A stretch of DNA of 64,000 bases from Toxorhynchites rutilus septentrionalis (lineage: Eukaryota; Arthropoda; Insecta; Diptera; Culicidae), in the NCBI RefSeq assembly GCF_029784135.1, contig NC_073746.1, positions 92,330,564-92,394,563 on the forward strand, read 5' to 3'. Shown piece after piece: positions 1-64,000 of the stretch. Made by a program: the position numbers and the translations under genes. The stretch's first letter is position 1, and each line of letters starts with the position of its first letter. The notes beneath the pieces were generated by a model. The model made no database searches, was not told the DNA's origin, and saw only the letters and a list, made by a program, of their open reading frames with translations.

Positions 1-2069
1 TTCGAAAAATTGCCTAAATGGCGACCATTTTTGTTAAAAATGACTTATTTTTATAAAAAATCGCTATTTAGAAGCTCATAAAAAATCGAAAAAATGAGAT
101 ATCAAATCGGCTATGACACGCTTTAGATAATCCATTTTTAAAGGCTGATAAAAAATTTCAGCCAAATCGGTCGAGTAGATCCTAAGATATTGATACCGCC
201 AGTTGAAAAAACACGGTATCAAGAAAACTCGTTTCAAAATTCGTACAGTAATACTATATCCCTTGAGGTGAGGTCATACTTTTGGCTGTAACTTTCCAAT
301 GAAATCAAATATCGAAAAGGGACATAAGCTTCCCAAAAATGCAAAAAAAAACAAAGTTCAATTTTTTCGATTTTCCAGACCGGGATCCCTCCTTAAGTTG
401 TTTTTATTCCAAATTTCACTAGCTGTACCCTGTACCAGTTGTGGCCCAATGTTTTTGTATGGTAGAGAAATGGGTAGCATAACAAAGCTTCATATGAGTT
501 TAATTTTGAAATACTTGTGAGTACATGATATTTTTTGTTTTTCCATTATAAACGAATATATCGAATAAAATTAAATGGATTTGAAAACATTTCCAAATAC
601 ATTTTTAGTTCACGATTTTCTAAACACTTGCAAAAAAAAAATGTTGATATTACATAGACGCCAGTAATAATCCAATCAACTTGATTAATTTCTTCCATTT
701 GATTCATATGGAATTCCAGTGGGACATTTTACTACAGAGATGCATTGTTTTGCATTGTTTTATGGCAGAGTTACAGTGTTACTCAAAATTTTAGATGAAA
801 AAATTCTCTGTCCACTCCGGAATATGATCGATCACGTGAATCGGAATTCCAAAGTGAAGATGAATCGCCATTAGCTCATCTTCACTTTGGAATTCCGATT
901 CACTTTTAGTCGGTAGCGCAATTCAAAACCTTTTCCGCCATAGTTCAGAGAATTTTCAGAGGGTATTCAAAGCGTATTAAGATATTTTATTATTTTTCAA
1001 ATGCTTATAGACCATTCTGCATTGATTGGCTAGATGACTTCCAAAGTGCACGCGGGGAAGAATTACATCAGACAACTCACGTTTCTTTGATTCCCAACTA
1101 TGAAATCGAGCTCAAATCTCAACTATGAAAGTTGAACATTTCTTGAGGCCCATTTTTTGCCTTAAATTGATCCCAATTCAAAAGTACGCTACATAGAACA
1201 ATTTAATTGAATTCATTTGAAAAATGAGAAAATTTTCCATAATATTCTGTTGTAGAACATTTTAAATAGTGAAAGATAACAATAGGAAAAACATTGTAGT
1301 GTCGAGGAAGGAATTGTAGAAGGGTTAGAGAGCTTTAATTTTGTTGGTTTTTGGGGGGGGAAATAATAAAACCCTTAAAAAACGAAAAATTTTAAGTATT
1401 TTTTCACTTCTAAAAGGCACTTCAATCAATCAATTCAAATGTTTTACAACTGCAATCTATGTGAAATTTTCTGAAAAAAATAGAATACTGGGTCAATTGA
1501 TTCATTGATTCGACTAGTGGTGCATGGATCATTTCACGCAAATAAAATATTAATCCCTAGAAATTTACGGGATTCCAATACTTTGAAAAATTCTAACTTT
1601 TCGAGAAAAGTAATGCGAAAAAATGATTTTATACGAAATTCTGCATGAAAAACTATACAGACATTATTATCCTAAGTCTAATTGTTCTCGAGAGCTCTAA
1701 ACAACCTCTATAGAAAATTGTATTTGACAAAAAAAACCATATGTGCAATATCAAGGAAACTTAACCATTATGGAATCGCTTATTTTTTATAGGTTTGAGC
1801 TAGGAACGTCTATGCATAGCCCGCAACCATAAAAGTTATAGGGTCATACAAAATATCTCGGTCGCTCACAGTTTACGTGAGTTATTTGTAGAATATGGAT
1901 TTCAGTGAAGAAGTTCAATGATATATGAAGCACTCTCAGGCAGCTCAATTCTTTTATTGATAAGTACGGAATACTCAAGTTGGGCGGAAAGTTTTAAAAT
2001 TCTTCAATATGGAACAGTTTTTATTTAATTTAGAATGTATCCGTGATTATATTTGAAAAAATATTAATT
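1..2069. other. AT-rich intergenic DNA without a recognisable gene
   Basis: No convincing reading frame: the longest is 73 codons and resembles nothing known. The stretch is AT-rich with many A and T runs. It holds a perfect 28-bp hairpin at 836-903 and, near 1140-1290, a segment resembling the internal part of the MITE at 38603-39136 (shared core 'AAAAAGTACGCTAC' or close variant). Confidence 0.6.
836..903. repeat. Perfect 28-bp inverted repeat with 12-nt loop
   Basis: The left arm (836-863) begins GTGAATCGGAATTCC. The right arm (876-903) is its exact reverse complement, and the loop is 864-875. All 28 base pairs match, which suggests recent origin, either by local snap-back duplication or as the core of a fold-back element. 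Function is unknown. Confidence 0.9.
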
Positions 2070-2175
2070 TTTCGTGTCCACGTGGACATAGTCTATACCC
2101 CTTGCCCCCTCTTCGTGGACAAGCATGGACATTTTCATACCCCCTACTCCCCCTAAAATTGTCCACGTGGTATGT
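2070..2175. repeat. CCACGTGG-rich short repeat block
   Basis: The block repeats variants of GTGGACA and GTCCACGTGG in both orientations, for example near 2076, 2133, 2160 and 2173. It sits immediately before the truncated retrotransposon. It may be a small inverted-repeat element or the flank into which the retrotransposon inserted. No coding potential. Confidence 0.4.
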
Positions 2176-3881
2176 GGACAGCCCCTAACTTAATTCATCA
2201 CCAACAATACGCATTCCGAAAGGGAAGAAGTACTTCGGATCATTTAGCAGCACTTGAGGTGAGCAAAAACCAGTACGCTCAAGCAGTTTTCCTAGATGTG
2301 TCAAAAGTCTACGACACAGCATGGAGAAGATTTATCCTAGAAAAGCTATGCGCATGGAAAAATGGTGGACTAATGGTGAAATATCTACAGGCATTCCTAT
2401 CACGGTGAACTTTTCGTGTCTTCACAAACGGTGAGTTTTCAGAAGAAAAATCGATGGAAATTGGTCTATGTCAAGGGTCAGTTTTGAGTGTGACACTGCA
2501 ATGAATGCAATGAATACAGTTGCGGAGAACATGTCTGATGGAGTAGAAGTTCTTATGTTTGCAGATGATGTGGTACTTATCTCGAGCGACAAAATACCAA
2601 CAAATATTCAAAAACGTTTAGGACGAGCATTACTTGTCATCCAGACCTGGAAAACTCTAACAGGATTTCGGATCTCAGCCGAAAAGAGTGCAACAGTTTT
2701 GTTTAGAAACAGCTGCACAATAAAATCGCATAATATGAGCACACTCAAACTGAATGACATAGCTATACCCCTCAAGAACAAGCACAAATGTCATGGCGTA
2801 ACTTTTGACCAATGTTTAACATTTCGAGAGGGAAGAAACTAAAGCGGCTTGCCAACAAAGAGTTCAATTTCTACGATTCAAGAGCTTGGGGAGGGGACAG
2901 AAATACCCTCATACGACTCTATCGCACTACAATTTTAGAAAAAATGATCCAAGCTGCACCAATTATTTTGTCAATGAGTGATTCAATACTGCGTAAATTA
3001 GAAATTGTTCATAATACAGGCCTACGAGTAGTTTGCGGGGCTTTTCGTACGAGCCCTATCATTAGTATACAAGCCGAAACCGGCATACCAAATGTAAAAG
3101 TCTATTAGAGCAAAGATCTGCTATTTTTGCAGCAAGGAAAGCAGCACAGGGATCGAATCGAAGAGTGAATCTAAGCGATACTGAAACAAGTAGCATCAGT
3201 AGTTCAGGAGAAGAATGGAACTGTAGTACACCAAGTGTTCCTCATAACGTGATATATAGAGGAAATGCTGTTCTGGAAAATTTGGAGATTATATTGCCGC
3301 CAACGGATATATTTATTCAACCAAAAAAGTCTGGCTGTGAAGGAAGCATTGATTTGGGTTTCAGATCAGAACCGGGTTGGTGCATACCTAATTTGCACAG
3401 ATTCCTTAAGTGTAATAACCGCACTAGCTAAAAACAAGGTATCAACCTGAAACATATCGAAAGTAATGGAACAACTATCACATTCTGCTGGGTGCCTAGC
3501 CATATTGAAATTGCTGGAAATGAACGAGCTGACTATGAAGCAAAGCAATCTTTACAATATGAAATTGAAATAAATAGGTTCAAGAAAACAAGACGTTGTG
3601 TTAGCCAGATTGCGTATTGGACACACCCAAGTAACCCACAGTTATATCCTGGAGAAGAAGAAAATGCCAAAATGCAAGTGGTGCAACGACCAACTCATGG
3701 TCAACCACATCATCCACGAGAGTCAAGCGTCGAAAAACGCTAGGAAATTGTATGAAATTCCCCCGAATCTGCGTGAAGCCTTGGCGGATGATAAACATAG
3801 AGCAACGAAACTGTTATTATTTGTTGAAAAAATAGGATTCATTGATTCGATATAACATTGGTGTTTTGGTGTATTATATAT
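2176..3881 (+). pseudogene. Decayed I-type non-LTR retrotransposon (reverse transcriptase plus RNase H)
   Basis: This is a 5'-truncated element broken into several frames. The first piece (2172-2408) has the reverse-transcriptase motif YAFRKGRSTSDHL followed by FLDVSKVYDTAW. The next (2468-2842) carries the catalytic FADDVVL motif and the thumb. Pieces from 2812 to 3450 continue into RNase H (TDSLSVITAL). The piece from 3492 has the RNase H C-terminal signature VPSHIEIAGNERAD. The last piece (3598-3855) has a CxxC-type zinc motif (CKWCND) and a C-terminal tail ending at a TAA. RT followed by RNase H is typical of the I group. At least five frame changes or stops show it is dead. A Tigger transposon sits directly after it at a TA. 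Confidence 0.85.
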
Positions 3882-3883
3882 TA

Positions 3884-3910
3884 CAGTCAACTCTCCCTAA
3901 CTCGATATCC
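3884..3910. repeat. Left terminal inverted repeat of the Tigger element
   Basis: It starts CAGTCAACTCTCCCTAACTC and pairs with the right end (about 6182-6208), which reads inward CAGTCAACTCTCCCTTACTC. The first 15 bases are identical. Transposase is expected to bind and cut here. Confidence 0.88.
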
Positions 3911-4275
3911 AAGGGACCATCGAGTTAGGGAGGTATCGAGATACAGAACATTTTTTCATATTTTTTTTATGCCACAAATTGCAAATATATGATGTTAGGG
4001 TAAGTGTCCCAATATTAGGGCTTACAAATATGACCCAATTAGGAATAAACCAATTATGGTACATGGGGTTTACTATAATTGGTACCATTGCGTATACAGG
4101 ATATTACTATAATTGATTTGTTTTTGTGCATTAGTACATTTACCCTATATGTACTAATGTGCATGTACTATTATACATTCTTTTCTCAAATTTTAATATA
4201 AATTTAAAATACATAAGATGTTTGTTTAGTAGGCCAATTTTATTGTAAAATGGAATTGGAAATGGAAAAGGTAAT

Positions 4276-5925
4276 TCAAACTAAATTGTAACGATCACAC
4301 AGGAACTGTTCAATCGCAAAGAAATGTTCAAATAGTTTCACGGGAACATTTTCAGTTGATTGCAATATTTCGGACATATTCTTTAGGTTCGATTTAACGT
4401 TCGAAGGTGTAATTTCAAAACAATCAGCTGAAACTTCCTGAACCTCCTCTAACTCCATAGGACTACTATTTTCAACATTTTTTTCAGCTTCTTCAACACT
4501 TTCCAGTATATCGGTATCAGTCATTAGATCACAGCAAATCACGTTTTGATCCATTTCGCAATATTCATCAAGTGACGATGAACAATCGAATGGTACTGCA
4601 CTGTCGACAGCAGCAAGCTCACGACGCATTAATTCTGCCAGCGGAATATCATCATCATCATTTATGGAAAATCCGGCTTTCCTGAAGCAATTTTGAACAG
4701 TCTCAGATTTAACCTTGTTTATCCAAGAGCGTGAAAGTAATTCAATTGCATCCAATACCGATATATCTGAAGGGTCCTAGAGTATATTTGAATACAGTAT
4801 GAGTGCTGAATAACATGAATGTAAAAAGGAAAAAAATACCGTTGTATCCTCCATTACTAGCAGTCTTCGTTTTACTAATTCATGACGATAGTACTGTTTC
4901 AGGTTCTTGATTATGCCCAAGTCCATCGGCTGAACTACGGAAGTAGAGTTTGGTGGAAAAAACTGCAAATTTATCGATTTAAGCTTTGGTTGGAGAGATT
5001 TTGGGTGCGCTGTACAATTATCAACGAACATGACCACCTTTGAGGAGAAAGAGATATAAGTATGATACATTCCCATTACACATAATTCCCGAATCAATAC
5101 CTTTCTATTTTCTTTGGAAAATCTTTCGTCAAGTTGCATAATCCATTTCTCAAAAAGAATAGAGGTCATCCAGGCCTTGGTGTTACTCTCGTATATCACT
5201 GGTAATGATTTCTTCTTTTTGAAACATCGTGGGTTTTTACTCTTTCCAATGACCAGCAATGGTAGTACATCGCTTCCGTCCATGTTGGTTGCACACATGA
5301 CTGTCAGACGTTGTTTCGAATATTTTCCTCCGTGGCAAGTTTCTGATCGAAATTCAAATGTTTTGTCTGGCAAACATTTGTAGAAAAGTCCTGTTTCGTC
5401 TGCATTGTAGATATCACGTGCATCATACTCGGCGATTATACTGGGTAGGGTTTGCGAAATCCAGTTGTCCGTTACACTGAGATCTACACTGGCACTCTCG
5501 CAACATAGCTTCCGAAATGTCATCTTTTGCCGTTTTAAAAATTTACTTAGCCATCCAGAACTTCCTTTAAAATTGGGAATTCCCAGTTTCTGGGCAAATT
5601 CGCAAGCCTTCTCCCGAAGAATAAAACCTGAGAGAGGTAAATTATTCTGACAAAATGATTGATTGACAAAAATTTCCACTGACCGTTCCAGCTTCTCGTT
5701 CCCAACCAACCTTATACGCTTTTTGTCCACATTCAATTTTCCCATCCGATGCCATTTTTCCTTTTGCTTGAATAGTGTTGACACCGTACTTTGTGCAATA
5801 CTGAAATCTTTTGCAACTTCAGACACCTTTCGCCCATACTTTTCGACCTGCTCGATGATGCTCAAACGTTGCGCTATGGTTAGCGTTTTAATCGTTCGCT
5901 TGAAAGGTTTTCCCTGGTTTTCCAT
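4276..5925 (-). CDS. Tigger/pogo transposase, three exons, 507 aa, apparently intact
   Basis: This is the DNA-cutting enzyme of the element. Exon 1 (5925-5101, 275 codons) starts at ATG. It carries a CENP-B N-type helix-turn-helix (about residues 12-58, with AQRLSIIEQVEKYGRKVSEV), a second CENP-B-type DNA-binding domain (about 78-135) and the first catalytic Asp (D176 in NADETGLF). Exon 2 (5037-4840, 66 codons) has the second Asp (D281 in FVDNCTAHP) and the third (D314 in QPMDLG), giving DD32D spacing. Exon 3 (4776-4276) encodes the rest, including an acidic stretch, and ends at TAA. Two introns, 5100-5038 and 4839-4777, are each 63 nt, start GT and end AG, and keep the frame. The first intron has no stop codon, so an unspliced read-through form is possible. 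Without splicing, the second intron terminates translation. No frameshift or lost catalytic residue is visible. Confidence 0.9.
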
Positions 5926-6023
5926 ACTTGAAAAAAAAATCGTATTATGAACACTTCGTCTTCACTTTCAAGAGCAATTGAAATGACAGCTAGAAACGCA
6001 CAAAAACAAGTACGCGAAAATCA

Positions 6024-6208
6024 ATCGAGTTAGCGAGGTAAAAATCCATGGAAAAATGAAACAAAGCCCATCGAGTAAGAGAGGCATCGAGTAAGGGAGG
6101 TATCGAGTTAGGGAGAGAAGAATGCATGTAAAATCAAAGGTGCCATGAAATTCATCGAGTTAGGGAAAATATCGAGTTACAGAACATCGAGTAAGGGAGA
6201 GTTGACTG
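6024..6208. repeat. Right end of Tigger: terminal repeat plus seven ATCGAG subterminal repeats
   Basis: ATCGAGTTAGGGA or close variants start at 6024, 6070, 6086, 6102, 6154, 6171 and 6186. Two same-orientation copies occur at the left end (3919 and 3935). Such arrays are plausible binding sites for the CENP-B-like DNA-binding domain of the transposase; this role is inferred. Confidence 0.8.
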
Positions 6209-6304
6209 TATAATGTCTTTGTGAAAACAATCAGAAATGAAAATGTGGACCCGAATGACGAACGTTAAAAGGTCCACTGCAAATAAAGATTTACAAAAAA
6301 AATC

Positions 6305-6813
6305 CCATATGTTCTATAATTACATAGTGACAAGCGTTGTTAGACCATTTGATGTTTGCGCCAACGAAATTTATTTTTGTTCGAAAGTGGAAATTGATTT
6401 TAATGTGATAAAACGCACTCCTTTATCGTCTACTATCTATATAAAAAATTGGATCGCCGAATGTGTTGATAAGAGCAAAACTCGAAGAAGGAATTATCCG
6501 ATTTAGAGCTATCTTCTTTCTATCATATTTTCTGTATCAAACATTCATTCGATGTAACGGAGAAACATGTTATTTGCAAGTGATTGAAAACGAGAATCGT
6601 GTCTGAAAATAATCTGATATTATAATGACGAGTTTTGGTGGAAGTCTTAGGGAATTTATATTAAAAGTAAATTGTAAAGTGTCAATTAGAAGATGAATCA
6701 ATGAACAGTTCTGCGATTGGACCCATGATCGTAAGTGAGAAAACGTGAATGTTTGAAGGTATTGATAACAAAAAATTAATTTTGGGCGGGACGAAGTTTG
6801 TCGGGTCAGCTAG
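6305..6813 (+). mobile_element. Helitron-type element, non-autonomous copy ending in CTAG
   Basis: The 3' end reads GACGAAGTTTGTCGGGTCAGCTAG followed by T; CTAG followed by T is the end expected of a Helitron. A short imperfect hairpin (GACGAA/TTTGTC) sits just before the end. The body (tctactatctat onward) matches 32995-33383 and partly 47930-48053, 51599-51845 and, reversed, 13880-14070. The upstream part (about 6305-6425) matches 29190-29303. No Rep/helicase coding remains, and the 5' end is not certain. Confidence 0.75.
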
Positions 6814-8890
6814 TTACATATAATTTAATAAAACCAACTAAATCTGGATATATTTAATTAATTCTCTCGTACTTCTGTACGATGACCATGGAATATTTTA
6901 CAAACATTTGTTATAAAACAATTCAACGACGTACACTGCATTAAGACTTTTGTAATTAATACTTTTGCTCACGACTAAATACACCCAGCTTCGTCCCTGG
7001 TTATTACCCTCAGCGGTCGACCTGCGCCCGCTAACCTCACGGTGCCGGACAGGTTCAGTGCGAGAGCCATTCACCGGGGCAACCAACTGCATGCATCGGT
7101 ACCATTTCGCTGCACGTGGAATCTTATATTTCATATTTATCGTGCATTAATAATTTTAACGATTGAGAACGTTCACATCACGGAGCTAATTCAATCAATT
7201 TATTACGAGTTGTGTTATTCATTTGGCATCACTCATACAGTAGTGCCATAGCGAACAAAACCACAATGTGCTGTTAAATACCAGCGCGCAGCGTTTACAG
7301 CTGGCAGGTATGGGTGAGCCTATCTTTGGAAATCTGGAATCTCCTCGAACACAGTTTCCAAACAACGACGGTCCGAAGTCAGATACCAAGACTGATGGCT
7401 TCATTAGAGGAGTGCCGTTTCTAATAGGTGAACCTCTCCTGAACCTGCTCGTTCAATGCTTAGTGGTGATAGGCTTCAAAGAGATCTTTGGGATAGAGAA
7501 ATAATGGCTGTATTTATGCATAAAATTCAAATTAGCTCTTTGGCGCCTTACAACTGAAAGGGGTGTGAGGTAACCGGCGAGGTCTGATACTCGTATGTAT
7601 CTCTCCTTGAAGATAAATATTCAGATGTTGTGTTGATTGATAGTTTCCGCTCCATTTGGGAGTTTTAATTGGCGAGAAGCACTGCGAGGCGGTTATTTAT
7701 TATCTCCATAGGTGGTGATTTCTCGCGAGACAAGTCACTGACGTGGTTTATTCTTGAATATCAAATGAAGCGTATCTTGAAAATGGAACAATCATTTTGA
7801 TACCCTTTTCTATATTATTCTGATAATTAACTTTGACGAAAACAGTCTTCAAGGCCACTCACCTTATCACGCTGGAATTTAACACCGAGCTGCAATCTCA
7901 CACCCGGAATGTTTAACACCACGCGAAGATCTAGCAGTGAACCAAAATATGCGTTAACTGTGTATTCTGCTTTGACAGCCACGTGTGGTTTGGCAATAAT
8001 TCAGCCCCAAAACAGCTCAGCTCTCGTGCTGCTGTTCGCAACATTCGCTACCGTGCTGAATGAGAAGCAAGTGATTTGCCGGGGCAAAGTTTCCCATGAA
8101 TATCCCGCAGTCGAATCCAACGGTGGTGGAAAACTCTACGGGCCATTATTTTTATTTGTTTTTCCACCGTCAAACCAAACGTACAAATATTTAACTCATC
8201 GTCCAATGCTGTATTCTAAATTTAAATTCACACACACAGAGGGTCATTCGTATTCAAGTTTAAGCTGTGTAACCAACCCAGAAAGCAATCTGTTCTAATT
8301 ATTGGCCGAAGAGACCACTTCTGGTGTGGAAAGTGCGCGAAGGTGGCCCCCTTACTCAAACTTGCTGCCGGGGAATCTTGGCGTCACTGCAGTACAGCAT
8401 CAGCGTCAGACTGAGACGATTATTTAGAAAGTGATAAATCACATTAATCTCGGAGTGAAGCGGCCAATTGGTTGCATACTTGCTGGTACCGTAGACCGGT
8501 GTGAGCTGAGGCTGATAGAAATGCGATTTGAAGTAGAATTCAGTAAAGGTAGAACCTGGATTTTTTGGTGATCTCTTAATGTAATCAATGTACTTCGAGG
8601 ACTACTGGAATTGGTTGCATGAAACACATAATATGCAACAACCACATGACATATGACATAATTATATCGAATTTGATGAAAGGATTTTTTTTTTCGACCA
8701 CCGTAAAATTTTATAATTACCTCGACACAAGTTCGAACGATTTTGAAGAACAAATGTAATATCATTTTTCTCTGTTTACAACGAATTTTGTTCCCTATGG
8801 ATATTCTAGCACCACTCATGTTTTTTGGATATGGTTTACTTTCTGGTATCTTGAGCGTTTCCCTAAACGTAAATTTTAATTTTACACATT
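6814..8890. other. Unique, moderately GC-rich non-coding DNA
   Basis: The region is less AT-rich than its surroundings and matches no other part of the window. Reading frames up to 129 codons exist (for example 7909-8298) but show no domain, codon periodicity or neighbour support. It may be host intergenic or intronic DNA with conserved non-coding elements. Confidence 0.5.
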
Positions 8891-8963
8891 ATATTGGGTT
8901 ACCCGAAAAGTAATTGCCGATGTTTTAATTACAAATAAAATACATTTTTTTGGCCATAGAATG
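8891..8963. mobile_element. Possible mariner terminal-repeat fragment
   Basis: The text from about 8895 reads TTGGGTTACCCGAAAAGTAA, resembling the terminal repeats of mariner elements (TTAGGTTG-type start, then AAAAGTAATTGC). No second end and no transposase remnant was found nearby. Confidence 0.35.
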
Positions 8964-9097
8964 AACGCATTAAGATGGGATGTGCAGTCTCATGTTTTAA
9001 AATATTTTACGAACCAAATTTTATCTTGGTGTGCAGAAATAGTGGTCAAAAATATCTGTAAGGAATGAAAAATCAATTTCTTCCTGTTTTTTCATAG
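8964..9097 (+). repeat. 134-bp direct repeat, left copy (candidate long target-site duplication)
   Basis: It starts AACGCATTAAGATGGGATGT and ends TTTTTTCATAG. The same sequence recurs at 12453-12582 with one substitution and one 4-nt gap. The match begins and ends sharply at the borders of the ROMO1/R4 composite, as expected for a target-site duplication. Its last bases resemble a 3' splice site (pyrimidine tract then TAG), so an intron origin is the main alternative. Confidence 0.85.
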
Positions 9098-9240
9098 GTC
9101 TCATAAACAAGACGATTACGTGATTGCATCGCGCAAATTGTGCGGTGAAGTCAAATTAGCATTCACTTTTAACTTCACGATTAAACGTCGTTGTTTGCGA
9201 TTTTCACCGGGAAGCAGACCAATACAAACGAAAGAGCACA

Positions 9241-9486
9241 ATGCCGGCAGTACCAGGAAGTGTCTACGGTCAGAGTCAGCAGCCCTCCTGTTTTGATCGA
9301 ATGAAAACTGGTTTCACTATCGGATTTTGTGTGGGAATGGCCAGTGGTGCTCTGTTTGGAGGATTTTCAGCATTGAGGTATGGACTTCGTGGACGTGAGC
9401 TTATCAACAATGTCGGAAAAGTTATGATTCAGGGTGGAGGAACGTTTGGTACTTTCATGGCAATTGGAACAGGCATTAGGTGTTAA
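9241..9486 (+). CDS. ROMO1: ROMO1, reactive oxygen species modulator 1 (81 aa, intact retrocopy or native gene)
   Basis: ROMO1 is a small, nearly universal mitochondrial inner-membrane protein linked to reactive-oxygen production, cristae shape and protein import. The 81-aa product matches the family length (79 aa in mammals). It shows the family signatures [25 protein letters not shown] and [11 protein letters not shown], and ends GIRC. Conserved cysteines are at 17 and 81. A Gly-rich hydrophobic helix spans about residues 22-44 and a second about 55-78. There is no cleavable signal; family members use internal targeting. The ATG is preceded by AGCACA and is the only sensible start. The frame has no disabling change. 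The lack of introns and the own poly(A) tail argue for a retrocopy; whether it is transcribed is unknown, since a promoter would have to come from the new site. Confidence 0.93.
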
Positions 9487-9528
9487 AATGATTAGAAGCT
9501 CGATAAATCAATGTGTGAAGAAAAAGGC

Positions 9529-9534
9529 AATAAA
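9529..9534 (+). promoter_or_regulatory. Polyadenylation signal AATAAA of the ROMO1 transcript
   Basis: AATAAA lies 40 nt after the stop codon, and the A18 run starts 13 nt downstream, at the normal cleavage distance. Confidence 0.85.
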
Positions 9535-9546
9535 AAATATCAAAGC

Positions 9547-9564
9547 AAAAAAAAAAAAAAAAAA
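9547..9564 (+). repeat. A18 tract at the ROMO1/R4 junction
   Basis: Eighteen adenines follow ...ATATCAAAGC and precede GTTTAGGATACC of the retrotransposon. It is best read as the fossil poly(A) tail of the ROMO1 mRNA onto which reverse transcription jumped. Confidence 0.8.
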
Positions 9565-12438
9565 GTTTAGGATACCGTATTAGACCAAGAGGCGGACTGC
9601 TCCAACATCTCCGTGAAAGGCGTGAGCCTCCATGGCGAAGGAGATTGGAGCAACGGATCCTAAACAAGCGCGCCGCAATTGGAAGACTGATGGCGTACAA
9701 AAGAGGCAGCAGATCGGTGAAATTATGTCGCCAAGTTGCTGTGATCGTGCGGCCTACTGAAATTCGCCAGCTGGGAGCTCACCAGCTGACGGAAAAACTC
9801 GACACACTGGTACAGCAATTGAGCGTCCTTACAAAACGGCTGAAACGTTACTCTGACTCTGCAAAGCGCCAGGAACAAAATCGGATGTTCAGAGATAACG
9901 AGAAAGCGTTCTACGACCACATTAGCGACGAGAAGCCCGACTACCGCGAAGGTTTGCCAGATATTAGCGATGTGACGAACTTCTGGGCTGGTATTTGGGA
10001 GACCCCAGTAGAACATCGCGACGGACAAATGTGGTTAAGACGGGAGGAGGAGAGTTGTGGTGAAATTGGAGAGATGCCAGCTATCATCGTCGGAGAGAAC
10101 GATGTCCGCGAAGCCTCGCGGTACCTGAGGAACTGGGCAGCACCGGGCCCCGATGGTGTCCAGAACTTTTGGCACAAGAAGCTGACCGTCGCACATCCGA
10201 ATATAGCTGAGTGCTTCAACAAGGTGCTACGTGACCCACACAACCTTCCTGAATTCGCCACCCGTGGCGTCACCTTCCTCCTCCCGAAAGACAGCAACAC
10301 ATTGAACCCATCAAAGTACAGACCAATAACGTGCCTATCGAGTCTGTACAAAATACTGAGCAGCATAATTACCGCCAAAGTTTCTGCTCACTGCGAACAG
10401 CATCACATCATCGCAGAAGAGCAGAAAGGATGCAGGAAAAATACGCATGGCTGCAAAGACCAGGCCATCATCGACGCAGCCATAGTCGGCCAGGCGGTAT
10501 ACAACCAGCGGAACCTAAGTATGGCCTACATCGATTACAGGAAGGCTTATGACTCCATACCTCACTCGTTTCTCGTCCGGGTATTGGAGCTCTACAAAAT
10601 TGATCCCGTCGTCGTTAGGTTCCTGCAGCATGCGATGAGGCAGTGGAGTACGTCTCTGCACCTCAGTGATGGGGAAAATGTGTTGCAGTCTAGAACGCTG
10701 CAGATAAAGAGGGGGATCTCCAAGGCGACTCTTTCAGCCCGCTTTGGTTTTGTCTGGCACTGAACCCCCTCAGTAGGACGCTCAATAGAAACGGTCATGG
10801 CTATAAAATAAGGTATGGCGACGGCGCCCACGAAGAAGTGACCCATACCTTCTACATGGATGATCTCAAGGTATACGCTGATTCACGTCAGCGTCTAGGT
10901 GTAGCTATCCGGGTTGTCGAAGACATAAGCAGGGACATCTGCATGGAGTTCGGCCTTGACAAGTGCCGCTGTGTCCATCTGCTGGAAGGGCAGCTTACCG
11001 AATCCGGAGGTTAAGAGGTCTATGACGGCGAGTTCATAAGAAACATGGTTCGTGACGAATCCTATAAATATCTTGGATTCCGACAGCTCACCGGGATTCG
11101 CCACTCCGACATCAAGACGGAGCTGCGAGACAAGTTCTTGAGTCGAGTGAACTGTGTCCTGAGGACTTTCCTCAACGCGGGGAACAAGGTACGCGCGATC
11201 AACACATTCGCGGTTCCCCTGCTGACCTTCAGTTTTGGTGTAGTCAAATGGAGCAAAACTGACCTAGAGGACCTTGAGAGGAGAATGAGGAAATCAATCG
11301 GCACTGGAGAGAGTTTCACTGCCACGCAAAGAAGGGGGACTTGGAATAGTCGACATATCTGCACTGTGTGTTGCCCAGGTACGACAACTGCGCGAGTACT
11401 TCGCAGAACGCGCCAACCAAAACGCGCTATACCGGGCTGTCTGCGCCGCCGACAGAGGATACAGCGCTCTGCACTTGGCGCAAGCGGAGTACCAACTCAA
11501 CTGCAATCTGCAGACAGTGGAGGAGAAGATTGCAGCTTGGAAGCAGAAGGCAGTGCATGGTGCCCACCCCCATCAACTGGACCGGCCACACGTCGACAAG
11601 GCCGCATCTAATCTGTGGCTAACGCGTGGTGAACTCTCTTCAGTAGTAGAAGCCGACATGATAGCCATCCAGGACAGGATAATGCCGACGAGAAACTGCA
11701 GGCGGTACGTCTGGCATCAAGACGTTGATGACATTTGCCGGATGTGCCATCAACCAGGTGAAAACATAGAGCACATTATGGGAGGCTGTCCCGTTTTGGC
11801 CAACGCAGCCTACACCGAGCGCCACAACAACGTGGCCCGTATTGTTCATCGACAACTGGCGCTCCAATGTGCTCTACTGGAAGACAACGTACCAAACTAC
11901 CGGTACCTGCCTGCACCTGTCCTGGAAAATGACCGTTTCAAGCTGTACTGGGATCGCACTGTTCTGACCGACCTCTCGATCCACCACAACCGCCCAGATA
12001 TAATGGTTTACGACAAGAGCGACCGCAAAGTCACCATCATCGATGTCGCTATTCCACTGAACCAGAATCTGGAGGAGACCCACGGTCGCAAAATCTGCAA
12101 GTACCGACCATTGGCCGTGGAGCTCAAGGAACTGTGGGGGCTAAGGGAGGTCCCAAGAATTGTTCCAGTCGTTCTCTCTGGAACTGGAATTGTCCCGAAG
12201 ACACTTCTGGAAGCGCTAAAGGCGTTGAATATGGAGAAGGAATTGGCCGGCATCCAAAAGTCGGTCATCCTTAGCACCTGCGCGATTGTTCGACAATTTC
12301 TCGGTCAGGACTGAAACAGCACGAGCATGCAGATACGTGCATTCCGCAGAGCCTAGTCCCCCTTTGGCATTCAGAAGCCCGGGGGCAGGTGAAAATTCTG
12401 GCTAGGTTCGCATAGTTAAGAAGTGAGATAAGTCTGCC
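9565..12438 (+). mobile_element. 5'-truncated R4/Dong-type non-LTR retrotransposon with restriction-like endonuclease
   Basis: The open frame continues without a break up to the A18 junction, so the copy is truncated within its coding region. It encodes reverse transcriptase followed by a CCHC motif and a restriction-like endonuclease, the order of the R2/R4/Dong group. It ends with a 3' UTR of about 120 nt (12315-12438) and a second poly(A) of about 14 A. It shares the outer direct repeat with the ROMO1 copy. Confidence 0.85.
9567..12314 (+). pseudogene. R4/Dong-type polyprotein: reverse transcriptase plus restriction-like endonuclease, two frameshifts and one stop
   Basis: The first frame runs from the junction to 10763. 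It has an N-terminal basic linker, then RT motifs AAPGPDGVQNFW, TFLLPKDSNTLNPSKYRPITCL, EEQKGCRKNTHGCKDQ and AYIDYRKAYDSIPHSF. A frame change near 10720-10760 leads to the catalytic box FYMDDLKVYAD (from 10850). An in-frame TAA follows at 11012-11014. A second frame change near 11325-11345 restores the first frame. The last part (to 12314) carries the zinc motif CRMC...HIMGGC (from about 11740) and the endonuclease core RPDIMVYD...VTIIDVAIP (from about 11990), with the PD...D-type acid residues. Family assignment rests on the YMDDLK box, the GC.DQ motif and the C-terminal endonuclease. R4 versus Dong cannot be settled by eye. Confidence 0.85.
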
Positions 12439-12452
12439 AAAAAAAAAAAAAA
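12439..12452 (+). repeat. Terminal poly(A) of the R4/Dong-type element
   Basis: The A run extends to 12454, but the last two A's can belong to the direct repeat, which begins AACGC. It marks the 3' end of the reverse-transcribed RNA. Confidence 0.8.
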
Positions 12453-12582
12453 AACGCATTAAGATGGGATGTGTAGTCTCATGTTTTAAAATATTTTACG
12501 AACCAAATTTTATCTTGGCAGAAATAGTGGTCAAAAATATCTGTAAGGAATGAAAAATCAATTTCTTCCTGTTTTTTCATAG
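12453..12582 (+). repeat. 130-bp direct repeat, right copy (candidate long target-site duplication)
   Basis: It matches 8964-9097 end to end, lacking four bases after ATCTTGG and with one C/T change. The flanks beyond both ends are unrelated (GTCTCATAAAC after the left copy, ATTCGGTGGGC after the right), as for a target duplication. Confidence 0.85.
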
Positions 12583-13279
12583 ATTCGGTGGGCTAACACA
12601 ATTTTTCGCCAATTAATTCAATAGCCAATTCAATTACCTCATCAACCAGCTTTCGTTTGATTGCTATAAGGTTCCTGTAGGATCTTTAAACAAAGAGATA
12701 TTTTTGTTTGAATGAAAATTTCCCTTAGTCATTGCTGATCAATTGTACAACAAATAAGGGTTTTTGAATTTTTGGAAATCGATGAAAAATAAATCTAATA
12801 AATTTTTTTTCGTCAATGTAACAAATTATCTTTGCACATAGTTTATTGGAGTTTTCAAAACTGCTTTTCGATTCGCGATGCGACCATTATTAAAAGTATA
12901 AAAAGAATGAAGTTCTTCAGAAGTGATTCATGCAATTCGGAACCCATTTCTAATCTATAATTACGAGTGTCATAGAACCACTATGTCGGTCAAAACGATC
13001 TCGAGGAACTATTTTGACATCGACATCCTGTTCATTTTCACTGTCTGGTTGTTTAGAAAATTATTTAGCTTTTCTAGGGCAAATGACAAATGACAAAGTA
13101 AAAAATAATAAAACATTCGACATCGTTCTGCTAGTAGTGTTATTTCGCTATCATATAGATTCGTAGCCACAAGATCTCTATTTGAGGCCTGTTTCAGCTA
13201 GCGAGCAATAGATATATTTTCTTAAAGCTCAGGGTTAAATTGAAAATATGAAATTGTTGATTTCCTTCCTTTTCTTCCT
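12583..13279. other. AT-rich non-coding DNA
   Basis: No reading frame or repeat match was seen. This is the downstream flank of the ROMO1/R4 insertion. Confidence 0.5.
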
Positions 13280-13580
13280 GTGCGAGCAATTGGTCCCCTC
13301 GCTATAAACAGTAGAATAAGTTGAAATATAAATACACATGTAGATAGATATACGAATAGATCTAAGAATTGAGTGTGATCATCAACATTGTAACACTTTA
13401 CTGATATCCCATCCTTTTCCTGAAAAAATATGTCAGTCCACCGTGAGTAATCGGTTTTTCACCTTACTAACTATAGACTTAGGAACATTGTTTATATATA
13501 GTTTTAAATACATATTTAAGAATTCGACTTCTTTAAACTTATATAACTGATCCTGTAAAAATAAACGAATTTAAAAAAAA
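13280..13580 (+). mobile_element. 3'-UTR fragment of an I/LOA-like non-LTR retrotransposon
   Basis: This matches, in the opposite orientation, the 3' UTR of the element at 20676-21670. Shared blocks include AGAATAAG.TGAAAT, AAGAATTGAGT, GAGTAATCGGTTT and CCTGTAAAAATAAA, ending in an A run at 13573-13580. It is severely 5'-truncated, with no coding part, and more diverged than the other copy. Confidence 0.75.
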
Positions 13581-13879
13581 TGTTGATTTTTAACAAGTTA
13601 TGATTTTGATCTTCTAATATTTGTGAATTAGACAGACTACAGACGAATCAACTTTCATGTTTACCATGTTCTTCAAAATTGAACAGGATATTGAACAGGA
13701 ATTTGGTGGAATATGTTTTAAAACCATAATTTAAATATAGGATGTATGGAACAATCATAAAATTGAGAACATAAAAATCTAATCTTTATACTATACGTTT
13801 AAATAATTTACATTTACATTTCAATAATTTACATACAGTTTCATACGAAACTCATTTTAAAAGTTTTTTTAATTTTGTT
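13581..13879. other. AT-rich non-coding DNA
   Basis: No supported gene or repeat boundary. The last part runs into the reversed Helitron remnant. Confidence 0.4.
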
Positions 13880-14780
13880 TTTTTTTTGTTATCAATACCT
13901 TAAAACATTCACGTTTTCTTACTAAGCGCAAGTTCATGAGTCCAATCGCAGAACTGTTCATTGATTGATCCTCTAATCGACCCCGTTGAATTTACCTTTT
14001 ACTATAAAATTCCTAGTACTTTTACCAAAACTCATCATTATAATATCAGATTATTTTCAGACACAAGTTACATGTAATAATTTGACTCCATTTGCTTGAT
14101 TAGTTTTCGAGTTATGCAGAAAATTGTTTTTCATTTGTATGAGGGTGGGCTTAGGGTGTTCACCCTAAGAGAGGGGGATGGAGTATCTAACCACCGTGAA
14201 ATTTGGTTTCGTTTGCTTGATAAATTCTCGAGTAATGCCGAAATGTATGTTTCATTTGTATGGCAGACCCCCCCCCCTAAGAGAGGAGGGAGGAGCATCT
14301 AACTACCATAGAATAATTTATTGCATCCTAAAACCTCCACATGCTAAATTTCGTTTCATTTACTTGATTAGTTCTCGAGTAATACAAAAAATTGTGTTTC
14401 ATTTGCATGGCAGCCCCCTCTAAGAGAAGAGGGAGGAGTGTCTAACCACCATAGACTCATTTATTGCACCCTAAAACCTCCATATGCCTAATTTGGTTTC
14501 ATTTGCTTGATTGATTCTCGAGTAATGCAGAAATTTGTGTTTCATTTGCATGGCAGCCCCCTCCTAAGAGAGGGGGGAGAAGTATCTAACCACCATAGAA
14601 TGATTTATTGCACCATAAAACCTCCACATGCCAAATTTCGTTTCATTTGCTTGATTAATTCACGAGTAATGTAGAAATTAGTGTTTTATTTGTATGGTAG
14701 ACACCCCCCCCCCACTCCCCCTTAGAAAGGGGGAGGGGTCTCAAACTAACATGAAAACCTTCCCCGGCCCCAAAGAAAGT
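13880..14780 (-). mobile_element. Helitron remnant in reverse orientation with five ~140-bp internal tandem repeats
   Basis: Read on the minus strand, 14070-13880 matches the 3' region of the other Helitron copies (ATTATAATGATGAGTTTTGG, then CAATGAACAGTTCTGCGATT). The last 45 or so bases with CTAG are missing. 14090-14780 is a tandem array. The other end matches the 5' part of the 47071-48053 copy (GGGGCCGGGGAAGGTTTTC). Confidence 0.75.
14085..14770 (-). repeat. Tandem array of ~120-148-bp units with C-run/G-run palindromes
   Basis: A common phrase (TTTGCTTGATT...TCGAGT.ATGCAGAAA) starts near 14091, 14213, 14361, 14504 and 14647. Each unit also holds a fold-back of the type CCCCCTC.TAAGAGAGGGGG. 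Copies of the same unit occur at 28660-29170 and 47450-47900. Confidence 0.85.
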
Positions 14781-14879
14781 TTGAATGTGGGTGTTAAAAA
14801 ACGAGTTGTAGAGCGGATAGAGAATTTCAATTAGGTTGACAGAAACTATCAAGTTTACTATGGATTTTTGGGATAAAAT

Positions 14880-15240
14880 TCAAAATAATCTCTAACCAAC
14901 TTTTAAGTTTTTCATTTTAAAAATGATATTCAAACCAACTAATTTAGATGTTTTACAACTATATTCTACACTAAATTTTGTCATCCTACAAATGGAAGAA
15001 TCGTAGCAAGTGTACTTTTTTGAAGTAGAGGCTGTTTAAGGTGAATAGAGCCCGAAAAAAGAAGTTCAATAGTTCTATCATTGTTAACATTTGAACCTAT
15101 GCGTAGAAGGATTTTTTTCTCATCAATATGATCCTCTATCTCCTCTTGGAAGATTCCGAATATATGTAATTTTTGTATGAGAAAGGTATCTTCTGACTTG
15201 AAGAGGGTGATTCAAAAATTAAATTCTTTTTTTATACTTA
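14880..15240 (-). mobile_element. MITE fragment related to 38603-39136, reversed
   Basis: The minus strand of 38720-38940 aligns with 14990-15240. Shared blocks include GTAGAAGGATTTTTT, CATTGTT.ACATT.GAAC.TATGCG, TGAGAAAGGT and TTCTGACTT. The outer ends are not preserved. Confidence 0.65.
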
Positions 15241-15295
15241 AAAAACAATAAATATGTGTATATAAAGCAATATATTTTTTCAATATGTATGTATT

Positions 15296-15670
15296 TTAGG
15301 GTGCCAATGAATGTATGGGAATAAATCGACCCTAAAATTTCAAAAAGTTACCCTATACAAAATGTTCACCACCTCGAAAAAACACCCTATTCCGAATTTC
15401 CGTTTAATCGGACTTGAGGGAGAGTGGCGCAAAGCGGTCAAAGTTTGAGTTTTTTGAAAATCGAAAAATCACCCAAGGGGGGGAGTAAAGGAAATCGGGG
15501 TTTTCGAGAAAAAAATTTTGATGCCAAATGTCTTAAAATTGCATGATACGTCGAGATCTAGTGTCATCATTGAGCTGAAATTCGGCACAGGGTGTTTTTT
15601 CGGGGTGGTGAACATTTTTTATGGGGTAACTTTTTGAAATCCGAGATGACCATTTGCATAGGCAACCTAA
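15296..15670. mobile_element. MITE with long terminal inverted repeats, about 375 bp
   Basis: The segment from 15337 (ATTTCAAAAAGTTACCC, then AATGTTCACCACC, then CGAAAAAACACCCT) is matched in reverse up to 15640 over about 65 bp with few differences. A weaker outer match (TTAGGGTGCC against GGCAACCTAA) extends the arms to about 15296 and 15670. There is no coding sequence. The superfamily is undetermined because no clear target duplication was seen. Confidence 0.8.
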
Positions 15671-16755
15671 TGTATATGTATTCCTGCGGATTGAGTGATA
15701 CGTTATTGCTAAACTTAGTTCATAGATGTTTGGTAGATTATGCTTGGAATCGTTCATTATGAAGTGTTATTTAGTGTTAGCCATTATAGTGATGCGGTAT
15801 CTAATAAAGTACGGCCATAATAATTACCTTCAAAAGCGTTTTTCTTGAAACTAGATTTTTCAAACGGTCGTACACGATATATCAAGAATCAACTGTATGT
15901 GCATGAACTAATGAAATATAATATTTTTTTAAATTATACTATTTTAAAAAAAATCATAAACGTAGAAAAAAAATTTTAAACAGCATTTTTATTTTCTTCA
16001 AACGGCCGCCATTTTGTAAAAAAAAATAGAAGGGTCTGAGCCTAGGGGCACGGACGGAAGTTTGACGTAGGACTATGATTATCAGAACACTTGGTTATTT
16101 TAAATGTGATTCTTTTCATTGTTCATTAATCTGTTAGTTTAACTCTTTTGAAACTCTAAATAGTATTCCTGAAAAGGGCCGTTTGTTGTATGTACTCATA
16201 ACCTTCAAACGGTTTGTAACGAACAGAGAAAGACTATAAGCTTCTGGCAGGAAATTCAACTGTCTAACTGAAAATGATTAACGAATATTAGTGGTACACA
16301 TAACAGGGTGGAATGGAAGATGAGGTATATGTGAATCGGTAAACAAAAAAAAAATATCATCATCGATTACAATATAAAATTTATGGGGAAGAATCGAAAA
16401 AACAAGTTGAAAATACACACGATTTCGTGATATTTTTACGTAAAATACAAATGAAATCATGAAGTTGCTTTAGTTTTAATGGATAGCTATGGTATTGTGA
16501 GCTCTTTCAATTGTCTTATTCTTATTATAAGGCATCGGGAGCAGTAGATTTGTAAATAATGAAATAATGTTCGTTTGCAGACTATCACAATCAAGTCTTA
16601 TTGTTTCTACTACTCAATCTATCATAGAACGAATTGAGTCATTGAGGATTATGAATTGACGAATAATAATATTTCATTTCGTTTCATTTTTGTGATGCGA
16701 TGTAATGCCGATCTCAATAAGTTTTCACATGAGAATCGCTGCCTTCTCTTAATTA
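15671..16755. other. Non-coding DNA
   Basis: No supported gene. A TTTGACGTAGGACTA motif at 16061 recurs, in fuller palindromic form, at 17346-17370 and 55345-55370. Confidence 0.45.
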
Positions 16756-16768
16756 ACGAAAGATCACT

Positions 16769-16917
16769 TTTTTTTTCTTTATTATAGTGACTTTCAACAC
16801 ATTTCGGCTGGTTCGTCACTTTTACTTCCATTTTTGGAAGAATGTCGGGAGTGAGAATTGAACTCGTGATCTCTGCGTGAGAGGTATGGATGTTACCACT
16901 ACGCCAGATCGCCTCCC
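16769..16917 (-). mobile_element. tRNA-derived SINE, family A, copy 1
   Basis: On the minus strand the head reads GGAGGCGATCTGGCGTAGTGG (box A, TGGCGTAGTGG) and GAGTTCAATTCTC (box B-like). It then runs through a body ending CTATAATAAAG plus A-rich tail. A 13-bp target duplication ACGAAAGATCACT flanks it (16756-16768 and 16918-16930). SINEs of this type are transcribed by RNA polymerase III and moved by a partner retrotransposon. Confidence 0.92.
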
Positions 16918-16930
16918 ACGAAAGATCACT

Positions 16931-17739
16931 GTGTGGGTGACACTTTCCTCGTTGCTTTGATGAAATCTTGAATGAAGTTTGAGTGATGTATGAAATCTTG
17001 CATCTGTTTACTTTAACATCTTACTAATTTATTAGATAGAATGAATTATTGCACGCAATTTTGTGTTACATACAACATTCAAGGGAACGCAGTTGGAAGA
17101 CAAAATGCATAATGCATGATTTACTTTCGCATCCGCTCGCAAAACATACCTCACTTATTTGTTGAATTACTCACTTGTTTTATTATTTTCACTGTTGATG
17201 TCTCAGGCGAAACAGATGCTGGATAAATTTACCGTCTAATGGTATATATTATAACATATATCGTAAGAACGATTCTGCGTTATATGCATTTGAAAACTCT
17301 TAATAAACGTTACATTTTTCGTAGAGTAACCTCCCTATATAAAAATCAAAGACGTAGTCCTACGTCAAAACATGTTTTTGACTTTTCCGAGGCTCATGCG
17401 ATAGAGGCATCTTTGCTGATTAATAATCTGCTCGATTTTTTTATTGTTTCAGATAACCAGAAGGGCTGGAATCGTGTACGCCACGCTACAAGTTTTTTTT
17501 AACTCTCTTACTTCATCAGCTTGTAACTATTCTAATTAGTTATATTTTTTACGTTACATTTTTGTTGTTTTTATATTAAAAGATAGATAAACAAATAATG
17601 ATACAATGAATAGGAAAAATATTCTTCGTTTCGTTTTTCGGAGCTCGAAAAAACATCTGAAATCTGTACCTCTACATTAGAATAACCCCTTAAACAATAC
17701 AAACTTTTAGTCCAGGATTTTACTCGAAACAATTGCATC
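16931..17739. other. AT-rich non-coding DNA with a dispersed GACGTAGTCCTACGTC palindrome
   Basis: GACGTAGTCCTACGTC at 17351-17366 is palindromic and shared with 55347-55365. No supported gene; the 87-codon frame at 17239-17502 resembles nothing known. Confidence 0.45.
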
Positions 17740-20183
17740 GTGTAAATCTCTTCTTCAGTCAGTCAACGAGAATTGTGGAATAAGCTTCCCCTAGTCTTCC
17801 GAACATTCTAACAGTGTCACACCATTCGACGGTTCACGCATGCAGTCCGTCGCGCAATTGACCACCTCGTCGCGGCAGGCAGCAATGAAATACGTGCGAT
17901 GAAATTATGCTTATTACCATCCGGCTCGGAGCAGCCGAAGGAAACATCACATAGTTTTCTGAATGAATGAAACCTGCTCGGAATGTGACCAGCGCGGAGG
18001 GTGGAGGTTATTGTCAGTCTGTCAATGTTTATGTCTGCGAGGCGAGAAAGCGTCCGATGGTTAATTGGTATTTCTTCTAATAGCTCGGATGCTGGGAGGG
18101 AAGAGAGAAAGAAAAGTACATACACCCAGTCTTTGGCCCCCGTCCGCGTGTCCTCGTCCCGTCCGCGCAACCTTTTGCCGACGGGGTAGAGAATTTTTCA
18201 AACTAACGAGTTGGTGGAAAAACAATCGATCCAATCGCGGGAGATATATCGAGTGCTGACAAACACGCCACATTCGGTTGTTAATTACAATGCATATTCT
18301 GCGTTTTTGTGTATTCAGATTTTCGGAGAAAAGCGATGATAAAGTAACCTGTTTCAATCATTAGGGTATGGAAAACATTGATACCCACCTTGGCCGGAAG
18401 TTAGCTGAGATTCAGCTATTCCACTGAGACTCTGGCGCCACATCTCGTCAGATAACGAGGTGATTAATCAGTCTCGTTCGAGTTCAGTATATCACTTTCG
18501 AAAAGTATAAGTTTACATTTAATTGGGAGAAGCTTGTAGACGCCATTCTTTGTCTGAATTCATAATTGATTGATACTTTGTATGTTAATTACAGTTTAAT
18601 GTCAATCAGAAGCTCATATTTCTTATATTGAAAATTGTGATTTACAATTATTTACCTTCCATCAACATCAAAAATCAATCGCCCCCAACTGTCCTCCTAT
18701 CCCCATTCACAATCAAACCCACAGAAGCCTCATTGTTTATATGAAGTGCATTTTACCTTCCAGTAACTATGAAATATATTATGTCCATCGCCATAATTAA
18801 CCCTTAACGAACCGATGTGCTGACGGTTCGGCAAAAATACACTCCGAAATCATCGATTCCGCCAGCGCGGATCGATGCGCCGCGGTCTGCTGTTACCCCC
18901 GGTATTTCTTCATGTCTCTGGTCGAAAATTTATAAACCCGATCGACCACAATCGCCACCGAATGTCGGGGTGAACATTGCCGGTTGAAGTAGTCGCTGAT
19001 TGCCATTAGGTAAGAGATATGGCCACTTTTCAGACCATCTCCATCAGCATAATGCTCAATCCGACACACGGAGCTATAATAGCGCGGCATATGCCATCCA
19101 CCCAAGGAGCAGCAGCAGTGGGTTTCGGTTTCAGAAAAACAAAAAAAAAACCAACCATATCTGCCTTTGACGGGTTCATTTTAAAGCAATTATGTTATTA
19201 TTTTTATGACCAATTTGGGGCCATTAAGTGCCTTTTTTTCTCTCCCGACTGTCCCGGTTTCTTGTATGAGTTGGAGTTTGTGAATGCATGTGTGAATGTT
19301 TTTCTCGGATTCTCCTCCATCTCTCCGGTGTGTCGGGAGGGCAAAATTTTCTCGCATGTGATGCATAAATGGTTTACAGCTATCGGCGAGAGCTATCGTC
19401 ACTAACTTCTTCCATAAAAGCAGAATGCTGGTAAGGTTCACGAACGGGCTTCAGTGGCTGGCAGAAGGTGTCAAAAAGGCTTCTTAGCTCTGGGGTACAA
19501 CTCCAAATTACAGGGGTCATTCAGTGAGCGTGACGTTGATTGCTCAGGTTGGTGATGGATTGATGGGCTTAGCGCCCAGGTGATTAATGGTGGTTTGTGT
19601 CGAAACAATTTTACGGCCACCGGGTTTATTGATCACCGCAGCCGCGGGTGGTTGGTTTGGTTGGTTCGTCTTTATGGGCTCGTGCCAACTGTTGACTGTA
19701 TTATTGAACCGGGTGGAAACTGTTGATCATACGCTATAATCGACATAAACTAAATTTTATGTTACGCTTGTATCCAAGTGGGGAATCGCACTTTCCAATG
19801 TTCTACTGAGACTACATTTTTGTTCTTTGTCTTGACAAATCTTTAAATTACATCGGTTCACTGATAACAGCTGTGAACAGAAGATCTAATATGGATTAGG
19901 TGCTTGGTGTAGCACTACACTAAACTGAAGATCGATCGATCATAAATATCTGCAAATATATCGTAAATATAAACATCGTTAGATTTTAGATACCGTTGAT
20001 CATTGAATATGTTTAAAAATATTGAGCAATGGTTGAACACGAATACATCCGGACACGAAAATCTTGTTGGGATGTAAAGGTGCGTTTTATTTACCATAGT
20101 TATATGTAACAGGTATACATTACTAGATATTATGATTTTTGTAAGATCATTGTTTTCAGTTTCTTACCATAGTCGATTACTCG
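17740..20183. other. Unique GC-richer non-coding island
   Basis: The stretch, especially 17800-19740, is richer in GC and CpG than its surroundings and matches no other part of the window. Reading frames up to 128 codons on both strands show no recognisable domain. It is more likely host intronic or intergenic DNA than TE-derived. No splice-site-bounded coding exon could be supported. Confidence 0.5.
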
Positions 20184-20194
20184 AACTTTTTTTC

Positions 20195-20349
20195 GTGGAG
20201 GCGATCTGGCGTAGTGGTAACATCCATACCTTTCACGCAGAGATCACGAGTTCAATTCTCACTCCCGACATTCTTCCAAAAATGGAAGTAAAAGTGACGA
20301 ACCAGCCAAAATGTATTGAAAGTCACTATAATAAAGAAAAAAAAAAAAA
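20195..20349 (+). mobile_element. tRNA-derived SINE, family A, copy 2
   Basis: Same head (GGCGATCTGGCGTAGTGG), box B-like GAGTTCAATTCTC and AATAAAGAAAA tail as the copy at 16769-16917. A target duplication AACTTTTTTTC flanks it at 20184-20194 and 20350-20360. It is full-length. Confidence 0.92.
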
Positions 20350-20675
20350 AACTTTTTTTCACACACATTTGTTTTCATCATAGGATCTATTGTGGAAAAC
20401 GTATTTTTCAACGCCATTCTCAATAGCTTCGAAATAAAAATTTAGAAATCTGGTCTAACTAAGAGCTATAGTGAAAATTTAAATCTATCGAATTCAACAT
20501 AATTTTATCTGGTAATTTTTCTGGTGTATCGAAATTTATTCATAATGATTTTTTTTCAGAATTTTGGAGCATTGTGCGGTACATTTTTATGGCAATTAGA
20601 AATTTTGGAATTTTTAAATTAAGTTTTAAAACACAGTACTGCTTTGAAGTGTGTTTGTATACGCACGTTTTATAT

Positions 20676-21670
20676 ATATTTTTTTTATTTAAGTCATTTA
20701 TTTTTACAGGCTCAGTTACATAGGTTTAAAGGAGCCGAACTCTTAGCTATACTTTTATTAGTATATATCAACATGTTTCCTTAAATCTAGGGTTAATAAA
20801 GTAGGAAACCGATTACTCGCGGTCGACTCGAGATTAGAAGGGTGACATAGTTTCTTTTGGAAAAGGAGGGGATATAAGGATATTGTACAATGTTCACAAT
20901 CGCATTCACACTCACGCTCATCATACTCAATTCTTAAATCTATTATTATATCTATTATGTATATACATTTCAGCTTATTCTATAGTTAGTCAGAAGGGAA
21001 ACAGTCGCTCGCGAAGGAAAAAAAAGGAGAGGATAAGGGTGTACGGACAATCACACACGAAGATCGATAGTTTTAAGGAAAACATATATTAGGGACATGT
21101 AATCGAGGTCTAACCGAGCCAACACATCTCTCACCGGTACATTGGGCTGTCTACCTCGGGTCCGAAGGGAATTTTCTAAATTCGATCTGGCAACAAGATA
21201 CACCTCGCACGACCAAACAACGTGTTCGATGTCGTGGTAACCTTGGCCACAAACACAGAGATTGCTGCTGGCAAGATTGAAACGAAAGAGTAGCGCATCT
21301 AACGAACAGTGATTGGACATGAGTCGGGAGAAGGTGCGAGTAAAGTCCCGACTCAAGTCCAGACTTTTGAACCACGGTTTGAGGCTAACCTTAGGGGAAA
21401 TTGAGTGAAACCACCGGCCCAATTCATCTTCATTCCATTTGCGTTGCCAATTAGCGATGGTATTTTTACGGACTAAAGAATAAAATTCATTGAAGGCGAT
21501 TTGACGCTGATAAATGTCGCCCTCAATCGCACCTACCTTTGCTAATGAGTCAGCCCTCTCATTACCCGGAATGGAGCAATGTGAAGGGACCCAGACAAAG
21601 GTAATGACATAACAGCGTCTGGATAAAGCACTCAAAATTTCTCGTATTCTCTCAAGGAAGTACGGCGAGT
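20676..21670 (-). mobile_element. 5'-truncated I/LOA-like non-LTR retrotransposon, 995 bp
   Basis: The copy retains the C-terminal coding part and about 375 nt of 3' UTR ending in a T-rich (plus-strand) A-tail. A 13-bp target duplication GCACGTTTTATAT flanks it at 20663-20675 and 21671-21683. Its tail is shared with 13280-13580. Confidence 0.9.
21051..21670 (-). pseudogene. RNase H and C-terminal zinc-motif fragment of a non-LTR polyprotein
   Basis: About 206 codons remain open to the stop, truncated at the element's 5' end. The RNase H signature WVPSHCSIPGNERADSLAK is clear near the start. A C-terminal CVCGQGYHDIEHVVWSC motif (CxC...H...C) follows. RT and endonuclease are absent. RNase H followed by such a zinc motif suits the I/LOA/Ingi side of non-LTR elements; the exact clade is unsettled. 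Confidence 0.88.
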
Positions 21671-21683
21671 GCACGTTTTATAT

Positions 21684-22079
21684 TGTTATATGTTTTTTTC
21701 ATAATGTTTCGAGGATTGAACGTACTATTTTTTTCCTAATTTTGACCGTCTGCATTTTTTCTTCATTTTCATGAAATCGTTGGTTTTGTTGTGTTTATGG
21801 ATTGAAATTCATTTGCACAACCCAATTGGATTTGAGCCGAACGGATTACAGAATGCAATATTGCGATTCGCTCGGATAATTTTGACCATAGGATTTCAGA
21901 ACATAGCAGAGTAGGTAGGTGATCATTGTTTGCTTCGTATCCTTTTATGGTTAAATAAATATTAAAATGTTAATGTTCATAAATATTAATGCAAATGAGT
22001 AATGATGTTCATAAAGAATGAAGTGTCTGAGGCGGGATCTCGCTTTTTTAAAGTTTGTGATATAAGTGTTGTCCCTTTA
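21684..22079. other. AT-rich non-coding DNA
   Basis: Nothing recognised between the retrotransposon and the SINE fragment. Confidence 0.4.
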
Positions 22080-22084
22080 GAACG

Positions 22085-22215
22085 GTCAGTGGATTTTTAT
22101 CAGAGAGATTCTTTGTTACTTGCACTGTGGTCACACGTATTGTAGAACTTGTCACTACGTAGAGATTGCAAACGTTAGGAACGTTAGTACCATCGAAGAA
22201 GAAGATAGAAAGCAT
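22085..22215 (+). mobile_element. Diverged body fragment of SINE family B
   Basis: It shares CTTGCACTGTGGTCACACGTAT, then GGAACGTTAGTACCAT and a GAAGAAGAAG tail with the full copy at 28234-28519. The tRNA-like head is missing. Confidence 0.7.
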
Positions 22216-22749
22216 CGTATGAACGATGTGTGTCGATGATAAACTCCATATTATTGTTTTTCAAATCACAATTTCTTGTGTCACTGTGTAGTCGCCTGCA
22301 ATGTCCTCAACAACATTCGCATTGGATATACACACGTGCTCTCCAGCAGACGTTTAATCGGAATTGATGATAATAGCGTGATTTTCATTGTGCAATCCGA
22401 GCATGTGTGATTTGAAGAATTCAAACAATTCATTGCGCACAAAATATTCATAAAAAAATTTTTGGTATTAAATATATGATAATCGTTATTCTACCGGTAT
22501 CCAATATAATTTACAACCTATTCTAATGTCTACCATGTTTTTTGTGCATAATTTTATCAAAATTTTATCAAAATCGGAACCGTTTTGGAGGAGCACGGTA
22601 ACAAACATGACACGAGATTTTTATCTATCTAGATAGATAATAGACGAACTTCATGCCAACGCGACTCAGGAACTCAGATAGCAGCGAAACTTTGTGGGTG
22701 TAAACACATGGCTCTTTTAAGCAACTTTGCATACTTAAAATATTCAAAA
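22216..22749. other. Non-coding DNA
   Basis: No gene recognised. A small palindrome ATCTATCTAGATAGAT lies at about 22622-22637. Confidence 0.4.
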
Positions 22750-23507
22750 GAGAATTAGAATTTTTCTTCTTGATTTTTTACAAAAAAAAAACAACTTAAA
22801 AACTATAATACTTACAAAATTCGAGTCAAAGAATGAAATGTAGAAAATTGTTTGAATTTTAATAAAAAAATAACAAAATTCTTTTGGAAAAAATAATTTT
22901 TTTAAATTCTCAAAAAAAATTATATGAATTGCTCTTACAATTTCCAACAAGTCGTCCATACACCGAAAGATGGGCACTTTTACAGGAAAAACAAGTTTTT
23001 CTAACAACAACTTCTTCATGGTTTCTTTGAAAAAAAATTACTAATCCTAATTTTGTTTAAAGTCAAGATAACAATATAGTATATTCGCAAAAGTTTTAGA
23101 TCTTATTGAAATATGAACTTTCGTCAAGGACGGCAACTTTCTATCTTTTATAGTTTTTGAAATATAGGGCATTTTGGTATGGAGACCCCTGAATAAATAT
23201 GGTTTTATTCGATACTTTTTTGTGTGTAAATTTTCGTGATTGTTATGTTCCTGATATGTTACTGAACAGAAAAAAGTTAGCAGAGCATGTAAATCGCAAT
23301 AATTTATACAAATGTTACAAATTAAACATTAATAGTAATTTTTCAAAGAAAAACATGAAAAGTTGTTGTTCGAAAAATACTTTTTCCCTGTAAAAGTGCC
23401 CATCTTCTGATGTATGGGTGACTTATTGGAAATTCTAAGGGCTATTCATACCTGTTTTTTTTTCAGAATTTTTAAAAAAACATACTTTCGAGTAAAATGA
23501 ATTTTAA
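22750..23507. repeat. AT-rich inverted-repeat cluster, left part
   Basis: The minus strand of about 22760-23110 matches the plus strand of 25450-25850 over some 350 bp. Anchors are GTTTTAGATCTTATT, GTCAAGATA.CAATATAGTATATTCG and GAAATGTAG.AAATTGTTTGAATTTT. A second, same-sense version lies at 23325-23507 and resumes after the piggyBac derivative at 24780-24950. A further partial copy is at 28160-28660, split by a SINE. The phrase GGCATTTTGGTATGGAGACCCCTGAA at 23169-23196 is inverted at 25096-25122. Confidence 0.65.
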
Positions 23508-23705
23508 TTAACCCTCCTGTACTCGCGTGCAAAATCATAACACGTATACTCGCGCACGGTGTCACAGACCGAAAATTGAACTTCTCGGTAATGTTGCCAT
23601 TGTGTATTTTTCAGACTTTATTGGCATTTATTTGAAGGAGAGGGTATGATTGAACGAAAAAACTCCAAAAAATATGTTTTTTTCATCTTTATTATGTTTT
23701 AATAG

Positions 23706-23759
23706 TGCTCTGTTTTGAGGAGGCTGAATTAGATAATTCAGCCTCCTCAAAACAGAGCA
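23706..23759. repeat. Perfect 25-bp hairpin inside the piggyBac derivative
   Basis: The arms are 23706-23730 and 23735-23759 with a 4-nt loop AGAT. The sister copy at 39377-40598 has only the right arm, so the left arm was made by a local inverted duplication after the copies diverged. Confidence 0.9.
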
Positions 23760-23878
23760 ATTTTTGATACTCCAACACAGATATCGAAATTCGAATTTTT
23801 AACTGTTATAAATTAAAAGTAAGCAACTGAATATAATTCACGGAAGCATAAAGAGCTATAAAACAACATAAAAACGTA

Positions 23879-23965
23879 TTAATCGATTGTGGTTTCATTG
23901 GAGTAAGAATCAGAACATAGCATAACTGCATGCTCGAAACAGACATATTTTTTACACTTCATGCA
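23879..23965 (-). pseudogene. piggyBac transposase C-terminal cysteine-rich remnant
   Basis: About 28 codons read CMKCKKYVCFEHAVMLCSDS and end at TAA. The CxxC...C..H pattern fits the C-terminal zinc-binding domain of piggyBac transposases, which recognises the terminal repeats. Copy 2 retains RKTRNNCMKCKTYV before a frameshift. The catalytic domain is absent. Confidence 0.75.
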
Positions 23966-25139
23966 GAGAAGAATGTATAACGACCTTCTAGATAATTACC
24001 AGATGATAAAGGTTCTGGAATATAAAGTTTGCATATTTCTAATATTCTGTGTCTCTGTATTCATGGTAAACTAAGAATTAATGCCTTTTTTAGATGGGGC
24101 ATGAGAAGATGATATGAAAGGATTTCTAGGAACTTCCTTTTCTTTTTCTTGTTTTCTTGTCGATATTGTCAATTATAAAAAAAATTTCCCCGAAAATGTA
24201 ACTGTTAAAAATTAGCATAAGCCACCGATCAGTTTATAGTTTACTGTTTACAATTATTCCATAAGTGAAATTCTTTCACAAGTGTGTATATGTATGACCA
24301 TTATATTCAGCCAATAACTATACGAAAGTCAAACATTTATATTTTGCTTTTTAACGTATGAATCTAACGACGAATAGTTTATATATGGATCCGGATATGG
24401 ATCCGTTCAATCCAGTTACAAAAGAGGCTGAAATCGAATAAGAATAGTCAGGTAATGATCTTATACATTATGTGCAATAAATATTCCACGCCGCTAACAT
24501 TAGTTTATACATTTCATTCAACAATATTCTAGAATATGAAAAAAGGCACTTGTCGAAATAAATTACTCCTATACTCTCGTCGGCGTATCAGACCGAAAGT
24601 GTTAAAAAAGTGGCACACGTCCCCATTGTACCAACACATGCGATACGTTAAACGATGACGAACGACGAATAACGAAGCTAGAGAGAATCGCAAAGTCGTA
24701 GTGTTGATGTTTTCTGAGAAATGAACGAATTATTGATTTTTCGGTCTGACAGACCAATGCGCAAGTATAGGAGTGTTAAAAAAAAATTCAATGATTGTTT
24801 TTCAACAGCAAATTGCTAAAATTGTAATTGTATAATTGTAAATTGTAAACTTTGTATTGAAAACATAAATAACTTCCTACGATTCATTGTTTGACTAAAA
24901 TTTTGTAGGTCTGATAGATTTTGTGTGAAAATTATCTGAAATTTTGAGTCTTTTTCAACTTTTTTTTCTTTTGTTGGTTAAAGAATGAAATGTAGGGAAT
25001 TATTTATGTTTTCATTGAAAAAATATTGAGAAAATTTATGAAAAAAAGCGAGTATTTAAACACATAAATGTAATGAGTAAAACATTATTTTTTTCAGGGG
25101 TCTCCATACCAAAATGCCTTATGTTTCAGAAACTAACCT

Positions 25140-25445
25140 TATTGAGGATCGTGTGAGTCAGTTTTATGATAAGGTAGGTCGAGGCCGGGCCTAAACAAAT
25201 ATATCTCTCCGGCACGATACTTGTTTGCGGATCGTGTTATTCGTAGTTCGTTTTACGATAGGGTTTTTGTTTATACTCTGGTGTTACGATAGGATCGTGC
25301 TTATCTCAAGCTCGCTTAACACAACGCGATAAGCCTCTAGATGTAGGAAACCATGATATATATTAGGGATTGAAAAATAAAGAAGTTAGTCAGTTGTAAT
25401 ACGAACGTCATAAGTGTCGTTATTCGTCCGAAATCGCTCGGCTCC
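25140..25445 (+). mobile_element. Possible solo LTR inserted in the inverted-repeat arm
   Basis: This block interrupts the right arm exactly where the left arm is continuous. It is GC-richer and has TATATATTAGGG and AATAAAG followed by a conserved-looking tail (GTCATAAGTGTCGTTATTCG), like an LTR with promoter and polyadenylation signal. Neither terminal TG/CA nor a target duplication could be fixed with confidence. Confidence 0.4.
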
Positions 25446-25860
25446 GTTCATGTTAATAAGATCTAAAACTTTTTCGAATATACTATATTGCTATCTTGAC
25501 TTTGAACAAAATTAGGATCAGTTGTAATTTTTTCAAAGAAAACATGAAAAAGTTGTTAGAAAAACATTTTCCCTGAGAAAGTTTCCATCTTTCCAGTTGG
25601 ACGACTTCTTGTAAATTATATGAGCTATTCACAAATTTTTTTAAGAATTTGAAAAAATACGTTTTTGAGAAAAATGAATTTTAATTTTTATAATAATTAT
25701 TTTACCAGCGAATTTCTTTTTCAAAAAAATGTTGGTATTTTTTAATGAAAATTCAAACAATTTCCTACATTTCATGCTTTGATTTGAATTTTTAGGAACT
25801 ATAAAAACACTTTAAAAATTCAAAACACTTTAAAAATTCAAAACATATATTCTGAAACAA
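25446..25860. repeat. AT-rich inverted-repeat cluster, right arm
   Basis: It pairs with 22760-23110, from AAGATCTAAAACTTTTTCG at 25447 onward. No coding sequence. The arms differ by many substitutions and short gaps, so the structure is old. Confidence 0.65.
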
Positions 25861-26000
25861 ATCACATATATCTAGAAAGGCGTAGGAACACATTTAAATA
25901 TGAATTAGAGTGGTACTGAATCTTTAAATTAAAAAAAATCAAAATTTCAAGTTTTTTTTTAGTTTTTTTTTAGTTTTAGAGAAAAAAAAAATCAAATTTC

Positions 26001-26438
26001 TTATTCGGTATGATTAGCCGATTGGTATGCTGAACTGTGTAAACTTGCTATAACGATGTTCCATTGTTCTTGAGAATTAAGCAGTTTTGTTATGACATTT
26101 CGCTTGTGTCCTGTTCGCCCATTGGTGATGTTACTCTTTGCGATATCTGCTTTGCCACAGTCACCAACGAAGAAACAAAGAAAGCAGAGAGCAGAGGCAG
26201 AAGTAACATAAGACAATAAGCTTCTAGATTTGTTTTTCCGTACATTCAACACATTGTATCTTCGGTAAGCAGGAGTGGCTTCGATGGGAATGAGGATGAA
26301 AGGAGGAAAAGACGAATCATAGCACAATAATGGTACATAAATATAACCGTCTCCATTAAATATGTTCATTCTGTTGCCATTCTCAGTTTGTATGGCATCG
26401 AGACCTGTTGTGTTACCTTGAAATTTCACGTTTTTCAT
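26001..26438 (-). other. Unrecognised 145-codon reading frame
   Basis: The frame starts at an ATG and runs to TGA-type termination near 26001. The product has a hydrophobic cysteine-containing stretch (ALCFLCFFVGDCG, about residues 87-99) and no domain I recognise. In AT-rich DNA a chance frame of this length is possible. It lies between the inverted-repeat cluster and the DD37E transposon and may be a fragment of an unidentified repeat. Confidence 0.25.
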
Positions 26439-26710
26439 TGTTTTGCGTAAAGCTAAGTAAACAGACTATTTCTTAAGACCAGAGTTATTAAAAGTTACAA
26501 TAACGTGAACGCATCGACTCAACACGTTCGTCGCCCAGCCGGTAACTAGAAACTAACTAGAGAAATAAGCGATAAAGCATTGATAAGGAATAAGGCATTG
26601 ATAAAGGTACAGAGGTAGCTGTTTGGGAATTGTTCCCGTAATACATTTCCGCATAATTTCATTTGTAGATAACTTTTACGTGATCTAGCTCTACTGGGCG
26701 GAGTCGATTA

Positions 26711-28012
26711 TAAAGGGTGTGTCACATCAAATTGCATCACGGAAAAAACGCTGTAGAAATTCGCCCAGTAGACCGATCCTTTTGAAAATTTCAGACAGTA
26801 AAATAAAAACTATTAAACAACTTTTGGTATTTTCTTTTTATTCATACTTGGAGCCCAAGCCCGTATGCTCGCACCTTCCTCTTTACCCCGTCCATAAGGT
26901 TCTGTACAACGTCAGGTTGTAGTTTTTTTTGAACAGAAATCCATTTTCTCTTGAAGTCCGCCTCCGATTTGACAAGTTTTGGGTTCTTCCGGAGGGCCTG
27001 CTTCATAATCGCCCAATATTTCTCTATTGGACGAAGTTCCGGTGCGTTGGGCGGGTTCATTTCCTTTGGCACGAAGGTGACCCCGTTGGCTTCGTACCAC
27101 TCCAACACGTCCTTTGAATAGTGGCACGAAGCGAGATCCGGCCAGAAGATGATCGGGCCCTCGTGCTGCTTCAATAGTGGTAGTAAGCGCTTCTGTAGGC
27201 ACTCCTTAAGGTAAACCTGCCCGTTTACCGTGCCGGTCATCACGAAGGGGGCGCTCCGCTTTCCGCAAGAGCAGATCGCTTGCCACACCATGTACTTTTT
27301 GGCAAACTTGGATAGTTTCTGCTTGCGAATCTCCTCCGGAACGCTGAATTTGTCCTCTGCGGAGAAGAACAACAGGCCCGGCAGCTGACGAAAGTCCGCT
27401 TTGACGTAGGTTTCGTCGTCCATTACCAGGCAATGCGGCTTCGTCAGCATTTCGGTGTACAGCTTCCGCGCTAGCGTCTTCCCCACCATGTTTTGCCTTT
27501 CGTCGCGGTTAGAAGCCTTCTGAACCTTGTATGTACGCAGGCCCTCCCGCTGTTTGGTCCGCTGGACGAATGAACTTGACAAATTCAGCTTATTGGCGAC
27601 ATCCCGGACCGAACTTCTCGGATCACGTCTAAACTGCTTAACTACGCGCTTGTGATCTTTTTCACTGACGGAGCATCCATTTTTGCCGTTCTTCACCTTC
27701 CGGTCGATGGTTAGGTTCTCGAAGTATCGTTTTAGTACTCTGCTGACCGTGGATTGGACGATTCCCAGCATCTTACCGATGTCCCGATGTGACAACTCCG
27801 GATTCTCGAAATGAGTGCGCAGGATTAATTCACGACGCTCTTTTTCGTTCGACGACATTTTTACAAATTTACGAAAAATTGACAGTGAAGCATGGCCAAT
27901 GTGATCTATACACTCTTATCTGATTATAAGCGAAAGCTGAAGATATAATTCCTAAAAATTAAATTTCTACAGCGTTTTTTCCGTGATGCAATTTGATGTG
28001 ACACACCCTTTA
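26711..28012 (-). mobile_element. Complete DD37E ITm (Tc1/mariner superfamily) transposon, about 1.3 kb
   Basis: The terminal inverted repeats are identical for about 51 bp: TAAAGGGTGTGTCACATC at the left, and its complement ending at 28012. TA dinucleotides flank both ends (26709-26710 and 28013-28014). Because the TIR itself begins TA, the border could shift by two bases. Perfect TIRs and an intact transposase indicate recent activity. Confidence 0.93.
26842..27858 (-). CDS. DD37E transposase, 338 aa, intact
   Basis: The enzyme cuts and pastes the element. The N-terminal half has two helix-turn-helix regions (about residues 8-45, with HRDIGKMLGIVQSTVSRVLK, and about 66-108, with SSVRDVANKLNLSSSFVQR). 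The catalytic triad is D148 (MDDETYV), D241 (IIFWPDLASCHYS) and E279 (PELRPIEKYW), with exactly 37 residues between the last two. This is the ITmD37E signature. Length is normal for the family, the ATG start is followed by a complete frame, and no stop or frameshift occurs. The second DD37E element in the window (39142-41621) is a different, decayed family. Confidence 0.94.
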   Translation of the reverse strand: MSSNEKERRELILRTHFENPELSHRDIGKMLGIVQSTVSRVLKRYFENLTIDRKVKNGKNGCSVSEKDHKRVVKQFRRDPRSSVRDVANKLNLSSSFVQRTKQREGLRTYKVQKASNRDERQNMVGKTLARKLYTEMLTKPHCLVMDDETYVKADFRQLPGLLFFSAEDKFSVPEEIRKQKLSKFAKKYMVWQAICSCGKRSAPFVMTGTVNGQVYLKECLQKRLLPLLKQHEGPIIFWPDLASCHYSKDVLEWYEANGVTFVPKEMNPPNAPELRPIEKYWAIMKQALRKNPKLVKSEADFKRKWISVQKKLQPDVVQNLMDGVKRKVRAYGLGLQV

Positions 28013-28159
28013 TACAGGACCTGATCACTTCCCGGTTAAAACAAAATGAAGTGCATATTACCTTGCATACAAATCATTTCGTTTTCACCGTGAAGTGACG
28101 TTCACGACCACAGTTTCCAATTTCTTTTCACGGTATATATGTCAATCGCGATAATTTTT

Positions 28160-28660
28160 TTATAGTAATTTTTCAAAGAAAACGTGAAAAAGTTATTGCT
28201 ATTGAGCTATTCAATAGCAATAGGAAAAGTTGTGTGCTCCCGTGGTCGAGTGGTTAGCGTCATAACTAACATGCCGGGTGTTCGGGTTCGATTCCCGTTC
28301 TGGTCGGGGGAATTTTTCGTCAAAGAAATTTCCTCCGACTTGCACTGTGATCACGCGTATTCTAGAGCTTGCCACTCAGAATGCATTCAAGGCGTGTTAT
28401 TTGGCATAGAAATCTCAACTAAGTACTAATAGAAATGACGCAAGTAATACTACGTTGAGACGGCGAAGTTCCTCTAGGAACGTTAGTGCCATTGAAGAAG
28501 AAGAAGAAGAAGAAGAAGCAAAAGTTGTTTTTGAGAAAAATGAGTTTCGATTTCAAGAATGATTTTCTTTTTCAATGCAATAAAAAAATTCCGTTTTTTA
28601 TGGAAAATTTAAGGTATTTCCTACATTTCAATTTTTGACTAATATTTTGTAGATATTATA
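28160..28660 (+). repeat. Further copy of the AT-rich cluster repeat, split by a SINE
   Basis: The pieces TAGTAATTTTTCAAAGAAAAC (28164 onward) and TTTTTGAGAAAAATGA...GACTAATATTTTGTAG (28527-28652) match 23325-23507 and 24780-24920. The SINE at 28234-28519 interrupts them. Confidence 0.6.
28234..28519 (+). mobile_element. tRNA-derived SINE, family B, full copy
   Basis: The tRNA-like head has box A TGGTCGAGTGG and a perfect box B GGTTCGATTCC. The body is about 200 bp, and the tail is a (GAA)n microsatellite. A target duplication AAAAGTTGT flanks it at 28225-28233 and 28520-28528. It is not a functional tRNA gene, since the acceptor stem does not close. Other copies: 35469-35751 (reverse), 22085-22215 and 42964-43005 (fragments). 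Confidence 0.9.
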
Positions 28661-29308
28661 GTTTTGTAAATGAAACACAAATTTCTGCAAATTCGAGAAT
28701 TAATGAAGCAAATGCACAAGAACACGAATTTCTGAATAGTTCGAAAACTAAACAAGCAAATGGAACCAAATTTGGCATATGGAGGTTTCAGGGAGCAATA
28801 AATGTTTATTTGGTGGTTTGACACTCTTTTCCCCTGTCTAAAGAGGAAGAAGGAGGGGGGAGGTTGCAGAACAACTTGAGAACTAATCAAAGAAATGGAA
28901 TCAAACTTAGCATATAGAGGTTTTAGGAATCGATAAACGTTTCTATGCTAGTTCGACACTTCTCCCCCCTCTCTAAAGGGTGCTGCCATACAAATGAAAC
29001 ACAAACATCTGCATAACTCGAGAACTAATCATGCAAACGGAGCCGAATTTGGAATGTGAGGGTTTTTGGGTACTAGAAATGTTTCTATGATGGTTTGACA
29101 CCCCTTCCTCCTCTGGAAAGAAGAGGGTGTCCCATAAAAATAATGCACATATTTCAACCAAACATGACAATTGAAAAATTCAATTCGCATGTGTTCTACA
29201 GTTTCATATTGACAAGCTTTATTAGTCCATTTGATGTTTGCGGTAGCAAAATTGATCTTCGTTCGAAAATGGATTTTAATGTGATAAAATGCACTTCTAT
29301 TTAGTCTA
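28660..29308 (+). mobile_element. Helitron, left part, with ~140-bp tandem repeats (split by gypsy)
   Basis: 28660-29170 contains about four units of the array also seen at 14085-14770 and 47450-47900. 29190-29303 matches 6310-6425. The sequence is cut by the LTR retrotransposon at its 5-bp target GTCTA and resumes at 32995. Confidence 0.8.
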
Positions 29309-29514
29309 TGTAACACTGCTCCGTCGACCGTTTACTTTTCTCGTCCGATCAGTCTCGCGCTCCGAATGTAACTCCCCAACCAACCAACTCGTCAGGTTTG
29401 CACTACTTACCGTTTCGTTTGTCTCGCTCACTCGTCATCGTCTTTCTCAGGCCACAACCCGCTACTGAAAACCATCTTCATGTGTTGTCGTATATATTGT
29501 AACAACCCGTTACA
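29309..29514 (-). repeat. 3' LTR of the gypsy element (206 bp)
   Basis: It differs from the other LTR by about four substitutions and two short indels (for example CCAACCAACCAACTC against CGACTAACTC), so the insertion is fairly young. Confidence 0.93.
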
Positions 29515-29721
29515 TTCCTCCCTTTTTTAAGAATTCAATATTTAAAATTCTTCGAATAAGTATTATTATTAACATCTGTATTACTTATTTACAATACATA
29601 ATCTTCGTACTTAGCTGGAGCTCTCCGCTGTCTTTCCATCATCATACGTTTGATTGCTGCGTCTCGTTATCTAATTTTCTCGGTTAGAGGCGAATGAACT
29701 GAAAAGTTTAAACCCTCTTAA

Positions 29722-29877
29722 AGCCAAAAAGAAGAAGAAGAATTTTCTCGGCAACTGTGACCGCTTATCGAGCTTCTTAATGTGGGTGCTATTTCGAATG
29801 TAAGTTTTGCCTGTTTCGTTGGATTTGATGTGGACGGTGTCTCCTTCAGAGTTTACGACTTCAAAATCTTGCTCCAT
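29722..29877 (-). pseudogene. C-terminal pol fragment of the gypsy element
   Basis: The reading MEQDFEVVNSEGDTVHIKSN...YIRNSTHIKK is typical of the region after the integrase core in this gypsy group, where the protein contacts DNA. It lies in another frame from the integrase piece. Confidence 0.6.
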
Positions 29878-29976
29878 GAAATTTGGTTGTAATGTTCCTT
29901 TTTTTTAGGTTTCATTGCAATACAGTATCCCCCTCTCCAACTTATGATGCTTAGCTTGGCGCTGAACGTCTGCCTT

Positions 29977-30573
29977 CTACTTGTGGTACTCCTTCAGCGC
30001 CATATCCTTATCCTTGCTGGCCTCCAAGGACAATGCCGGAGGGTGATCAATTGATGGTATTCCATTAAATATTTCTCTCTCGAACATCATTTTACTCGGT
30101 GACAAGCCAGTAGTCTCTTGAGGAGTTGAGTGGTGTAGAATTAAATACTCGTTTAAGTCAGTTTTGCAATCAGTGTTCTGAATGGAGCTGATCTTCACCC
30201 GTTTACCTATGCTACGCATTTGCCTTTCTACGGCACCATTTTGCTCGGACCAATAGTAGGTAGGAAGGTTTAGATGTATCCCGTAACTGAGACAGAAATT
30301 TTTGAACTCAAGAGCCTTGAACTGAGGACCATTATCGGCAGTAATTGATCTCGGGATTCCAAAGGAGCTAAACATTTTCAAAAGCGCTCCAATAACTCGT
30401 TTTGTCATTGCTGGTTTCATTGCTTCGATTTGAATAAAACATGTAGTATAACAAACTACCACAAGTAGAGACATGTCTCCGGGAAGACCTTCTTTAAAAT
30501 CTATTGCAAGGTCCTGCCATGGTTGCGTAGGAACTCTTCGAGACATAGGGTTGGGTTTATCGGGACGTTTTAC
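29977..30573 (-). pseudogene. gypsy integrase core
   Basis: The frame has WQDLAIDFKEG (first catalytic Asp), SITADNGPQFKA (second Asp) and the SEQNGAVERQMRS stretch with the catalytic Glu (E in AVERQ). The N-terminal HHCC zinc domain is gone: pol reads directly from an RT fragment into the PVKRPDKPNP spacer before integrase. The catalytic triad itself looks intact. Confidence 0.88.
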
Positions 30574-31116
30574 CGGCGTACAACTTTATTCGCCGCTCTC
30601 ATGTCTGCACATAGGCGAATCCTGCCGTCGGTCTTACGTATGGGTACCAAGGGAGAGACCCATGATAATGGGTCTCTCCTTCGCTCGCTCAATGATGCTT
30701 TTTTGTAGGAGTTCTTCAATTGCTTTTTCAACGTCCGCCTCCATAGCAATAGGGACTCGACGTGCAACTTGTGCCATAGGTTGAACTTTTTCGTGGGTTT
30801 TAATTTTGAGTTGAACGTTTGGTACTTTTGGAGATTCTTCCATTTGAGCAGCCATTGTATTCTTACTAATCTGGTTCACATTATAACCAATTTTAATAAC
30901 GCCCGTCTTAGCAAAAGCTGTGCCTTTGCTAAGAAGATTTGTTTGACCTCGCGGATCAACTAAAATGTGAGACCAAATGCCCGTATCTTCCCCAGGAATT
31001 TTGATTTCTGCTTCGAAAGCATTGATGAATAGAATGTTTTCATTATTCTTACAAATCTTTGTTCCCCACCCCGATTGTTCCTGCTTGACGATGCAGATTT
31101 GGGGTCCGAAATTCAC
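30570..31116 (-). pseudogene. Remnant of gypsy protease end and start of reverse transcriptase
   Basis: The piece from 31116 has the protease C-terminal part (DPRGQTNLLSKGTAFAKTG) and the linker into RT (VPIAMEADVEKAIEELLQKSIIE). After a frame change near 30650 it continues with the first RT box (WVSPLVPIRKTDGRIRLCAD) and stops at about 30574. The rest of RT and all RNase H are deleted. No protease DSG/DTG motif or CCHC knuckle is visible, so a second deletion lies near 31116. Confidence 0.8.
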
Positions 31117-31716
31117 TGCACGATCTTCGGTGGCAGCTTCTCAAATTCTTTGGTTTGTTTCTGCACTTCTTCGAGTGTTTTCCCTATAGTGATCGAACTG
31201 TTCAGTGACATGTCCTCTGTCAAAAGTCGCTTTCTGAGATCGGATGACTTGCACCCTTCAATTATTTGATCGACGAGCATATCATCAATATCCACAAATG
31301 CACACCTGTTCGCTTGATATTGTAATCTAAACACAGACTCTTCAAATGATTCTTAATCTTCTTGTTTCATGGGTCGCAAAAAGGTGTCGCTTGAAACGCT
31401 TATGTGTTTGGGGTACGAAGTACTTGTCAAGTGATGTAATAGCCGAATCATATTTCAGAGGTACCAGTTCTCCACTTTCATCATTTGATGGAGTTCTCAA
31501 GTCCCATTTGATAAAATTGTCGTAATACGATTGGAGCTCAATACCTCCCAACACAAGTAAGAGATCATACTTCTCCACGTCGGAATCTATATCATTAGCT
31601 TTTATAAATCGTTCAAACGCTCTTCTCCACTTCAACCAATCATTCCTGGGATCGTTTCCTGCTTTGAATGTCGGCATTCCAGCCGCATCTGTAAAAAAAC
31701 ACAACAATCCAGCCAT
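31113..31716 (-). pseudogene. gypsy gag remnant in two frames
   Basis: 31716-31342 has the capsid-type stretch NDWLKWRRAFERFIKANDI and a region on filament-like gag architecture. 31334-31113 continues in another frame (ILRKRLLTEDMSLNSSITIGKTLEEVQ-like). No zinc knuckle follows. It forms the particle protein in intact relatives; here it is broken. Confidence 0.75.
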
Positions 31717-31903
31717 TCTTCCGAAATGTAAAATTGCACTGAGATAACTTTAACTACGTTTAAACACAATTATTCCATTTTTCTACTGAGTGCGCAATCT
31801 GCCTTGTTATTCTGACGTAATCGTTTGTACACCATAACCTCAATGTTAAACCCAATTACTTCCACTGTAACCAACACATCGACTCTCAAATCCCTTTCTT
31901 GAA

Positions 31904-32228
31904 GCATAACTTTATATTCCGCATAAAACAAGTTGACACGAACCATAACTTTGCACGTAGAATATCTCTGCACGAAGCACGACTCTGCGCGAAGCATAAC
32001 TCTGCACGAAGCATACCTCTGCACGAAGCAAAACTCAACAAGAAACATGATTCTGCACGAAGAAAAACTCAGCACGAATCATAACTCTGCACGAAGCATA
32101 TCTCTGCACGAAGCCTAACTTATCACGAAGCATAATTCTGCACGAAGCATAACATCTCACGTGGTATAACTCTGAAAGGAGCACAACTTTCCACACTAAA
32201 CTTTCTGCAAATAGCATAACCCTGCACG
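31904..32228. repeat. 17-bp minisatellite in the gypsy leader, about 18 units
   Basis: The unit is GAAGCATAACTCTGCAC with up to several changes per copy. It occupies much of the 5' untranslated leader between the 5' LTR and gag. Confidence 0.92.
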
Positions 32229-32790
32229 TAACACCTCAAAACGAAAACATCTAAAAATAATCCTTTTCATTGTGATCATCATTGATTCCACTCAGAATAT
32301 TTAGTCTTGGAACTTTCTATTTGTACCTCCGTCAACACTACCAGTGCATAATAATCTTGTCTGTATGCAATCTTTTCCGATGATGTTTTCTGATATCAGT
32401 GGAAAATAAACAAAAATAATTTAAAAATACACGAGAATTTCTTACGATACTTTTCTTTTGATGTTCTATAAAGTATTCAACACCATACTTTTTTTTCAAC
32501 CACCATTAGCTTTTTCTAGTTTTGTGAATTTCCGGTCGTCCATTAGAACTACCGTAGGAACAAGCACATATATATCTTTTTTTTTAAAAAAGAACTAATT
32601 TGGTCATTCGTCGCCATTTGCTTTTCCTAGCACTAATATTTTTTTCCGAATCATTCCGGCTGTTCATTTGAATTTGAACTTTGTAACAAGCATATTTTCT
32701 TTCATTTTCTTGCTTTTTTTTAATATGTCACTAAGCATAATCGCTTTATCACTTTTATTTTACTCACCGATTTTCATCCTAGTCGCCATT

Positions 32791-32994
32791 TGTAACACTG
32801 CTCCGTCGACCGTTTACTTTTCTCGTCCGATCAGTCTCGCGCTCCAAATGTAACTCCCCGACTAACTCGTCAGGTTTGCATTACTTACCGTTTCGTTTGT
32901 CTCGCTCACTCGTTATCGTCTTTCTCAGGCCACAACCCGCTACTGAAAACCATCTTGTGTTGTGTTGTCGTATATATTGTAACAACCCGTTACA
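32791..32994 (-). repeat. 5' LTR of the gypsy element (204 bp)
   Basis: Starts and ends with the TGTAAC/GTTACA inverted bases. In element orientation it precedes AA then TGGCGAC, a likely primer-binding site related to those pairing with tRNA-Arg in other gypsy elements (inference from the first seven bases). Confidence 0.92.
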
Positions 32995-33383
32995 GTCTAC
33001 TATCTATATAAATAAAAATGGATCGCCGAATGTCTTGATAAGAGCAAAACTCGAGAAAGAAATTGTCCGATTTAGGGCTGTCTTCATTCTATCATACTTT
33101 CTGTATCAAACAATTATTTCATGTAACGGAGAAACATGTTATTCGCAAGTGGATGAAAAATCTTGCACGAGAATTGTGCCTGGAAATAATCTGATATTAT
33201 AATGTCGAGTTTTGGTACAAGTACTGCAATTTTATAGTAAAAAATAACTATAAAGGGTAGATTAGAAGATCAATCAATGAACAGTTCCGCGATTGGACCC
33301 ATGAACGTGCACTTAGTAAGAAAACGTGGATGTGATAACGAAAAATAAATTTTTGGCGAGACGAAGTTTGCCGGGTCAGCTAG
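32995..33383 (+). mobile_element. Helitron, right part, ending in CTAG
   Basis: It continues the copy at 28660-29308 after the gypsy insertion. The start GTCTACTATCTATATAAAT matches 6428 onward, and the 3' end reads GACGAAGTTTGCCGGGTCAGCTAG then T. A TA-flanked MITE follows directly. Confidence 0.82.
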
Positions 33384-33385
33384 TA

Positions 33386-33794
33386 TAGTGATACTTATGT
33401 TATCTGCTGATCACGTGGATACTCTCTCTAAAACTGGTGGTATTATTTTCTCAAAATCTAGTGGACCGAGCAGGGCTGAAAGTGACATGCAAACATTTAA
33501 AAATAAATTTGTTAAATTGTTACGTAAATGTTTGAAAAATTGTGAAAATGGCGGCCATTCGAACTGAATATTGTCTGTTTTTTCAACAGAAGTCACTATT
33601 AAAAAACCATAAAAAAATGAAAAATTTAGATCAAAAACGGCATCGTCACAATTTAGATTACTCATTTATACATTTTTACCATTCACCATTTTTTTAAATT
33701 CAGTCAGATCGCGTCACTAAATTCTAAAAAAACGTACCACCAGTTTTAGAGAGAGCATACGCGCATCCAGCTACCAATAACATAATAATCACTG
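33386..33794. mobile_element. TA-flanked MITE, 409 bp, with ~55-bp imperfect terminal inverted repeats
   Basis: TA lies at 33384-33385 and 33795-33796. The ends read inward (C/T)AGTGAT..TTATGTTAT, and the best inner block is CTCTCTCTAAAACTGGTGGTA. There is no coding sequence. A Tc1/mariner or pogo origin is likely from the TA target. Confidence 0.8.
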
Positions 33795-33796
33795 TA

Positions 33797-34483
33797 TTGA
33801 CATCCAAAATATAGAAAAAATACATCTTCGAATATACCTTAACCAATCACCAAAATGCCCCAACATTGAATTTTTATTCCAACATTCAAAAAAAACACGA
33901 ATAAATCGATATTTTAGGTAGGTTCCCCCATTAAAAAAGATAGGAGCAATAGAAATACCGCAACTAATGAAATTGGAATGGAATTGAATGATTGGAATAA
34001 TTGCAATCGTAAAATGATGATTACAGGTTCAGCATTCAAAAAGTTTCATCGTCAATGCATTGATAGATGACTGATCATGAAATATCGTTAAATAACATAG
34101 TTGTTTCTACTTCAAAAAAAGAACAAAAACTTGTTTGACGAGCGCTCCAAAATTCGAAAATTGTTCCTTTCTCCAATCAGGTGCGTATTTTCTATGATGG
34201 ATGAAAATGTATCATAAGAAATTTGAGTTCTATGGATAATTTTTGATTTTAACGCCCTTAACGAAAATGATTTTATTATCTTTGAACTCTTCCTTGACAG
34301 TGAACTCGAAATGAAAATAGACGTGTACAAAGTAATGTAACATTTTAGAAGTATCTGAAGGCTAATTGCGGAAGAAGAAAAAACAGATACCTAAGATCTT
34401 GAAAAAAGTCAAGTTCAATTTAGATAATTATGATAGCATTGTGATTTGCGTGATATTGAAAATTGTCGCAAGAGCAAATTACA
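33797..34483. other. AT-rich non-coding DNA
   Basis: No supported gene or repeat. Confidence 0.4.
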
Positions 34484-34992
34484 CGTAAGGTAAATGTTGT
34501 TCGTTTGTCCGATTTTGGATGTTTTCACGCAACTAGTAAATGCACATCGATTTTTCTTCATGAAAATCACATGTAATCAAGACAGTTTGTTGAAAAGACC
34601 CAAGTCTCTAGTTGCTAATAATACCATTAGGCGTTCAAATTGTTCATTTTTTATGTCTTAACGATTTTCTTCAAAGAGAAATTATGATCATGGTTTGTCC
34701 GGTTTTAGAAATAACCATTCTTAATGAAAAAAAATCGGATTTTCAAATAGATGTTGCATATCCCATTGCTTGAGTTTACTGCCATAATATTGATCCATTC
34801 ATAATTAAGGCTTTCTTCAGAATATTGCCTTTTCTTGACCATTTTAAAGGTAAACAGCACTCAATTTTATTTATATGTTTTGAAACATTTGAATACCTGA
34901 TTTGACAGAGGTGCACTGAGTTAGAGCATTCGAAAAGTGGACAAACCAAGAACATGTTTTCGACTGGACAAACCAACATCATTTACCTTACG
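34484..34992. mobile_element. MITE of about 509 bp with ~27-bp terminal inverted repeats
   Basis: The left end CGTAAGGTAAATGTTGTTCG (then TTTGTCC) is inverted at the right end with two changes. A TGGTTTGTCCGG motif recurs internally. No target duplication was fixed. Confidence 0.7.
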
Positions 34993-35458
34993 ACAGTGAT
35001 TTGATATGACAATTTGTATTCGATTTTGAAGGGGGCTTTTATAGAGAAGTTTGTCGTTATAGAGGGCTTCGCCTGTACCTCGTCATTCTCATAGCTTCAA
35101 ATAGGTAGAAGTAATCATCATTATCATGGTTAGTTGTTATTTGGTTCTCCTCGCTTTATTGTGTGAGCAAAAATTCCTAAATTGCGATGTTTTGAGGTAC
35201 CATTTTACGGGAATAATTTCGACACTTTAAGTTAATAATAAGTTGATATTTTTAGTGTATCAATTAAGATCCGAGACCACAAACTATATTTTTCATTGAG
35301 AATTTAATCAGATGTACCATCTGTCAAAATCTCTTTTTTCATGATTGACCTGACAGACAACAATCATATGCGTGTTTTCAGGAAACACACATATTTAAAT
35401 TAAATGGGTTCCTATATAAAATACTACAAAATCGAGATTTGTTCAGACAATCCTTCCA
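34993..35458. other. Non-coding DNA
   Basis: No gene or repeat family recognised. Confidence 0.4.
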
Positions 35459-35468
35459 AAATAATTTT

Positions 35469-35751
35469 CTTCTTCTTCTTCAATGGCACTAACGTTCTTA
35501 GAGGAACTTCGCCGTCTCAACGTAGTATTACTTGCGTCATTTTTATTAGTACTTAGTTGAGATTTCTATGTAAATAACACGCCTTGCAATGCGTTCTGAG
35601 TGGCAAGCTCTAGAATACGCGTGATCACAGTGCAAGTCGGAGGAAATTTCTTTGACGAAAAATTCCTCCGACCAGAACGGGAATCGAACCCGAACACCCG
35701 GCATGTTAGTTATGACGCTAACCACTCGGCCACGGGAGTGCACAATAGTGC
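35469..35751 (-). mobile_element. tRNA-derived SINE, family B, second full copy
   Basis: Reverse orientation; head with box A TGGCCGAGTGG and box B GGTTCGATTCC, body as in 28234-28519, tail (GAA)n at the left. A target duplication AAATAATTTT flanks it at 35459-35468 and 35752-35761. Confidence 0.9.
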
Positions 35752-35761
35752 AAATAATTTT

Positions 35762-36499
35762 ATATCTGTCAAATTCGAATGATTACCAAAAGTGTCGAAA
35801 AGCCTCCACATCTAGCACAAACGAGCTCTATGACATCAACTGAGATGTGCTAGAAAATTAAATGAATTAAACCAACTCAATTGAACCCTGCAAACAGTCA
35901 AGTGACGAATATGTTAATGATGTAGAATTCCTCATCTACTTACAATTTTCATAACCATGAAATTACCAAAACTGTAGTTTAGCAGTATACGAGGTCTACT
36001 TTTTACTTTTACGAAAATAACCCCAAACACGATTCGCTCGATTAAGAAATCTCGCGATGAAGTCATTTGTTTTCAGTTCTCAAAACTATGAAAATATTGT
36101 TGAAACAATATTTTGTTAGTTCAAAATCCCAAGGAACTTCAATGCTACCATTTTTTGTTGAAACCATTTTGTATCATTTGGGTTCATACTGGGTGACCGA
36201 ATGCCGTCGGCACAAACATCACGGTAAAATCGGGAAGTTGATCATGTATTTTCATTCCGAGAGTCAATAATTTTCGATTCGTGTGAAACAATATGTTTTG
36301 TCATTCATATACTGAATGTTTCATATTCTCAATAAAACAATCGAACTGTTAAAATGCCTGCTAGTGTTCAAACCTCAACAAAGTCTCACTCAGAGTCCTT
36401 TTTTTTCATGAAAATTTAAACAGTTCCAGCAACATATTGATAGTGAAAACAAGCTCACACACACACACACATTCACAAACACACAATTTCCTCCTTACA
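35762..36499. other. Non-coding DNA with a (CA)n microsatellite
   Basis: CA repeats lie at about 36452-36486. No gene recognised. Confidence 0.45.
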
Positions 36500-38500
36500 A
36501 ACTGTGAATTGACTTTCTTCGGAAAACTCTGGAACACCATCGATGGACGCGTACGTGGCGGCGGGGGGCTCGGGGCAAACGCTGGGGTATCATAATTCAT
36601 TCAGCTTTACAGCCGTCACTTTTTGAGGCGCACGCTCACTAGCGAGATCATCATCGTCATCAGAGTCAGTTTTCGGTTCACCCATCCCCATTTTATTTTC
36701 ATGTTTTTTTTTTGCGCCACCAACCATCCTGGATCCATCAATCGGACGCATTTCCTCAGAATCCGAGCATATTCGATGACGGCTTCTGATGATTCCACTT
36801 CTTGCCTCCAGAAAAGAGGTCTCTCGTTCGTTCGGCGCTTCGGCGCTTCTATCCGACGGGCTTTTCACCACCCCGACGGTATTTTGATTTCTTCTCGCGT
36901 GAGTAACTGTCACTTTGGTTGAGTAGTTTCCTTCCAGAGCAGGACACAAACACGACAAGATGACACAAGAAGTCTCTAATGGTGCTCCGGTTGTATGTTT
37001 CATCAATGCTATCGATGAGAGGGAGAGAGCCGGTGACCGGTGTTTTCCCTCAATGTTTTGATGGCTCTTTGCCTCTCCGTTCGAAGGGGAAGTTATGGTT
37101 TCTCCGAGAGTCGGAGGAGAAGTGGCGAGAGAATCGTGAGAAAGAGCGTGTTTTGAGGGGTAATTTATGTATACCTCTACACCACTACCAGAGCAGATCT
37201 CACACAAACACATCCAGCGTGGCAGGTGGTTATCTTTGAGGGGCATTTGGATCCCACACCGATGCTTGCCAATTTTTCTTCAATTGCTGCAAAGTTGTCT
37301 ACGGAGAGCACACGGGGACTCGTTTGGAGATTATGCATTCATGCCATCTTGTTCTGGTCAATGCATGGGGGGGTCACCGCGTTGACGGAAGACTCCAACC
37401 GTCTCGTTTTCTCCGTCCGAAGTTTCACGCCGTAAAGTCGGAGTAACTGGCCAATAATAGCAACAAAAAGTGCATAAGAGCACGCGGCCAGCCAGTCTGT
37501 CATTCTTGCTGGATCGTAGCAGAATTTCCTTCCCCGTCGGGTCGGACAAAACGGGACCCAGTGTCCCAGAAGTCGAATGCGAAACGTATCTCGGTGGTGA
37601 ATGCTCTTCGCCGGTTCCGTAGTGGCGAGCGAAAAGTAATAAAGCGTATGATTTATTGACGTTTTCTTGGTTTGAAATATTGGTCCGCTCGAGTGTTTCC
37701 GAGCGAAGGTTAGCGCGACCGCGTAATGGTCACCGCCCCCGTGGTTTGCAGAAAGCTCGCCCAATTAGCCACGTCGATCGATCAAAACATTTCGTGGCAG
37801 AAACCAAAACATTAACGCTCAATCGATAGACCTGAAATTGCGCTAAATTCTTGCCAAGTCGACGGAAACATCGACTGTGTAAACAGTTTGCGTCTAAGTG
37901 CACTTTTCGCAACGTGGTGCCGGCTGTGCGCCACATCCATGGTAAGGAAAACGAAAACATAAAATCACATGTTTTTCACGAAAGGGCGCAAATGGTATAG
38001 AGCGTAGCGCAAAACGCGGTTCAAGAGAAAATAAGGGATAACAAAAAAAAAATACAAAAACAGAGTGATATGTTTGTGTTGTACGAACATCGTTCCGAGA
38101 AGAGCTGATAATATGCATCCGCGTAGCGCCCCATCGGAGTGATGTACGCGTGAAATTTATGTTTTTATGCGCCTCGGTTCTTGTATTGCGTTTTTATGCG
38201 AGAGTGAGAGCCGAATCTCGCATTGTGTACGTGTGCACGCATTTTCCTTTTCCTGCCCCCTCGACGGAACGAGAGGAGAAAAACGAAACTCCGTGTGCAC
38301 TTCACTGATGGTGGTGGTGGTTGTGATGAATGCTGCAGGTGTTGGGAAGAGAGGATACTTCAGAAGAGTTATCACCACTAGTGTTGTACCGGGCAACAGA
38401 TGGCGCTCTAAGTACTGGAGCACGGATGCAATGCTGTTTGGCCAACGTGCTCACGCTCCAGGAACAGATTGTAACCGTTAAACATATTGTAAGTGACATT
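36500..38500. other. Unique GC- and CpG-richer island, possible host 5' gene region
   Basis: The composition contrasts with its AT-rich TE surroundings and nothing in it repeats elsewhere in the window. The longest frames, including 218 codons on the minus strand at 36590-37246, show no domain. A consensus 5' splice site GTAAGG at 37942 directly follows an ATG (37939-37941). This suggests, but does not prove, a first exon. Confidence 0.45.
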
Positions 38501-38602
38501 TTTTTTGTATAAATTATGCACAATATTTATACAGCTCGAAGTTACAATATAGCTCGGAAAAAGTTTAATCAATTTTTACTACAGCGCGGACTCTATTAAA
38601 TA

Positions 38603-39136
38603 CAGTCTCCGATTTCTTTTCAATGTATATAATCGAATCCTGTATGTAAGCGAGTCAAAAAAAAATTTTTTTATTTGTTTTTTATGCATATACTTTTAGT
38701 TTATTGAAAGTTAAAGAAGAATGTAATTTTTTATTCATCCGCTTAAAGTCAGAAATCACCTTTCTCACATGAAAAAATTTTTTTTTTTAGAATCTCTCAG
38801 GAGGTGACAGATGATCATATTTGATGGAAAAAATCCTTCTACGCATATGTTCGAATGTCAACAATGACAGAGTTATAGAACTTTTGTTTTGTTTCGGACT
38901 CTGTTGCCTCAAACTGGCTCTACACTAAAAAGTACGCTACGTAAGCCAATTCTGTTGCTTTCATTTTAAAGCCACTTGAATTTCACCTTAACGTTGAAAG
39001 ATTACATTTTTTCTTGAAATAAGTCATATTTGAACTATATAAACAATTTTTTTTTCAAACTGTATGTAATCGAGTCCAAAATTGAATAATATCGAGTCAA
39101 ATATAATCGAGTCTGTATATAATCGAGTCCAACCTG
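38603..39136. mobile_element. pogo-like MITE with repeated ATAATCGAGTC motifs
   Basis: TA lies on both sides (38601-38602, 39137-39138). ATAATCGA(G/A)TC(C) or near variants occur at the left (38629, then GCGAGTC at 38650) and at the right (39068, 39088, 39101, 39119), all in the same orientation. The outer inverted match is only CAG. The subterminal-repeat design is like the Tigger element's. Internal sequence is shared with 14880-15240 and about 1140-1290. Confidence 0.65.
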
Positions 39137-39179
39137 TATTAAAGCCTGTCCACGTTAAATTTCGGACACCAAGATGATG

Positions 39180-41490
39180 TCAGTAAAACAAAAATTCACG
39201 TAATACAACAAAACCGATTAATTCAGTAAAATATCTAAAACAAGGAAAGCTTCGATATGATTCACGTTGTCTGTAAAATTCATGAACATTCGTGGAAACA
39301 TCTGCCATTAGGTACCATACAGTATCCTCAGATATGCTGGCGGCGACGCTTTCCCATCTCCTCTTGATATCATTAACCCTCCTGTACTCGCGTGCAAAAT
39401 CATAACACGTATACTCGCGCACGGTGTCACAGACCGAAAATTTTTCAGGTTTTATTGGCATTTACTTGAAGAAGAGAGTATGATTGAATGAAAAAACTCC
39501 AAAAAATATGTTTTCTTCGTCTTTATTATGTTTTAATAGTCATGTAATTCAGCCTCCTCAAAATAGGGTAATTTTTGATACTCCAACACAAATAACGAAA
39601 TTCGAATTTTTCACTGTTATTAATTAAAAGTAAGCAACTGAATATAATTCATGGAAGTATAGAGAGCTATAAAATAACATAAAAACGTATTAATCGATTG
39701 TGGTTTCATTGGTGTGAGAATCAGAACATAGCATAGCTGCATGCATTTAACATATGTTTTACATTTCATGCAATTGTTGCGTGTTTTTCTGGTCTTTTAT
39801 CGAAGAGAAGAATTATAACGACCTTCTAGATAATTACGAGATGGTAAAGGTTCTGGAATATGAAGTTTGCATATTTCTAATATTCTTTGTCTCTGTTTTC
39901 TTAGTAAACTAAGAATTAAATGCCTTTCTTTAGATGGGGCATAAAAAGATGATATAAAAGAATTTCTAGGAACTTCCTTTTCTTTTTCTTGTTTTGTTGT
40001 CGATATTGTTCAAAAAAAAATAATCCCGAAACTGTTACTGTTAAAAATTACCATAAGCTACCATTAGTTTTTAGTTTACTGTTTACAATTCTTCCACAAG
40101 TGAAATTCTTTCACAAGTGTGTATATGTATGACCATTATATTTAGCGAATAACTATACGAAAGTCAAACATTTATATTTTGCTTTTGCACGTATGAATCT
40201 AACGACGAATAGTTAATCTATGGATCCGTTCAATTCAGTTACAAAAGGGACTGAAATCAAATAAGAATAGTCCGGTAATGATCTTATGCATTATATTCAA
40301 TAAATATTCTACGCCACTAACATTAATTTATACATTTTATTCAACAATATTCTAGAATATGAAAAAAGGCACTTGTCCAAAAAAGTTACTCTTATACTCG
40401 CGTCGGTTTGTCAGACCGAAAGTGTTACAAAAGTGACACACGTCCCCTTTGTACCAACACATGCGATACGTTAAACGATGACGAACGATGAATAACGAAG
40501 CTAGAGAGAATCCCAAAGTCGTAGTGTTGATATTTTTTGAGAAATGAACGAATTATTGATTTCTCGGTCTGACAGACCAATGCGCGAGTATAGGAGTGTT
40601 AATGCCATTCGCTTTCTTCTTAGTTTCGAATAGTTTTCGCTTAATCAGAGCCCAGTACTTTTCCACTGGGCGAAGTTCTGGACAGTTCGGTGGATTTGCT
40701 GTTTTTGGTACATATTTGACCTCATGTGCATTATACCATTCCAGGGTGGATTTTGCATAGTGACAAGAGGCGAAATCTGGCCAAAACAACGCTGGAGAGT
40801 CGTGGCTTCTTATGAATGGTAGCAAACGCTTCTGGAGACATTCCTTCTCGTAGACATACTTGTTGATAGTGCCAGTAGAGACGAAAGGTTTGTATTTTCG
40901 GCCACAACTACATATGGCCTGTCAAACTAAGTACTTTTTGGGGAATTTAGACTGCTTCTTGGTCCGGAAACACTTGGCCACGGCATTCCTTCGCATTGCA
41001 GTATAAAAAGCGAGACCCGGAAGCTGTTTGAAGTCTTCGAGAACATAAGTTTCATCGTCCATTATGGTGCATGAACATTTTTGCAAAAACTGGATGTAGA
41101 GCACCTTAGCACGGCTCTTTGCAGTGAAATTTTGCTTATCTTCACGATTGGGCACCTTTTTCACTTTGTACGCCTTCAGTCCATCCCTCTGCTTCACTTT
41201 GTGTACATATGATTTTGATTTTCCAACCTTTCGAGCCACATTTCGAACTGAAAGGTTAGGATGTTTCTCAATAATGGCAACCACCTTTCTGTCCATCTGT
41301 CGGGAGCATACTTTTCGATTGGTTCCGCATCCAACATTCCGATCCACAGTTAAGCGCTGGTCAAACGATTTGCACACACAGTACTCTTCGGCAGTTTTAG
41401 CTTTTTGACGAGATCGCGTACCGTCAATGTTGGATTTTGCTGCCGTTCGTGCAAAATGCGTTCGCGTACTTCCACTTGATTCGACGCCAT
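39180..41490 (-). pseudogene. DD37E transposase pseudogene, split by the piggyBac derivative
   Basis: From the start near 41490 (MASNQVEVRERILHERQQNP) the frame changes near 41370, continues with a helix-turn-helix (SVRNVARKVGKSKSYVHKVKQRDG) and the first catalytic motif (MDDETYV), and breaks again near 40922. 40825-40602 has the second and third catalytic motifs (LFWPDFASCHYAK, PELRPVEKYW), 37 residues apart. After the insertion, 39372-39250 supplies the C-terminus (NDIKRRWESVAASISEDTVW). It is dead but was DD37E. Confidence 0.9.
39377..40598 (-). mobile_element. Non-autonomous piggyBac derivative, copy 2 (1,222 bp)
   Basis: It is flanked by TTAA at 39373-39376 and 40599-40602. Ends CCCTCCTGTACTCGCG and CACTCCTATACTCGCG. 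Closely similar to 23512-24775 along its length but without the hairpin's left arm, and with a degenerate C-terminal cysteine-rich remnant near 39705-39790. Confidence 0.9.
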
Positions 41491-41623
41491 TTTACCAAAC
41501 TGGAGACATGTAAACATGTTGAACATCGAAATAAAGAGGAGGGTTTCAGCTGTCATGTAAGTGAAATATTTCATAAACTACACTGAAAGAAAAGTGTCCG
41601 AAATTTAACGTGGACAGGCTTTA

Positions 41624-41984
41624 ATTGTTGAAATATAAGATGATCCATAGCAACACGTTAAGAAACACAACAAAATTTGAAAACCAACAAATTATTATAC
41701 TATTGGGAGTACAGTGATGCTTCTGAATCTGGACGCTTTTTTATCCGGACACTTTTTCATTACATTCAATATTATGACAAAACCATGACATTGTTTGCAT
41801 GTTGAATTGATGTGGCTGATAGTTACTATTGTGTCAATTTAGTTTAGTGTCAAAAACAGCTAGGTACGTTAACAAAAAAATGACAAAAATCAATGTGAAT
41901 TTCACAAACCCATGTCCGGGATAAAAAGCACATTCAGAAAATGTTTTAAAATCCGGACGGTTAAAAGTTGACGATCAAACTTCT
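41624..41984. mobile_element. Possible degraded MITE with TCCGGAC repeats
   Basis: GGACGCTTTTTTATCCGGAC near 41730 is roughly inverted near 41915-41960 (TCCGGGATAAAAAGC...ATCCGGAC). A TACAGTGATG start near 41711 resembles TA-targeting elements. Borders are uncertain. Confidence 0.35.
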
Positions 41985-42549
41985 CATTGAAGGCGTTGCA
42001 TAAGGGCAGTCTTCCGAATAACACTTACACATGTCCACGCGATGTGAAAATTCCATGTTTTTGTTTGAATTCGAACATAATTTTCGCTAGTGTTGAATGT
42101 CTAACCCAAACACGAACAATGATAAACAAACATAAACATGTGAAAACAAACACGATGTTTATAATTCAAGAACATCATGTACAAACATATCACCCGATGT
42201 CGCAGTATTCATTGCTTTCGTTTCGTTTCTTTTTATACACGGAAAGAAATTATTCATCCCAAAACATTTCTTCGTAGAATACTTTTTCACAGAAACGAAC
42301 TTGAAATTTAGTTCGCATTACAAAAGTTGCACGAACTAAGAGGCTATGTGTTCATACACATTTTGCAAGTCTGATTAAATAATACTTGGTTTCGTGCAAA
42401 GAAAACATTCTCTGAATAGAAAGAAGCTTTCTATAAGAATTTTTTTGAGTGCATGTTGGCAATTGAAGTCTGAGGAACCTTCTGCACAGCGGTCGACGTC
42501 GTACAAATGCTAACCAAAAAAAAAAAAACCCAAAAAATTTTTTTTTTCT

Positions 42550-42688
42550 TTATTATAGTGACTTTCAACACATTTCGGCTCGTTCGTCATTTTTACTTCC
42601 ATTTTTGGAAGAATGTCGGGAGTGAGAATTGATCTCGTGATCTCTGCGTGAGAGGTATGGATGTTACCACTACGCCAGATCGCCTCCC
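42550..42688 (-). mobile_element. tRNA-derived SINE, family A, copy 3
   Basis: Reverse orientation; box A TGGCGTAGTGG and the same body and tail as 16769-16917. Near-identical flanks ACCCAAAAAATT and ACCCAAAAATT (about 42528-42539 and 42690-42700) form the target duplication. Confidence 0.88.
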
Positions 42689-42963
42689 TACCCAAAAATT
42701 AGTTTTAGATGCAACCTTCAGCGGCACACAGCAGAACCAGCAGAGAAATTTCAGCGGCTGAAAAACACCATTAATTTTTCGATGTTATCACAAACTGAAT
42801 GAAGGAAAAAGCTAAAAACTACACTTATTCTACACTACATATGCTATGTGTGCATGCGATTGCATCATCCTTTCTTCTCCTCTTCTTCGCTCGTTTTATA
42901 GCTCGGGTCGCGTTCGTCGCGAACAAGCAGTATTGGCCTCTTGTATTCAAAGATCCAGCCAAA

Positions 42964-43005
42964 ATGGTTGCTCCCGTGGTCGAGTCGTTAGCGTCACGCA
43001 TAAGA
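42964..43005 (+). mobile_element. Head fragment of SINE family B
   Basis: GTTGCTCCCGTGGTCGAGT then CGTTAGCGTCA matches the 5' tRNA-like part of 28234-28519; the rest is missing. Confidence 0.6.
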
Positions 43006-43640
43006 TGTCACTGCTGAATAATTCTGGTACTTTATATTCGATAAAAATTATAGAAATATTTTATTCAAAATTTGTTGTGGGTAACTAAACATCTCCGCCA
43101 CGCTCTATTCAATTTTAGTACTTGTTCAAATAGCTAATAATAACGAATGTTACATGATTTCAATATATAAATTGATGCGTGCACTAAATAATGATATCAA
43201 TTGTGAAAAACTCTGATATCAATCGACGATTATTTTGTTCAGAACAGATAAAGAGGTTTATTTTATTTGCCCAATATTCTAGACGAACACCCATTGTCAT
43301 GACATGGAAAGCATTTTTTCTATGTCAACATACCAATACACTACGCGTTGAGTGGTGGTGGTGCGGTGTCCGATTCGCTTCTTCTACTCTACGCACTGCC
43401 GGTGCTTGGGGTGAAAATGCAAGAGAAACTGTACACCATGTTCGAACATCATGTGAAACATTAGGATTAAACATCGTATGTCCAAACATATTACGAATAC
43501 AAACATGTTACATTTTCAAACGAAGGTACGAAAAAATCATGTTTGTATTCAAACACAAAACTGCGAACAGCAGCGTGGACGTGTTTATCCCGGACGCAGT
43601 GTTTTTTGTGAGACATGGAAGACTGCATAAGGGTATGTTA

Positions 43641-44704
43641 GAAGCCTTAGTATGGAGTATGGAGTGTGGAGCAAAGATTTTCGATTCGGGAAATCGCAAT
43701 ACAGGACGTATACTGTCGGGTTTTTCATGATCTTGAATATACAGCATGTAGGCCGCTATAAAATGGCAGATTTCATATTTTCTGTAAACCCCATCAATAT
43801 GGGTATCAAACGAAAGAGCTTGTTTAGTAGAACACAGTTATTTGTGAAATGCGAAATGATAGTCTTTGTCTATAATACTGAATATAGCCCATTCGATGAT
43901 CTTCAATCGTCAATGGAAACTTCTGTTATGCAAACTGAAATGGCACAACAACAGAAATGAACCAAACAGAAGAACCGATGTTTTAGTATCTGTAAAAAAT
44001 ATACCGATTTCACTCTACGAAACAATTTCGTTTACTTGTGACGCACAAGTGGACATGGCACATAACACATTTATTATGTGGTTGGTGTTAAGTCAGACCG
44101 GACAATGTTTGACAGTTCTTTTTTTTTATTCGTTCAGAAACACATTCGCTGCCTTAGACAAACGTTTTATTTTGATATATTGTCACTGATGGATTGATAT
44201 GAATCAATCAAAAATGAATCTGGCTGGAGTAAATGATACGAAGAAATCGTTTACATTTACTAATTTCGAAAATGACAAACGCAGTAGACATGAATCTAGT
44301 AAATTAATAAATAAGATTAGTGACAAAAAATTAATGAACAAGTTCGAACGAAAACTCAGTTCAATTGACAGTAGACTCAGTGATGGAATTGAGTAATTGC
44401 TAAACTTTTACAAAAGTTGAATACTCAGCCAGATGAGTCAAAAGAGTAGTTTGGATTCCCGGATGTTACATAAAAGTAGGGAAATTTACAACTTAGTCGG
44501 GAGTGTTGGCAATGCTAGTCCGAGTTTGAGACATTGGACTACGAAAAGACCCATTCGTCAGTAATCAGGAAATATACACAAACCATTAGATATTTGAAAA
44601 AAATCATATTGCAGCGTTTATCTTGGCAAAAAAAATAATTTTTTTTTCGAAAAAAGGGAGTTCTTTTTTTTTTCTTCTGATCATAATAACAAAATAACCT
44701 ATAG
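43641..44704. other. Non-coding DNA
   Basis: Frames of 102-107 codons (43652-43960, 43866-44189) overlap in different phases and resemble nothing known. No repeat family recognised. Confidence 0.4.
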
Positions 44705-45256
44705 CTATGCTATATTATTATAAAGGTTATTGGTTAGGCTTTCCGAAAAACTTGTGATTAACCTTAACAAGACCATAAGATGACTAAGACTAAATATGCC
44801 AATACAATACAATATTTTAGCTATTGTGGGTGTAAAGTAAGAGAATGTCACCAAAAAACATAGCGGGGTGTATAGGTTTCCTATAATTTCATGGGAAATA
44901 TTTTTCCTTATGACCATAAAAGTAAATAAACGAAGAGTTAGGTTTATTATATAGGTATTTTTTTTATATGGTTGAAACATGATCATTTCTGTATATTTCA
45001 CGACCAACTTATTGAAAGGGCTTATCTTGTTTAGTTTGAATGAAACTATAATTTTATAAAAATACAAGCTGAATTTGCCAGATTTTGATTGAGAATCAAG
45101 TTCGCTTTCCTCCATGGGCTGCTCCCCTACTCTAATGACATACATACAAATGGCAGTTGTAAATCCTTCAAAAATATAATTGCTGTTCAAAATGATTGAA
45201 AATAAAAAAAAAACGTCAAGCTGCTTTTTTTCTTGTTCTCCTATTTTAATGGGCAA
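44705..45256 (-). other. Unrecognised 183-codon reading frame in AT-rich DNA
   Basis: It starts at ATG and has several hydrophobic stretches (for example PLCFLVTFSYFTPTIAKILYCIGIF near residues 130-155) that could span membranes, but no motif I recognise. AT-rich DNA favours such hydrophobic chance frames because of TTT- and ATA-type codons. No neighbour supports a gene. Confidence 0.2.
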
Positions 45257-45375
45257 AAAAAAAATACGGGTCTAGTTGTTCTGGCTGGTGTCGAATCTCT
45301 GCAATTTTGAGCAAAACTGAAGCACTTTATAAAAAAAAACTATGTTTTGTCTTAGAATCGCTGTTTGTGTATATA

Positions 45376-45830
45376 CACTGGAGTCGCTTTTTACGCGGGG
45401 GATACGTGCCACGTAAACAAAAACCGCGTAACAGAAAACCGCGTAAATTCCAAAATCCGCGTAAAAATAAACCGGGTAATTTTCTGAACCCCTGAAAAAA
45501 TCAAACAAACAGTGAATTATTAGTTTAAAATGCAACCCATATTATAACAATTGATTAACTGATTTTTTTTGCATGCTGCAATCGTGATATCTGTATCTTC
45601 TTTTTTTCTCAGCTACTAATCAGTGATATAATACAAAATTATTTCGTGAAAAGTCACATCAATTAGCATATTGAGTTTTTACGTGGTTGATAAGTGCCAC
45701 GTAAAAAAGACCGCGTGAATTTCGAAATCCGCGTAAATTCTGAAATCCGCGTAAAAAAAACCGCGTAAATTCCAAAATCCGTGTAAAAAAAGCCGCGTAT
45801 AAAAAAACCGTGTAAAAAGCGACTTCAGTG
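45376..45830. mobile_element. TA-flanked MITE, 455 bp, with CCGCGTAAA subterminal repeats
   Basis: Ends read inward CACTGGAGTCGCTTTTTACG and CACTGAAGTCGCTTTTTACA. TA lies at 45374-45375 and 45831-45832. (A)CCGCGTAAA-type motifs repeat about a dozen times near both ends, a design like the Tigger and the 38603-39136 elements. No coding sequence. Confidence 0.9.
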
Positions 45831-45832
45831 TA

Positions 45833-46390
45833 TTAGGTTTGGGAAAAAGTTATCCATTAATTTTGGGTGAAATTTAAAACCATTTTTATTATGCCTCGGT
45901 TTGTCCAATTTGGGTGCACTATTTTGTTGTAAAATTTTTTGTCAAGGTAGCTTCAAAAAAGCCTGTGTCCTTATAGGCAAAAAACTTTAGCAAAAGATTT
46001 TTACAATCTTCTCTTGACCCCAATTTCTAATCAGTGGAGGCGATCTGGCGTAGTGGTAACATCCATGCCTCTCACGCTAAAGGTCACGAGTTCAATTCTC
46101 ACTCCCGACATTCTTCCAAAAATGGAAGTAAAAAGTGACGAACCAGCCAAATGAGTTGAAAATCACTATAATACAGATAAAAAAAAAAAAAATTCTAATC
46201 ACTCTGGAAATTTTGAAATGCGAGAAAAAGATCGCTTGGCGCAAGTTCTGGACTGGTGGATGCATTAAAACATCCGAATCAAGCCTTCGGAATTGTGTGG
46301 CCTTGCGTTGTTCTGATGGAACAAAACATCTCTTCTGTTGGCCAATTCTAGACGTTTCTTGTCAATCGCTAGCCTCAAACGGTCCATTTG
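45833..46390 (-). pseudogene. mariner (DD34D-type) remnant interrupted by a SINE
   Basis: The right end keeps a terminal repeat (minus-strand end ...TTTTTCCCAAACCTAA). 46390-46202 encodes a mariner segment, LDRL-type LQMDRLRLAIDKKRLELANR then VLFHQNNARPHNS. The expected catalytic Asp of HQDNARPH is Asn here. A frame change follows before a recognisable downstream part (ASDLFLAFQ-like in another frame). Only the C-terminal third is left. Confidence 0.8.
46034..46192 (+). mobile_element. tRNA-derived SINE, family A, copy 4, inserted in mariner
   Basis: GGAGGCGATCTGGCGTAGTGG head and shared body; target duplication TTCTAATCA at 46025-46033 and 46193-46201. It splits the mariner remnant and is therefore younger. 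Confidence 0.92.
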
Positions 46391-47070
46391 TAGAGATCTG
46401 AATTTAGGTACCGTTCTGAATCATAATTCGGACGCTCAAGGCATATGGTGCAGAAGACAGATCAAAACTTTATGCATAGGTATTATTTGGTTGATATTTT
46501 TAATAAATTAGTTCAATATGCTTTTAAGCTTTCTACTTTGGTACCTATTTGATTGAAAACATAATAAAATCATCGAATTGAATGCTTTTCAAATGAAGCG
46601 AATGAGCATCAAACTTCGGACACTATTTATAAAAAAATCAAATTTCGGACAGATTAAATTCAAATTTCAGACACTTTATTTTGAAATTTTTTGAACGAAA
46701 ATCACATTACACTTAATTATATTCTATATTCAACTACGAAACATTTACCAAGCAATCACAGTAAACTGTTAACGATAATGAGAACTGATGAAACACGGGA
46801 GAAATTTAAAAATATTGATGAACGGGTAAATTCTACGTTCTCACGCTAAGGAAACGTCAAACACAAACGATAATGAGTGTGTCAATTTTTTTTGTCAAAT
46901 TTTTGCCGATTATGTTATAATTCAAATGTAGTTCTTATATGAAATGATAGTGAAACCAAGGGATTACTCTAAAGAGGCAATTGTGATATAAATTTTATAG
47001 TTATGTCATCAGTGCATTAAGCATTTCAAGATATTAGAACAAAGTGTCCGAAATATGATTCACAACGGTA
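46391..47070. other. Non-coding DNA, possible MITE with TTTCGGACA motifs
   Basis: TTCGGACACT near 46614 and its complement AGTGTCCGAA near 47043 may be the ends of a MITE (about 46610-47055); TTTCGGACA also occurs near 46642. The motif resembles the ends of the DD37E element at 39142-41621. Evidence is weak. Confidence 0.35.
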
Positions 47071-48053
47071 TCTTCTATTTATATATATAAAAATGGATTT
47101 CTGTCTGTCTGTCTGTCTGTCTGTCTGATTCTTATGGACTCGGAAACTACTGAACCGATCAACATGAAAATTTGTGTGTAGGGGTTTATGGGGCCGGGGA
47201 AGGTTTTCGTGATAGTTTGAGACCTCTACCCCCTCTCTAAGCGGGGGTGTTACGGGGGTTTCGGAGGTTCTATTCAGCACGCGTGTTTTACAATTGTATA
47301 GCGAGCTCAAAGCTGTATTTATCAGGGAAAACGTTAGTTCAATACAAAATTCATATTATTGGTTTTACCTACATTTGGAGTGGTACCGTCCGTACCGCAG
47401 GGTCGGATCAAGTCAGCAGTGGCGTAGTTTGTCTCCCCCCAACAGGGGGCTTCCATACAAATTAAACACGAATTTCTACATTACTCGAGAATTATTCAAG
47501 CAAATGAAACCAAATTTGGCATATTAAGGTTTTAGGATACAATAAATGTTTCTATGGTGATTAGACTCTCCACCCTCTCACTAAGGGGGGGCTGTCATAC
47601 AAATGAAACACAAATTTCTGCATTACTCGAGAATTAATCAAGCAAATGAAACCAAATTAGGCATATGGAGGTTTTAGGGTGCAATAAATGTTTCTATGGT
47701 GGTTAGACACTCCTCCCGCTCTCGAAGGGCGGGATGTCATACAAATGAAACACAAATTTCTGAATAACTCGAAAACTAATCAAGCAAATGGAACCAAATT
47801 TGGCATGTGAAGGTTTTACGGGACACGAAACGTTCCTATAGTGAATTTACTCCTCCCCCTCTCTAATGGGGGCTGCCATACAAACGAAGGTTTTTGTAAA
47901 AAGGTAAATTCAACGGGGTCGATTAGATTCAATCAATGAACAGTTCTGCGATTGGACCCATGAACATGCTCATAGTAAGAAAACGTGAATGTTTGAAGGT
48001 ATTGATAACAAAAAACAAATTTTGGGCGAGACGAAGTTTGCCGGGTCAGCTAG
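47071..48053 (+). mobile_element. Helitron, most complete non-autonomous copy (about 980 bp)
   Basis: The 5' end begins TCTTCTATTTATATATATAA after an A, and the 3' end is GGGTCAGCTAG before a T, which fits A-T insertion with 5' TC and 3' CTRR ends. Inside are a TCTG microsatellite (47100-47128), a leader-like segment, and about four tandem ~140-bp units. No Rep/helicase coding remains. Confidence 0.82.
47450..47900 (+). repeat. Tandem ~140-bp units inside the Helitron
   Basis: Units start ATACAAATGAAACACAAATT near 47455, 47597 and 47738, with a partial unit at 47876. Each carries a C-rich/G-rich fold-back (CCTCTC..AAG.GGGG). Confidence 0.85.
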
Positions 48054-48879
48054 TTGCACTATAAAAAATAAAAAAATTAAAAAATTAAAACATATTTTTT
48101 TGATAATAAATTGAATTGCACGTATTTTACTGTTGTAGTATTGGTACCATAAACACCGTTCACAATTTTAGCGGCATGGCTTGCTTTTTTTGGCCTTTAT
48201 AGAAGAAAAAGTGTAAAATGTACCGAATCTTCTATTTGTTGACCTCCATTGTTAACACCCTGTAACTCTCAACTGTATGAAACAAACAAAAAACAGCGGA
48301 AGATCTTTTTTTAGTATGGAATGTCACCTTTACAACGAGCCTGAACTTTAAACTATATGATCGACATTACGCGAGATATTGATCACTAAAGCCAACCACC
48401 GAGAAAATAACTGATAATAAATGATAGTCACAAATGATCCTAAGCAACTTGTTTTGATTATAACAAGTATGAAAAACACAAGAAGTGTTGAAGAAATGAT
48501 GAAAATATTTTTGTCCGCTTGTATAAAAATCGTCCATAGTGATGCGGTGTGCCACCATTTTCGTTTAAAAGGCGTGTTTGAAATCCTTGTTTGAATCCAT
48601 GGACTCGTGATTTCACCATATTATATGAAAAGTACTATGTCATTTCATACCCCGATTTATTTCGCAGAAGTCACTATCATTTGCTCACATCATCCCCATA
48701 TTATGAGCTCTTTACGAGCTCACCACTTCGGAAGAAACATAAACTGTATTCATCTGAAGAGAATTTATTCATCAGTCCTTTTTATTCACGTCGATCACGA
48801 GAAGGGAACAAACCAGCTGTGAATTATTGTAAAATATGTTTCCTCCACTAAATTGAATGTCATCAACTAAACGTCGCCA
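48054..48879. other. AT-rich non-coding DNA
   Basis: No supported gene. Overlapping frames at 48591-48851 resemble nothing known. Confidence 0.4.
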
Positions 48880-50690
48880 AAAAATGTTCAAAACAAAACG
48901 GATCACCACTCGCGCAGCATTGGATTGGCCGTCTTTTATTTTCCATTTGTTTGTTTTACTTCTCCCGTGAATGAATAATTATGAGTGCATAATGAAGTAA
49001 AAACGGTCGAGTTAATCGAGCATTCATCTGTCGGGTGGTGAAATTCCGAGGGCTCTGACCCGACCGATCGCACCTCTGACCGCCGTTCGAATTGCCTCAT
49101 CAGTTTTCCACTAGTCGGTCCCCAGCGAGCGATGTGGATTGATTTGGTTGGACGTGATTTCGTGCATTTTTTATCGCTCGAAAACCGTGATTTCGGGGCC
49201 AGTTACAGGGCCAATTTCGGTCTGGATCAGATTATTAAATTTTAATTATAACGCCCTCCGGTGGGCTAGTGGAACGGGGATGGGTCAATCCACCCACCAA
49301 CCCACAACTCCACCGGGGTGGGGGTTAAATGAGGAAACAATGCAATTGAAATCGAACCGGCAGAGAGTGAGCAGGAAAAAATAGAACTCAAATGTGTGAC
49401 AGAGTGCAAGTGCCGTGGTGCAATAATATTTTACTTTGTAATTAAAATATATTTAAGATAATTAAATTACTATATACGACTGGTTCGCTTTTTATTCGTT
49501 TGTTTATCTCGAACTCGTGATTCTTTTTTATTGGCCGACGGTGCGCCTCCATGGGCGAATGAATTCGCGAGGACATTTCCGCCGGTCACGATATCACACG
49601 AGCTCTGGTATTAATTACAATTTTATTAATATAATAAAATTTTATGCGAATCACAAAAAAATGATTCCTAAAGGAGATGTGATTGGAAATGAATCAGCGG
49701 GTAGAGTTAAAAATTATAATTATAGATGAAAAACCTGAAATTACACAATGATGAGGTTATTACTTCAGCAACAACGTCAAGAATCGTTCTTCCGAAGCAA
49801 TGATCCTTCTTTAAATTGTAATTTTGATAGTCGTTCTAGGTTCTGCAGTAAAACTTCATATTACCATGTTCAAGAATTCTCAAAACGATACATTTCCACC
49901 TAGAACGAACGCAATAATTCATCAGTCGAATTGTCGGTACTGCGAATGCTTTATCGCTTTCCACAAGTAAAACACAACAACACCTTCGCCTGCTAGCGAC
50001 ACATAAAACCGTGTGAGTTATTCCTCAAATTTGCAAATTAGTATATTTCACCCTCCGCTCAATCCAACCGAAACCCGAAAGGCAGGAAAATCCATCACAC
50101 TAATGAGCGAGCGAGTCTCCCAGCTCCAACGGAAAAAGCCGCAAAAATATCTACTCTTCGTAGCCCCAGGGTCAGATTAGGCTGGCACACCACCGATACC
50201 AATACACCCACTGTCTGCGGCGGCGATTCCATCATGCCCTGTCCAGTTGGTACTTGTCGCATTAGCCATCGTCGTCGTCGTCGTCGTCATCGGGTAGGAA
50301 CTTCCTTAAACCTGCATTGACGAGGTCATAAATAAGCGAGAATCGACGTAATAACTCCAAAGTTAATCAGCCTTTTTTTCTCCCCCTTCCTGCTGAGTCG
50401 GTGCTGAGTGCTGACCACGACTGGTGTTGTTTTTATTTTATTTGTGTAGTTTTGGTTCGCTTTCATCTTTGCTCCTTCGTCGTTCTGCTCTACGCGGATT
50501 TGACTGCAAGAAATATTCATAAATTCGTGCCCTAGTACGAATCAAAACATTCGAGGCCAGCAGATGGTAAATTACTGGATTGATCCTTCCCCTCCTGATG
50601 GCCCGCACTCGGGGATGAATGGAGCGAGCTCGTAAAATAACGTAAAATTATGAGTGTCGACGACGTTTACTTGCAGTATTCCGCTTTTTT
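48880..50690. other. Unique, GC-richer non-coding island
   Basis: No repeat match elsewhere in the window and no protein domain. It includes a (CGT)n microsatellite at about 50269-50288. Likely host intronic or intergenic DNA. Confidence 0.45.
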
Positions 50691-50889
50691 TTTAATCATT
50701 CAGCTGGTTATAGTGTATATTTGATATGCATCTTGAGACGGGACATAGCCTTCGTAGTATTCATCAACTTTATTTCTGAACCATTCTTAACCATTATTTC
50801 GATATGACATTTTCTGTTAAATGTTATTCTTTATTTCCTCTACTTGCTTAACTAAATATATTTGGCGTACAGGTGTGATCTAACGTTTT

Positions 50890-51545
50890 TTTAAAATTCA
50901 AATAAGCATTTGTTTGAAGCATAAAACTTGCTGCTACTGTACTCGAACTAAGAATTCTCCATAGGGATCCACCTCTTTGGCTCGTATTACAAACAATACA
51001 AGGATTTTACACTGGTCGAGGTCTGGTTGTTTTTAAGCGATCCTGTTATCAAGCCAATTTTTGATTTCTTCATAAAATCGGAACCTCTATTCAGGAAGGA
51101 CCGACACTATCGATTGGAACAAATAGTAATCTGTGGGAGCAATGTTTGGGAATATGGCGGGTCTGGTAGCATCTCCCAGTTCATTCTTTCTAGATGATTC
51201 TCTACAGATCTAGGTCATGCGGTCTGGTATTGTCATGCTTCCACTCCGGGCTCTCTTCCTTCAGAACTCTGATCAAACGTATTCATTGTAGTTGATGATT
51301 TCAGGTGAAAGGTGGAAACAAGTGGTTGTGTGTCTCGAATTTTTCAGATGCTTTCCATGTTCTTCATCATCCAAATCAAATTGCTTCGGAATCGTGTGAA
51401 TCTGTTCGTCCATTCAATGGTCGACATAAACGACCATCAAAGCAATCAATTCGAGTCGTTAGCGCACCACTTCAACTCTAGAGGATAACTCACATCGTCA
51501 GAGACGTCATACGGTGCGTGCCAACACTTGGAGCACTTTTCTGCA
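50890..51545 (-). pseudogene. Highly decayed mariner-like transposase remnant
   Basis: On the minus strand a KHDNTRPH motif (near 51230) and a downstream PPYS...TDYYLFQS-like stretch (near 51120-51180) in shifted frames match the mariner catalytic region. Stops are frequent and no terminal repeats were found. Confidence 0.65.
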
Positions 51546-51598
51546 AATATTAAAAAAATTCTGTATTAAAAACTATGATTCGGTCGGAATGTAATCGT

Positions 51599-51845
51599 GG
51601 TTGGAAAATCTTGAACGAGAATTGTGTCTGAAAATAATCTGATCATTATAATGATGAGTTTTGATAGAAGTACTAGGAATTTTATAGTAAAAGGTAAATT
51701 CAACGGGGTCGATTAGAAGATCAATCAATGATCAGTTCTGCAATTTGTCCCATGAACTTGCGCTTAGTAAAAAAACGTGAATGTTTGAAGGTATTGAAAA
51801 CAAAAAACCAATTTTGGGTGGGACGAAGTTTGCCGGGTGAGCTAG
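51599..51845 (+). mobile_element. Helitron 3'-end fragment
   Basis: It matches 6600-6813 and 33160-33383 (ATAATCTGAT..TTATAATGATGAG, CAATGATCAGTTCTGCAAT) and ends GACGAAGTTTGCCGGGTGAGCTAG, then T. 5'-truncated. Confidence 0.8.
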
Positions 51846-52317
51846 TTGAACATATTTTTTTGACGTGGGATTAAGTCAACCTAAATTTATGGGTAGTGAA
51901 ATGAAAAAATAAGCATGAAACATGCAAGAATAAATGAAAGATTTCGTATGCTTATAACTTATAACTTATTTTTCATGAGATAATCAATTGAAGAACTGTG
52001 AAATGTCAAGCCGTATCTAAACGCTCTAACTGATACGTTTTTATTAACCCGATTTACGGTTTGCCCAACATAGACTTCAAAATCAACGGTAGTTCCACGT
52101 CAACATTGCGGTTATATCAAAGATATAACCCACCCATTTTTAGAACGAGTTTTAGACCTGCATAATTTGAAAAATAAAAGAAAACGATATGTGTAAAGTG
52201 ATCTCTTCTCCGAATATAATTTTCTATTCCATCCTTATAATAATAGAGAGTTTAATGATTATGCAACGGAATATTTTTTTAGAATGCCGCAAATTCGACT
52301 GTTCGTAAAACGGAGTG
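51846..52317. other. Non-coding DNA
   Basis: Nothing recognised. Confidence 0.4.
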
Positions 52318-52325
52318 GATATGTC

Positions 52326-52514
52326 CAGTGGCGTCGAGTGAAACTTTGGCACCCGGGGCAGAAGAGTCGATTTGCACCCCCTCTTCCGCACCAGAAAAAG
52401 AAAAAAAATCATATTTATTCAATTTCCTCATATAATTTCGGTTCATTCTGCACCTCTAAATTCGTTCACCCGGGGGCGGTCCGCCCTCTCCGCACCCCCC
52501 AGTCGATGCCACTG
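52326..52514. mobile_element. hAT-like MITE, 189 bp
   Basis: Terminal repeats CAGTGGCGTCGA and its near-complement TCGATGCCACTG, with an exact 8-bp duplication GATATGTC at 52318-52325 and 52515-52522. An 8-bp duplication with CAGTG ends is the hAT pattern. No transposase. Confidence 0.88.
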
Positions 52515-52522
52515 GATATGTC

Positions 52523-52891
52523 CCACAGCTTTTTCCATAATGAATAATAGGAAGTACATATTGTGACTAAACATTACGAATAAAATATCCAAATTGTGAA
52601 AAACGGTCGAATAATTTGGAGGAATAAAAGATCATCTGTTACCAATCGAAAAAGCTTGATTGCTCTCATTTTATTTGAGTTACTTTTAGAAAAGATTTCA
52701 GCGAGAGAGTGCAACGAAATATAGATCTCTTTCAGTCCGCACAACCCTTTCATTGATCAATATAAAGTTCTCAGAGTGGTCGGAAAGCTTCAAAATAACA
52801 ACAAAATGCAGAGAAAAAAACTATGTTTTAGATATAGACGTGATAATATTTTTAAAATGCTAAGGCACCACGGTACGTCAAACTTTGTTAA
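52523..52891. other. AT-rich non-coding DNA
   Basis: Nothing recognised up to the TTAA of the next element. Confidence 0.4.
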
Positions 52892-53190
52892 CCCTTTCAC
52901 GACCACGGGGACGCCGATGTCCCAAGCAAAAATCATGGATTAATTAAATATTCACGTAACCATTGTAAATTATTTTTTTTATTTTAATATTTCGGAATGT
53001 ACCTTTTTATTATTTTTACTGGCAATACATAATAGCAACCATAGGGACATATTTGTGCCATAAATTTAAAAAAAAAGGTAAAAGTTTTTTGAATTTTTAG
53101 TATAAATTATGTTTTTAGGGTGCCTATTGATTCATAACATATAGCTAAATTGATTTAATAAGGTACCGTAACCTTATGGTCCTGAAAGGG
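52892..53190. mobile_element. piggyBac-like MITE, 299 bp
   Basis: TTAA at 52888-52891 and 53191-53194; ends CCCTTTCACGACCA and CCCTTTCAGGACCA (one difference in 14). Not related in sequence to the larger piggyBac derivatives. Confidence 0.85.
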
Positions 53191-53194
53191 TTAA

Positions 53195-55340
53195 ATTGGA
53201 AGGGTTACCTAATAAAAATATACAAAAATATATCGATTTCAGATTTAAAACTTTTAAATATTAAATTCAATTTTTGATTAAACATTTTTTAACATTGTAT
53301 TAAAAAATTAGTTCATTAATTTTACAGCAACGTTTTCAAAAATCATATTATAATCAGACATCTTGATTTTGAGTATTTGAAAAAAAGATCAAGGATTTTG
53401 AATACGCCCTTTTGTAAAAAATCAGTCTTAGGTTCAGCCGGGGTTGTGTCAAAAAAGATTGTTTTTCGGCTGTGGAATTGTTCAATATAATATAAAATGC
53501 ATATCATTGCTGGATAGTGAAACCAGGTGTATGGTACGATTATCGCTATCTCACTCTACCTACCGTCATCGAATATCTCTATCCCTCTGCTGTAAAAGTT
53601 CATCATCGACATCACGATATGTCAGATAGTGGTAAATTGGTAATTCGCGATGGTGTCGACTTCAAATTAGGGCCATAATTTGTGTCACAAACTCGTTAGT
53701 GTAATCTCTATCAGATTAGAAGACACGAAGCCGGTTTCTAAATTTTAAAATATGAATGAAAATTGTCACATCATGTTATTTAATTACTTGAAACACATAT
53801 TTCTGACTTTCATTCAACCATATGGCTATACAATTCCAAAATTGTTGCTGAATTTTTTCATTATAATATAAAACTGTCTTCATAAACAATTTTCGTATGA
53901 GACTTTTTCACCAACTGCAAACAAAAATGTTTTTAATTCAAATAGAATACTAATTTGATATGGAAAAGCTAATTTTCATTCACAATTTTAATTTTGAAAA
54001 CGTTCATTCCGACTGAAAAACAGCTATTCGTTGACGCTCCCCTAAACTAGTAAACGAAGCACAATGCCGCCAACGCGGATCGGTGTTTTGAAGAAAATAA
54101 ATACTTTTGACGTTTGAGATGTTGGAACCAAAAACATGGCGGGTGTCATACAGCTGAGTGAAACGATAAAAAAATCAACTCAAATCTGACCTGTTACTTT
54201 TGTGTGCATTTAACAATCTTGTTTTGTGGGTGGTTGCGCGTAGAATGATTCCTCTATTTTATGATGTTTAGATATTTGCTTTTCAATTCAGTCCAAGCTA
54301 GATACCTGTGAAAATCCTAGTTGTATAATATTGATTGAACTACTAGAAGACTGCATGCAAAATAAACACATTTATCTTCGACATGATTTTCCTTACAGAT
54401 ATAAAATTTCTAGAACAGCTGATCTTGGGATAATTTGGTCGATGTTCAGTCAGACCTGACTAAGTAACAAAACAAGAAAAAAAACAATTTTCTGACAACC
54501 AACACAATGGAAAGAATTTCAAATGGAACATTGGATTTCTTCACGTCAGAAGATTCCTCTCTTCGTCCTTCAATGAACACGGTATAGTAACTCATATCGA
54601 TACACATTTTTTATGCTTTTCAGATAGTTCACAGTTTTTGAAAAGGTGATCGAATGTATTATTACATCTTGTTCAGACAGAGTGGACCAAGCGTCAGAGA
54701 GTAAACAATTATAATAACTAAACTTTTCATGATCGATTTAAAATCCAACCGTGGACTGAGAATGTAGCGGTGAATCTGAATTCAAAATCAAATATATATC
54801 TGAAGAATCTGGGACTTTCGCTAAAGAAGAGTAGACGGCGGAAAACCAGTCACTGGATGTAATTTTCACTGACTGTGAAAATGGTGATCTTGTAGGTTCT
54901 ATCGTGTTTCTAACATATTTGATGAACGTAATTGAAATATTACAGTTTAATTCTAAGATTGAATTCACCTTCTTGTGTCAATAAATTCAGTCCGATTTCA
55001 CTGAACACCGACCATATGTGAGGACCTCAGAAGTGTAAGTGACTTGATCGATTCTTATTCCATCAATTTTTTTTTTCGTTAAAACTCTGCAGCGAAAACA
55101 TTCCAATTTGAGTTCACTATAGAAATCCAAATTGTCTAAATTGTCAGATACACCTAGGAATGTGTTTGCAGCCAGTGTTTGACCAAAAGAGAGAGTTGTT
55201 GAAGAGAAAATCGAATATGTCACTTACACCTCTTTCCTTTTGAGCCCCTCATTGTTACGTTATTTTTCATGTTCTTATTTGTTCTTATTTTTTCAAGGGA
55301 TTTTATCCCGACGGGCATTTGTCCCTGCTTGCGTGTAGAT
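53195..55340. other. AT-rich non-coding DNA
   Basis: Short frames (for example 76 codons at 54738-54968 and 78 at 54987-55223, both minus) have no recognisable domain. No repeat border was established. Confidence 0.4.
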
Positions 55341-55860
55341 TATATTTTGACGTAGGATTACGTCTTTCAGTAGAGGTGCCAAATCAGAAAACAGGTAATG
55401 TCTTCTTCTTCTGTCTGGGAACAAATTTTTTTTTGTGTTTTTCCGAAAGATTATGTTTTATGAAGAAAAGTGACATTTACCAACAAGCAACATGTGAGAC
55501 CTATGCGTATATAAATCTCACTGTCGTGTTCAGTTAATCTTTCTTTAATTTATTTGTTCGAGAATTAGTTCGTTCTTCCAAATCAGAAATGGGTGCATTA
55601 GTCCTGATGAAAGCGTGACATAAAATTATTGTACTTGAACCGATTCATTTATTATGGATCTTTAAAAATACATGGTATGACAGTTATGCCTAGAATATCA
55701 ACATGGAAAATTGAGCCTGAAGTTGTTTTTTTTTCAATCTGCGAATATTTTTTCTATGTTTTCCCGGAAGATTATGAATCAAAACATCGTTTTATAAAGA
55801 AAAGCGGAAATTGTTATAAAGTACCATTGGGTAACTATGCGTAGATCGGCAGTATATAAC
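55340..55860 (+). repeat. Dispersed repeat with TTTTGACGTAGGA palindrome and a diverged internal duplication
   Basis: TTTTGACGTAGGATTACGTC at 55345-55364 matches the minus strand at 17346-17370. Two similar segments (about 55420-55520 and 55735-55850) share TTTTTCCGAAAGATTATG-like and CTATGCGTA phrases, so this is a two-unit duplication. Family unknown. Confidence 0.5.
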
Positions 55861-56449
55861 TATTACAATAAAAGCACTTTTGGCCATTAAACAATGTATG
55901 AGTTTATCCCATTTAGTATGATATGCACGATTATCCATTTCAGTCACAATAGGTAACATCTTTAGCCCTACATTGAAAAAATATTCGATTTTACAACTTT
56001 TTTTCATATAATAGAAAATGTACTCTTTTCAATTGTTACAGTAGAAACCGTTTACCATCTTGAACAACAATAATGTAGGCTACAGTATCTTTCAGAAAAC
56101 GGGGATTGTAGTAGGTATATTCCATAAAGAGACCACTTTACCACCAATTCCTCTACAGCCTAATACCTTCCTAACATAGTTCTTCGCTGAAATTGATAAA
56201 GAGTGACTTGTAGTTGTTACTTGTCTTTCGGACAGAACTTGGAAGCTATCAATATTACAATTGTTTGCAAAAATCTAACTTATATTGACACTACCCAAGT
56301 AAAATTTTCTCTTCATTTTACGTGTAAAAACTTAAAGTTGAAGCGGATTCTTTGAATTTTAAGATGACATTTTATGTCGCCCTTAGGATGTGCTGTTCAG
56401 AATTAGAGTGGTCTGAAAATCTGCGGAAAAAATATAAAATCACACCTTA
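55861..56449. other. AT-rich non-coding DNA
   Basis: Nothing recognised before the BEL/Pao insertion. Confidence 0.4.
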
Positions 56450-56454
56450 ATTGT

Positions 56455-56928
56455 TGTACGCTCCCGTCCTCAAAGGCGCGTACCCAGCCCGAAGGGGGGA
56501 TGGAAAATTCCATTACCAACCGTAACCTTCCATCAGCTTGAGACACAATAGAGTGCAACACTGTCTCAATATCTCTTGTACCAAGCTTTGTCAGGTCACA
56601 GTGTGCGATCTATACTTCCTTTGTACACATATATATATTATTGTACCGTCAATAAAATATTCAGTATTCCTCCAACCTTCACAGTGTACACATCGTACAA
56701 AAATCTTTGGAGGTTTTCCTTGTTCCCCTGATTTTTATCATCATTCCTCCAGGTCCTTTCGAATCCACTGGCGGAACTGACCCACAGTATTCCCCTTTGG
56801 ACACCGATTGGATCTCAGCAGAAGCCAGATCGGCTTCAAGGGAATCCACATACAGTCCTCTCAACACCAGCTGCAGCAGTCACTCGACAAAGGGAGTCAA
56901 GCCGTCGACCTTCAGTGGTGACTGTACA
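56455..56928 (+). repeat. 5' LTR of the BEL/Pao element (474 bp)
   Basis: It contains AATAAA at 56651-56656 within a 40-bp stretch absent from the 3' LTR. Apart from this, only about three substitutions separate the LTRs. Confidence 0.95.
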
Positions 56929-56930
56929 TC

Positions 56931-56948
56931 TGGTCCTTCGAACCGGAT
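56931..56948 (+). promoter_or_regulatory. Primer-binding site of the BEL/Pao element
   Basis: TGGTCCTTCGAACCGGAT starts with TGG, complementary to tRNA 3' CCA, and is placed two bases inside the LTR as usual. The tRNA identity was not determined. Confidence 0.7.
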
Positions 56949-57143
56949 TGTCCGGAGACAATCCACGAAAAATTGCGTAATTAAATCCGCACCTCAGATC
57001 GGTGTAAGAGCGTCCTTCGCGGCTAAAACAGCGTAAGGGAGCGTACACGCGGCTCAGACAGCGAACAATAGATACGTTTCTATTGTGAATAGAAACAAAG
57101 GAGCACCTTTGTGGTTTCCAACAACGAACTGGATAGCGACAAT

Positions 57144-57313
57144 ATGTCCATCAAGCATTCTCCGGTGAAAAAGGTCAACCGATCATCACTCGAAACATCA
57201 CTCCAAGATGAAGACTCGTTCGCAGGATTTTCTACCCAGGAAATCGGATCTAACACCAAGGCAAAGAAAGGTTATCTGTCGCTTCTTCGTCAGCGTGAGC
57301 AGGTGAACCAAAA
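57144..57313 (+). pseudogene. N-terminal gag segment of BEL/Pao, out of frame with the main polyprotein
   Basis: An ATG at 57144 opens MSIKHSPVKKV and runs to a basic, glutamine-rich stretch (LLRQREQVNQNW) that leads directly into the gag capsid part encoded in another frame. The frame change lies at about 57300-57325. Either a one-base lesion has disabled this copy, or the true start lies in the long frame; the fluent match of both sides favours a lesion. Confidence 0.65.
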
Positions 57314-60300
57314 TTGGTCCGTGTGCAGAATTCCCTATTGTCTGCACAGGGCCAAGTTAGTTTAGCCCAGTTAAAGACATACATGAAGAACATCGACGCA
57401 GCCTACTCCGAATTCAGCGGCTTCCATAGCAGAGTAATGGCGTCGATTGACGAGGAATGTGTTCCAGCTCAGGAAGAAATCTATACCAACTTCGAAGAAC
57501 GTTTCAACGAGGTTTCGACGACCATCGAAGAAATGATGATGGCCTACTCTACTGATCGTACCACTCAGGGTGTTGTACAACAAGGAGTCTCACTCCCACC
57601 ACAAATAATCGTCCAGCAACAAGCGCTGCGAGCCCCCTTGCCAACGTTCGACGGCCAGTATCGAAATTGGCCCAAGTTTAAGGCGATGTTTCTGGACCTG
57701 ATGGACGCTTCTCGTGACTCCGACGCAGTGAAGCTGTACCATCTGGAGAAGTGCTTGATCGGTGATGCGAAGAATGTAATAGACGCTGCTACCATCCGAG
57801 ACGGCAACTACGAACATGCGTGGCGTCTTCCCAAAGAGAGATACGACAACAAGCGGCTGATCGTTGACACCCATATCCAAGGCATCAAGAATCTTCCGAA
57901 AATGAAGAAGAAATCATCAAGGGAACTGCGAACTCTGCTCGACGAATGTACGCGCCATGTCGAGGGTTTGCGGTTCATGGAGCAGGAGCTAACCGGAGTA
58001 TCAGAACTATTCGTGGTCAACATCCTGACTGCAGCCTTGGATCGTGAAAGTCGTGAAATCTGGGAGAAGAGTTTAAACAAACGAGAACTCCCGAAATATC
58101 AAGACACCATCGATTTCCTTCAAGACTGGTACCTGGTATTGGAGAGGTGCGAGGAAGCCTCATCAATTTCAACTTCGAATACGGTGAAACAGAAAGATTT
58201 TGCATTGTCGGAAGGTGCGTCACGAGCGTATCATGCTAGTACATCGCCAGCCAGCGTTACATGTGAGTTGTGCCCCGGACAGCATCTCAACTTCAAGTGC
58301 CCCGTGTTTCGCAACATGTCCGTTGCTCAGCGGCACGCCAAAATCAAAGAGGAGAAAGCGTGCATCAATTGTCTTCGTAAGGGCCACCAAGTCAGTGCCT
58401 GTCCGGTCGAAAGAACCTGTGCTAAGTGCGCAGCCAAGCATCACACGTTGCTCCATCTCGAAAGGAATCAGCAGTTAACGACAGACACGATCAATCAACC
58501 CCGTCAACCAACGGAGATACAGGCTCCAATTCCGTGGCAATCTGTTCCGCCGGTTGGAGAATCTGTTAATGCTTCATGCTCCAGCGTCGTAAGACCAACA
58601 AAGCATGTTCTGTTGCTGACAGCCGTGGTCAACGTGTATGATAAGGACGGTCATCCGCATGCCTGTCGGGCACTTCTGGATTCCGGATCCCAGATGAATT
58701 TCTTGTCAGAATTTATGGCGAGAACTCTCGCCGTTACGAAACTTCCTGCTAACATACCAGTAATTGGAATCGGTGGTATCAAATCCCACATTCGACAGAA
58801 GGTCATCGTGCAAGTTACCTCTAACTACAGCCTTTTTAACAAGAAGATGAAATTCTTGGTTACGCCCAGAGTTACTGGGTCCGTTCCGTCTACAAATATT
58901 GACATCTCCAACTGGCGTATTCCAGCCGGAATGCAGTTAGCGGATCCACTCTTCCAAACCCCGGGAAAGGTGGATATGTTAATCGGAGCGGAGTTTTTCT
59001 TCGAACTCATGATGCAAGGGCAGCTGCATCTCAGCCACAACCTACCATTGCTACAAGAGACCAAATTTGGGTGGATCGTTACCGGAGTCTACGAAGAACA
59101 GCCAACAGAAGTCTATTCCAATGTGGCTTCTATGGACGATCTCCATCATACCATCCAACGGTTCTGGGAGATTGAGGATCTCGGCAGCACCCCGCTGCAA
59201 TCAAACGAACTACAAGAAGTTGAAGATCACTTCCATGATACGTACCGTCGTGACGAGAACGGCAGATTCGTCGTACAGCTTCCTTTCCGTAATTCGGTTG
59301 TCAACCTACCTAGCAATCGATCACTCGCCTTGAAACGTTTCTTCCTGCTCGAACGACGCCTGGCACGCCAGCCAGAACTGAAACAGCAATATACTACCTT
59401 CATCAAGGAGTACCAGGATCTCGGACACTGCAAGGAAGTCCGAGAATCAGATGATCCACCAGCCAAACAAGTTTACTATCTACCTCATCATGCGGTGCTG
59501 AAACCTTCGAGCACCACAACGAAAGTCAGAGTCGTGTTCGATGGCACAGCTAAATCATCGACAAACTCGCTCAACGACGTGTTGAAAGTAGGACCAACGG
59601 TACAAAGTGACCTGTTTTCAATCGTCCTACGTTTCCGGAAGTATCGGTACGCTTTCACCGCCGACGTCTGCAAAATGTACCGACAAATCCGGGTTGACGA
59701 GAGGCAAACCTGTTTCCAGCGAATATTCTGGCGCGACAAACCTACTGAATCCCTGAGGGTGTTAGAATTGACCACCGTCACATACGGGACGGCCTCAGCT
59801 GCTTACCTTGCAACCAGATCCCTGAGGCAACTCGCAGAAGACGAAGGGGATAATTATCCAACCGCCAGCAAGGTGGTACAGGATGACTTCTACATCGACG
59901 ACGTGTTATCTGGTGCGGACACAATCCATGCAGCAATCCAGCTGCAATTTGATTTGCAAGAACTTCTCGCCAGGGGTGCCTTTCCACTGAGGAAATGGTG
60001 CTCAAACTCACCGGAAGTACTGCGGAACGTTCCAGAAGATGATCGTGAGCTGATATTCGACGTAGATGATTCATCCACTAACGCATCGATCAAGACACTT
60101 GGTCTCCTGTGGGACCCAACACAAGATGATTTCCGGATCGCCGTTTCCAAATTAATTGGTGATAAGCCCATCACCAAGAGGTATGTCTTCAGTGAGATCG
60201 CAAAGATGTTTGACCCCCTCGGATTCGTGTCATCTGTGTTAGTGTTAGCTAAGGCGCTGATGCAGCGCATTTGGTCGGCCAATTTGGAGTGGGATGATAT

Positions 60301-62422
60301 TTTGGACCCCATCCTCTTCCAAGAGTGGGTTAAAATTCGTGACTCATTGACCGAGCTAAGCACGCTGCGCATTCCCAGGTGCGTAATATCACCCGATACC
60401 GTTCGCTGCGACATTCATGGCTTCGCAGATGCATCTGGCAAGGCCTATGGAGCTTGCCTCTATCTTGCTTGTACAACAGCTGATGGAAAAAAATCTGCTC
60501 GTTTGCTGTGTAGCAAGTCTAAAATTGCACCGCTCACCGAGATGTCCATCCCAAGGAAGGAGTTGTGCGCTGCTCTCCTGTTAGCTCGACTGTTATCCAA
60601 GGTGCTCGCAGCTATAAAATCAACTGTCGACAGTGTGAAGCTCTATTCAGACAGTCAAATCGTGCTAGCCTGGTTGAAGAAGCACCAACAACAATTGGAG
60701 GTGTTCCAAAGAAACCGTGTGGTGGAAATCAACCGTCTAACGAAGAGTGAGCAGTGGAGATACGTCCACACCAGTGAAAATCCAGCCGACATCATTTCGA
60801 GGGGTCTTTTTCCTGCGGCCCTCAACAGAAATCGGTTATGGTGGGAGGGTCCCTCCTTCCTGACAAGTGAAGATCCCAAAATCGACGATTCTCCGCTCAT
60901 TTTAATTCCGGATGAAGAGCTTCCGGAAGTCATGGGCGATATCATCGCCGTACCATCAGTCGCTGCAAGTTTTCTACCGATTTTCGAAAGGTCAAGTGAC
61001 TTTCGGAGGCTACAAAGGGTAATTGCATTCGTATTAAGATACGTCAGCAACTTACGTCATCCAAAACCAGAACGAAATCTGAAGCCACACTTATCCGTCC
61101 CTGAAATAAGAAGGTCGTTAGAATGCATCATCAGGTTAGTTCAATCACTGGAATATCCTGAAGAAATTAGCTGTATTTCCAGGGGAGAAGTCCCAAAAAA
61201 TCTGGCCAACCTTAGTCCGTTTATGGATGACGAAGGCCTACTCGGAGGTCGCCTCCAAAATTCAAACCTGCGATATAACTCTAAGCACCAACTGCTTCTA
61301 CCTCATGGACATCCTGTCGTCGAAGCGCTGGTACGTGCAATACACGTTGAACATCTTCACGTAGGGCCATCTGCACTTCTAGCCATCCTACGGGAGATGT
61401 TCTGGATAACGAGGGCGAAATCAACAGTTAGGAAGGTTTGCCGAAGATGCATAAGCTGCTTCAAGGTCAACCCGAAGGAATCCCATCAGCTAATGGGAAA
61501 TTTACCACAGAACCGTGTGGTGCCAGCGTTTCCCTTCGAGAACACCGGTGTAGATTACGCTGGTCCTATCACCATCAAGGAAGGGCGATACAAGCCGAAG
61601 CATGTAAAGGGGTACATCGCCGTCTTCCTGTGCTTAGCAACGAAGGGAATCCATATCGAGTTGGTGTCGGACCTGAGCACCGAAGCGTTTTTGGCTGCCT
61701 TGGATCGATTCGTCAACCGTAGAGGTCTGGTGAAACGGATGCTCTCAGACCATGCAACTAATTTCACTGAAGCCTCTAAGGAGTTGCATCACCTTTATCA
61801 GCTTCTGAAGGACGAAACTACACAAGCCAAGATTGTGGAGTTCCTATTATCCAAGGAGATCGAATGGCTTTTCATTCCGCCTAGAGCCCCCAATTTTGGT
61901 GGCTTGTGGGAGGCCGGGGTGAAGAGCGTGAAAACACACCTCAAGAGGGTCCTCCAGTCAGCCATCCTCACCTTTGAAGAGTTATACACCGTCTTAACAC
62001 ACATCGAGGCAGTTCTTAATTCGCGCCCGTTGTATGCTCTGTCGGAGGATCCTAACGATCCTTTGCCCATCACCCCAGCGCATCTCATGTTACTAAGACT
62101 GCTGGAACCAGTGCCGAAGCCGACACATTTGGATGTGCCAGTACACCGTCTGTCACGGTGGCAATACCTCAATTTTTTGCGCGACCATTTCTGGAAGAGA
62201 TGGTCTAAGGAGTATTTGTCTACGCTCCAAGCTAGAAGCAAGTGGACAAGAACGCAACCAAACCTACAACCAGATATGATCGTCGTAATCGTCGAAGACA
62301 ATTCTCCAGCTCAATCGTGGAACCTAGGAAGGATTATCAAGACGTATCCGGGAAGGGATATGATCGTTAGAGTGGCTGACGTCAAAACGGCCACCGGAGT
62401 ATACCGGCGAGCTGCAAGTTAG
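57314..62422 (+). CDS. BEL/Pao gag-pol polyprotein, 1,702-codon open frame
   Basis: It encodes the particle proteins and enzymes for reverse transcription and integration. In order: gag capsid region (about residues 1-300); zinc knuckles (317-380: CELCPGQHLNFKCP, CINCLRKGHQVSAC, CAKCAAKHHTLLH); aspartic protease with LLDSGSQMNF (D456); RT with TADVCKMYRQI (about 783) and catalytic FYIDDVL (about 860); RNase H with HGFADASGKAYGA (about 1035) and YSDSQIVLAWL (about 1110); integrase with the H-H-C-C zinc domain (IHVEHLHVG near 1343, CRRCISC near 1375) and catalytic D in NTGVDYAGPI (about 1414), D in LSDHATNF (about 1478) and E in GLWEAGVKS (about 1532). All active-site residues looked for are present and there are no internal stops. 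The first codon is an alternative-type start, so the real N-terminus is probably the out-of-frame segment upstream. Confidence 0.93.
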   Translation: MVRVQNSLLSAQGQVSLAQLKTYMKNIDAAYSEFSGFHSRVMASIDEECVPAQEEIYTNFEERFNEVSTTIEEMMMAYSTDRTTQGVVQQGVSLPPQIIVQQQALRAPLPTFDGQYRNWPKFKAMFLDLMDASRDSDAVKLYHLEKCLIGDAKNVIDAATIRDGNYEHAWRLPKERYDNKRLIVDTHIQGIKNLPKMKKKSSRELRTLLDECTRHVEGLRFMEQELTGVSELFVVNILTAALDRESREIWEKSLNKRELPKYQDTIDFLQDWYLVLERCEEASSISTSNTVKQKDFALSEGASRAYHASTSPASVTCELCPGQHLNFKCPVFRNMSVAQRHAKIKEEKACINCLRKGHQVSACPVERTCAKCAAKHHTLLHLERNQQLTTDTINQPRQPTEIQAPIPWQSVPPVGESVNASCSSVVRPTKHVLLLTAVVNVYDKDGHPHACRALLDSGSQMNFLSEFMARTLAVTKLPANIPVIGIGGIKSHIRQKVIVQVTSNYSLFNKKMKFLVTPRVTGSVPSTNIDISNWRIPAGMQLADPLFQTPGKVDMLIGAEFFFELMMQGQLHLSHNLPLLQETKFGWIVTGVYEEQPTEVYSNVASMDDLHHTIQRFWEIEDLGSTPLQSNELQEVEDHFHDTYRRDENGRFVVQLPFRNSVVNLPSNRSLALKRFFLLERRLARQPELKQQYTTFIKEYQDLGHCKEVRESDDPPAKQVYYLPHHAVLKPSSTTTKVRVVFDGTAKSSTNSLNDVLKVGPTVQSDLFSIVLRFRKYRYAFTADVCKMYRQIRVDERQTCFQRIFWRDKPTESLRVLELTTVTYGTASAAYLATRSLRQLAEDEGDNYPTASKVVQDDFYIDDVLSGADTIHAAIQLQFDLQELLARGAFPLRKWCSNSPEVLRNVPEDDRELIFDVDDSSTNASIKTLGLLWDPTQDDFRIAVSKLIGDKPITKRYVFSEIAKMFDPLGFVSSVLVLAKALMQRIWSANLEWDDILDPILFQEWVKIRDSLTELSTLRIPRCVISPDTVRCDIHGFADASGKAYGACLYLACTTADGKKSARLLCSKSKIAPLTEMSIPRKELCAALLLARLLSKVLAAIKSTVDSVKLYSDSQIVLAWLKKHQQQLEVFQRNRVVEINRLTKSEQWRYVHTSENPADIISRGLFPAALNRNRLWWEGPSFLTSEDPKIDDSPLILIPDEELPEVMGDIIAVPSVAASFLPIFERSSDFRRLQRVIAFVLRYVSNLRHPKPERNLKPHLSVPEIRRSLECIIRLVQSLEYPEEISCISRGEVPKNLANLSPFMDDEGLLGGRLQNSNLRYNSKHQLLLPHGHPVVEALVRAIHVEHLHVGPSALLAILREMFWITRAKSTVRKVCRRCISCFKVNPKESHQLMGNLPQNRVVPAFPFENTGVDYAGPITIKEGRYKPKHVKGYIAVFLCLATKGIHIELVSDLSTEAFLAALDRFVNRRGLVKRMLSDHATNFTEASKELHHLYQLLKDETTQAKIVEFLLSKEIEWLFIPPRAPNFGGLWEAGVKSVKTHLKRVLQSAILTFEELYTVLTHIEAVLNSRPLYALSEDPNDPLPITPAHLMLLRLLEPVPKPTHLDVPVHRLSRWQYLNFLRDHFWKRWSKEYLSTLQARSKWTRTQPNLQPDMIVVIVEDNSPAQSWNLGRIIKTYPGRDMIVRVADVKTATGVYRRAAS

Positions 62423-62476
62423 CTTATTCCCCTCCCGACCATGGACAACGACGAGCTGTTATCCACCCGGGGAGAA

Positions 62477-62910
62477 TGTACGCTCCCGTCCTCAAAGGCG
62501 CGTACCCAGCCCGAAGGGGGGATGGAAAATTCCATTACCAACCGTAACCTTCCATCAGCTTGAGACACAATAGAGTGCAACACTGTCTCAATATCTCTTG
62601 TACCAAGCTTTGTCATGTCACAGTGTGCGATCTATACTTCCTTTGTACACATATATATATTCACAGTGTACACATCGTACAAAAATCTTTGGAGGTTTTC
62701 CTTGTTCCCCTGATTTTTATCATCATTCCTCCAGGTCCTTTCGAATCCACTGGCGGAACTGACCCACAGTATTCCCCTTTGGACACCGATTGGATCTCAG
62801 CAGAAGCCAGATCGGCTTCAAGGGAATCCACATACTGTCCACTCAACACCAGCTGCAGCAGTCACTCGACAAAGGGAGTCAAGCCGTCGACCTTCAGTGG
62901 TGACTGTACA
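62477..62910 (+). repeat. 3' LTR of the BEL/Pao element (434 bp)
   Basis: It matches the 5' LTR with about three substitutions but lacks 40 bp after ATATATATATT, including the AATAAA hexamer. Confidence 0.95.
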
Positions 62911-62915
62911 ATTGT

Positions 62916-63313
62916 CTAGATTTAAAGGTTTTAACCTGAAAATAAATAACAAAAATTCGAGAATGAGCATATTCAGCAAAATAGTGAACATATGCGTTAC
63001 TATTATTTTGAATGTATGAAAAGTCTGAAGTAATTCTTTTTATTTAGAAGATATGTATTCCCAAAATTTTAAAGCTACCATGTGTTTTCATTGTTTGGAA
63101 TTGCATATGAAGATGCACAATAATTTTAAAGCAAACACAGGGTTTAATATATAAAAAAATATCTAAACAAAATAAAAAGACCCACATTCCTAAATCTTTG
63201 ATGATAAAAATGCGAAGAAAATATTTAAATCTTTCGCATAAAGCTTTCGAAGTTTTAATTTTTTTTTTCCATAGAAAGTTTCCATGGCAGCAAAAACAAT
63301 CTAAAATAGATCA
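62916..63313. other. AT-rich non-coding DNA
   Basis: Nothing recognised between the BEL/Pao element and the final SINE. Confidence 0.4.
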
Positions 63314-63323
63314 AGCGGTCAGA

Positions 63324-63820
63324 GGGGGGTCTTCGTAGCCACTTGGTTACGCGTTCGCTTACCAAACGATCGATCGTGAGTTCAAACTCAGGGCCCTCAA
63401 TTGACCATCTTTGTGTTGTTATAGAATAACTACGTCCACGCAACCATCATCAGCGATGGAAATCGATCCACGGTGGAACAAAGATCGATTCATTCATACA
63501 ACTGCTCTGCTCTGCAAGAAACATCGGGCTGCTGTTCTATAAATAACTCAACAATGATCAATATCAACTGTCTCCGCTGTCCGGTCTGCTGAACAATGGA
63601 AGAACAGAAAGAATACCCTTACGCCTAAATGGCTACTACTGTGTAATTTACCATAATGTAATGGAACAGAAAACTTAACGCCTAAATGGCTACTACTAAC
63701 TACTGTGTAATTTACAATTTATAGAAACATAAACATATGTACCTGTACACGATTAAAACCTGGCTCTGTTACAGCTAAAATGCTAATGAGCCTAATAAAT
63801 CAATAAATGGGATAAAAAAG
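63324..63820 (+). mobile_element. tRNA-derived SINE, family C, about 497 bp
   Basis: The head has a box A-like TAGCCACTTGG (63337) and box B-like GAGTTCAAACTC (63379). A 10-bp duplication AGCGGTCAGA flanks it exactly (63314-63323, 63821-63830). An internal segment ACGCCTAAATGGCTACTACT is duplicated (63621 and 63680). The 3' part (CTGTTACAGCTAAAATGC) ends in an A-rich tail. Unrelated to families A and B. Confidence 0.85.
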
Positions 63821-64000
63821 AGCGGTCAGATATCATAAAAATTGGAATTTTCTGTAAAATTTGCAAAAATCGAACTTTTCAGATCATTTGAATTAAGGGT
63901 GATGAAGCCAAAGGACGAATGAGAAAATCCAGTTTTAGAATTTTCTCGTTAATCATAAACACGTTGAGCTCTGGATTGCACTTGCCATTCAGTCCACATG

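Follow-up and report, generated by a model that had tools for sequence, protein, structure and literature searches.

Two successive retropositions very probably built the composite insertion described here, with a copy of a ROMO1 mRNA arriving first and an R4-type LINE entering its tail later. The insertion lies in a window of 64,000 nucleotides (C3:92330564-92394563) from the 902.6-Mb assembly of Toxorhynchites rutilus septentrionalis, which comprises 514 contigs. Inside one pair of direct repeats are found, in this order, a ROMO1 cDNA copy, a poly(A) stretch, a 5′-truncated LINE of the R2 group, and a run of 16 adenines (Table 1). The initial annotation of this DNA had placed the repeats, the ROMO1-like unit, the A18, the truncated LINE, and the second A-run where they are indeed located.

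Table 1. Features of the composite insertion, in window coordinates
Feature	Position	Strand	Remarks
Left direct repeat copy	8964-9097	+	134 bp; read as the target duplication of the ROMO1 retrocopy
5′ junction bases absent from parent	9098-9100	+	Parent reads ...AACG, then TCATAAAC
ROMO1 retrocopy (5′UTR, CDS, 3′UTR; intron exactly absent)	9101-9547	+	From comparison with parent
Intact ROMO1 open frame	9241-9486	+	81 aa; Pfam Romo1, E 8e-26
A18, poly(A) tail of retrocopy	9547-9564	+	First A templated; last four A's equally attributable to LINE
5′-truncated putative R4-type LINE (RT, zinc finger, and endonuclease regions)	9565-12438	+	Family 3′ end GTCTGCC
A16, read as rest of ROMO1 tail and A-only LINE duplication	12439-12454	+	Last two A's within right repeat
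Right direct repeat copy	12453-12582	+	130 bp; right half runs on into right flank at paralogous insert-free site

The two repeat copies are one substitution and one 4-bp indel apart, and the chance of an exact 65-nt repeat in 6 kb is, as a rough figure, about 4e-29. Owing to the two adenines shared by the A16 and the right copy, the length of the duplication is given as 132 to 134 bp. As had been proposed, a single pair of copies (134 and 130 bp) surrounds both parts, and the insert ends coincide with both repeat borders to within three bases. The outer target site, AACGCATTAAGATGGGATGT (also given as AACGCATTAAG...), is 35% A and is not A-rich.

Comparison with its parent gene, which has two exons, identifies the ROMO1 unit as a young processed retrocopy. 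A genome search with ROMO1 gave three matches at two loci: one is the window copy, and the other two are the exons of the parent, which lies in two blocks on the minus strand of another chromosome (C2:125223391-125224064). The 228-bp intron of the parent, bounded by GT..AG, is precisely missing from the window copy, in agreement with the processed copy of a multi-exon parent that had been annotated. Copy and parent show 2 differences in 447 bases (at 9131 and 9234, both in the 5′UTR) and are identical up to ...CAAAGCA, after which the copy has an A-run and the parent has CC; the poly(A) begins where the parent sequence departs, near the 3′ end. The encoded protein is 98% identical to ROMO1 of Wyeomyia. 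Once the nested LINE is set aside, the retrocopy is directly flanked by the long repeat. The unit is present as annotated except for its start, which had been set at 9098 and includes three bases that are not in the parent, the true start being 9101. These three bases are either non-templated or the result of a 2-base slip at the mRNA start.

The LINE belongs to the restriction-like-endonuclease (R2) group and is putatively R4-type. It has an RVT_1 domain match, and its C-terminal half resembles R2 proteins and carries a CX2CX8HX4C finger together with the PD...D endonuclease residues. Its RT, CCHC zinc finger, and C-terminal (R/K)PD...D endonuclease follow one another as is typical of the R2 group. 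Of the 16 relatives found, 10 were aligned with it, and this alignment shows no variation at the first C, H, and last C of the finger or at the PD...D residues. A predicted model of the protein (pLDDT 80.6) has R2 proteins as by far the best matches among the structures listed. The frame of the window copy is disrupted by two deletions and one stop. A T. rutilus septentrionalis protein is 98% identical over 43% of the LINE's C-terminal query, and a T. rutilus protein of the family has 290 residues ahead of the start of the window copy. Sampling of 22 stretches, one of which was then extended, retrieved two near-complete copies in C2:149990001-150010000 that reach approximately 1.13 to 1.16 kb further upstream. 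At the place of the window's poly(A) and the GTTTAGG after it, both have CCAAAAGTTTAGG, so that four A's at the junction are common to LINE and poly(A). The domains, residues, and model on the one hand and these longer copies on the other bear out the annotation of the second part as a LINE of this group truncated at 9565.

A genome search with the LINE yielded 2191 first-look candidates, of which 40 were scored, and 41 matches were listed. Flanks were surveyed for the 30 copies scoring best after the window's own (rows 2 to 31), with the window copy and the ten lower rows excluded; random 20-mers (20,000, from 21 sampled loci) and random 40-mers served as background for the 3′ and 5′ flanks, respectively. 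In 24 of these 30 best-scoring copies, A makes up at least 60% of the 20 nt that follow the family 3′ end, versus 3.5% of the background; 23 of the 30 have an A-run of at least 6 in this stretch, versus 2.7%, and the other seven have none. An exact match placed the family 5′ end in 20 of the 30; in 17 of these 20, an A-run of at least 6 occurs within the 40 nt preceding the element, versus 6.3% of the background. Half of the 20 stand directly behind another R4 tail, while the other ten comprise seven with an A-run, two in A-rich microsatellites, and one (copy 8) with neither. In some surveyed copies (2, 3, 4, 10, and 30), the upstream A-run ends a non-R4 sequence. By alignment, the starts of copies 3, 19, and 20 are no more than 17 bases from the family 5′ end, and for copies 7 and 23, the 5′ stretch that was fetched is all LINE sequence. 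Copies 1, 6, 14, 15, and 17 have no LINE in the fetched 5′ stretch and may be truncated; the 3′ flank is at least 0.6 A in three of the five. In the 30 copies read, the sites of the family are therefore mostly poly(A) tails, A-rich microsatellites, and the family's own A tails.

Target duplications were sought as exact repeats between flanks, for which 8 of the 30 surveyed copies were evaluable; two of these are in microsatellites, and the remaining six have exact flank repeats of up to 15 bp. One copy in an array on C2 has A10TGG on both sides, a duplication of 12 to 13 bp, while inspection of the flanks of its neighbor, array copy 1, found no clean duplication. The arrays themselves (C2:149993952-150002028 and flanks L029 to L088) consist of R4-type copies placed head to tail, the family inserting into the A tails of its own copies. 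In 7 of the 30 best-scoring copies, an R4 head is also found no more than 60 nt downstream.

The following course of events would account for the composite. The machinery of some LINE would have copied a spliced and polyadenylated ROMO1 mRNA into a dispersed repeat on chromosome 3 by target-primed reverse transcription. Fill-in of staggered nicks about 134 bp apart would have produced the 134-bp duplication there, and three extra bases would have been left at the 5′ junction. An R4-type LINE of the large, A-run-favoring family would then have entered the poly(A) tail of the retrocopy; its cDNA, cut short at an internal A4 run, would have been joined to the remaining tail, probably by a few A/T pairings. 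The LINE's own duplication would consist of A's throughout and be hidden within the A18 and A16, which is why the outer repeats seem to belong to both parts, and the outer borders would coincide with the composite because the retrocopy tail ends at the right repeat. We infer the order of the two steps from the targets: an outer site with 35% A and a 134-bp duplication is unlike the family, whereas the poly(A) of the retrocopy is its kind of target, which argues for ROMO1 first and the LINE second.

The initial annotation had instead proposed that the composite arose at once, the R4-type RT first copying its own RNA at the outer site, leaving it at the internal A4, and switching to the poly(A) of a full-length ROMO1 mRNA, so that the 134-bp repeat would be its duplication and an intact retrogene would be left; in a variant, the two RNAs would have been ligated before reverse transcription. 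Such an origin agrees with the one visible repeat pair around both parts, with their similar age, and with published accounts of template jumping by the R2 protein in vitro (PMC8857657) and of R2 joined to U12 snRNA and tRNA in Drosophila (PMC3414825). It appears improbable, however, because the outer site, with an A fraction of 0.35, departs from most of the 30 family sites read, and because a duplication of 134 bp stands against exact repeats no longer than 15 bp in the six copies evaluable outside microsatellites and against short duplications wherever the family's are readable. The junction, with its four-A microhomology between the LINE and the poly(A), suits a template switch, but the same junction is predicted by a truncated cDNA joining a poly(A) target. 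The A16, in turn, would require a tail of the LINE's own, and the seven of the 30 copies without an A-run of 6 indicate that such a tail is not obligatory, so the A16 is better explained by the target. The divergences (private substitutions of the LINE, 18/2828; repeat pair, 1/130; ROMO1, 2/447) would fit one age as well as two and neither support nor exclude two steps.

The ancestral state of the outer site is visible at a paralogous locus. When the flanks on either side of the insertion were joined at the repeat and aligned to the sampled loci, they matched across the junction to positions 5174-5342 of one of them (L011) with 72% identity over 175 columns. The match starts at base 69 of the repeat and covers its right half only, which at this single paralogous site is continuous with the right flank. 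Since the repeat joins the right flank directly there, this arrangement is the ancestral one, into which the composite was inserted. This continuity, together with the match between the repeat borders and the insert ends, supports the annotation of the repeat as a duplication made on insertion. By the same alignment, the 134-bp repeat belongs at least partly to dispersed sequence. That the repeat is older (tandem or born by recombination) and unrelated to the retrocopy, with either ROMO1 or the LINE having inserted at its edge, is very unlikely: its partly dispersed nature and a length great for a target duplication would suit such an origin, but both borders match the insert ends to within three bases, and the one paralogous site seen continues without a break from the right half of the repeat to the flank, as a target duplication predicts. 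A second short dispersed repeat lies in the right flank of the composite (window positions ~13256-13400); it recurs once in the window, at ~20920-21029, and is also present in three sampled loci in all (L012, L019, and L022).

Several features count against two steps in succession. The 134-bp duplication is long for a LINE and is assigned here to no particular maker. In 20 of the 30 surveyed copies, the LINE starts exactly at the family 5′ end, whereas the window copy is truncated. Copy 8 has no upstream A-run, and array copy 1 on C2 has no clean duplication. Furthermore, an A-only duplication between the A18 and the A16 is invisible, and the second step hence leaves no unique scar.

In the exact absence of the intron, the poly(A) at the point where the parent departs, and the flanking duplication, the ROMO1 copy resembles processed retrogenes mobilized by LINEs. 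An R2-group LINE with a very long target duplication, of about 126 bp, is reportedly R9 of bdelloid rotifers; the long duplication is alike, but those of the window LINE family are short where they can be read. The 132 to 134 bp found here also differ from the target duplications of 10 to 20 bp given for LINE insertions in PMC2104539.

That restriction-like-endonuclease LINEs target microsatellites is already known, as described for DongAg and DongBg (PMC3636483) and for some HERO families (PMC4640811). The window LINE shares with them the endonuclease group and the simple-repeat sites. Unlike these elements as portrayed in those accounts, its family is commonest in A-runs, including foreign tails and its own, the latter leading to head-to-tail arrays. 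All known R4 and CRE elements are stated to insert with a target duplication (PMC3636483); in the present family, a duplication of 12 to 13 bp was read at one array copy, and elsewhere a duplication would be concealed by A-runs or microsatellites.

Bipartite chimeras in print include mammalian U6/L1 (PMC13174262) and Magnaporthe MINE (PMC2104539); for L1, the joining of RNAs by ligation or trans-splicing ahead of insertion has also been discussed (PMC13174262). The initial annotation knew of no chimera made by an R2/R4-group element in mosquitoes, but published R2 copies from Drosophila carry U12 snRNA or tRNA sequence at their 5′ ends, and in one of these the outer junction contains three non-templated bases (PMC3414825). 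The composite is like the chimeras described in these sources in having a copy of a cellular RNA directly upstream of a LINE of the same sense within one insertion. It is unlike them in that the LINE's target habit and duplication size misfit the outer site and in that the upstream copy of a polyadenylated mRNA is itself a likely target of the LINE.

The window contains other mobile elements. An open frame of 1707 codons at 57299-62419 (+ strand), with Pao peptidase, DUF1759, integrase zinc-binding, and DUF5641 domains, belongs to a BEL/Pao LTR retrotransposon. Transposase remnants of the DDE_1/Tc5 and DDE_3 types are located at 4780-5961 and 26845-27915, respectively, both on the minus strand. 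A third remnant, at 40925-41491 (− strand) and with a helix-turn-helix match only, looks by eye like the N-terminal part of the DDE_3 remnant. Two tandem arrays, at 14199-14697 (143-bp unit) and 47445-47888 (142-bp unit), have consensus units that by eye look reverse-complementary.

The retrocopy, its frame intact, duplicates ROMO1 and could be expressed. The LINE family is an abundant example of a LINE residing in A tails, among them those of its own copies. By seeking out poly(A), a LINE can mimic a template-switch chimera, leaving a retrocopy, a poly(A), a truncated LINE, and a further poly(A) within one pair of repeats, and surveys of chimeric retrogenes in insects should first check the target habit of the LINE.
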